Shown here: piece after piece, positions 1 to 32,066 of the stretch
How positions within the stretch are numbered: position 1 is the first letter of the stretch
How the letters are laid out: every line of letters starts with the position of its first letter
NCBI GenBank assembly: GCA_022703155.1
Contig: JAKLEH010000014.1
Coordinates: 1 to 32,066 of the forward strand
DNA length: 32,066 nt
Reading direction: 5' to 3'
DNA from: Patescibacteria group bacterium
Lineage (GTDB): Bacteria; Patescibacteriota; Patescibacteriia; 2-12-FULL-60-25
Position numbers and translations under genes: made by a program
The notes under the pieces: model-generated
What the model was told of the DNA's origin: nothing
What the model saw: only the letters and a program-made list of their open reading frames with translations
Database searches by the model: none

Positions 1-11
1 TCGACGGAATG

Positions 12-37
12 GACTATATTCCTAGTCATAAGCTAGG
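12..37 (+). promoter_or_regulatory. Inverted repeats upstream of rrf2 gene (possible operator)
   Basis: Two overlapping inverted repeats lie 15-40 bases before the first start codon: gacta(12-16)/tagtc(23-27) and cctag(21-25)/ctagg(33-37). Rrf2-family regulators often repress their own Fe-S operon by binding such dyads, so autoregulation is a reasonable inference. No clear -35 box is visible. Confidence 0.35.
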
Positions 38-51
38 TTATTCCCACATTC

Positions 52-519
52 ATGAACTCCCTTTTCCGCGTTTCCGCCCGTAACCACGCCGGTCTCATAT
101 TGATGGCGGATTTGGCGACGGCCAAATCTGCAGCCCGAATCCCGAAGAGCGAAGCCCGTCATGCCGGACTTCGGACTCCGCGCTCAGGGCTGGAAGCCTT
201 CGTCTCCCTCAAAGACGTTGCCGAACGCATGGGCCTCTCGCAGGGATTTTTGGAAGAAATAGCTACGGATCTCAAAAAAGCCAAACTCATCCAAGGCCGC
301 AAAGGTCCGGGCGGAGGATACCGTTTGTCCAAACCGGCCAATAAAATCACGGCCGAGGAAGTTTTGGTCGCGCTCGAAGGTCCGGTGAACATGATCGGTT
401 GCACTTGCGGTCCGTGCGACAAGTCCGGTTGTTGCAGCTCTAAATCGCTCTGGTCGTTTTTGCAACGCGACGTTTTGAAGTCCCTAAAAAAGACCACGCT
501 GGCGGATATCGTGAAATGA
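52..519 (+). CDS. Rrf2 family transcriptional regulator (IscR-like)
   Basis: A 155-residue Rrf2-type DNA-binding protein, probably sensing Fe-S status. The winged helix-turn-helix is at about residues 51-91 (VSLKDVAERMGLSQGFLEEI, then the GPGGGYRLSKP wing). A cysteine cluster follows at C117, C119, C122, C127 and C128, where IscR-type members ligate an Fe-S cluster. It starts the operon and overlaps the cysteine desulfurase gene by four bases (ATGA), which fits control of Fe-S assembly. Oddity: the family N-terminus (residues 1-24) is separated from the helix-turn-helix by about 25 extra residues encoded by a GC-rich palindromic repeat (133-193). No good ribosome site is seen before ATG 52, but the N-terminus LFRVSARNHAGLILMADLA matches the family, which supports this start. 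Family call is firm; ligand and targets are inferred. Confidence 0.85.
   Translation: MNSLFRVSARNHAGLILMADLATAKSAARIPKSEARHAGLRTPRSGLEAFVSLKDVAERMGLSQGFLEEIATDLKKAKLIQGRKGPGGGYRLSKPANKITAEEVLVALEGPVNMIGCTCGPCDKSGCCSSKSLWSFLQRDVLKSLKKTTLADIVK
133..193 (+). repeat. Heptad-periodic palindromic insert inside rrf2 gene
   Basis: Short units of the gcccgaa type run into the core cgtcatgccggact and continue as the complementary type (ggacttc, ggactcc). The same core occurs inverted in the insert at 16681-16744 of the EpmA-like gene. It encodes about 20-25 residues absent from typical Rrf2 proteins and keeps the frame open. Confidence 0.7.
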
Positions 520-1871
520 ATATGATGAATGAACATCGTCGCAATCGTCGCCCGTCCCGCGTCCCAAGCCCTGGGACGTTGCGACGCGGGACGCGGGACG
601 CGTATCTGGACAATGCCGCCACCACTCCGGTCGATGCTCGCGTGGCCAAAGCCATGTTGCCGTACATGACCGAGGTTTACGCCAACCCGTCGTCTTTGCA
701 TTCGTTGGGTCAAAAGTCTGGAATGGCCGTGCGCCAGGCGCGTGAAACCATCGCGGAAATTCTGCATGCGCATGCGGACGAAATCGTGTTCACGTCCGGC
801 GGTACCGAGTCTGATAATTTGGCCATCGTGGGCGTCGTCCAAACGGCTACGCCGCGTATCCGGGCAGAGTTTGGCGCGGACGCCAAGCCGCATGTGGTCA
901 CTACGGCCATCGAACATCACGCGATTCTTGAACCTTTGTTGCACCTGCAAAAAACCGGCGACATCGAATTGACGGTCGTGGCGCCGCAAAAAAACGGCGT
1001 GGTCAAAGCCGCGGACGTCCTGTCGGCCGTCAACGAACGCACGGTGTTGGTCAGCGTGATGCATGCCAACAACGAAATCGGCACCATCCAACCCATCGAA
1101 GAAATAGGCAAGGGCATACTCAAAATCAGAAAAAATTCAATCAGTCGCAGTGCGCAGTCGCAGTCGGCGGCTCATCCGACTTCCGACTTCCGACTTCCGA
1201 CAATGTTCCCGCTATTTCACTCCGACGCCTGCCAAGCCGCGGGATATTTGGATTTGAACGTGGAAAAATCGCATGTTGATTTGATGACTTTGAACGGCGG
1301 CAAGATTTACGGCCCCAAGGGTATAGGCATGCTGTTCGTGCGTCGCGGCGTCAAACTCGCGCCTCAGGTTTTGGGCGGCGGCCAGGAGCGCGGCGTGCGC
1401 TCGGGCACGGAAAACGTCCCGGGCATCGTGGGTTTCGCGTTGGCGCTCGAGCTCGCGCAACAATTCAAGGACAAGGAATCCAAACGCCTCACGCTGTTGC
1501 GCGACCGCCTGATCGACGGCCTGTTGCGCATCCCCAAATCGCGCTTGAACGGCGACGCGGACAAGCGTTTGCCCAACAACGTCAACGTTTCGTTTTTGGA
1601 CATCGAGGGCGAAGCGGCCATGCTGTATTTGGACGCCAAAGGTGTCTATTGTTCGACCGGTTCGGCGTGCGCTTCGACCGCGCTCGAACCCTCGCATGTC
1701 ATCCGCGCTCTCGGCCTCTCGTACGAAGCCGCGCACGGTTCGTTGCGCTTTTCGCTCGGCCGCCATACGTCCAAGGCCGACGTGGACAAGGTCGTCAAAC
1801 TCCTGCCCGGCATCGTGGAACGCCTGCGCAAAATCAGTCCGGTTAATTTGGACATGAGTTATTTTGATTGA
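516..1871 (+). CDS. iscS: Cysteine desulfurase (IscS/NifS class V aminotransferase)
   Basis: PLP enzyme that removes sulfur from cysteine and passes it as a persulfide to the Fe-S scaffold. Visible landmarks: YLDNAATTPVD near residue 30, SGGTESDN (95-101), IEHHA with the ring-stacking His (132-136), HANNEIGT (183-190), HSDACQAAGY (235-244), the PLP lysine K263 in LNGGKIYGPKG, GGGQERGVRSGTEN (287-300), and the sulfur-carrying cysteine C385 in STGSACAST. At 451 residues it is about 60 longer than usual. Two stretches explain this: residues about 8-28 before the normal start region and about 207-229 in mid-protein, both encoded by palindromic or tandem heptad repeats. ATG 516 overlaps the rrf2 stop; ATG 522 and 525 are equally possible. 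The active site is complete, so it is probably functional. Confidence 0.95.
   Translation: MNMMNEHRRNRRPSRVPSPGTLRRGTRDAYLDNAATTPVDARVAKAMLPYMTEVYANPSSLHSLGQKSGMAVRQARETIAEILHAHADEIVFTSGGTESDNLAIVGVVQTATPRIRAEFGADAKPHVVTTAIEHHAILEPLLHLQKTGDIELTVVAPQKNGVVKAADVLSAVNERTVLVSVMHANNEIGTIQPIEEIGKGILKIRKNSISRSAQSQSAAHPTSDFRLPTMFPLFHSDACQAAGYLDLNVEKSHVDLMTLNGGKIYGPKGIGMLFVRRGVKLAPQVLGGGQERGVRSGTENVPGIVGFALALELAQQFKDKESKRLTLLRDRLIDGLLRIPKSRLNGDADKRLPNNVNVSFLDIEGEAAMLYLDAKGVYCSTGSACASTALEPSHVIRALGLSYEAAHGSLRFSLGRHTSKADVDKVVKLLPGIVERLRKISPVNLDMSYFD
551..601 (+). repeat. Heptad palindrome at the 5' end of iscS
   Basis: Perfect 13-bp inverted repeat, cgtcccgcgtccc at 553-565 with its reverse complement at 588-600. 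The units are cgtcccg / gacgcgg with a 7-bp period. It lies in frame between the start codon and the conserved LDNAATTP motif. The same unit recurs at 16443-16462. Confidence 0.75.
1141..1201 (+). repeat. Tandem heptad insert inside iscS
   Basis: The right half is three and a half copies of ccgactt (1176-1201). The left half (1144-1167) is built of gtcgca/gtcgg units that are roughly complementary, so dyad symmetry is imperfect. It encodes about 20 Ser/Arg/Gln-rich residues between the HANNEIGT region and the HSDACQAAG motif, where homologues have a short loop. Confidence 0.7.
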
Positions 1872-1882
1872 CCAAACATATT

Positions 1883-2527
1883 ATGACTATTTGGGATGGT
1901 ATCTACAAAAATTACCAACAGGGCGGAGAGGCTTGGGCCACGCTGGCCAAAGGTTTAGACCAGGACTTTTTGGATTTCGTGTCCGCGACTGAGTTTCCGA
2001 CCAAATGCGCATTGGACATCGGCTGCGGTACGGGCAAGTACTTGAAGTTCCTGAAGGAAGCGGGTTTTGAGGTGCGCGGCATCGATTCGAGCGAGACAGC
2101 GGTTACGATGTCCAAGGAGCTTTTGGGCGGCGATTCGGCCGATGTAACATTAGCCGACATGTTCGAGTATGAAATTCCAAAAGAAAAATTCGATTTGGTA
2201 TATTCCATCGCCACCATCCACCACGGCATAAAATCCAAGGTCGCATCGGCCATCGGCCGCATATACGAAGCGTTGTTGTCTGGCGGTTACGTTTTCGTCA
2301 CCTTGCCGGACGCGACCAGCGGCAAGAATTATTGGACGACTTTCAAGGATAAGGAAGAAATCGAACCCGGAACTTATGCGCCGCTTTCCGGTCCGGAAAA
2401 GGGTTTGGCGCACAGTTTTTACGACCGTCAGGATGTCGAAAGGATGTTCGAGCGGTTCGTTGAATTGAAGATTGAGCTGGACGACAAAGGACGATGGATC
2501 ATAAACGCCAAAAAACATATCGATTGA
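1883..2527 (+). CDS. Class I SAM-dependent methyltransferase
   Basis: About 214 residues with a Rossmann-type SAM-binding core: ALDIGCGTGKYLKFLKEAG (motif I), the acidic strand end VRGIDSS, and FDLVYSIATIHH (motif IV region). The substrate is unknown. ATG 1883 is preferred over the upstream in-frame TTG 1868, which would overlap the desulfurase stop. It sits between the desulfurase and the scaffold gene, so it is almost certainly co-transcribed with them. No partner in classical Isc systems corresponds to it, so a role in Fe-S assembly is only suggested by position. Confidence 0.85.
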   Translation: MTIWDGIYKNYQQGGEAWATLAKGLDQDFLDFVSATEFPTKCALDIGCGTGKYLKFLKEAGFEVRGIDSSETAVTMSKELLGGDSADVTLADMFEYEIPKEKFDLVYSIATIHHGIKSKVASAIGRIYEALLSGGYVFVTLPDATSGKNYWTTFKDKEEIEPGTYAPLSGPEKGLAHSFYDRQDVERMFERFVELKIELDDKGRWIINAKKHID

Positions 2528-3210
2528 TGCATATGCCCAAATCCCAAGCATCCGACGTGGTCGGCAAGTCCGCGTCCAACCAAGGCGGTTTCTATTCCGA
2601 CACGGTCAAGGAACATTTTTTCCATCCCAAGAATTTCATGGAGGACGAAGCCGGATACGAAGCCGACGGCACGGGCATGGTGGGCTCGCCCGCGTGCGGC
2701 GACGTGATGCGCGTCTGGATCAAGGTCGATCCCAAGACCGAGCGCATCCTGGAGTGCAAATGGAAGACGTTCGGTTGCGCTTCGGCCATCGCGGCCACGA
2801 GCATGATGTCGGTCATGGTTTCGGAAAACGGAGGCATGACGCTTGATGCAGCTCGTGAGCTCAAACCCCAACAGATCATGGAGCGCCTGGGCGGTTTGCC
2901 GGCGCGCAAAATCCATTGTTCGGTGTTGGGCGATAAAGCCTTGCGCGCGGCCATCAACGATTATTACCGCAAGACCGGCCAAACCGAAAAGATCGAAATC
3001 GAACAAGGCCGTATCGTCGACAAGGTTTTAAAGATCACGGACCACGACATCGAAGAAGCCGTGCTCGAAGGCGCCGACACTTTGGAAAAGGTCCAGGCCA
3101 AAACCAAAGTCGGCACCGGCGACCCGGCCTGCATCCCCGAAGTCGAGCAACTCATCCGGTTTTACAAAGAGAAGTATTGCGAGATGCAGAAGGAGGACGG
3201 TAGCCAGTAG
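2527..3210 (+). CDS. iscU: IscU/NifU-type Fe-S scaffold with degenerate BFD-like tail
   Basis: 227 residues from ATG 2527, which overlaps the previous stop (TGATG); an upstream in-frame ATG exists at 2494. Residues 20-150 are an IscU/NifU N-terminal domain with the three cluster cysteines C57 (SPACGD, with D59), C84 (FGCAS) and C131 (KIHCSVLGDKA). It should receive sulfur from the desulfurase encoded two genes upstream and assemble clusters. Residues 155-218 resemble the BFD-like [2Fe-2S] domain that follows in NifU (ITDHDIEEAVLEGADTLEKV...KVGTGDPAC). Only one conserved-type cysteine (C202) remains, and the usual CxC pair before the helix is missing, so this domain probably no longer binds a cluster. 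Confidence 0.9.
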   Translation: MHMPKSQASDVVGKSASNQGGFYSDTVKEHFFHPKNFMEDEAGYEADGTGMVGSPACGDVMRVWIKVDPKTERILECKWKTFGCASAIAATSMMSVMVSENGGMTLDAARELKPQQIMERLGGLPARKIHCSVLGDKALRAAINDYYRKTGQTEKIEIEQGRIVDKVLKITDHDIEEAVLEGADTLEKVQAKTKVGTGDPACIPEVEQLIRFYKEKYCEMQKEDGSQ

Positions 3211-3297
3211 ACGGTAGGGGGAGTCGACGGCTGTTGGTCGATGGTCATGTGCGGAGATGTAGAGTCGACGGTCGTTGGTCGATGGTCGAAGGTCGCG
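3204..3297 (+). repeat. Intergenic heptad repeats with a 26-bp direct repeat
   Basis: Two near-identical 26-bp copies start with gagtcgacgg at 3221-3246 and 3262-3287. Within and after them run ggtcgtt, ggtcgat, ggtcgaa, ggtcgcg with a 7-bp period. The block separates the scaffold stop from the operon terminator. Confidence 0.75.
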
Positions 3298-3314
3298 CAG
3301 ACCCAAGTCAAAAT

Positions 3315-3335
3315 GCCGACGTTGTCGGTTTTTTT
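3315..3335 (+). terminator. Terminator of the Fe-S operon
   Basis: Stem ccgac/gtcgg with a 3-base loop (3316-3328) followed by seven T residues. Confidence 0.75.
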
Positions 3336-3341
3336 GTTAAG

Positions 3342-3376
3342 AAAAATCCCCTGGATCGATCGCGTCGATTCAGGGG
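3342..3376 (-). terminator. Terminator of the small minus-strand gene
   Basis: Stem cccctgaatcga / tcgatccagggg (11 of 12 pairs) at 3348-3376, followed on the minus strand by a T run (the A run at 3342-3346). It faces the + strand terminator just upstream. Confidence 0.75.
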
Positions 3377-3392
3377 CGAGTGGTTTGAGGTT

Positions 3393-3563
3393 TTATTTCG
3401 TCCGCCGTCTCTCCTCTTCTTCCTTCTCCAAGAGCCTAGCCCATTCCTCGAAAGATTCGCTCACGCTGGCGCGGTCGTTGCGGTCCGCCTCAGCCTCCGC
3501 CGCGCTAAGCCAGCTCTTGAATTCTTCCGAATGCGTTTTCGCGTCCTTTTTTGTTTTAGACAT
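3393..3563 (-). CDS. Small charged helical protein, unknown function
   Basis: 56 residues, highly charged and helical (EEFKSWLSAAEAEADRND, then FEEWARLLEKEEEERRR). No known domain is recognised. The start at 3563 is chosen because GGAG lies six bases upstream. A promoter (3607-3634) and a terminator (3342-3376) frame it, so this looks like a real monocistronic gene. A longer reading to 3641 would place the promoter inside the coding region. Confidence 0.7.
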   Translation of the reverse strand: MSKTKKDAKTHSEEFKSWLSAAEAEADRNDRASVSESFEEWARLLEKEEEERRRTK

Positions 3564-3606
3564 TCTTTGCTCCGCTTTTAAAATTACGTTGGCAAGAAGT
3601 TCGCAT

Positions 3607-3634
3607 ATCATACGCGTTTTTTGGCTTTTGTCAA
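3607..3634 (-). promoter_or_regulatory. Promoter of the 56-residue gene
   Basis: Minus strand TTGACA (3634-3629), 16-base spacer, TATGAT (3612-3607). Confidence 0.7.
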
Positions 3635-3690
3635 GACGCATGGCGCCCCACCGAATCGCTTATCGGTTTTTCATCTTGGTTATTTGAGGG

Positions 3691-3719
3691 TTGACATTTT
3701 GGCTAATTTATGATGTGCT
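3691..3719 (+). promoter_or_regulatory. Promoter of the first coiled-coil membrane gene
   Basis: TTGACA (3691-3696), 17-base spacer, TGTGCT (3714-3719) inside TATGATGTGCT. The arrangement is the same as at 9801-9829 before the paralogous gene. Confidence 0.6.
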
Positions 3720-3805
3720 TGGACGGTTGGTTTTGGTAAAATAAAAGTAGCAACTTGGACAAAGAACAACGTTCAACGAAGAAACCATCGAGTAGGAGGC
3801 TTAAG

Positions 3806-6442
3806 ATGGCCAATAACCGCGAAATCTCATTCTGGTCGCGCATCTGGCCGACGTTCCTGCTCTTGTCCGCAAGATTGGCATGGAGCGTCCCGGTCATGTT
3901 GGTGGCATTGTTACTCTCAGGTTCGGCGCAAGCCGCGCCCGCGGGGGAGTGCCCCAAAGTCATGGCCAATACGCCAAGCGGCGTGGCCGTCAGGATCAGC
4001 GACGGGTGCGACCTGTTCCGCGTGGTACGCGCTTATCCGCTCATCGACCCGCAAACGGGCCGGCCTTATCCCACGCAGATCCAACTGCGTTCCATCTTCG
4101 CGGCCAACCAGGACCATTACGAAGACGGCGTGTTCGTGCGCCGCAGCGTGATGCGCGTGTGCGCGCGCCCTGGCAAGCCAGATGCGTACGCGGATGACGA
4201 CGAAAAGAACAACGTCTGCAAAAACGGCGACGGCCTGACGTATTACTTCGGCATTCCGGGCGTGAAAATCCTCATTCCTTCGAAGCGCCACTTCACTCCG
4301 GCCGAAGAAGTCGAGTTGACCAGGAAGCAATTGGAGGCCGAACAGGCAGCCAAGGACGCGGCCGCGGCCAAACGCAAAGCCGAGGAGCGCGAAGAGCGGA
4401 GCGTCGAGGTTAACGCCCAAGCCGCAGCCCGGATCGACGAGCTGGAAAAAAAGCTTGATGCCGGCAACGCGCAAATCTCCGAAATGCGAACTCCGGCGGC
4501 GCGTGGCCGCTGGTTCTGGTTGTTGCTGGCCGGCATCCTCGGTTTGGCCGCGTACGGCGTGGGCAGCACCATGGTCGCGGTCCGCGCCAAACAGCCCAAG
4601 CCCATCATCGCGTCTGGCAGTTTCTATCCGGACGTGGGCGTGGCATCGGAAATCTTGAGCGAGGAAAACGAAAAACTGAAGCGTTCGTACGCCGAAGCTT
4701 TGAACAACCTCAAGACCGTGCGCAATTCCTTTGAAATGGCCCAAGCGCGCATCGCGCAGCTCGAAGGCGACGTGGCCGCGCAAACAATGCTGGCCCTCAC
4801 GCGCCTGAACGAGCGCGAAGACGCCAAGAAGGAATGCGCCAAACTCCGCGAGGAAAACTCGCGGCTCAAGGAAGAAGGCGATCGGCTGAACGGTATGTAT
4901 ATCCGTCAAGAAGCCGAACTCAAGGACCGCTTGCGTCCCTCCTTCCGTCCGCCGGGTATGGAAAGCGATGCCGAGCTGCGCAACAAGGTGCAGGACTTGC
5001 GCGAATCGGTGACTTCCCTCGAACAGGTACGGACGCGACAGGCCCAACTGTTACAGCAGGCCAACGTGGAACTCGACAGCTTGCGCCGCCGCGTTACGGC
5101 CATGGAGGCCATCAAGAAGGCCGTGGAGTTCGAACGCGACCAGGCCGTGGAGGCCTCGCGGACCGCACAGGCGCGTGTCGCCAAGTTGCGGTTGGTCAAG
5201 CCTTTGCCCGACTTGCTGTCGGACGAAGACGAGGCCCCGACCAACGTCATGGACATTCCCATGGTGGCGGTATCGGACAAACTTTCCCCAGAGACACCCG
5301 AAGGCGTTCGGCATTCGGTGCCGCCGCCTCCGATTTCCGCAGAGAAGACCGACAAGCAAGCCTTGCTCAAAGAAATGGCAACGCTCCTCGAAGACGCTTG
5401 GAACGTGAAGCGCGAACGCTTGGGCGCCAGGTCAACGCTGGACAGCCTGTCGCAAGCCGTCGCCCAGTTGCGCGAAAGGATCGAAACTTCGCGTGACGGA
5501 AACGAAGCGGTGGCCCTGATGGCGCGTCTCGAGGAGTTGGAAAAGAAAACCGAGGTCATGCGCCAAACCTGGGAAGCTTTGTGTCAAAGGGAACAGGACA
5601 TGGAGCGCTTGGTGCATTCCAACGGTTTCGATGAGTTCATGTTGCGCCGCCATTCGTGGCAACCAGACGAAACCGCGGCCGATCAGGTTGTGGCCGTCGC
5701 CGCTTACAAAGCCGCGACCAACGAACTGTTGAGCGTCATCGCTCCCGAAGACAGATTCGTGGCTTTGACCGACGAAATGGGCGCCTTGCGTCGGGAACGC
5801 AACCACTACCGCGACGGCATCCATGAATTGGCTTCGGTCGCGTATGCGGACGACGACGCGGATCGCGTCTTGTCCATGGCGCCGGCCGAAAAGGTGCGTC
5901 ACGTGGTGGGCACGCTCACGGACATGGGGCGCCAATGGCTCATGGCCGCCAAGCAAGCGGCGCAAAGCGTAACCGAAAGCGGACCGCCGGCCACGCCCCA
6001 GACCACTTCGGATTTCGTGCGCGGCGGCACCTTGGCCAGCCGTCAGTTTGCCACTTTGGATCTGCAGTCCCTGCAATCCCTACTTTCGGCCATACCGTCT
6101 TACTTGGTGGTGGACGCGGTCAAGAGCTGCATCCGCGAATGGCTGTACCGGATCATGCGGGAAGGCGAGCGTGTATATACGGTCTACACTATGGAAGACC
6201 TCCACGAGCTCAACGCTTTCCTGTGTTCGCCCTTGGTCGGCGGTTTGGGCATGGACCTCTCGACCACCATCGGCAAATCGGTGGAAGGCCACCAGGTACA
6301 GCACGCCTCCGATTCCGCCTGCAGGCATCCGTCGTTCAAGACTTCGTCACAGATTCCGGGCCGGTTTCCGCATACGGTCAGGCCGGGGAACGATGGCTTC
6401 AGTTTGGACGATGTGGCCGCGGGCCTGAAGCGGAGCACGTAA
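3806..6442 (+). CDS. Large membrane-anchored coiled-coil protein (paralogue 1)
   Basis: 878 residues, no known family recognised. ATG 3806 follows a strong AGGAGG (3794-3799). Order: signal peptide (about 20-45, ending SAQA|AP); an exported domain with four cysteines (C49, C68, C119, C138) and a layout vaguely like a LysM unit; a charged helix (163-228); one membrane span (236-258); a long coiled coil (about 275-470); a Pro-rich linker; a second coiled coil; and a C-terminal domain (about 748-878) with ERVYTVYTMEDLHELNAFLC and VQHASDSACRH. The gene at 9918-13325 shares the whole plan, the cysteine spacing and the C-terminal motif. The exported domain should face outward and the coiled coil inward. 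A structural, cell-envelope or polarity role is possible but not shown. Confidence 0.85.
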   Translation: MANNREISFWSRIWPTFLLLSARLAWSVPVMLVALLLSGSAQAAPAGECPKVMANTPSGVAVRISDGCDLFRVVRAYPLIDPQTGRPYPTQIQLRSIFAANQDHYEDGVFVRRSVMRVCARPGKPDAYADDDEKNNVCKNGDGLTYYFGIPGVKILIPSKRHFTPAEEVELTRKQLEAEQAAKDAAAAKRKAEEREERSVEVNAQAAARIDELEKKLDAGNAQISEMRTPAARGRWFWLLLAGILGLAAYGVGSTMVAVRAKQPKPIIASGSFYPDVGVASEILSEENEKLKRSYAEALNNLKTVRNSFEMAQARIAQLEGDVAAQTMLALTRLNEREDAKKECAKLREENSRLKEEGDRLNGMYIRQEAELKDRLRPSFRPPGMESDAELRNKVQDLRESVTSLEQVRTRQAQLLQQANVELDSLRRRVTAMEAIKKAVEFERDQAVEASRTAQARVAKLRLVKPLPDLLSDEDEAPTNVMDIPMVAVSDKLSPETPEGVRHSVPPPPISAEKTDKQALLKEMATLLEDAWNVKRERLGARSTLDSLSQAVAQLRERIETSRDGNEAVALMARLEELEKKTEVMRQTWEALCQREQDMERLVHSNGFDEFMLRRHSWQPDETAADQVVAVAAYKAATNELLSVIAPEDRFVALTDEMGALRRERNHYRDGIHELASVAYADDDADRVLSMAPAEKVRHVVGTLTDMGRQWLMAAKQAAQSVTESGPPATPQTTSDFVRGGTLASRQFATLDLQSLQSLLSAIPSYLVVDAVKSCIREWLYRIMREGERVYTVYTMEDLHELNAFLCSPLVGGLGMDLSTTIGKSVEGHQVQHASDSACRHPSFKTSSQIPGRFPHTVRPGNDGFSLDDVAAGLKRST

Positions 6443-6450
6443 AACTTCTC

Positions 6451-6484
6451 ATCCCTGTGGGCTAATACCCCGGGGATTTTTTTT
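6451..6484 (+). terminator. Terminator of paralogue 1
   Basis: Stem atccc..ggg / ccc..gggat (6451-6476) followed by a run of eight T. Confidence 0.7.
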
Positions 6485-6511
6485 GACTTCAATTTTTTTT
6501 TCGTATAGACT
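6483..6511 (+). promoter_or_regulatory. Ferredoxin promoter
   Basis: TTGACT (6483-6488), 17-base spacer, TAGACT (6506-6511). The start codon follows only eight bases later, so the transcript has almost no leader. Confidence 0.6.
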
Positions 6512-6519
6512 TGCGGCGT

Positions 6520-6744
6520 ATGAAAAAAATCGCCAAAATCGTGGTGGACCGCGAAGTGTGCATCGGCGCCGCGCCGTGCGTGACGGTCGCGCCCGGAGTT
6601 TTCCAATTGGACGAGGAGAACAAGGCCGTTGTGGTCAACGCCGAAGGCTCGGACCAGGACACCATCCTGTTGGCCGCGCAGTCCTGTCCTGTCCAGGCCA
6701 TCTCGTTGTTTGACGAGGAGGGGAATCGGATTTTTCCGGAATAA
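6520..6744 (+). CDS. Small single-cluster ferredoxin (three-cysteine type)
   Basis: 74 residues. The motif is C14-x5-C20 (CIGAAPC), then AQSCPVQAI with C56. Position 17, normally the second cysteine of a CxxCxxC motif, is Ala, so three cysteines remain. This pattern is seen in Fer4_15-type ferredoxins that bind [3Fe-4S] or modified [4Fe-4S] clusters. It is an electron carrier whose partner is not evident here. ATG 6520 is preferred over TTG 6511, which lies inside the -10 box. It is monocistronic between two terminators. Confidence 0.85.
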   Translation: MKKIAKIVVDREVCIGAAPCVTVAPGVFQLDEENKAVVVNAEGSDQDTILLAAQSCPVQAISLFDEEGNRIFPE

Positions 6745-6755
6745 CTGGGGGTAAG

Positions 6756-6813
6756 CAACAAACTCCAAACAGCAAACAACAAAGTCGAATAAATTTTTGC
6801 TGTTTGTTGTTTG
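6756..6813 (+). repeat. Intergenic heptad palindrome (caaacaN units)
   Basis: Units ctccaaa, cagcaaa, caacaaa (7-bp period) are answered by gctgtttgttgtttg (6799-6813), which pairs with 6759-6773 at 13 of 15 positions. The 18-mer caacaaactccaaacagc (6756-6773) occurs inverted at 28317-28334. Confidence 0.75.
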
Positions 6814-6833
6814 AAAAAAGCTGTTTTTTTCCA

Positions 6834-6857
6834 TAAAAAAATCCGCCTTGGGCGGAT
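6834..6857 (-). terminator. Terminator of the cNMP-like coiled-coil gene
   Basis: Minus strand stem atccgcc/ggcggat (6841-6857) followed by a T run (A run at 6835-6841). Confidence 0.8.
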
Positions 6858-6868
6858 AAAGGAGATGG

Positions 6869-8362
6869 CTACTCGTGGCCGTCTTTTTTGTTTTGGCCGG
6901 ACTTGCGGAAGGCCGAAACGTCGTAAGGTTGCGTGACTTGCGGCGTGGCGAAGATTCCGTCGTCACGGACGGCGGCGAAATTTCCGTCGCCATCATCCTC
7001 CGGCGGCGGTTCGATCCGCACCGCGCCCCAAGTGCGTGTCACGTTCGGATTGGCCGTGGCGTCGTCCAAGCGCGAAGACGGCGTGGGCACCATGATGATC
7101 GCTGGCGCGGGTTGGACGGCGGCTTCGAACGGGTCGAGGAGCGTGGGTTGGACGGTCCTTAGGTTTTCCGCCGCGACGATGTCGCGCAAGCTCGTATCCA
7201 ATTCAACGCTGTCGAAAGTGATTTCCGGCAAACTCTCGCGTTGCGGCGCGGGCCGCGGAACGCGCGCCGGCACGTCGGCTTTGGCCGACGGCGGCACGGT
7301 GATGCGCGTTGACAGCCCCTGCGGACGCCGCGCCGGCGGGGCATGCGCGGTCGGCGTGGGCACGGAGATGGGCATGGCCTCGAAGACCTGGTCCAATTCG
7401 TCCGTGGACGGCGGCGGAGCCGACGCGGGCTCCGCGAATTCCTCGGATGGCGGCAGGTTTTCCGGCTCCTCTCCCAAGAGGAGCAACATGACCGACATGC
7501 TCATCTTGAGGTGCGGGTTTTCGGTCGAGAGGAGTTCGAACCCGCGTTGCATCAGGGTGAGGCGCCTTTGCATGTCGTGCTCGGCTTTGACGGCCGAGGC
7601 CGTGGCTTCCTGCGCCTTGAGCGTTTCGGCCGTGAGCTCGTTGAAAGCCAGCGCCGCATCCACGCACCTCAAGGTCTCGATTTTGTGTTCCAAGGCCTTG
7701 AGCTGTTCCTCTTGCTCGATGGCCTTGCGTTCGAGCGTGCGCACGTAGCGCCACAACTCTTGGTTTTCGCGCGCGGCTTCGTCCAACGCCGAAGTGAAGA
7801 TCCGACTTTCTTTCGCTAGGCGGTCGACCCGTGTTTGGAGATTATGGTTCTCCAACTGTGATGTCTCAAGATTTTCCGCCAATTCCTGGTTCAGGGTCTT
7901 GAGCGCTTGGGTTTCCGGGTGCTCTTCTTGGCGGCGCTGGAACTCGCGTCGGCGCCAACGGTCGAGCTCGCGGTTTTTGGTGCGCAACATGACGCCGCAG
8001 ATTTGGGCCACGCGTCGCGGGTCGCGCATGAGCATGTCGCGCGTCACAACCATGATGGTCGTGCGTTTGAGCGCGCGGAAGCGCAATTTGAGGATGGCGT
8101 CATCCTTGAATCCGAACAGCAGATGTTCGAAGAAATATTCGCCGGCTTCCACCTGGTCGATGACCACGGTTTTGATGCCGTCGGGCGTGTCTTTGTCCGT
8201 TTCGACCGCGACCACGCCTTGACGCACGACAATCGCGCCGTTGATGCGTTCGTCGTCGGCGCTGATGACCGTGCCTTCCTGAACCACGATGTCCAACGGG
8301 CTGGGCAAGAAATCCGGACTGGGTCGAGAGGATTTTTTTTCCGGTTTGGGAGTCTGCGGCAT
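6869..8362 (-). CDS. Cyclic-nucleotide-binding-like domain with coiled coil and disordered tail
   Basis: 497 residues from ATG 8362, chosen because GGAGG lies seven bases upstream. Residues 24-126 look like the cupin-type CAP effector domain: repeated beta strands (GTVISADDERINGAIVVRQGV, VVIDQVEAGEYFFE), then an alpha segment. The canonical phosphate-binding GE..RSA cassette is absent, so ligand binding is doubtful. A long coiled coil follows (about 127-305), then a Pro/Ala-rich disordered region (about 315-420) and an acidic tail. There is no DNA-binding helix-turn-helix, so it is not a normal CRP/FNR regulator. It lies between the two large coiled-coil membrane genes and could be a cytoplasmic partner; that is inference from position and architecture only. 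Confidence 0.75.
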   Translation of the reverse strand: MPQTPKPEKKSSRPSPDFLPSPLDIVVQEGTVISADDERINGAIVVRQGVVAVETDKDTPDGIKTVVIDQVEAGEYFFEHLLFGFKDDAILKLRFRALKRTTIMVVTRDMLMRDPRRVAQICGVMLRTKNRELDRWRRREFQRRQEEHPETQALKTLNQELAENLETSQLENHNLQTRVDRLAKESRIFTSALDEAARENQELWRYVRTLERKAIEQEEQLKALEHKIETLRCVDAALAFNELTAETLKAQEATASAVKAEHDMQRRLTLMQRGFELLSTENPHLKMSMSVMLLLLGEEPENLPPSEEFAEPASAPPPSTDELDQVFEAMPISVPTPTAHAPPARRPQGLSTRITVPPSAKADVPARVPRPAPQRESLPEITFDSVELDTSLRDIVAAENLRTVQPTLLDPFEAAVQPAPAIIMVPTPSSRLDDATANPNVTRTWGAVRIEPPPEDDGDGNFAAVRDDGIFATPQVTQPYDVSAFRKSGQNKKDGHE

Positions 8363-8414
8363 CCGTTTTCCTCCGCTGCTTTTAGCCAGGTTTGAAAGTG
8401 CCAAAGGACGATTA

Positions 8415-8442
8415 ACTATACCGTTTTCAACGTGTTTGTCAA
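8415..8442 (-). promoter_or_regulatory. Promoter of the cNMP-like coiled-coil gene
   Basis: Minus strand TTGACA (8442-8437), 16-base spacer, TATAGT (8420-8415). Close to consensus. Confidence 0.8.
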
Positions 8443-8491
8443 TGGTCCATGACGGCTTTTTGTGTGCGCGGCCAGCGGAAAGTCTCTGCCC

Positions 8492-9733
8492 CTAGCCGAG
8501 TTGGTTTTGAAGTTTGAGCACCAGGATGTTGCGGCGCACGTGTTGGTCCGGGCGTTGGTAGTACAGGGCCGGCGGCCGCGCGTCTACGTTCGATAACGGA
8601 TGTTTGAGCGTATAACCCAAAGTCGCCAGTTCCTGGACGATTCCCGGTTGGATGACTTTTTTGTCCGCTTTGTAAGACGGCAGAACCATAACTACGATCG
8701 CGGTGTCTTTGAGCGTCGGGCGGAGGGCGGTGAGCGCGCGGCGCCACACGTCGCCAACCTCTTGGGCGATGCCTTGCAGATGCTCTTCGGTTTCGTCGCC
8801 GCGCAGAGGCGGGCCCAGCCAACCTTCGGTCACCACGGCGTCCACGGAACGCGGCGGGATTTTTTTGTCGATTTGTCTGGCGTCGCTTTGGAACACGGAA
8901 AATTTTTGATTGGCGCCGCGGTCCAGCAGGTTTTCGCTAATGAGCCAGTCGTTGTTGGCTTGCGTATCCTGGATGCAGCGCTGCGCAATGTCCGAACCCA
9001 TGATGCGCCCAGCGTCCGTGGCCAAAGCCGCCTCCATAAGCACGGTACCCGAACCGCAGAAAGGATCGAGCAGGGCGCCGCCTTTGGGCACGCGCGCCAA
9101 ATTTACCATCATGCGCGCGAGTTTGGGTGGCAGCATGCCGCCGCGGTCGTCGCGTCGCGGCCGGCCGTAATCGCGCGCGCTCCACGCGTCCGCGTCCTGC
9201 ACCTGGGCCGTCCTGCCGACATAAACCGTCACGTCTGGATTTTTGCCTGCTACATCCCTCTTTCCTCCGTCGGATATGACGACGATATCCGCATTCGGCG
9301 TTTCCAGCAGTTTGCATTTGGCCACGGCCGCTGGCGAAATCTCCTTGCCTTCGTCGCCCGTCACCCAACGTACCGAATGGCCTTTTTCCCTGAGTACCTT
9401 TTTGACGGCCATGGGGAATTTTTCGAATTGTTTTTTCGACTTTTCAGGCACGAACGCGGTAAATCCGAAGTCCAAAGCCGCCGCGTCGCGGGTCGAGATG
9501 GTTTCGGCGACGGTGCTTGGATTAAGGTCTCCGGTTTTGGTTTCGAGCACTATGTCGCCGAGCTTGACCGTCCCGCCCAGCAGGTTCATGAGCTTTGCGC
9601 CGTCCCAGTTCTGGACATCCAAAACCGCTGCCCGGTCTTGGAACGCCAAAAGTTTGGCTTGGGGCAGAATCGAAAGCAGTTCGGCCAACGCCAAGTCAGG
9701 GTGATTGCCCAAGACCAAAAAATGTTTTGACAT
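8492..9733 (-). CDS. Trm11/TrmG10-like RNA (guanine-N2) methyltransferase
   Basis: 413 residues. The N-terminal half (1-185) resembles the THUMP-containing part of Trm11-type tRNA methyltransferases. The C-terminal half is a Rossmann methyltransferase: DYGRPRRDDRGGMLPPKLARMM (188-209), motif I LLDPFCGSGTVLMEA (221-235), GSDIA (246-250). Motif IV, normally DPPY, reads TEGWLGPP at 302-309, so the catalytic loop is altered. The likely substrate is a tRNA guanine; the exact position cannot be read. No Shine-Dalgarno sequence precedes ATG 9733, but a TTGTAA-17-TAATAT promoter places transcription just upstream, suggesting a very short leader. Confidence 0.8.
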   Translation of the reverse strand: MSKHFLVLGNHPDLALAELLSILPQAKLLAFQDRAAVLDVQNWDGAKLMNLLGGTVKLGDIVLETKTGDLNPSTVAETISTRDAAALDFGFTAFVPEKSKKQFEKFPMAVKKVLREKGHSVRWVTGDEGKEISPAAVAKCKLLETPNADIVVISDGGKRDVAGKNPDVTVYVGRTAQVQDADAWSARDYGRPRRDDRGGMLPPKLARMMVNLARVPKGGALLDPFCGSGTVLMEAALATDAGRIMGSDIAQRCIQDTQANNDWLISENLLDRGANQKFSVFQSDARQIDKKIPPRSVDAVVTEGWLGPPLRGDETEEHLQGIAQEVGDVWRRALTALRPTLKDTAIVVMVLPSYKADKKVIQPGIVQELATLGYTLKHPLSNVDARPPALYYQRPDQHVRRNILVLKLQNQLG

Positions 9734-9800
9734 ACGGAATGTAGCAATATTAAGCCAAAATCAAGGATTTTACAAGTTTTTTGCCGCAGGCGTCATCGGG

Positions 9801-9829
9801 TTGACATTCTTTGAATAATATGGTGGGCT
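9801..9829 (+). promoter_or_regulatory. Promoter of the second coiled-coil membrane gene
   Basis: TTGACA (9801-9806), 17-base spacer, TGGGCT (9824-9829) inside TATGGTGGGCT. It has the same boxes and spacing as 3691-3719, suggesting joint expression of the two paralogues. Confidence 0.6.
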
Positions 9830-9917
9830 ATTTTCGTCCGATAGGATATTGTAATACGGCTCCTTAGACAACAATTCAAAGCAACGTAGCGAAAATCGCC
9901 AACCAATGAGGAAGTCA

Positions 9918-12900
9918 ATGGCCACGTTCGCAATCGCAAGCAATTATGGTTTTTTGGCCAAACTGCCACGTTCCTTGTGGGGCATGGCGGTGGCGGCTTG
10001 CGTGATCATCACGCCCGTGTCCGCGCTGGCGCAGTCCAACGACGCGCCTTACGCGGCCACCGAGAAGCCGTGCTATACGACCATCAAAAAGACCGACGAA
10101 CAGTTAGTCTTGTCTTTCAGCCCGGATTGCGATCTGCGACGGTTGGCCCGCGCCTTCCCCATTTATGAGGACGGCAAGTCCATCTCCACGCAGCGCTATC
10201 TGCAATCCCTGTATGCCATGAACGGTCGTGACCGCACGGATGGCGCCAAGCCCACCGTGGGTCGCGGTTGCGTGCGTCCCGGCAAACCGTCTCCCGACGC
10301 CACGCCCGGCGAACTCGCGGCGTGTCCGGACGGATTGATGAACTACTACGCCACGCCGACCGACGATTCCATGGCGCGGATTATCGTGCCGTTCGCGCGC
10401 GCCCTGACCTATGAGGAAAAACTGGCCAAGCGCGTCAAGGAACTGGAAGCGGAAAACGCCGCGCTCAAAAAGGGCGAGGCGCCCGCGGCCAAGCAGGACA
10501 AGCCTGCCGACGACAAAGCATTGGCCGCGTCCAAAGCCGAGGCGGACAAGAAATTGTCCGTGGCCAACGCCGCCCTCGCGGCCGCCACGGCCGAGAATGA
10601 GCATCAGAGTTTCTGGCTGACCGTTTTCGTGCTGTTCGCGGCTATCAGCTCCGCCCTGGCGACGTTGTTCGCGATTCTGTGGTATCGGGCGGACAAGAAA
10701 CGCCCGGTCAAATACGTGGACCGCATCAAGGAAGTGGAAGTCGTCCGCGAAGTCCGCGTGGAAGGCGACTGGACCGAACGCGAAAAGAAGCTTACCGACG
10801 CGTTCGAGCAAGTCGTGCAGGACAAGCTGCGGGCCAAGGACAAGGAACTTACGAACGCCATGGCGCGCGCCAATACGTTCGCGGACGAACGCGACCAAGC
10901 GGTCGCGGCGGCCAAGCGGGGCAATGAGGAATTGGCCAAATTGCGCACGCAGACCGCGAACGACGCGCGCCGTATCGGTGAGCTCGAAAGCGAGCGCGAC
11001 CAGGCATTGGACACGGCGCAGAAGTCGCAGAAGATTCTGGCCGTGCGCCCGGCGTCCGATCCGTCCGTGGACATCCTCAAACAGAGGATTGCCCAACTGG
11101 AAGCGCAAGTTTCGCGTCCCGTTGAAGGCAGCGCGCATGGGCTGGCCGAAGACAAATTCGCAGCCGAAGCGCGCGCGTCGCAATTCGAGCGCGAGCTCAA
11201 GCAGACGACCGCCGAACGCGATGCGGCCCAGGCCGCATTGGACAGCTCGCAGGACGAAGTCAGGCGCCTTAAGGACGCCAACGAATTCCTGGCTTCGGAG
11301 AAGGAAGAACTGCTGTCACAGCGCAACCGCGCCTATCTCGAAAGGGACCGGGCCAAGGCTGAGACCGACAAGCAGTCAGACCGCGTCAAGGTGCTCGAAG
11401 GGCAATTGGCCCAGGTCACCCAAGAGCGAGACACGGCGCGTACCGGCAACCAAGACCTGCGCGACCAGCTCGAAACGTTCCGCGCCGACGCGACCAAGGT
11501 CAGATCCAGCATCGCGCCTCCCGTGCGCGCGCCGGCGACGGACGATAGCGAAGTCGTAGCCGCGCTCAAACGCGAGTTGGCCGATAAGGATAAGATGATC
11601 GAGGACTTTAAGTCCACGTTCAACTCCATGCGTCCGCCGCCGGCGGATAGCCTTTCCTCAGTGATTCCGCCGGGACCGCCTAAGGCCCCGGAAGGGGTCA
11701 TGGCGGGAACGGCGATTTCCTCAGTGACAAGCGGTAAGAGCGATGCGGAAATCACCGTAGCGCAAAACGACAACGACACGGACGAAGTGGTGGTGCTCGA
11801 GACGCTGCGCGACCATCTGTCGGCGCTGGGCCAGGCCCAACACCGGCACGCTGCGCTCAAAGCGCAGCTCGACAGCCTCGAGTCCATCGTACAGGTGGCC
11901 AAGCGGGCTTTGGAAGACGCCGCGCACGACGACGCGAAACGCCACGGCCAAGAACGGCTGTCGCGCGCCGAGGTGCGCGCCGCCGAAGTCCAAGTGCAGT
12001 GCGCCGCGGCCCAAGACGAACTCGAAGAATTGAAGCGTCTGGGGGCGAACCGGGGGTATGACGCGTTCCGCCTTGCGGACGCGCCCCAACCTTCGTCCGT
12101 CCAGTCTGAAGCCGCGCTGTCCGAAGGCTTGGCCAAGGCCATCGAGGATTGCCGGGACATCATCGTTCCGCCGACCTACCGTTGGCCCGCGCCGCAAATC
12201 GGTTCCGAGACTCAACACGAACGCGACGTGCTGTTCGAAGCGGCAAAGGAGTCCATCATCCTGATGGGCGCCGATCCCGCTGGGCTCAAGGACAAATCGG
12301 CCGGGGAAATCGCGAATCAGCTGAAGACCCGGGCGGTCAGCGTGGCGGCCACGGCATCGCACAACAGCCAAAGCTTCACCACGGCCCACGAACGCGCGCT
12401 GCAACTGGAAAGCGTTTTGGCCGAGGAGCGCGAAGCCGCGGCCAAGGTCCAGCAGTCATACAAGGCGCTGGAGCGCGAACATGAGCAGGCGGTGATGCAG
12501 AAGGTCGCTTTGCGCGACGCGCTGCTCAACGCCAATAAGCTCAAGCGCGAATTGCAGCGCCGCTTTGACCACGCGGTCGAGGAACGCCGCAATTTCCTAG
12601 AAGCGCAGACGCCGCGTACGTCCGAAGAGCGTTTGGCCCTGGCTGAATTGCGCGTGGCCGAAGCCGAACGCGAAACCGCGAACCTGCAATCCCAGCTCAG
12701 CCAGTTGTTGGGCGAAAACTCCGCTTACCGTGACCATTTCGAGGAGCTCGAAAGGGTTCGGGGTTCCGCGGGGCAGGAAATCGCGGCCAAGGAAGTTTGG
12801 GATCGGCAAAAGCAGGGCATTTACAATTGCTTGGCCGCGCTCGAACTAGGCCGTTCCGGCGACACGACGCCAGGGGCTCGCGCGGATGCGGAGCAGGCGG

Positions 12901-13325
12901 CGCTCAAACCGCCGGCCGTGCCCAAAGGCGACTTCCGAATCAAGGTCCAGCAGCGTTTGGCCTTGGCCGAATGGGGCGAGGTCCAATCGCTGTTCAAGAC
13001 CCTGGTCACGGACATGTCCTCGCGGCTCCAGCGCGGCGATCGGCTGGTGTACCTGGTGCAGACCGAAGAGGATCTGTATGGCTTGCACGAATTCCTGTGC
13101 ATGCCGCTCGAGTACGCGAGCACTGTGGACCGTAGCCTGATCGTCCGCGTGGACGAAGTACAGCGCGTCCACCACGCCGCCGATCCACAATGCCGTCGCC
13201 GCAACAACGACGAATCGGTTTCCGTGGTCCGTGCGACAAGGACGCTACGTCCCCAAGAACGGGCTTCCGAAACCCCGGAGGAACTCCAAGACCTGCTGGG
13301 CAACGGCGGCCGTTCGCCATCCTAA
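9918..13325 (+). CDS. Large membrane-anchored coiled-coil protein (paralogue 2)
   Basis: 1135 residues from ATG 9918 (AGGA five bases upstream; ATG 9906 is an alternative). Plan: signal peptide (about 15-39, PVSALAQ); exported domain with C52, C71, C118, C136; coiled linker (168-225); one membrane span (231-256); a very long coiled coil (about 265-560); Pro-rich linker (PPPADSLSS, IPPGPPKAPEG); further coiled coil to about 1000; C-terminal domain (about 1005-1135) with DRLVYLVQTEEDLYGLHEFLC and VHHAADPQCRR. The first two cysteines are 19 residues apart, exactly as in the protein at 3806-6442, and both share RPGKP after the third cysteine. The extra length lies in the coiled coils. No known family is recognised; a long spacer or scaffold tethered in the membrane is the simplest reading. 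Confidence 0.85.
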   Translation: MATFAIASNYGFLAKLPRSLWGMAVAACVIITPVSALAQSNDAPYAATEKPCYTTIKKTDEQLVLSFSPDCDLRRLARAFPIYEDGKSISTQRYLQSLYAMNGRDRTDGAKPTVGRGCVRPGKPSPDATPGELAACPDGLMNYYATPTDDSMARIIVPFARALTYEEKLAKRVKELEAENAALKKGEAPAAKQDKPADDKALAASKAEADKKLSVANAALAAATAENEHQSFWLTVFVLFAAISSALATLFAILWYRADKKRPVKYVDRIKEVEVVREVRVEGDWTEREKKLTDAFEQVVQDKLRAKDKELTNAMARANTFADERDQAVAAAKRGNEELAKLRTQTANDARRIGELESERDQALDTAQKSQKILAVRPASDPSVDILKQRIAQLEAQVSRPVEGSAHGLAEDKFAAEARASQFERELKQTTAERDAAQAALDSSQDEVRRLKDANEFLASEKEELLSQRNRAYLERDRAKAETDKQSDRVKVLEGQLAQVTQERDTARTGNQDLRDQLETFRADATKVRSSIAPPVRAPATDDSEVVAALKRELADKDKMIEDFKSTFNSMRPPPADSLSSVIPPGPPKAPEGVMAGTAISSVTSGKSDAEITVAQNDNDTDEVVVLETLRDHLSALGQAQHRHAALKAQLDSLESIVQVAKRALEDAAHDDAKRHGQERLSRAEVRAAEVQVQCAAAQDELEELKRLGANRGYDAFRLADAPQPSSVQSEAALSEGLAKAIEDCRDIIVPPTYRWPAPQIGSETQHERDVLFEAAKESIILMGADPAGLKDKSAGEIANQLKTRAVSVAATASHNSQSFTTAHERALQLESVLAEEREAAAKVQQSYKALEREHEQAVMQKVALRDALLNANKLKRELQRRFDHAVEERRNFLEAQTPRTSEERLALAELRVAEAERETANLQSQLSQLLGENSAYRDHFEELERVRGSAGQEIAAKEVWDRQKQGIYNCLAALELGRSGDTTPGARADAEQAALKPPAVPKGDFRIKVQQRLALAEWGEVQSLFKTLVTDMSSRLQRGDRLVYLVQTEEDLYGLHEFLCMPLEYASTVDRSLIVRVDEVQRVHHAADPQCRRRNNDESVSVVRATRTLRPQERASETPEELQDLLGNGGRSPS

Positions 13326-13356
13326 CCCCAATCCGACTCAGGAAAGGGGTTTTTTC
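13325..13356 (+). terminator. Terminator of paralogue 2
   Basis: Stem aacccc (13325-13330)/ggggtt (13347-13352) with a T run directly after; overlaps the stop codon by one base. Confidence 0.75.
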
Positions 13357-13360
13357 ATAT

Positions 13361-13482
13361 TCATGAAACATTTAGCATGTATCATGTACCAGGGAGGGAC
13401 TTAAGACTTGAGACTTTAGTCTTTGGCCCTGAGTCCTTGGTCCTAGGTCCTGATACATGCTCAATGTTACATGATATATGTT
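13361..13482 (+). repeat. Long intergenic heptad palindrome
   Basis: About 120 bp. The outer arms acatttagcatg (13369-13380) and catgctcaatgt (13456-13467) pair at 11 of 12 positions. The middle is an unbroken ladder of 7-bp units: gggactt, aagactt, gagactt, tagtctt, tggccct, gagtcct, tggtcct, aggtcct. No coding potential. Confidence 0.8.
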
Positions 13483-13488
13483 CCCCGC

Positions 13489-13517
13489 TTGACTCTTTCC
13501 CCGGTTTTCATTAATGT
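13489..13517 (+). promoter_or_regulatory. rpsF operon promoter
   Basis: TTGACT (13489-13494), 17-base spacer, TAATGT (13512-13517). Confidence 0.65.
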
Positions 13518-13625
13518 AAGGCCACTTTCGGCCAACCCGAAAGCCTAATTAATCAACGTGTGGCTTGCCGGCCAACCCCCTTAATCGGGGATCTCCGGGC
13601 TTTGGTCCGGAGTCGTGCAAACCCT
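13518..13625 (+). promoter_or_regulatory. Structured rpsF leader (possible S6:S18 autoregulatory RNA)
   Basis: A roughly 105-base leader with several hairpins: ctttcgg/ccgaaag, cccc-ttaat-c-gggg (13577-13590) and ctccgg/ccggag (13593-13612). rpsF leaders in many bacteria carry a motif bound by the S6:S18 complex. The position and stems fit, but the consensus could not be checked. No Shine-Dalgarno sequence is visible before ATG 13626. Confidence 0.4.
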
Positions 13626-14171
13626 ATGCGTACATACGAACTGCTCTACATCATTCCGGCCACTTTGACCGACGAAGAAGTGGCCAAGACCGAGGGCGAA
13701 ATCCAAGCCCTGGTTCAAAAGTACGGCGGCACCCCCAAGGAAAGCCGTCGCCTGGGCAAACTCAAGCTTGCCTACTTAATCAAACACGTGCGCCACGGAC
13801 ATTACGTTTTGGCGACTTTCGAGGCCGAGCCCCAAGCCGTGGCCAAAATCAACGAGGCGTTGCGCATCGCGGACAAGGTGCTGCGCCACCTCATCCTTTC
13901 GGCCGAAGAGGCGGGCGGACCTTTTGAGTTGGTCCAATACCAGGAAATCGTGGTCGAGGGCACGTCCAAAGACGACCGTGCCAAGCGCAAGCGCCAGGAC
14001 AAGCCCGTGTCCGAAGACGTGAAGGCCGCCGCCGCTCTGGAACAGGGCGCGGAAGACAAGCCGGCCGAAAAGACGGAAGCCCCGGCTGAAGCCGCCGAAG
14101 AACCACTGAAGAATCTGAGCGCCGATGAGCTGGACCGCAAGATCGACGCCGCGCTCTCGGAGAACGCATAA
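13626..14171 (+). CDS. rpsF: 30S ribosomal protein bS6
   Basis: 181 residues. The N-terminal 100 form the S6 ferredoxin-like fold (MRTYELLYIIPATLTDEEV, RRLGKLKLAYLIKHVRHGHYVL, LRIADKVLRHLIL). It binds bS18 and 16S rRNA in the 30S platform. An acidic, Ala/Lys/Glu-rich tail of about 75 residues (from about 105) makes it longer than the usual 95-140. First gene of rpsF-ssb-rpsR; rplI, which often follows, is absent. An in-frame reading back to 13560 is rejected because the start MRTYE matches the family. Confidence 0.95.
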   Translation: MRTYELLYIIPATLTDEEVAKTEGEIQALVQKYGGTPKESRRLGKLKLAYLIKHVRHGHYVLATFEAEPQAVAKINEALRIADKVLRHLILSAEEAGGPFELVQYQEIVVEGTSKDDRAKRKRQDKPVSEDVKAAAALEQGAEDKPAEKTEAPAEAAEEPLKNLSADELDRKIDAALSENA

Positions 14172-14253
14172 GAGATCGGAACGGCACGTAACGCACAGCG
14201 CGAAGCTCCAGTTCTGAGTTCATCCATCGTCCCGTAATTCATCATTGAAAAAT

Positions 14254-14691
14254 ATGTCCATGAGCCTCAATCGCGCGCAGATCATCGGCAACCTGACCCG
14301 CGATCCGGAACTGCGCAACACCACCAGCGGCCAAAGCGTGACCAATTTTACCGTGGCCACCTCGTCGCAGTGGACCGACCCGCAAGGCGCCAAACAGGAG
14401 CGCAGCGAATTCCATCCGATAGTCGCTTGGGGCAAGTTGGCCGAAATCTGCTCGCAGTATTTGGCCAAAGGCCGCAAGGTGTACGTGGAAGGACGCCTGC
14501 AGACGCGCGAATGGGAGACTCCGGACGGACAAAAGCGCCAACGCACGGAAATCGTGGCCGAAAACATGATCATGTTGGACCGCGCCCCGCAAGGCGGAGG
14601 CATTGCCGGCCAAGCGCCGACAGTCCGCGCCCCGGCCATGGACCAGGGCGTAGGCGACCAAGAGATCCGCGTGGAGGACATACCATTTTAA
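14254..14691 (+). CDS. ssb: Single-stranded DNA-binding protein
   Basis: 145 residues. OB-fold SSB: LNRAQIIGNLTRDPELRNTT, VTNFTVATSSQWTD, HPIVAWGKLAEICSQYLAKG, VYVEGRLQTREWET. The acidic C-terminal tip VEDIPF is the usual docking peptide for replication and repair partners. ATG 14254 and ATG 14260 are both possible; TTG 14245 is unlikely. It sits between rpsF and rpsR, as in most bacteria. Confidence 0.96.
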   Translation: MSMSLNRAQIIGNLTRDPELRNTTSGQSVTNFTVATSSQWTDPQGAKQERSEFHPIVAWGKLAEICSQYLAKGRKVYVEGRLQTREWETPDGQKRQRTEIVAENMIMLDRAPQGGGIAGQAPTVRAPAMDQGVGDQEIRVEDIPF

Positions 14692-14703
14692 ACTACCCAA
14701 CGT

Positions 14704-14916
14704 ATGCCAAAGAACGAAAAGTCTTGCCAATTCTGCAAGGCCAACCTCAAGACCATCAACTACAAGGATACCAACACCTTGCGCCGCTACCTGTCGTCCT
14801 TCGGACGCATCGTGCCACGCAAGCGCAGCGGCGTGTGCGCCTGGCACCAGCGCAAGCTGGCTTCGTCCATCAAACGCGCGCGCTTCATGGCGCTTCTGCC
14901 GTATCTGGTGCGATAA
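14704..14916 (+). CDS. rpsR: 30S ribosomal protein bS18
   Basis: 70 residues with the S18 core (INYKDTNTLRRYLSSFGRIVPRKRSG, then the basic stretch HQRKLASSIKRARFMALLPY). It carries C8, C11, C45 and H48, a set that could bind zinc as in the C+ form of S18. It starts 12 bases after the ssb stop. Confidence 0.96.
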   Translation: MPKNEKSCQFCKANLKTINYKDTNTLRRYLSSFGRIVPRKRSGVCAWHQRKLASSIKRARFMALLPYLVR

Positions 14917-14917
14917 T

Positions 14918-14951
14918 GTCGGAGGTCGGAAGTCGTTAAGCAGGAAGTCGG
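14918..14951 (+). repeat. Short intergenic heptad repeats (gaagtcg units)
   Basis: Repeated gtcgga / gaagtcg units. The same unit, read on the other strand, builds the right half of the insert in iscS (1176-1201). Confidence 0.6.
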
Positions 14952-14956
14952 ATGAT

Positions 14957-15000
14957 ATTCAAAAAAAAGAAACCCGGGGTCAGCCTCGGGTTTTTTGAAT
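14957..15000 (+). terminator. Terminator of the rpsF operon
   Basis: Stem aaacccg/cgggttt (14970-14993) flanked by an A run and a T run that also pair (attcaaaaaa/ttttttgaat), so it could act in both directions. Confidence 0.85.
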
Positions 15001-15031
15001 ATTTCGCCGCGGCGTGGTTCAATGCACGCAT

Positions 15032-15538
15032 ATGCCAAACCAATTTTTGCCGCGCGTCCGCCCGGGTTGGGACGAGTATTTCATGTCCATCTGCCGCGTA
15101 GTGGCCACGCGTTCGCATGACCACGACACCCACGTGGGCAGCGTCATCGTCAGCCCCAATCGTCGCATCGTGTCCACGGGTTACAACGGTTTGCCGGCCG
15201 GCGTACAGGACGACGCTTGGGCCACCAAACGCGAACAGTCCGTGACCGTACCGGGCATCGTGGACGCGACTATCCAATACCAAGTCGACAAATACGACAC
15301 CGTGACCCACGCCGAGGCCAACGCCATCGTGTCCGCGGCCGAAAGCCTGCGCGGCTGCAGCCTGTATTGCACGCTGTACCCGTGCAACGAATGCGCCAAG
15401 CTCATCATCACCGCGGGCATCAAAAAAGTGTATTTTGAAGACATCCGCGAAGCCAAACAACAGGCCATCGCCAAAATTTTGTTCCAGCAGGCGGGCATCG
15501 AAACCGTCAAAATCGGATTGGCCAAGCGAAACGCCTGA
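15032..15538 (+). CDS. dCMP deaminase family protein
   Basis: 168 residues, zinc-dependent cytidine/deoxycytidylate deaminase fold. Catalytic zinc site: H93-A-E95 in VTHAEANAIV and P117-C118-N-E-C121 in YPCNECAKLII. The stretch STGYNGLPAGVQDD is typical of dCMP deaminases, which make dUMP for dTMP synthesis. ATG 15032 begins MPNQFLPRVRPGWDEYFM, a family-like N-terminus. Flanked by a terminator and a new promoter, so probably transcribed alone. Confidence 0.92.
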   Translation: MPNQFLPRVRPGWDEYFMSICRVVATRSHDHDTHVGSVIVSPNRRIVSTGYNGLPAGVQDDAWATKREQSVTVPGIVDATIQYQVDKYDTVTHAEANAIVSAAESLRGCSLYCTLYPCNECAKLIITAGIKKVYFEDIREAKQQAIAKILFQQAGIETVKIGLAKRNA

Positions 15539-15564
15539 CGTTTTCGTGCGGCGCGGTCCCCGGT

Positions 15565-15575
15565 TATGGTATACT
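15565..15575 (+). promoter_or_regulatory. Extended -10 promoter element
   Basis: TATGGTATACT ends 14 bases before ATG 15590. No good -35 box is seen; the extended TATG may compensate. Confidence 0.5.
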
Positions 15576-15589
15576 GGCCGCATAAAATT

Positions 15590-16198
15590 ATGAAACTAGG
15601 CATCACCTCCGGCGCGCCGGAATCCTTTTCCGGACGCGACGAGAGCCGCCTCTTGCGCGATTCAGGGGTACGCGAAAAGGCGAAGCGTCGGTCCGCGGAC
15701 GTAGAAAGCGGCGCCGAACTTGGCCGCGAAGAATATTCCGGCGTGTTTGAACGGCCTTCGACGTATGCGGGCGTCATGTACAATTTGATTGGGAACAAAC
15801 GCCGCGCTTTATCGGATGAGCGTCGACACTTGTTGAGCCGACTCGAATCGCTCGTCGATTTCAAGTCCGCTATCGGCAAGGTGAAAAACGTGACGGATTT
15901 GGTGGTTGACGTTTCCCAAGAAGACGAGGCTTACCGCGAAGTCCGCGACCGTTTGGCGGTGGTCAACGGACAATTGGAGATACTGCGCCTCAAGGAGGAG
16001 GAGGTGGCCATGGAAAGCGAGAACGACCCAGAGGTGCGCGCGCGACAGGCCAGGGGGCTGATTGTCCTGCAGGGCAAGATGTTGGATCTGGAGCGCGAAT
16101 ACGGAATGCTGGATTTGCACGAAGAGGTTCCGTTGCCCGACAGGGGACGCGAGCGTGAAGCCGGATTTGGCGAAAATCCTTTCGAAAGCGCCGCCTAA
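15590..16198 (+). CDS. Coiled-coil protein, unknown function
   Basis: 202 residues, mostly charged helix. Residues 1-55 are polar and probably disordered; 68-90 (NKRRALSDERRHLLSRLESL) and 105-175 (YREVRDRLAVVNGQLEILRL, then GLIVLQGKMLDLEREYGML) form helical or coiled-coil segments. No signal peptide, membrane span or catalytic motif. No family recognised. It has its own -10 element and terminator. Confidence 0.7.
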   Translation: MKLGITSGAPESFSGRDESRLLRDSGVREKAKRRSADVESGAELGREEYSGVFERPSTYAGVMYNLIGNKRRALSDERRHLLSRLESLVDFKSAIGKVKNVTDLVVDVSQEDEAYREVRDRLAVVNGQLEILRLKEEEVAMESENDPEVRARQARGLIVLQGKMLDLEREYGMLDLHEEVPLPDRGREREAGFGENPFESAA

Positions 16199-16217
16199 AC
16201 GTAAAAACGGTTAGCCC

Positions 16218-16250
16218 GAAGCCCAAGAGTATGGGGCTTTTATTTTTTTT
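16218..16250 (+). terminator. Terminator after the coiled-coil gene
   Basis: Stem aagccc/gggctt (16219-16239) followed by tttattttttt. Its left arm carries the gcccgaagccc unit also found in the insert at 16681-16744. Confidence 0.75.
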
Positions 16251-16275
16251 GGCCCGATGGCATTATGCCTCGCGT

Positions 16276-17400
16276 ATGAATACGCAATTGGTAGTGGCGC
16301 GTTCGCGCATCGTTCAACTCATCCGCCAATGGTTTGACGGTCAAGGGTTCACTGAGATGATCACGCCGCGCATGGTGGGTGTGCCCGGGCAAGAACCGTA
16401 TCTCGAACCTTTTTGGTCCGAAGTGATGGAACCCTCGTCGCACGTCCCGCGTCCCGCGTCCCTGGTTACGTCGCCGGAGTATGCCATGAAACGCTTGCTT
16501 GCGGCCGGTTTGGATAAGATTTACGACTTGGGCCCGTGCTTCCGCAACCACGAACCGTGGGACGGCACGCACGACCCGGAGTTTTTGATGCTTGAATGGT
16601 ACCGCCGAGACGCGGGGCTGGAGGAGCTGATGAAAGACACGGAAGCCATGATTAAATGGGTAACTGAAAAGTTTATCGATGAAGCCCGGAGCCCGAAGCC
16701 CGGAGTCCGGCATGACGAGCTTCGGGCTTCGGGCTCCGGGCTTCGGTCTGCGCCTTTCCGCCGTCTGACCGTCGAAGACGCGTGGCGCCAATACGCGGGT
16801 GTTGAGCTCGCGCCGCTCCTCGGCGACCGCGAGGCGTTGGCTAAAGTCGCGGTTGAAAAGTTCAACCAAACCGTCACGCCTGACGACGATTGGGACGACA
16901 TCTACTTCAAGGTTTTCTTGTCGGCCATCGAACCGCATTTGGGTTGGGAAGAGCCGGATTTTGAATCTCGTATCTCGAATTTCGAAAGGGGAGTCGGAGA
17001 GCGTCAAGATTCTAAATTCGAAATTCGATATTCTTTTTGCCCCACCTTCCTCTATCGTTACCCGGCGAGCCAAGCCTCGCTTTCGCGCAAGTGCTCGGAC
17101 GACCCGCGTTGGGCCGAACGCGTGGAGTTGTATGTCGGCGATTACGAATTGGCCAACGGCTTTGCCGAACTGTGCGACGCGGACGAACAGCGCAAGCGCT
17201 TTGACGAAGAGCGGGCCTTGCGCGCCAAACTCGGAAAAAAGACTTGGCCCTCGGACGAGCGCTTTCTCGCCGACCTGCCCAAAATGGGCAATGCGGCCGG
17301 CATCGCGTTTGGCGTGGAGCGGCTCGTGATGTTGTTGACCGGTTCCGAATCCATTAACGACATTTTGCCCTTCCCGGCCAGGGAGAGGTTTGTCGGTTGA
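16276..17400 (+). CDS. epmA: EpmA/GenX-like lysyl-tRNA synthetase paralogue
   Basis: 374 residues, class II aminoacyl-tRNA synthetase catalytic core without an anticodon-binding domain, as in EpmA (PoxA/GenX), which attaches a lysine-type residue to EF-P. Motif 2 region: PCFRNHEPWDGTHDPEFLML (87-106); RYPASQASLS (261-270); LANGFAEL (292-299); motif 3 GIAFGVERLVMLL (342-354). Three in-frame repeat stretches interrupt it at residues about 53-63, 137-159 and 229-253; the catalytic blocks between them are intact. EF-P is encoded 3.3 kb downstream with a lysine in the modified loop. EpmB is not in the window. The start at 16276 removes a repeat-like N-terminal reading (16231) that overlaps the previous terminator. 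Confidence 0.85.
   Translation: MNTQLVVARSRIVQLIRQWFDGQGFTEMITPRMVGVPGQEPYLEPFWSEVMEPSSHVPRPASLVTSPEYAMKRLLAAGLDKIYDLGPCFRNHEPWDGTHDPEFLMLEWYRRDAGLEELMKDTEAMIKWVTEKFIDEARSPKPGVRHDELRASGSGLRSAPFRRLTVEDAWRQYAGVELAPLLGDREALAKVAVEKFNQTVTPDDDWDDIYFKVFLSAIEPHLGWEEPDFESRISNFERGVGERQDSKFEIRYSFCPTFLYRYPASQASLSRKCSDDPRWAERVELYVGDYELANGFAELCDADEQRKRFDEERALRAKLGKKTWPSDERFLADLPKMGNAAGIAFGVERLVMLLTGSESINDILPFPARERFVG
16443..16462 (+). repeat. cgtcccg tandem insert in the EpmA-like gene
   Basis: Nearly three tandem heptads (cgtcccg, cgtcccg, cgtccc), identical to the arm of the palindrome at 553-600 in iscS. Encodes HVPRPAS just before TSPEYAMK. Confidence 0.7.
16681..16744 (+). repeat. Perfectly laddered heptad palindrome in the EpmA-like gene
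   Basis: Left arm 16681-16704 and right arm 16721-16744 are complementary at 23 of 24 positions; the loop is 16705-16720. The arms read gaagccc, ggagccc, gaagccc, ggagtcc with a 7-bp period. The loop carries ggcatgacg, the reverse complement of the core in the rrf2 insert. It encodes about 22 residues (DEARSPKPGVRHDELRASGS) in a variable part of the enzyme. Confidence 0.85.
16963..17035 (+). repeat. AT-rich heptad palindrome in the EpmA-like gene
   Basis: Units aatctcg, tatctcg, aatttcg, then attcgaa, attcgat, attcttt. The arms tcgaatttcga (16975-16985) and tcgaaattcga (17018-17028) are perfect complements. In frame, encoding about 24 residues before the conserved TFLYRYPASQAS block. Confidence 0.75.
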
Positions 17401-17407
17401 TCTCTTC

Positions 17408-17486
17408 CGTCATGCCGAATTCAGTTCGGCATCTCGATAAGGGACTAAGTATTTAATCTAGATTCTGAAACAAGTTCAGGATGACG
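17408..17486 (+). repeat. 79-bp palindromic element, CGTCAT/ATGACG ends
   Basis: MITE-like element with terminal cgtcat (17408-17413) and atgacg (17481-17486). Inner hairpins are tgccgaa/ttcggca and ctgaa/ttcag. A second, differently ending copy lies at 31982-32066. Similar cgtcatgccgaa...ttcaggatgacg elements are, to my knowledge, common interspersed repeats in many bacteria. Confidence 0.75.
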
Positions 17487-17504
17487 AAGACAAGGGGGTA
17501 TCAC

Positions 17505-18198
17505 ATGGCCAACCGTCAAGAATTTTATCGCGAAAAATATCGCGCCAAAAATCCGGCATGGCGGGATTGCTTGAAGGCCTACATCGGAATGGTCGATGGA
17601 TTGGTGGGGCCGGAGACGCGCGTATTGGACATCGGTTGCGGACGTGCGGATTGGCTCAGGGACGTTTATGCCCGCACTCCGCACGTACATGGCTTGGATC
17701 CGGACGCCGCGGCTTTGGAATCGAATGTCGTCGTCAAGCACAAGCGTGTTTCGACGGTGGACGCTTCGTGTTTTTGACGCCCAACGCTTGGAACTGCAAC
17801 GTTTGGCTCATTCGCGCCATTCCGGAAACGTTCCACGATTTTTTACCCGGCGGTTGTACGGCAGGGGGAACGCGACACGTATGCCAAACGCTATCGCGCC
17901 AATTCCCCCCCGTCGCATCGATGAATTGTGCAAGGGTTGCGGTTTGGTGCGCGACAAGATGGTGTTAAATGGCGATCCCACGTACGTGGGAATGAATCGG
18001 CCGTTGTTTTTTGCGGCCAGCGCCGTCGAAAGGGCGTTCGACCATCCGCGTCTGCAGAATTTGCGCGTGCATATGCTCGGAGTGTTGCGTAAACCGTGGA
18101 CGCCGGTGGCCGGGATTGACGAAACTTCGCGGGGCTGGCGGGAATCGAAATGCAAAAAGCCCGGTATATGCCGGACTCTTTTGCGCAATCCCTCGTAG
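17505..18198 (+). pseudogene. Decayed class I SAM methyltransferase
   Basis: The first 87 codons are intact: MANRQEFYREKY, motif I TRVLDIGCGRADWLRDVY, VHGLDPDAAALE, ending VSTVDA. Homologues then have about 40 residues (motif IV region) that are missing here. The protein continues in a second frame (FVFLTPNAWNCNVWLIRAIP, 17766-17844), a third (FTRRLYGR, to about 17866), back to the first (ERDTYAKRYRANSPP, 17868-17912) and again the third (RRIDELCKGCGLVRDKMVLN, GDPTYVGMNRPLFF, then NLRVHMLGVLRKP). The three later shifts fall in homopolymer runs (T6, G5, C7), each consistent with one lost base. The internal deletion argues for true decay rather than only sequencing error. Confidence 0.85.
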
Positions 18199-18238
18199 CT
18201 CCGGTAAGAGCGGAGTGGGATGGTCGCGTTCAACGCGT

Positions 18239-18313
18239 TGGAGCGGGTAGCGGGAATCGAACCCGCCTCCGGTGCTTGGGAAGCACCTATAATAACCACT
18301 ATACGATACCCGC
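18239..18313 (-). tRNA. tRNA-Gly (CCC)
   Basis: Minus strand GCGGGTA acceptor pairs with TACCCGC. Anticodon stem GGTGC/GCACC with loop TTCCCAA gives anticodon CCC. T arm GCGGG-TTCGATT-CCCGC. CCA is encoded (18241-18239). Confidence 0.95.
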
Positions 18314-18333
18314 AATCTTGTTTTGACCACGTG

Positions 18334-18362
18334 AGGATACCAAAGCTCCCGTGACGCCGCAA
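18334..18362 (-). promoter_or_regulatory. tRNA-Gly promoter
   Basis: Minus strand TTGCGG (18362-18357), 17-base spacer, TATCCT (18339-18334), about 20 bases before the tRNA. Confidence 0.5.
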
Positions 18363-18378
18363 GTCGCAGGTACGAGGA

Positions 18379-18407
18379 TTGACACACGGCGGTTAAGTGT
18401 GTATTTT
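18379..18407 (+). promoter_or_regulatory. Promoter of the RmlD-like gene
   Basis: TTGACA (18379-18384), 17-base spacer, TATTTT (18402-18407). Confidence 0.65.
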
Positions 18408-18442
18408 TGACGCGCTCGTTTGACATCAAGGAGTGCGGAAAA

Positions 18443-19282
18443 ATGCGTCAACCCTCAGTCCTTATCTTCGGTAACGGCTACTTGGGCAATCGATTGAGCG
18501 CGCTGCTGCCCAATGCCGTTTTGAGTCCGCAAATCGTACATACGGTCAATGACGCGGTCGGCTTCGTCAAGTCGCTCGGCAGTCTGCCGGATGTCGTCAT
18601 CAATTGCATCGGATATGAACGCAAGGTGGCCACGGTCGACGATCATCTGAGTATGCTCGGGTCCAACGTGGCCGCACCCATGATCTTGGCCGAAGCCTGC
18701 CGCATGACGGGGTCGTTCATGATCCATTGCTCGAGCGATCACGTCTTTGCCGGGCAGAAGCGGCCCAATGAGGCGTGGGAAGAGGACGACCATCCTTGTC
18801 CCATCACCCTCTATGGCCGCACCAAGGCCGCGGCTGATTTGGCCCTTCAGGATTTGGGCCACGTCGCCATCGTGCGGTTTCGCGCGCTCATCGACCATGT
18901 GCCGTCGCCGCATAACTTCCTGAACCGCCTGGCTTCGTACCCCAGGGTGGCCCAGATAGGATACAGCGCCACGTTCATGGATGATTTCGTCACGGCCACG
19001 CAGACCATCGCGACGCACCGGATGTGCGGCGTCTACCACGTGTTCAATCCTGGTCCGTTCCATAACGAAGTTTTCCTCGAGCGGTACAGGCGGCGCGTGG
19101 ATGTGGCGCATCGTTGCGAATTCTATCTCCCTTCGGATGTGCGTGAGGGTCTGGATATCGGAGCGGATAAATACTTCGTGGCTTCCAGGAAACTTTTCGA
19201 CGCTGGAGTCGCCTTGCGCTTCGTGTACGACGCCATGGATGAGACGCTCGATAAGTACGTCGAGTACCGCTCTTCACATTGA
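18443..19282 (+). CDS. RmlD-like NAD(P)-dependent sugar-nucleotide reductase (extended SDR)
   Basis: 279 residues. Nucleotide-binding G10-N-G12-Y-L-G15 at the N-terminus, the catalytic YxxxK as Y124-G-R-T-K128, and the preceding serine in CSSDHVFAG (96-104). This layout matches dTDP-4-dehydrorhamnose reductase (RmlD) and related epimerase/reductases; no other dTDP-rhamnose genes are nearby, so the sugar is unknown. ATG 18443 is preceded by AAGGAG nine bases upstream, and a near-consensus promoter and a strong terminator make it a single-gene unit. In-frame codons upstream to 18407 overlap the -10 box and are rejected. Confidence 0.85.
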   Translation: MRQPSVLIFGNGYLGNRLSALLPNAVLSPQIVHTVNDAVGFVKSLGSLPDVVINCIGYERKVATVDDHLSMLGSNVAAPMILAEACRMTGSFMIHCSSDHVFAGQKRPNEAWEEDDHPCPITLYGRTKAAADLALQDLGHVAIVRFRALIDHVPSPHNFLNRLASYPRVAQIGYSATFMDDFVTATQTIATHRMCGVYHVFNPGPFHNEVFLERYRRRVDVAHRCEFYLPSDVREGLDIGADKYFVASRKLFDAGVALRFVYDAMDETLDKYVEYRSSH

Positions 19283-19286
19283 ACTC

Positions 19287-19309
19287 ACCGACCCTATGGT
19301 CGGTTTTTT
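19287..19309 (+). terminator. Terminator of the RmlD-like gene
   Basis: Stem accgacc/ggtcggt (19287-19304) with a 4-base loop and a T run. Confidence 0.85.
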
Positions 19310-19358
19310 ATTGCGCGTTGGACCGCGGCTGCGCGGACGCGTAACATGAACGCGGATT

Positions 19359-19907
19359 GTGCCATTGTATTTGAATCTTTTGCTGTTGGTCGTATTGGCG
19401 CTACTCGGCTCCATGGCCTACGCGGGTTGGCGGGCCGCGCCTTGGGTGCCGGCCAAGCCCCAAGATAGGGACGCCATACTCAAGGCTTTGGATTTGCGTC
19501 CCGGAAAAAAAGTGTACGATCTGGGCTGCGGCCACGGTTGGCTCGAATGCGCGGCCAAGGCCCAAAGCGCGGACATCGTGGGTTTCGAGATATCCATTCC
19601 GGTTTATCTGGCGGCCAAAATCAGGGTTTGGTTGGCGCCGGGCCTGGGCAAGGCGAGTGTGCGCTTTCGCGATTTTTGGCATGCCGACCTCGGGGATGCG
19701 GACACTGTCTTTTGCTTTTTGATACCCAAGGCCATGGATCGCTTGAAGAAAAAATTGGCGCGCGAATGCCGCCCCGGAACGCGCGTCGTGAGCTACGTCT
19801 TTCCCATAGATGGATGGTCGGCTTCGGACACGCTCCAACTCGAGGGCGGCCACAAAATTTTGATATACGGGGAAATCGGCACGTCGGACCGTGCCAAAGA
19901 GTCTTGA
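19359..19907 (+). CDS. Membrane-anchored SAM-dependent methyltransferase
   Basis: 182 residues from GTG 19359 (TTG 19365 is an alternative; there is no ATG at the N-terminus). Residues 3-24 are a membrane anchor (LYLNLLLLVVLALLGSMAYA), followed by WRAAPWVPAKPQDRDAIL. The methyltransferase core has KVYDLGCGHGWLECAAKA (motif I) and VGFEISIPVYLAAKIRVWL. Then come DADTVFCFLIPKAMDRLKKK and VVSYVFPIDGW. This arrangement is a recurrent family in small-genome candidate-phylum bacteria; the substrate, possibly a lipid or quinone-like membrane compound, is unknown. The next gene starts 18 bases later. Confidence 0.8.
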   Translation: MPLYLNLLLLVVLALLGSMAYAGWRAAPWVPAKPQDRDAILKALDLRPGKKVYDLGCGHGWLECAAKAQSADIVGFEISIPVYLAAKIRVWLAPGLGKASVRFRDFWHADLGDADTVFCFLIPKAMDRLKKKLARECRPGTRVVSYVFPIDGWSASDTLQLEGGHKILIYGEIGTSDRAKES

Positions 19908-19925
19908 GTTTGATAAACTGCCGGC

Positions 19926-20558
19926 ATGCATTTGACCGAACCCTCGACCTTGGTGACGGATTTTTTGATGGGCGCGTTCGCCGCGGCGTTTTCCGCAATC
20001 CTTTTGCGGCATGCGCAAAAACAAATTTCGCGGATACTCTGGTCCGCGGGCCTGGCGTTGACGGCTGCAGCTTCCTTCGCCGCCGGTTTTTATCACGGAT
20101 TCAAAGGCGTCTGGCCGAATGATTTGATCGTGGGCTTGGACGTGGCCACAGTGCTGGCCATGGTCGGCGTATCCTTATGCGTGCTCATGGGCACGGCGCG
20201 CGCCATGGCCGGCAAGCGCGCACACGACGCGTTGACTATTTTCGCTTTGGCCAAAGCCGCGGCTTTCGCCTTATGGACGCCGTTCCACCGCGACTTCGTG
20301 TACGTGATTGCGGATTACGCCCTGTCGCTGCTCGTAGTCTTGGCCCTGTCGGCCATGAATCGCCGCCAATCGTCGGCCCGTTGGCTGATGGCCGGCGTGG
20401 GAGTTTCGGCTGTGGGCGCTTTGGTCCAGACGTCGGGGTGGAACGCGGCTTGGTTCCTTAACCACAACGACCTTTACCATCTGATTCAGATTTTTAGCCT
20501 GTACGCTTTTTACCGCGGATCTTCGTTGTTGCGCGACCGTCGGCCGTCCATGACTTGA
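19926..20558 (+). CDS. Multi-pass membrane protein with His/Asp pattern, unknown
   Basis: 210 residues with about seven hydrophobic helices. Conserved-looking polar residues sit at membrane edges: AGFYHGF (His), VGLDVAT (Asp), WTPFHRD, and NHNDLYHLIQIFSLYAF near the C-terminus. An H...D...HxxxH pattern across seven helices resembles the CREST superfamily of membrane hydrolases (alkaline ceramidase/PAQR type); this is a pattern match only. It follows the membrane-anchored methyltransferase by 18 bases and is probably co-transcribed. Confidence 0.7.
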   Translation: MHLTEPSTLVTDFLMGAFAAAFSAILLRHAQKQISRILWSAGLALTAAASFAAGFYHGFKGVWPNDLIVGLDVATVLAMVGVSLCVLMGTARAMAGKRAHDALTIFALAKAAAFALWTPFHRDFVYVIADYALSLLVVLALSAMNRRQSSARWLMAGVGVSAVGALVQTSGWNAAWFLNHNDLYHLIQIFSLYAFYRGSSLLRDRRPSMT

Positions 20559-20583
20559 CGCAAGGCGGGTTTTTGGGCAGAAT
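20555..20583 (+). promoter_or_regulatory. Possible EF-P promoter
   Basis: TTGACG (20555-20560), overlapping the previous stop codon, then a 17-18 base spacer and CAGAAT/AGAATA. Weak -10. Confidence 0.4.
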
Positions 20584-20601
20584 ACAGCCACAAATCATCT
20601 G

Positions 20602-20720
20602 GTATTACGAATTCTTAAATTACTGCGCCAGAGGCGCATCCGCCTCAGGCGGAGAATTACGAGAACCAATGGGACTCGAGCCTCGTAATTCCCAAGCGAA
20701 TTCGTAATTCGTAATTCGTT
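20602..20720 (+). repeat. Heptad palindrome in the EF-P leader
   Basis: Nested arms: attacgaatt (20604-20613)/aattcgtaat (20699-20708), gaattacgag (20654-20663)/ctcgtaattc (20682-20691), and the small palindrome tccgcctcaggcgga (20639-20653). The right end is tandem tcgtaat heptads. It fills the space before the EF-P start and would form a long hairpin in the mRNA leader. Confidence 0.75.
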
Positions 20721-20729
20721 TCTCCTACT

Positions 20730-21293
20730 ATGGGCAGCCCCAGCGACATCAAGAAAGGCGCGGTCCTCATCCAGAACGGCGAGTTGTGGATCGTGACCGA
20801 ATTCCAACACGTGAACCCGGGCAAGGGCGCGGCTTTCGTGCGCACGCGCATCAAGAACGCCAAGACCGGCAAGACTCTCGAGGCCACGTACAAGACTTCG
20901 GAATCCGTGGAATTTGCGGATTTGGAATACCATGGCATGTCCTACCTGTACCACGAGGCCACGGGTTACGTATTCATGGACACCAAATCTTACGAACAAT
21001 ACACCATGGCCGACGAAGACGTGGGCGACCAGGCTAAATATCTGCGCGAAGGATTGGAAGTCCTCATCTCCGTGCACGAGGGCACGCCGGTGGCCATGCA
21101 ATTGCCCAAGAAGATGACCTTCGCCATCACGGAAACCATGCCCGCGGTCAAAGGCGACACGGCTAGCGGCAACGTCACAAAAGAAGCCAAGACTGACGGC
21201 GGCTTCATGGTCCAAGTACCGCTCTTCGTGAACCAAGGCGACCAAGTGGTCATCAACACGGACACCGGAGAATACGTGGAACGGGCTAAGTAG
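20730..21293 (+). CDS. efp: Translation elongation factor P
   Basis: 187 residues, full three-domain EF-P. The modified loop reads NPGKGAAF with K32 at the tip, the type lysylated by EpmA, and an EpmA-like gene lies at 16276-17400. Other landmarks: RTRIKNAKTGKTLEATYKTSE, EYHGMSYLYHEATGYVFMD, GTPVAMQLPKKMTFAITET, and the C-terminal GFMVQVPLFVNQGDQVVINT. EF-P rescues ribosomes stalled at polyproline, which fits a window with several Pro-rich proteins. No Shine-Dalgarno is obvious; cTCCTActATG precedes it. Confidence 0.96.
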   Translation: MGSPSDIKKGAVLIQNGELWIVTEFQHVNPGKGAAFVRTRIKNAKTGKTLEATYKTSESVEFADLEYHGMSYLYHEATGYVFMDTKSYEQYTMADEDVGDQAKYLREGLEVLISVHEGTPVAMQLPKKMTFAITETMPAVKGDTASGNVTKEAKTDGGFMVQVPLFVNQGDQVVINTDTGEYVERAK

Positions 21294-21313
21294 CGGCAGA
21301 TTGAATTTAATTA

Positions 21314-21342
21314 TAAAAATATCCGTTAAGCGGATATTTTTT
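21314..21342 (+). terminator. EF-P terminator
   Basis: Stem aaatatccg/cggatattt around loop ttaag (21326-21330), ending in a T run. Confidence 0.85.
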
Positions 21343-21414
21343 GTCATACTTTCAACAAAAATAATAAAATTGGGGGAAAATGTTTTTTGTTAAAATATCA
21401 ACAAAATATTTTTT

Positions 21415-21461
21415 GCCTTAATTAAGCCAGAGTTGACTGAGCGTTAAAAAAATGCTATACT
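21415..21461 (+). promoter_or_regulatory. Strong promoter with upstream palindrome for the large RNA
   Basis: TTGACT (21433-21438), 17-base spacer, TATACT (21456-21461). Four bases before the -35 box lies GCCTTAATTAAGCC (21415-21428), one mismatch from the palindrome found three times behind the promoter at 28386-28414. The DNA upstream is very AT-rich, like an UP element. Confidence 0.75.
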
Positions 21462-21467
21462 GTTTTT

Positions 21468-22132
21468 GTCAGTTGGAAAAGAGAAAGTGGAAGGAGAGGG
21501 TTGGGAAGCTCTTTTTAAAATGCGACGTGATGGATTTCTATCTCAACGATGGGAATCCATCTGAGGACCATCCGAAACAACCATACGCGAAGTTCCAAAG
21601 GCCCCAAAACCAAGTGGAAACAAGCCATGGTTGAAAAAATGAGGATGATCCCGCAAATTCGGGCCTGAAAACCCGAAACCTAAGTCGCCACAACGCTCAT
21701 AAGCCGCGAACGATCTGCGAAACAAAGAACTCGAATCGTCGAGGAAGCTCGCAAGAGAACGAAACGCAGAAAACATGAGAAACAAAAAACAGCGCAAGCT
21801 GGAAATAAAGTTCTCAATCGCCATAAAAAAGCGAAAAGAAAGGAAGGAAATCGGGCTAAATGCCCGATGATCGCCTGACGCCCCGGAAAAAGAACTCGAA
21901 AAAAACGAGGACGCTCGCAAGAGAAAAATCCGAGGAAAAATTACGCCGAAATATCCAAAGGGCAACCGAGGAAGAAAAAGCGTAATCGCGAAAGCGGAAA
22001 AAAGGAAAGGAAAACCGAGTCAAAAGCTCGGACAACAAACCGCCTTAATCGAACGTGCGGAGCGTAATGAGCGACTTTAGGTCAAAGAGCCCACAAAAAC
22101 CAAAATAAAAAAAGGTTCGAGTGGCTCTTTTT
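21468..22132 (+). ncRNA. Candidate large structured non-coding RNA (about 660 nt)
   Basis: No open frame here has a ribosome site and start. Stable hairpins are strung together by A-rich linkers: gatggatt/aatccatc (21529-21561); ttcggg/cccgaa (21658-21677); ctcga/tcgag (21730-21743); atcgggc/gcccgat (21850-21868); ccgag/ctcgg near 22015-22032. Several carry GNRA loops: ctc-gcaa-gag twice (about 21748 and 21914), cagc-gcaa-gctg (about 21790-21801) and cgc-gaaa-gcg (about 21987). A 36-base motif starting aaagaactcgaa is duplicated at 21724-21759 and 21889-21925. A strong promoter and a terminator frame it. It lacks the signatures of RNase P RNA, tmRNA and SRP RNA that I could look for. A decayed Lys-rich gene is the alternative. 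Confidence 0.6.
22084..22132 (+). terminator. Terminator of the large RNA
   Basis: Arms aaagagcccac (22084-22094) and gtggctcttt (22121-22130), one bulge, A-rich loop, T run to 22132. Confidence 0.7.
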
Positions 22133-22178
22133 CGTATAGTGAATTTTGTATTGTAATGGCCTGACTGGCTTTTTTTGT

Positions 22179-23990
22179 TTATGCGTACCACTTTGCCTGT
22201 TGGTTGTAGAGTTCCGCGTATTTGCCGTTCCGCTTGATCAGTTCCTCATGCGATCCGCTTTCCGCCAGTTTGCCGTCCGTGAACACGAAGATGCGGTCCG
22301 CGCGACGCACGGTCGAAAAACGATGCGAGATGAAAATCAGTCCGCGACCGCCAGCGGTTTCCAGCAGATTTTCGAAAAATCTCATTTCCGCGTTGGAGTC
22401 CATGGCCGAGGTGGGTTCGTCGAAACCCAAGATGCGTCCGCCGTGGACCAAGGCGCGCGCGATGGTCAGGCGTTGGCGCTGTCCGCCCGAGACTTGGTGC
22501 GGGACGATGCCCGGCGGCGCGGCCCAATCGCCCAAAAAAGTTCTGTAGCGTTCGGGCAATGATTCGATGACCGTATCCGCGCCCGCGACATTGACGCTCT
22601 CTGGGAGCGAAAGCCCGAGTCCGCGTTTGCCGTTAGGCGCGCCGTACAGCAGGTTGTCGCGCACGAAGTCCTGGTAAATTTTCGCGTCTTGCAGCATCAG
22701 ATGCAACGCTTCGCGCCACGCCTCGGGTTTATATTCCGAGAGCGGTTTGCCGTTGAGGGTTATTTTGCCTTTGGTTGGTTGGATGAGGCCGGAAAGCAGG
22801 CGCAGAAGCGTGGATTTGCCTGCGCCGTTCTCGCCAACGAACGCCAAATGTTCGCCTTCGCGCAAAACCATGGACACGTCGGAAATGGCGTCGCGTTTGG
22901 ATCCGGGATAGCGGTATGAGACTTTTTCGAGTTTGATTTCCAACTTGCCGGACGGCACGGCCAATCCGTCCTGATTTTCCGGCTTGTATTTGAGCAGACG
23001 GTTCATGTACGCCAGGATGTCCATGTCCGCCCACAGCGCGGTCACGGCTCCGGATATGCCGTTCAACGCGTCGCCCATGAGGCCAAAAAGGTTAAGCGCC
23101 ACGTACAGCGTGGCCAACGCCGCAGGTCCGGCAAAAGCCGACCGGCCCAAGAAGACGATGACCACGGCATAGGCGGCTATGTGCAAGACGGCCAAGACGC
23201 CGCGGTTGCGCGCGCTCATCACGGCCATGTCGCGGAAGCGCCGCAACACGTTGATGCGCGCCGAGTCGCGTTTGGCGAGCACGGTTTTTTCCGCGCCCAG
23301 CAGGCGCAGCTCGCGGAATTCGTCCGTGTTCAGGAACAGGTAGCGCGTGTATTCGAGCCGTCGGCCTTCGAGCGAATTCCAGGTCGAAGCCCAAACTTCC
23401 TTACGTGATTCAAACCATAGGTTGCAGGCTTGCAGCAGCGCGTCGGCCAAAGCCACGACCGTGACCCACCACGGCGCGGCCAAGGCCAAAGCCAAAGTGC
23501 CCGTGAATTTTAGGACCGACCGGATCAGCCATTCGGTGCGGTCGGCCAAGCGGTTCAAACGCCACAGGTCTTCGCGCACAAAATCCAAACTTCGTCTGAC
23601 TTCGGGTTTGTTGAGCGCTTCCGGGTCCAGTTTTGAGAGGTGCGAGTATATGGCCTGCTCGGACGCGAGCGACGACGAGCGCGAAAACAGGTCGTCCAAG
23701 CGCGAGTAAGTGATTTCCGTCACCAGATGCCGCAAGCCGTACGATACGATGACCACGCCAATCAAAAACGGCGCGCGTTCGGCTTGGCCCGAAGCGATGG
23801 CCGATATGAATTGCGCGAAAAAGTAAACCTCCAAGGGCTGCAAAAAAGCGCCCAACACTATGAGCCCAAAGCGCAAAGTGGTAAGAGCCGGATGCGCGCG
23901 CCAAATTATTCCGATAAAACGGACATAGGCGCGGAATTTGTCCTTTGCCGGAAACCTCAAGACCTGTTTTTTTGCATCGTTGCCCTCCAT
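22179..23990 (-). CDS. ABC transporter, fused membrane and ATPase domains (type I exporter half)
   Basis: 603 residues from ATG 23990. Residues 20-330 hold the transmembrane domain (about six spans, e.g. LRFGLIVLGAFLQPLEVYFF, FTGTLALALAAPWWVTVVAL, HIAAYAVVIVFLGRS). Residues about 345-600 hold the nucleotide-binding domain: Walker A GENGAGKST, signature VSGGQRQR, Walker B ILGFDEPTSAMD and H-loop ISHRFST. It should work as a homodimer exporting a lipid, peptide or drug; the substrate is unknown. A TACAAT -10 box lies just before the start with a poor -35 box. It is downstream of tRNA-Leu but separated from it by a terminator. Confidence 0.93.
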   Translation of the reverse strand: MEGNDAKKQVLRFPAKDKFRAYVRFIGIIWRAHPALTTLRFGLIVLGAFLQPLEVYFFAQFISAIASGQAERAPFLIGVVIVSYGLRHLVTEITYSRLDDLFSRSSSLASEQAIYSHLSKLDPEALNKPEVRRSLDFVREDLWRLNRLADRTEWLIRSVLKFTGTLALALAAPWWVTVVALADALLQACNLWFESRKEVWASTWNSLEGRRLEYTRYLFLNTDEFRELRLLGAEKTVLAKRDSARINVLRRFRDMAVMSARNRGVLAVLHIAAYAVVIVFLGRSAFAGPAALATLYVALNLFGLMGDALNGISGAVTALWADMDILAYMNRLLKYKPENQDGLAVPSGKLEIKLEKVSYRYPGSKRDAISDVSMVLREGEHLAFVGENGAGKSTLLRLLSGLIQPTKGKITLNGKPLSEYKPEAWREALHLMLQDAKIYQDFVRDNLLYGAPNGKRGLGLSLPESVNVAGADTVIESLPERYRTFLGDWAAPPGIVPHQVSGGQRQRLTIARALVHGGRILGFDEPTSAMDSNAEMRFFENLLETAGGRGLIFISHRFSTVRRADRIFVFTDGKLAESGSHEELIKRNGKYAELYNQQAKWYA

Positions 23991-24026
23991 GGGCCGTATT
24001 GTAGCATGTTTTGACCGATTCGATAC

Positions 24027-24048
24027 GAAAAAAATCCCTTTCGGGATG
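24027..24048 (-). terminator. Terminator of tRNA-Leu
   Basis: Minus strand stem atccc-gaaa-gggat (24047-24034) followed by a T run. Confidence 0.75.
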
Positions 24049-24055
24049 TTTTTTA

Positions 24056-24142
24056 TGGTGCGCAAGGTGGGACTTGAACCCACAAGCCCTTGCGGGCACT
24101 GGCTCCTAAGGCCAGCGCGTATACCAGTTCCGCCACTTGCGC
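24056..24142 (-). tRNA. tRNA-Leu (UAG)
   Basis: Acceptor GCGCAAG/CTTGCGC with discriminator A and encoded CCA. Anticodon stem CTGGC/GCCAG with loop CTTAGGA gives anticodon TAG. Long variable arm (GCCC-GCAA-GGGC), as expected for a class II tRNA. Confidence 0.95.
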
Positions 24143-24164
24143 ATTATCACGTCGCGACGCGGAT

Positions 24165-24193
24165 AAGATACGGTTTGGCCAAGAGTTTGTAAA
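24165..24193 (-). promoter_or_regulatory. tRNA-Leu promoter
   Basis: Minus strand TTTACA (24193-24188), 17-base spacer, TATCTT (24170-24165). Confidence 0.6.
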
Positions 24194-24210
24194 GCTGGAA
24201 TGGCGCAAAC

Positions 24211-24236
24211 AAAAAACGCCCGATTGGGCGTTTTTA
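24211..24236 (-). terminator. Terminator at the end of the accessory region
   Basis: Stem acgccc/gggcgt (24216-24231) with A and T runs on both sides, usable in either direction. It closes the transcript from 24963. Confidence 0.8.
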
Positions 24237-24249
24237 CCCTAGTCTCGAT

Positions 24250-24902
24250 TCACCAGTCGTCTGATGCGTCGGGATTAGGGAGCCGAGGAGTGAACACTCG
24301 GCGAGGTGGGAAGTGGGGAAAGGGCGAAGGTGGGTTGTCGTACGGCGTGTTGTGGCGTGCTCGACCTTGAGCATTGGCCACGCGCTGCATCTTCATGAAG
24401 TCGTAGTCCGCTGAGGCAATTTCTGTTTCAGCGCCGCCTCAAGCGCTCAAGTCGTCCGCGATCCTCAACCTCATCATTCCTCGTCGATGGTTGTGCGTGC
24501 GGCCGGGTCGCATTGGCCGAATTCACGCGGGTTGTGGTTTGTCCCGACCGTCGGTGCGTCACGTTTGTGGCGCGGTTCGGGAAGCGGTCGCTTGCGTCGC
24601 CGGAAGTTTGCAGGGCCCCGGGACAGGCCTTCCTATTTATGTCGTCGCGCCGTCTGCAGTGGCGCTTGTTTTTCCTTCATCTGTCACCATTATGTGGGGC
24701 AGTGCACGCGGTTCTGTCTTCGTTGTGGTTGTCCGCGTGCGGTCATTCACCATGGGCGAAGTGGTCCAGTATTCATTTTTGTTGGCGCCTCAACTGGACC
24801 GGTGCCGACCCCTGACCACGCGATTGGACGCGATAGAATCGTCCGGGTCGCCGATGTCTTCGATCGGGGTTTGGGCTTTGGCGCTTAGATACCCAGTTTC
24901 AT
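24250..24902 (-). pseudogene. Frameshifted unknown gene with intact expression signals
   Basis: AAGGAG stands four bases before ATG 24902, but the frame stops after MKLGI. Protein-like stretches continue in shifted frames: AKAQTPIEDIGDPDDSIASN, VGTGPVEAPTK, NEYWTTSPMVNDRTRTTTTK, PRALPHIMVTDEGKTSATAD, QTSGDASDRFPNRATNVTHR. The C-terminal piece runs ADYDFMKMQRVANAQGRARH, NTPYDNPPSPFPHFPPRRVF, TPRLPNPDASDDW and stops at 24250. Thr/Asn/Pro-rich, no family recognised. The promoter and terminator remain, so it is a recent wreck, a sequence with indel errors, or an RNA. GTCCAGT/ACTGGAC (about 24762-24796) is among several possible hairpins. Nothing else is seen in this stretch. Confidence 0.5.
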
Positions 24903-24962
24903 GAGTCTCCTTGGGTTGGAAGGTTCCAATTCCTCGTCGCGTTTTTGGCACGACGATAGATT

Positions 24963-24991
24963 AGGATAGCACGTTTTGACGACTTTGTCAA
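24963..24991 (-). promoter_or_regulatory. Promoter of the frameshifted locus
   Basis: Minus strand TTGACA (24991-24986), 17-base spacer, TATCCT (24968-24963). Confidence 0.7.
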
Positions 24992-25054
24992 GAGTCGCCG
25001 TAACGTTTTTTGCCAATAATCCGACAAAAGTGAGACCGCGATTTTTCACGGTTT

Positions 25055-25099
25055 CGCTTTCGTCTCCGAACCCGTGGAGTTACAGGGTCCGGAGCGAGT
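25055..25099 (+). repeat. 45-bp hairpin repeat, copy A
   Basis: Identical at 43 of 45 positions to 26766-26810, with weaker similarity extending about 20 bases upstream in both. The hairpin arms are ccgaaccc/gggtccgg around loop gtggagttaca. Confidence 0.8.
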
Positions 25100-25128
25100 C
25101 ATACACCGTAAGGTGCAGGGTGAAGGTG

Positions 25129-25605
25129 TTAGAATCTGCAGACTGGACGGCTCTTGATGGACAATCGCCACTCGGTTTCCGCCATCTCATCGATGCGATC
25201 GAGCAGCCATTCTTCACGGTCCAAGTCCGTGGGACAATGCGGATCCGTGAGTGCGAGCAGCCACTCGGTTTCCGCCCGTTCCATGAACTTGCGGAAGCGC
25301 ACGACCATGATGGCGAAGCCCATGGCCTTGAGAACCAGCAACAGCGCGACGTTCAATACGGCAGAAGCCAGCGCGAAGGCCACGATTGAAATTGGTATCG
25401 CCACGTACCAACTCGCGTGCGAGTATGCCTCGTACAGCGGTCGCAGGCTCGCGGTGTCTTCGAAGTGGCCGATGGACAGTCCGATGATGGCCATGGGAAT
25501 CACCATGAGCCAGGCGAACTGCACGCCCGCATCCTCTTTGTGTTCCCACCAGATGCCGCCCGGAACCGTGCGTCGCCAGAAATACCGGAATGTTTCGTTG
25601 ATCAT
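25129..25605 (-). CDS. Small membrane protein, unknown
   Basis: 158 residues; AGGAGG lies five bases before ATG 25605. Hydrophobic segments at about 28-46 (VQFAWLMVIPMAIIGLSIGH) and 66-100 (WYVAIPISIVAFALASAVLN, VALLLVLKAMGFAIMVV), with a charged C-terminal half rich in Glu/Arg/Trp. No family recognised. Last intact gene of the accessory operon; a weak promoter (25672-25699) may also serve it. Confidence 0.75.
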   Translation of the reverse strand: MINETFRYFWRRTVPGGIWWEHKEDAGVQFAWLMVIPMAIIGLSIGHFEDTASLRPLYEAYSHASWYVAIPISIVAFALASAVLNVALLLVLKAMGFAIMVVRFRKFMERAETEWLLALTDPHCPTDLDREEWLLDRIDEMAETEWRLSIKSRPVCRF

Positions 25606-25671
25606 CCGTCCTCCTGAGTTGTAATGGTCAGACGCGTCGAAACGTTCGACGGGTCAGTCCCATGCCCCTCC

Positions 25672-25699
25672 AGTATATCGGAGAGGCTTAGGAGTTGAA
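25672..25699 (-). promoter_or_regulatory. Possible internal promoter
   Basis: Minus strand TTCAAC (25699-25694), 16-base spacer, TATACT (25677-25672). Good -10, poor -35. Confidence 0.4.
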
Positions 25700-25715
25700 G
25701 TTGCGAAGTAGCGAT

Positions 25716-26204
25716 TTACTCCCAGCTGCTGGCCCGGTCGAGTTTGGTGTCGGCGAGCGACGCGTTGACCGCGGCCATCTCCTGTTGGAGCGGCGCGATC
25801 ATCTGCGCGAACCGATGCGCGATGTCTGCGCGGCCGGCGGCGTCGCGGTGCGGCTCGAGCCGGAAGCCGCTGCCCTTGGGCATCATCTGCCAGCCCACAT
25901 CGTACATGCTGTCGGACAGCCGCTTGAGTTCGGCTTCGTCCTGGGGCAGGGGAGATGCGTGGTGCAACATGGTGGCGCGGCGCGTGGCGACCGTCTCGTA
26001 GGCCGTCACATAGCCGTCGCCCTCTTCGTCCAGTTCCATCTCGGTCCAATCCATGGCATCCAGGGCTTCGGCCTTGATGAACACCGGCTGGTTCTCCTGT
26101 TCGTGAATCACGACGTACAGACCGAGGCTGGTCTGCCACAGGTCCACGGCCGTGTAACCGGCGCGGATGGCTTCGGACACGATACGGGCAAGAGTTTCGC
26201 TCAT
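25716..26204 (-). CDS. Accessory protein, unknown (GYTAVDLW type)
   Basis: 162 residues with AAAGGAG before ATG 26204. Soluble and acidic. The N-terminus (LARIVSEAIRAGYTAVDLWQ, then TSLGLYVVIHEQ) has the same helix-strand-strand pattern as the N-termini of the genes at 26215-26532 and 27905-28306, suggesting distant paralogues. The C-terminal part is helical. No known domain. Starts 10 bases after its upstream neighbour ends. Confidence 0.7.
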   Translation of the reverse strand: MSETLARIVSEAIRAGYTAVDLWQTSLGLYVVIHEQENQPVFIKAEALDAMDWTEMELDEEGDGYVTAYETVATRRATMLHHASPLPQDEAELKRLSDSMYDVGWQMMPKGSGFRLEPHRDAAGRADIAHRFAQMIAPLQQEMAAVNASLADTKLDRASSWE

Positions 26205-26214
26205 GGGTTCTCCT

Positions 26215-26532
26215 TTACGCGACGTTGGTGTGTGCGCGTGGCGCGTCGAAGACGGCGAGGATGTCGCTCATGGACATGCGGCGCAGACGGATGGACCTCG
26301 AATCGAACGAGAGGTCCCAACCCTGCTCCACCAAAGCCTGCCGGTCTTCGATGGCTTCGCATAGCAAGCCGTGGCCGAACGTGAGGTTCGGCAGCTCGAG
26401 CATGCTGACTGCGGCGAACGATACCTCGTGCGTCTCCAGACAGATGCGGACGCCTTCGCCCTGCATGTCGTAGATATTGATGGCGTCGAAGCCATCGATT
26501 TGGGCCAATCTAACCAATGTTGCAAAGTTCAA
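26215..26532 (-). CDS. Accessory protein, unknown (MNFATL type), TTG start
   Basis: 105 residues. The start is taken as TTG 26532 because GGAGG lies eight bases upstream and the resulting MNFATLVRLAQIDGFDAI parallels MNFQELAVIAQRSGYDLI of the gene at 27905-28306. The pattern continues with a glycine turn and a strand (MQGEGVRICLETHEV). Soluble, no catalytic motif, no family recognised. Confidence 0.7.
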   Translation of the reverse strand: MNFATLVRLAQIDGFDAINIYDMQGEGVRICLETHEVSFAAVSMLELPNLTFGHGLLCEAIEDRQALVEQGWDLSFDSRSIRLRRMSMSDILAVFDAPRAHTNVA

Positions 26533-26557
26533 TGTTTTTTCCTCCCTGTTTTGACGG

Positions 26558-26704
26558 TCAGGCCAGATGTCGCGGCATGCGACATGGGGCCAATTCCGTC
26601 CCCGAATTAAAGTTGTTCGGGTTGGAGTGTTGCCGATCCTTGCACAAGCCGAACAATCCGGGCTTGAGCAACGTGTCGCGGTACATGTCCTTCTCGAGTC
26701 TCAT
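26558..26704 (-). CDS. Small 48-residue protein, unknown
   Basis: MRLEKDMYRDTLLKPGLFGL followed by a Cys- and Asn-containing tail ending RMPRHLA. AAAGGAG lies eight bases before ATG 26704. It fills the gap between two operon members and ends 26 bases before the next start codon. Function unknown. Confidence 0.55.
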   Translation of the reverse strand: MRLEKDMYRDTLLKPGLFGLCKDRQHSNPNNFNSGTELAPCRMPRHLA

Positions 26705-26765
26705 CGAAAGCGCTCCTTTGTTCCGTGGTTTGCCGAAAGTGGATTCGCGATTTACGTCACGAAGC

Positions 26766-26810
26766 CGCTTTCGTCTCCGAACCCGTGGAGTTACAGGGTT
26801 CGGAGAGAGT
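26766..26810 (+). repeat. 45-bp hairpin repeat, copy B
   Basis: Perfect 8-bp stem ccgaaccc (26777-26784)/gggttcgg (26796-26803) with an 11-base loop. Lies in the operon between the 78-residue membrane gene and the 48-residue gene. See copy A at 25055-25099. Confidence 0.8.
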
Positions 26811-26821
26811 TTTGCGAAGGT

Positions 26822-27058
26822 TCAGCCCGGGTCGGAGAGACCGCGGCGCTTGCGGTTCTTGGGCAGCGGCGCGGGCAGCGGCTGGGGTTTGAGCAGCCGG
26901 TCCTCCAGCGTTTCGACGATCGTGCCCAAGAGGCACAAACCGCCGAACGCCATCATGATCATTCCCACGACCGGGTTGAGGTGGATGAGCTTGGTCTGGA
27001 TGGCCGTTCCCAGAACCAACAGGCCGACGGACATCAGGGCTCCGAGGAAAGTGGTCAT
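26822..27058 (-). CDS. Small two-span membrane protein
   Basis: 78 residues from ATG 27058 with GGGAGA seven bases upstream. Two hydrophobic helices (TFLGALMSVGLLVLGTAIQT and VVGMIMMAFGGLCLLGTIVE) and a basic, Pro-rich C-terminus (PLPAPLPKNRKRRG). Its ATG overlaps the stop of the preceding gene (ATGA), implying coupled translation. Unknown family. Confidence 0.75.
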   Translation of the reverse strand: MTTFLGALMSVGLLVLGTAIQTKLIHLNPVVGMIMMAFGGLCLLGTIVETLEDRLLKPQPLPAPLPKNRKRRGLSDPG

Positions 27059-27318
27059 GATCTGTTCTCCCGGTCGTCTTCGGATTCGACCACCGTCAAC
27101 TTCGGATTGACGATTGTCTTGTTCGCGGCCCAGAGCATTCCGCAAACGGTCGCGAAACGGATTGAGCCTGTTACGAAGTTGGCCGTCGCGCGTGCATAGC
27201 CCATGGCGTCGTGGTGCAACGGTTGACCAAACATCTCAATGATGTTGGGTCCGAGCATTACGGACATGACGACCAGTGCTGCAAAGGCTTGCATTTCGAT
27301 TTTCTGCCAGGTTTTCAT
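27055..27318 (-). CDS. Small membrane protein, unknown
   Basis: 87 residues from ATG 27318 (GAGGAG six bases upstream). One or two hydrophobic helices: MQAFAALVVMSVMLGPNIIE and FVTGSIRFATVCGMLWAANK. Start and stop codons overlap those of its neighbours on both sides (TGATG and ATGA), so the lipoprotein, this protein and the next are probably made together. Confidence 0.75.
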   Translation of the reverse strand: MKTWQKIEMQAFAALVVMSVMLGPNIIEMFGQPLHHDAMGYARATANFVTGSIRFATVCGMLWAANKTIVNPKLTVVESEDDRENRS

Positions 27319-27779
27319 CACTTGCTCCTCTGCACGAGCCTGGTGTCGGGACGCGGCGGGTCGAAGCGGGGCTTGGGTTTGGGCACGTCGCGCCGCGGCG
27401 GAGGCTTAGTCACCTCGGGCCTGGGGTGGATGCGTGTGTCCGGACGCTTGAGGTTCGGAAGTTCGCGGTTGGGCGTGCGCGCGTTGGAACTCGCGCCAGG
27501 CGTGACGGCCGAAAGCTGAGGACGTACGGCGCGCAAGTTGGGCATGCGCGGTGTCGCGGTCGGCGTCGGATCGGCGGCAGCGTTGCTGTCGTTGGTCGTG
27601 GCCGGGATTTCGCTGGCCGGCGCGATCGGCTCTTCCGAGGTCGGCGCAACGCTGGCGCTCGACGGCTGGTTGAACGCGTTGGGCGTCCGGCTGCAGGGCG
27701 TTGAATCCAGCATGATGGTGCAACCCGTGAGGGTCGCCATGACGGTCGCTAGCAAACAGACGATGGCAGTTCGAAACAT
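27318..27779 (-). CDS. Pro-rich lipoprotein
   Basis: 153 residues from ATG 27779, preceded by AGGAGAAGG. Signal peptide MFRTAIVCLLATVMATLTGC with a lipobox LTGC (Cys20), so the mature protein is predicted to be lipid-anchored. The rest is low complexity: Ser/Thr/Ala/Pro-rich, then a basic Pro-rich end (PRPEVTKPPPRRDVPKPKPR). No folded domain visible. Such tails often span or bind envelope polymers; that role is inferred. Confidence 0.75.
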   Translation of the reverse strand: MFRTAIVCLLATVMATLTGCTIMLDSTPCSRTPNAFNQPSSASVAPTSEEPIAPASEIPATTNDSNAAADPTPTATPRMPNLRAVRPQLSAVTPGASSNARTPNRELPNLKRPDTRIHPRPEVTKPPPRRDVPKPKPRFDPPRPDTRLVQRSK

Positions 27780-27854
27780 TGAACCTTCTCCTGTTGTTGT
27801 AGTGTGCGGAATGTTCTGATCTGAAGGCGCGACTAGCGTCACGCGGTCGGATCA

Positions 27855-27880
27855 GTCGCCGAACCAAGGGGTTCAGCGAC
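27855..27880 (-). other. Strong hairpin between two operon genes
   Basis: Arms gtcgccgaacc (27855-27865) and ggttcagcgac (27870-27880) pair at 10 of 11 positions with a 4-base loop. There is no T run, so it is more likely an RNA processing or stability element than a terminator. Confidence 0.5.
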
Positions 27881-27904
27881 GGTGCTGTAGGTGGGAAAGT
27901 GCGG

Positions 27905-28306
27905 CTAGTAGCAGGGGTGCCACTTGGGGCGCTTGGGTTCCTCGACGGGCTGGTTGTAGTCCGCCCGCCTCCAGCTAAACGGCTGGAACTCGGTGGCCGT
28001 TCCACCGACTGCGCGCCGCTGAGCGTAGGGAGTGTTGACCAGCGCGTCGATGCGGCTGTTATCCTGCCGTCCGAAAGCGCGGATGCCGACCGTGGTGAGG
28101 CGAACGTCCCAGCCGTCCACGCGGTCGATCTCGGCCATGGCCTGCGACTCGATGGAGTGGTAGGGCTCGTCGACCTCGACGGTCCAGGGCTCCTTGTTGC
28201 CCATGCGCCGTTCGCAGGTCACAAGCGTGGTTCCGCCTATGGCCTCGACCGTGATGAGGTCGTAGCCGGATCGCTGCGCAATCACTGCCAATTCTTGAAA
28301 GTTCAT
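27905..28306 (-). CDS. First gene of the accessory operon, unknown (MNFQEL type)
   Basis: 133 residues from ATG 28306 with AAGGTGG upstream. MNFQELAVIAQRSGYDLITV is a helix then strand, followed by further strands (TTLVTCERR, WTVEVDEPYHSIE) and a Pro/Arg-rich end (EEPKRPKWHPCY). The N-terminus resembles that of the 105-residue gene at 26215-26532. Longer readings to 28423 run through the promoter and are rejected. No family recognised. Confidence 0.7.
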   Translation of the reverse strand: MNFQELAVIAQRSGYDLITVEAIGGTTLVTCERRMGNKEPWTVEVDEPYHSIESQAMAEIDRVDGWDVRLTTVGIRAFGRQDNSRIDALVNTPYAQRRAVGGTATEFQPFSWRRADYNQPVEEPKRPKWHPCY

Positions 28307-28316
28307 GGTCCACCTT

Positions 28317-28340
28317 GCTGTTTGGAGTTTGTTGTTTGGA
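28317..28340 (-). repeat. Heptad repeat fragment in the operon leader
   Basis: gctgtttggagtttgttg (28317-28334) is the exact reverse complement of 6756-6773. It lies between the operon promoter and its first gene. Confidence 0.65.
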
Positions 28341-28385
28341 ATTTTCGTCCACGACATATGCCAAAGCGCAATCGCAGAACGGGTT

Positions 28386-28414
28386 AATATAGCACAAAAA
28401 AGCCTTTTTGTCAA
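28386..28414 (-). promoter_or_regulatory. Accessory operon promoter
   Basis: Minus strand TTGACA (28414-28409), 17-base spacer, TATATT (28391-28386). Among the best promoters in the window. Confidence 0.8.
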
Positions 28415-28435
28415 GGCTAACATGACAATATTTTT

Positions 28436-28515
28436 GGCTTATTTAAGCCCAATTATAAAAAATTGTTATTCGGCTTAATCAGGCCAAAAACCATCAAAAT
28501 TAGCTTATTTAAGCA
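28436..28515. promoter_or_regulatory. Three palindromic operator-like sites
   Basis: GGCTTATTTAAGCC (28436-28449), GGCTTAATCAGGCC (28472-28485) and AGCTTATTTAAGCA (28502-28515), spaced 36 and 30 bp, i.e. close to whole helical turns. They begin about 20 bp behind the -35 box of the accessory operon. A fourth match (13 of 14 to GGCTTAATTAAGCC) sits at the large-RNA promoter (21415-21428). Confidence 0.6.
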
Positions 28516-28540
28516 CTTCCTCAATTAGTCATTAAAATCC

Positions 28541-28592
28541 GGTCCTTGGTCCCTTGGTAATTGGTCATTGGTCATTCGTGTTTTGGTCAATT
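28541..28592 (+). repeat. Intergenic heptad repeats (ttggtca units)
   Basis: ggtcctt, ggtccct, tggtaat, tggtcat, tggtcat with a 7-bp period. Dyad symmetry is weak here. Confidence 0.65.
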
Positions 28593-28593
28593 A

Positions 28594-28616
28594 AAAGAAG
28601 ACGCCTTTTGCGTCTT
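28594..28616 (-). terminator. Terminator of the HAD gene
   Basis: Minus strand stem aagacgc/gcgtctt (28616-28598) followed by cttttaa; begins directly after the stop codon. Confidence 0.65.
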
Positions 28617-29240
28617 TCAGAGAAGTTCGAACCCCTCAAGCACTCTCTCCATGGCCTGCACGTCCGTGAACCGGTACGCGCAGATATTCAGGTCCTTGGC
28701 CGCACGCACGTTTTCCGCGCGGTCGTCCCAGAACATGGCGTTCGTGGCTACGACGCCGGATTCGGTCAGCGCCGCCTTGTAGATGAAAGTGTCGGGCTTG
28801 TAGGACCGCACGCGGAAGCTCGGCACCACGTGGTCGAAACGGAAGTCCATGCCGTCCACGCAGAATTTGAGCACGAACGGATCTACGTTGCTTACGAGCG
28901 TGACCGCGAGGTTGGGGTGCTTGCGTTTCACGCGCCGCAGAATGTCCACGGCCACTTCGTCCACGCGCATGATGTCACGGCCCGTGTGGACCGTAGTCCA
29001 GTAGGCTTTGCGCGGCAGGGGACGGTCGAACAGGGTTTCGAGGCCGGTTATGAACCGTTCGTCGTTGATGGCGCCGGTTTCGAATTCGACGAGCAGCTTG
29101 TGCCACTTCTCGCCGCGCGTAATGCCTTGCACCAGGCTCAGCGGCAGCGGCTTGAGCAGTTCGGCCAGCCCGCGCTCGTACGCGTCGTGGTTGAAATGAA
29201 CGAGAACGCCACCCATATCGCACAACAAGGCCTTGAACAT
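28617..29240 (-). CDS. HAD superfamily hydrolase (YihX-like)
   Basis: 207 residues from ATG 29240 (GGAGG six bases upstream). Motif I is CDMGGVLVHFN: the nucleophile D8 is present and the usual second Asp is Gly, as in YihX-type HADs (DLGNV). Motif II is TLVSNVDP, motif III lysine lies in SYKPDTFIYKAAL, and motif IV is MFWDDRAENVRAA. A small-molecule phosphatase such as a sugar-phosphate phosphatase is likely; the substrate is not readable. Longer readings to 29474 cross the promoter and the divergent gene. Confidence 0.88.
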   Translation of the reverse strand: MFKALLCDMGGVLVHFNHDAYERGLAELLKPLPLSLVQGITRGEKWHKLLVEFETGAINDERFITGLETLFDRPLPRKAYWTTVHTGRDIMRVDEVAVDILRRVKRKHPNLAVTLVSNVDPFVLKFCVDGMDFRFDHVVPSFRVRSYKPDTFIYKAALTESGVVATNAMFWDDRAENVRAAKDLNICAYRFTDVQAMERVLEGFELL

Positions 29241-29270
29241 CCGCCACCTCCGTTCGGTTGATGGGGTGTC

Positions 29271-29300
29271 TAAATACCACGTTTCCGCGTGCCGCGTCAA
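29271..29300 (-). promoter_or_regulatory. HAD gene promoter
   Basis: Minus strand TTGACG (29300-29295), 18-base spacer, TATTTA (29276-29271). Confidence 0.55.
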
Positions 29301-29309
29301 CCCTGACGG

Positions 29310-29338
29310 TTGACTAAAACGGCAAAATGTGGTAGATT
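29310..29338 (+). promoter_or_regulatory. Promoter of the 110-residue membrane gene
   Basis: TTGACT (29310-29315), 17-base spacer, TAGATT (29333-29338). It diverges from the HAD promoter only 10 bp away, so the two may be co-regulated. Confidence 0.65.
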
Positions 29339-29373
29339 CGGCGGGTTCGGTCAACTGCAAACGGGAGGACGGC

Positions 29374-29706
29374 ATGCGCCTAAAGTTCAAGTCCCAGAAG
29401 GATCGCAACAAGTTCCTGCTCGCGGTGCATGAATGCCTTTTCATCATCACCAGCTTGGCTACCTTCGGCCTCATGTACGCGAGTCTCCACTATGGCCATG
29501 CTTGGTCGTGGTGTGCGGAGAACTTCTGCGGTTCGGACTCGCCTCCGTACTATGCCCTCAAAGGCGGCATTGAACCGCATTGGGGCATGTGGTGCCTGGC
29601 CGGCGTTCCCGGGGTGGTGGGCTTGATTGTCCTGTACAGGATGATGACGTATGAGCACCTCGTAAAAGGGGAGCCTGAACCCAGCCCAACCGACAAACTG
29701 CCTTAA
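29374..29706 (+). CDS. Small two-span membrane protein, unknown
   Basis: 110 residues from ATG 29374, preceded by GGGAGG five bases upstream. Hydrophobic helices at about 19-38 (ECLFIITSLATFGLMYASLH) and 70-88 (WGMWCLAGVPGVVGLIVLYR). Between them lies a short loop with cysteines (WSWCAENFCGSDSPP) that could form a disulfide outside the membrane. Charged ends on both sides. Unknown family; single-gene unit with its own terminator. Confidence 0.75.
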   Translation: MRLKFKSQKDRNKFLLAVHECLFIITSLATFGLMYASLHYGHAWSWCAENFCGSDSPPYYALKGGIEPHWGMWCLAGVPGVVGLIVLYRMMTYEHLVKGEPEPSPTDKLP

Positions 29707-29729
29707 GCCATCCGTTCTGGATGGTTTTT
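29707..29729 (+). terminator. Terminator of the 110-residue membrane gene
   Basis: Stem gccatcc/ggatggt (29707-29725), 5-base loop, T run. Confidence 0.8.
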
Positions 29730-29746
29730 GTTTTGGCCTAAAACCC

Positions 29747-29775
29747 TTGACAATCCCGTGGCGCCAGTACAACAT
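29747..29775 (+). promoter_or_regulatory. Promoter of the second candidate RNA
   Basis: TTGACA (29747-29752), 17-base spacer, CAACAT (29770-29775). Good -35, modest -10. Confidence 0.5.
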
Positions 29776-29781
29776 AGCGAC

Positions 29782-30127
29782 AGCAAATTCTCCAAACGGG
29801 CGTTGTCAAAACGACGCCTTATGGGAGAGGCTGGAGACTCTCCGCGGCTTCGACACCCGCGTTCGCATCTTCCTCCCTCTCCCGCCCTCTTATGGGCGAT
29901 CGGTTAGGCCCGACGAGATTCGCCTCCCTTCGGAACCGATTGCCCGCCAATTTTGGGATGGTTGAGCGTAACGTTGTCCTCCTCCCCTCGTGGCAACGCG
30001 GCGTAGCCCATCCCAAATTACTAACCCGTCGGTACGGAACCCCCATCCTACGACCGCTCGTGCAATCGTAGCCGCCCGCCGGGCTAGCCCGCATGCTTCA
30101 CCACCTTCGCGCATGCGGGTTTTTTTA
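29782..30127 (+). ncRNA. Candidate structured non-coding RNA (about 345 nt)
   Basis: No protein-like frame. Stems in order: ggagag/ctctcc (about 29823-29842), cgccc/gggcg (about 29883-29898), atcggtt/aaccgat (29899-29940), a perfect 10-bp stem tttgggatgg/ccatcccaaa (29952-29961 with 30008-30017) enclosing cgttg/caacg (29972-29998), and ctacga/tcgtag (about 30051-30072). It ends in a strong terminator, cccgcatg/catgcggg (30088-30119) with seven T. A promoter sits in place upstream. I looked for tmRNA, RNase P and SRP RNA signatures and found none convincing. Confidence 0.55.
30088..30126 (+). terminator. Terminator of the second candidate RNA
   Basis: Perfect 8-bp stem cccgcatg/catgcggg followed by a T run. 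Confidence 0.8.
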
Positions 30128-30142
30128 TCGTGCCGTGGATGC

Positions 30143-30232
30143 TTAACTCACCCCAACCCCTCTCTTACCAAGAGAGGGACTTAAAAACGCATATTCAACC
30201 CTCCCTCGATAAGGGAGGGCAGGGTGAGTTAA
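30143..30232 (+). repeat. 90-bp palindromic element, TTAACTCACCC ends
   Basis: Perfect 11-bp terminal inverted repeats (30143-30153 and 30222-30232). Inside lie two hairpins, ccctctctt/aagagaggg and ccctcc/ggaggg. MITE-like, no coding capacity. Similar ctcaccccaacccctctc elements are, as far as I know, widespread in bacteria. A short heptad stretch (ttgacca, ttgaccg) follows at 30242-30258. Confidence 0.75.
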
Positions 30233-30304
30233 CGTTTCGTTTGTTGACCATTGACCGTTGTTTTTCAAAATGTTAAACCTGCGCCAAACCCAAAGGAGCC
30301 AGTG

Positions 30305-31720
30305 ATGCCCCAAAAAGCACGCAAAAACGCACTTTTGACCAAACCCCTCAAGATCCTGCGCGACACGTTCGCGCGCCAAGGCAATATCGGCTTTACGGAC
30401 TTGGGTAAACTTTCCAAGTGGCTGGTTGAGCAGCGCCGCGCCATTCAGCCCGATGAGGCTTTTTGGCGCAAGCTGTTCCTCGACGATCGTTTTTTGTTTC
30501 GCGCCCAAATCGCGGACGAGGTGGCGGGGCTTGGTTGTGCCGCCGTGTTGAAAAAGTTCGCCGAAAAGACCGGGCCTGATCGCACGGATTACATATTGTT
30601 CGTGGACAGCCTGCCGGATCCGGTACGCTTTTTCATCAGGTCGCTGGACTATAAGGAGGTATCGGCTTATTTCGTAGATAGGAAAAGCGTGGCCTTCGTC
30701 TCATCGGCTTCTGCCGGAGTTTGGGCTTTATGCATGGAAGAGGCCGACGACCTCGCGCCGAGCTTCCATCCCGTGGACGAGGCAGGGGTGTTCGACGCGG
30801 TTATGTACGCCTGGAACAGCTGGCGCTCGGTCCACGAATGGGAGCCCAGCCACCTGTGCGTATGGATGGCCATGGCCATGGATGAGTTGAGCACCAAGGC
30901 GGAAATCCTGTTCGATGAATCTGTAGCCGTGTCGCAAGACGGCAAGCGCATCCAAGCCGCGGACGTGGTGGTGGCTTACTCATTCGAGGGCCGCAAGTTC
31001 TCGTTCGCGTTGCACCAACAGATTGAATTCAGGGATCGCAAAATCCTGCTTGGCCGCTTGCATGCCCTGAACGCCAAACCCACGTTCCGCAAGAAGACGG
31101 ACGACGAGCGGCTGCAGGACGCGCTCAAGCCGCGCAACGTCAGGAAGCTCGTGTCCGAGTTGCAAGCCCAACGTTGCGCCCAAGGCCTGCTCGCCATCGG
31201 CGCCAAACGCATCCTGTTCACTCCAGCCGAGACAATTCCGCCGGCGGAAAAAGTCGAGCCGCCCAAACCCGAATATCCGCGAAGCGACAAGCCGGAACGC
31301 CCACCATCCGAATTCGATGGCATGCGTCCCGAAGACGCGGATTTGGACGGCATCGCGCCTAATCCATTTCGCGATACGGCGGGTGATGGACTCATCGGTC
31401 CTGCGTTTGACGGAGTCGATGAGTTCGACGGCACGATCGCGCCGTTGGAAGATCGGCTGAATGCTTTCAGTCCTCAAATCGAACCTGACCTTAACGCGCC
31501 GGTTCACTACGGTCCCCAGCCGGTCGAAAACGTTGACTGCACCGACCCGGCGCAAAAGCCGCCGCAACGCATCGAAACGCCAGAGCCGTCAAATCCGGAC
31601 GCGCCCAAGGCCGATGAGATTCCGGTGGCCAAACCCATCACAGATCTGGATAACGACATTCGTCCTTGCAAGGACGGCCCGCCTTTCAGACCGCCGTTCA
31701 ACAAGAACTTCAAGTGGTGA
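30305..31720 (+). CDS. 471-residue protein, folded N-terminal half and Pro/Asp-rich tail, unknown
   Basis: ATG 30305 is preceded by AAAGGAG six bases upstream. Residues 1-300 look folded, mixed alpha/beta (FRAQIADEVAGLGCAAVLKK, DYILFVDSLPDPVRFFIRSL, SHLCVWMAMAMDELSTKAEI, ADVVVAYSFEGRKFSFALHQ). No signal peptide or membrane span. Residues about 325-471 are acidic and Pro-rich (PPAEKVEPPKPEYP, ETPEPSNPDAPKADE), almost certainly disordered, ending PPFNKNFKW. No known family or catalytic motif is recognised. Transcribed alone; no clear promoter is visible between the palindromic element and the gene. Confidence 0.75.
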   Translation: MPQKARKNALLTKPLKILRDTFARQGNIGFTDLGKLSKWLVEQRRAIQPDEAFWRKLFLDDRFLFRAQIADEVAGLGCAAVLKKFAEKTGPDRTDYILFVDSLPDPVRFFIRSLDYKEVSAYFVDRKSVAFVSSASAGVWALCMEEADDLAPSFHPVDEAGVFDAVMYAWNSWRSVHEWEPSHLCVWMAMAMDELSTKAEILFDESVAVSQDGKRIQAADVVVAYSFEGRKFSFALHQQIEFRDRKILLGRLHALNAKPTFRKKTDDERLQDALKPRNVRKLVSELQAQRCAQGLLAIGAKRILFTPAETIPPAEKVEPPKPEYPRSDKPERPPSEFDGMRPEDADLDGIAPNPFRDTAGDGLIGPAFDGVDEFDGTIAPLEDRLNAFSPQIEPDLNAPVHYGPQPVENVDCTDPAQKPPQRIETPEPSNPDAPKADEIPVAKPITDLDNDIRPCKDGPPFRPPFNKNFKW

Positions 31721-31898
31721 AGACGGACGGACGGTTGCAAATCTCGCGGGTCGATAACATGCTGTTCCTAGGTTCAATTTCGGCCTGCCCAATCCCGCGA
31801 GGCGCAGATACGAGCCCTGTCGCCATGCCAATGCTTTGTGTCTCGCGTTTTTCTTGAGGGATGCGATGAGCGCAAGATGCGTCTCGCATCCTTCTCCT
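31721..31898 (+). other. Structured 3' region after the 471-residue gene
   Basis: No gene. Contains a perfect 8-bp inverted repeat ctcgcggg (31743-31750)/cccgcgag (31794-31801) and a hairpin gatgcga/tcgcatc (31860-31890), then the terminator. It could be a long 3' untranslated region or a small RNA; no promoter is visible. Confidence 0.45.
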
Positions 31899-31920
31899 AA
31901 GACCCAAAAGGGTCTTTTTT
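31899..31920 (+). terminator. Terminator after the 471-residue gene
   Basis: Stem aagaccc/gggtctt (31899-31916), 4-base loop, T run. Confidence 0.85.
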
Positions 31921-31981
31921 GTTCGAGTGAAGGTTTGATTGAAGTGCCTTCTTAGCCGGCGGGGTAAAAAACATACTACCC

Positions 31982-32066
31982 CGTCATGCCGAATTAAGTT
32001 CGGCATCTGGATTGAGAGCAATCAATTTAGATCCTGAAACCCACCTTCGCTAAAGCTGCGGCGGGC
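31982..32066 (+). repeat. Second CGTCATGCCGAA element, cut by the window end
   Basis: Starts like the element at 17408-17486 (cgtcatgccgaatt, hairpin with ttcggcatc, then gatcctgaaac). It then switches to ccaccttcgctaaagc, a different repeat module, before the window ends. Confidence 0.7.

Follow-up and report, generated by a model that had tools for sequence, protein, structure and literature searches.

Introduction

Large structured RNAs whose function is unknown are a small group, and the familiar examples emerged from comparisons of numerous homologues. Among the closest described systems, GOLLD and ROOL have their genes in phages or prophages, frequently close to tRNA islands, and together with OLE they form compact or oligomeric particles, as RNA-only homo-oligomers (PMC12286853).

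In this report we describe a candidate new large structured RNA of this known general kind, which is unusual in its internal duplication and for which no relatives could be detected. It resembles GOLLD, ROOL and OLE, whose function is poorly understood too, in being several hundred nucleotides long and multi-branched, with GNRA or A-rich loops suited to A-minor contacts. However, this likeness, proposed in an initial annotation of the DNA, is one of style only, as none of their Rfam models match. The candidate also differs from them in its lack of known relatives and in its internal tandem duplication of a four-arm module. Unlike GOLLD and ROOL, it is located in a chromosomal interval between housekeeping genes, not in a phage or a tRNA island. 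With RNase P RNA and tmRNA it would share the properties of a large, stable, structured RNA of comparable size with its own gene, but both of these are encoded elsewhere in the genome (contigs C4 and C10) and their models do not match here. Finally, it recalls the decoys of the CsrB/RsmZ type, in that it has its own intergenic gene in which hairpins and GGA motifs recur, but differs from them in its elaborate closed domain architecture and in belonging to a genome without CsrA.

The locus and its surroundings

The window, i.e., the whole stretch of DNA that was analysed (32,066 nucleotides), is a single contig (G000:C6) of a 1.23-Mb draft genome of Candidatus Uhrbacteria, a tiny bacterium that is uncultured. 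The relatives of its EF-P at 73-84% identity belong to Patescibacteria MAGs, and those that are named are Candidatus Uhrbacteria and "Parcubacteria group". Elsewhere in the window, positions 3755-6442 and 9906-13325 (both plus strand) encode long paralogous proteins, with 29% identity over 269 aligned N-terminal positions and a common C-terminal block, which are probably exported or membrane-anchored and contain long coiled coils.

The RNA locus is surrounded by housekeeping genes, with two isolated tRNAs at a distance of 2-3 kb. From 5' to 3', efp and its terminator are followed by AT-rich repeats, a promoter-like site, a stretch of about 665 nt that holds no credible gene, and finally a terminator hairpin:

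20730-21293, plus strand: efp, the upstream neighbour
21334-21432, plus strand: AT-rich region upstream of the promoter, in which a 27-nt repeat occurs in three imperfect copies (ATATTTTTTGTCAT.../ATGTTTTTTGTTAA.../ATATTTTTTGCCTT...; repeat family D1, 67-81% identity)
21433-21461, plus strand: putative sigma-70-type promoter, TTGACT-17-TATACT, with TG before the -10 box (extended -10), 10/12 consensus matches
21468-22136, plus strand: inferred non-coding transcript of about 665 nt (z of the fold between -6.5 and -7.3; neither a reading frame nor a Pfam match)
22085-22133, plus strand: predicted intrinsic terminator, AAAGAGCC...GGCTCTTTTT (-14.6 kcal/mol, z -3.6)
22179-24083, minus strand: ABC-transporter gene, the downstream neighbour, convergent to the RNA locus

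Both transcription signals had been noted before. The promoter is a consensus match only, modestly above chance, with 1.6 such sites expected per kb, and it would place the start of transcription near 21468. The terminator hairpin folds well and is followed by T's, and its A-rich loop is unusually long. Taken together, these signals point to transcription of an RNA of about 665 nt. Two of the three 27-nt repeats, which lie directly upstream of the promoter, contain TTTTGT...ACAAAA inverted repeats, and the region could possibly serve as an UP element, an operator or a site for a regulator.

The interval between efp and the ABC-transporter gene is a variable spot among the sister species, whose oriented efp loci were compared (L063, L066, L068, L070 and L091; also L064 and L065) and hold other small genes or none. 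A small-protein gene after efp is common to G003, G005 and G002, a different, Cys-rich small gene on the minus strand is common to G004 and G008, and G006 and G007 have nothing in this interval, where the window genome has the RNA instead.

Predicted fold and architecture

The plus strand (671 nt) folds at -203.9 kcal/mol, with a z of -6.5 against 20 dinucleotide shuffles and of -7.3 against 100. The two domains are each significant, the 5' domain (21521-21677) with z -5.4 and the 3' domain (21678-22082) with z -6.0, and sub-stretches folded alone adopt about the same structure as within the whole RNA. The predicted elements are the following:

21493-21516, plus strand: 5' hairpin GGAGAGGGTT/AGCTCTTTTT with the GNRA-type loop GGGA (mean pair probability 0.93)
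21521-21655, plus strand: 5' domain, which TGCG/CGCA closes, with a 14-bp hairpin (21529-21561) followed by a segmented stem (21565-21651) (fold prediction)
21658-21677, plus strand: linker hairpin TTCGGG/CCCGAA (mean pair probability 0.95)
21678-21714, plus strand: 5' strand of the closing ladder of the 3' domain (25 bp in five segments)
22048-22082, plus strand: 3' strand of the closing ladder (fold prediction)

In the closing ladder, whose helices span up to 405 nt, the mean pair probability per helix is 0.73-1.00. The stems, GNRA loops and A-rich linkers on which the initial annotation was based hold against quantitative comparison: five GNRA tetraloops cap stems of at least three pairs, vs a mean of 0.27 (at most 2) in shuffles, and A accounts for 66% of the unpaired bases. 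Furthermore, positions 21701-22100 are the most A-over-T skewed 400-nt segment in 1.14 Mb of this genome; the next most skewed segments examined lie within open frames and fold weakly. In the sister genome G001, of which about 88% was read, no stretch combines such an A-rich, T-poor skew with a comparable fold. Stability beyond that of shuffles, promoter-like and terminator sites of its own and the lack of a reading frame thus occur together at this locus, as is the case for large structured non-coding RNAs.

A tandem module duplication with preserved pairing

The 3' domain consists of a four-arm module of about 165 nt in two tandem copies, held by the 25-bp closing ladder; this internal duplication is ancient and accounts for half of the RNA. 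Its parts are:

21714-21877, plus strand: module copy 1, arms a-d (fold prediction, structure-guided alignment). Arm a, TCTGCG/CGCAGA with hairpins CTCGA/TCGAG and CTC-GCAA-GAG; arm b, TGAGAA/TTCTCA with CAGC-GCAA-GCTG; arm c, TCGC/GCGA; arm d, ATCGGGC/GCCCGAT
21882-22046, plus strand: module copy 2, four arms in the order of copy 1 (covariance model of copy 1, alignment test, pair counts). Arm a, CCCGGA/TCCGaGG with CTCG/CGAG and CTC-GCAA-GAG; arm b, TTACGC/GCGTAA with GG-GCAA-CC; arm c, CGC-GAAA-GCG; arm d, CCGAGT/GCTCGG inside AAGG/CCTT
21740-21773, plus strand: first copy of the "36-base duplication" (repeat family D2, 79% identity)
21906-21939, plus strand: second copy of the same repeat, 166 nt downstream of the first

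The 36-base duplication had been reported as such, and it is real but understated, being the best-preserved portion of the longer module duplication. Several comparisons establish the relation between the two modules. A covariance model built from 21711-21881 alone matches the adjacent 21879-22046, in register, with a genome-wide E of 3e-4, and in a search of 41 genomes up to E 1 the copy-1 model retrieves itself, copy 2 and two weak matches in or around coding DNA. When the modules are aligned by sequence only, none of 2000 dinucleotide shuffles scores as high as the real pair (global z 5.0, local z 6.4).

Whether the pairs themselves were kept can be read from two pairing tests. In the structure-free alignment, 27 of the 33 pairs of the copy-1 structure still pair in copy 2, vs 12.3 with permuted 3' letters (0/20,000 permutations reach 27) and at most 15 with slid partners; only two pairs are changed on both sides, because an alignment of this type favours identities. 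In the structure-guided alignment, 93.6% of the cells are paired, and the 39 pairs compared comprise 21 that are identical, 11 changed on both sides, two changed on one side and five that fail in one copy, while sliding the partners by 1-3 columns lowers pairing to 23-38% and double changes to 0-2. The latter test is biased toward pairing, since the fold of each copy came from a prediction on that copy itself, and the structure-free test is far less so. Taken together, the two tests would be best read as selection on RNA structure since the duplication. This covariation evidence lies between two internal copies and not across species.

Searches for relatives

The initial annotation had failed to match the RNA to ROOL, GOLLD or OLE, or to RNase P RNA, tmRNA or SRP RNA, and had proposed a search with Rfam covariance models. 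This search was run on a 951-nt stretch (21300-22250) at gathering and at permissive thresholds (E up to 10) and gave no meaningful match to any family. The gene for RNase P RNA (RF00010) is located at G000:C4:14958-15420 and its model does not match at the RNA locus; that for tmRNA (RF00023, tRNA-like ends) is located at G000:C10:17152-17547, and ARAGORN finds none at the RNA locus. Likewise, the Rfam models of group I and II introns and their relatives are without a match.

Nucleotide searches (blastn) in 8 sister species, 41 genomes of the family and 381 of the class revealed no credible relative, and neither phage nor plasmid records contained one; the matches in all of these sets are only 25-59 nt long, and the seven that were opened are coding DNA, a terminator or low-complexity sequence. 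Covariance models of the 5' domain (R1), of module 1 (R2) and of both modules (R3) were used on a scope that covered either domain in the family genomes and, for the module, 381 genomes of the class and 380 of the phylum (about 760 Patescibacteria). They found no credible relative, nor did the 5' domain model find any on its own. Their matches in G008, G032, G085 and G486 lie in or around coding DNA or at a clpP terminator, and the match in G576 (E 0.021) is a poor alignment. Neither some 85,000 prokaryotic genomes nor the viral contigs contain an exact 19-base pattern that both modules share, two further patterns gave nothing in viral contigs, and a second copy of the RNA was not found elsewhere in its own genome. 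As a control, the RNase P RNA of this genome retrieves its counterparts in the sister species (E 1e-43 to 1e-52) and extends to further families. No homologue having been found in any of these searches, the RNA would be lineage-specific, newly acquired or too fast-evolving to recognise.

Alternative explanations

The alternative that survives best, although we regard it as unlikely, is a decoy of the CsrB/RsmZ kind, in which repeated purine motifs in and between hairpins would sequester an RNA-binding regulator or the ribosomal anti-Shine-Dalgarno. The composition of the RNA is consistent with this, with 22 GGA motifs vs 15.6 in shuffles (9/500 reach 22) and six GAGGA motifs vs 1.3 (0/500), duplicated modules would suit a decoy with several sites, and one strong Shine-Dalgarno-like AAGGAG occurs at 21491. 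It is made unlikely by the absence of CsrA (PF02599), which was found in 0/38 genomes (this one and 37 related ones) while controls were detected. Moreover, the GGA motifs show no preference for the unpaired state (unpaired fraction 0.37 vs 0.47 for all bases), and RNAs of the CsrB type consist of simple hairpins in a row and have no closing ladder of 400 nt.

Less probable still is a degraded remnant of a mobile element or an intron, whose hairpins were kept by chance. The variability of the efp-ABC interval, with two different small genes or nothing in the sister species, indicates a place that accepts new DNA. However, pairing has been kept between the modules despite their divergence, a promoter and a terminator frame the entire stretch, which decay would not maintain, and the genome holds no second copy that could be found.

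That the RNA is a very divergent member of GOLLD, ROOL, OLE, raiA, HEARO or an intron appears very unlikely. The similarity of style extends to size, GNRA loops, A-rich junctions and the multi-branched architecture, but none of these families is among the Rfam matches to the 951-nt stretch even at E 10, the locus lies outside any phage, prophage or tRNA island, and the translations of the neighbouring genes include no recognised reverse transcriptase or homing endonuclease.

We give even less credence to an mRNA that encodes a small basic protein or peptides, in which the hairpins would be incidental. One frame does hold extended Lys/Arg/Glu-rich runs, and Shine-Dalgarno-like sites precede one frame of 5 codons and one of 41, but every frame of the transcript region contains stops and the Pfam search of the open reading frames of the locus is without a match. 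The longest plus-strand reading frame (60 aa) starts just upstream of the -10 box and reads through it, and a 140-aa frame on the minus strand is the Phe/Ser-rich complement of A-rich DNA, which agrees with the earlier statement that these roughly 660 nt contain no credible gene. The duplication provides a further argument: the distance between matching repeat segments of the two modules varies along their length (163, 165 and 166 nt), so that no reading frame carries over from one copy to the other. Pairing between the copies is maintained. As far as can be seen, the locus is not a protein gene.

Least probable of all is a structure at the DNA level, such as a single-stranded recombination or replication site, since, even though the opposite strand also folds well (z -4.9), the plus strand folds better (z -6.5) and has A in its loops and GNRA tetraloops, and the translations of the neighbouring reading frames include no recognised recombinase.

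A probable structured RNA and its possible mode of action

A new large structured RNA, suggested as a possibility by the initial annotation, is by far the best reading of the locus, because of the strong fold, the GNRA loops, the long-range closing helix, the promoter and terminator of its own, the conservation at the RNA level between the copies and the lack of both a reading frame and an Rfam match. It is highly probable that this stretch of about 665 nt encodes a structured RNA. There is good support for the secondary structure, for the internal duplication, for pairing that has been preserved from copy to copy and for the lack of relatives that could be detected in the data searched; transcription, the tertiary packing, the partner and the role as scaffold or decoy are what we infer from them.

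In the proposed explanation, 21468-22136 would be transcribed from its own promoter and end at its own terminator, and the RNA would fold into a 5' domain and a 3' domain, the latter closed by the 25-bp ladder around the two tandem four-arm modules. The A-rich junctions and GNRA loops would probably pack these modules into a compact, pseudo-two-fold tertiary fold. In presenting the same GCAA-capped hairpins twice, the duplicated modules would offer two equivalent binding surfaces, by which the RNA may act as a scaffold or decoy for a protein, a component of the ribosome or further molecules of the same RNA, possibly in a compact or oligomeric particle as with GOLLD, ROOL and OLE. Since the downstream gene is convergent and there is no downstream target gene, action in trans is favoured, and a free-standing folded RNA of this type, with its duplicated modules, would be best explained as a trans-acting scaffold or decoy.

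To this explanation as a whole, a discrete, trans-acting, non-coding structural RNA that serves as a scaffold or decoy with duplicated surfaces, we give an even chance; the scaffold or decoy mechanism itself, for which the argument is the architecture, we place slightly below that. More tentatively, and with the odds against it, the RNA might be the first member of a new class of large bacterial RNAs, with a core derived from tandem duplication of a four-arm module and an internally pseudo-symmetric fold that, in a bacterium of reduced genome, assembles into a particle of RNA alone or of RNA and protein.

The interest of the locus lies in an orphan RNA of a reduced genome that carries internal evidence of its structural conservation, in the form of two diverged module copies with the same arms. 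If expressed, it would show that large RNAs of elaborate build can be specific to one lineage and can enlarge by duplicating a module, and it lends itself readily to probing or cryo-EM, with a symmetry prediction built in.

Two other long stretches without 100-aa reading frames were observed in the same genome, L135:919-1553 (G000:C23) and L166:3815-4201 (G000:C54). They have no Rfam match and fold with z of about -10 and -8, respectively (12 shuffles), and the former holds a long inverted repeat.
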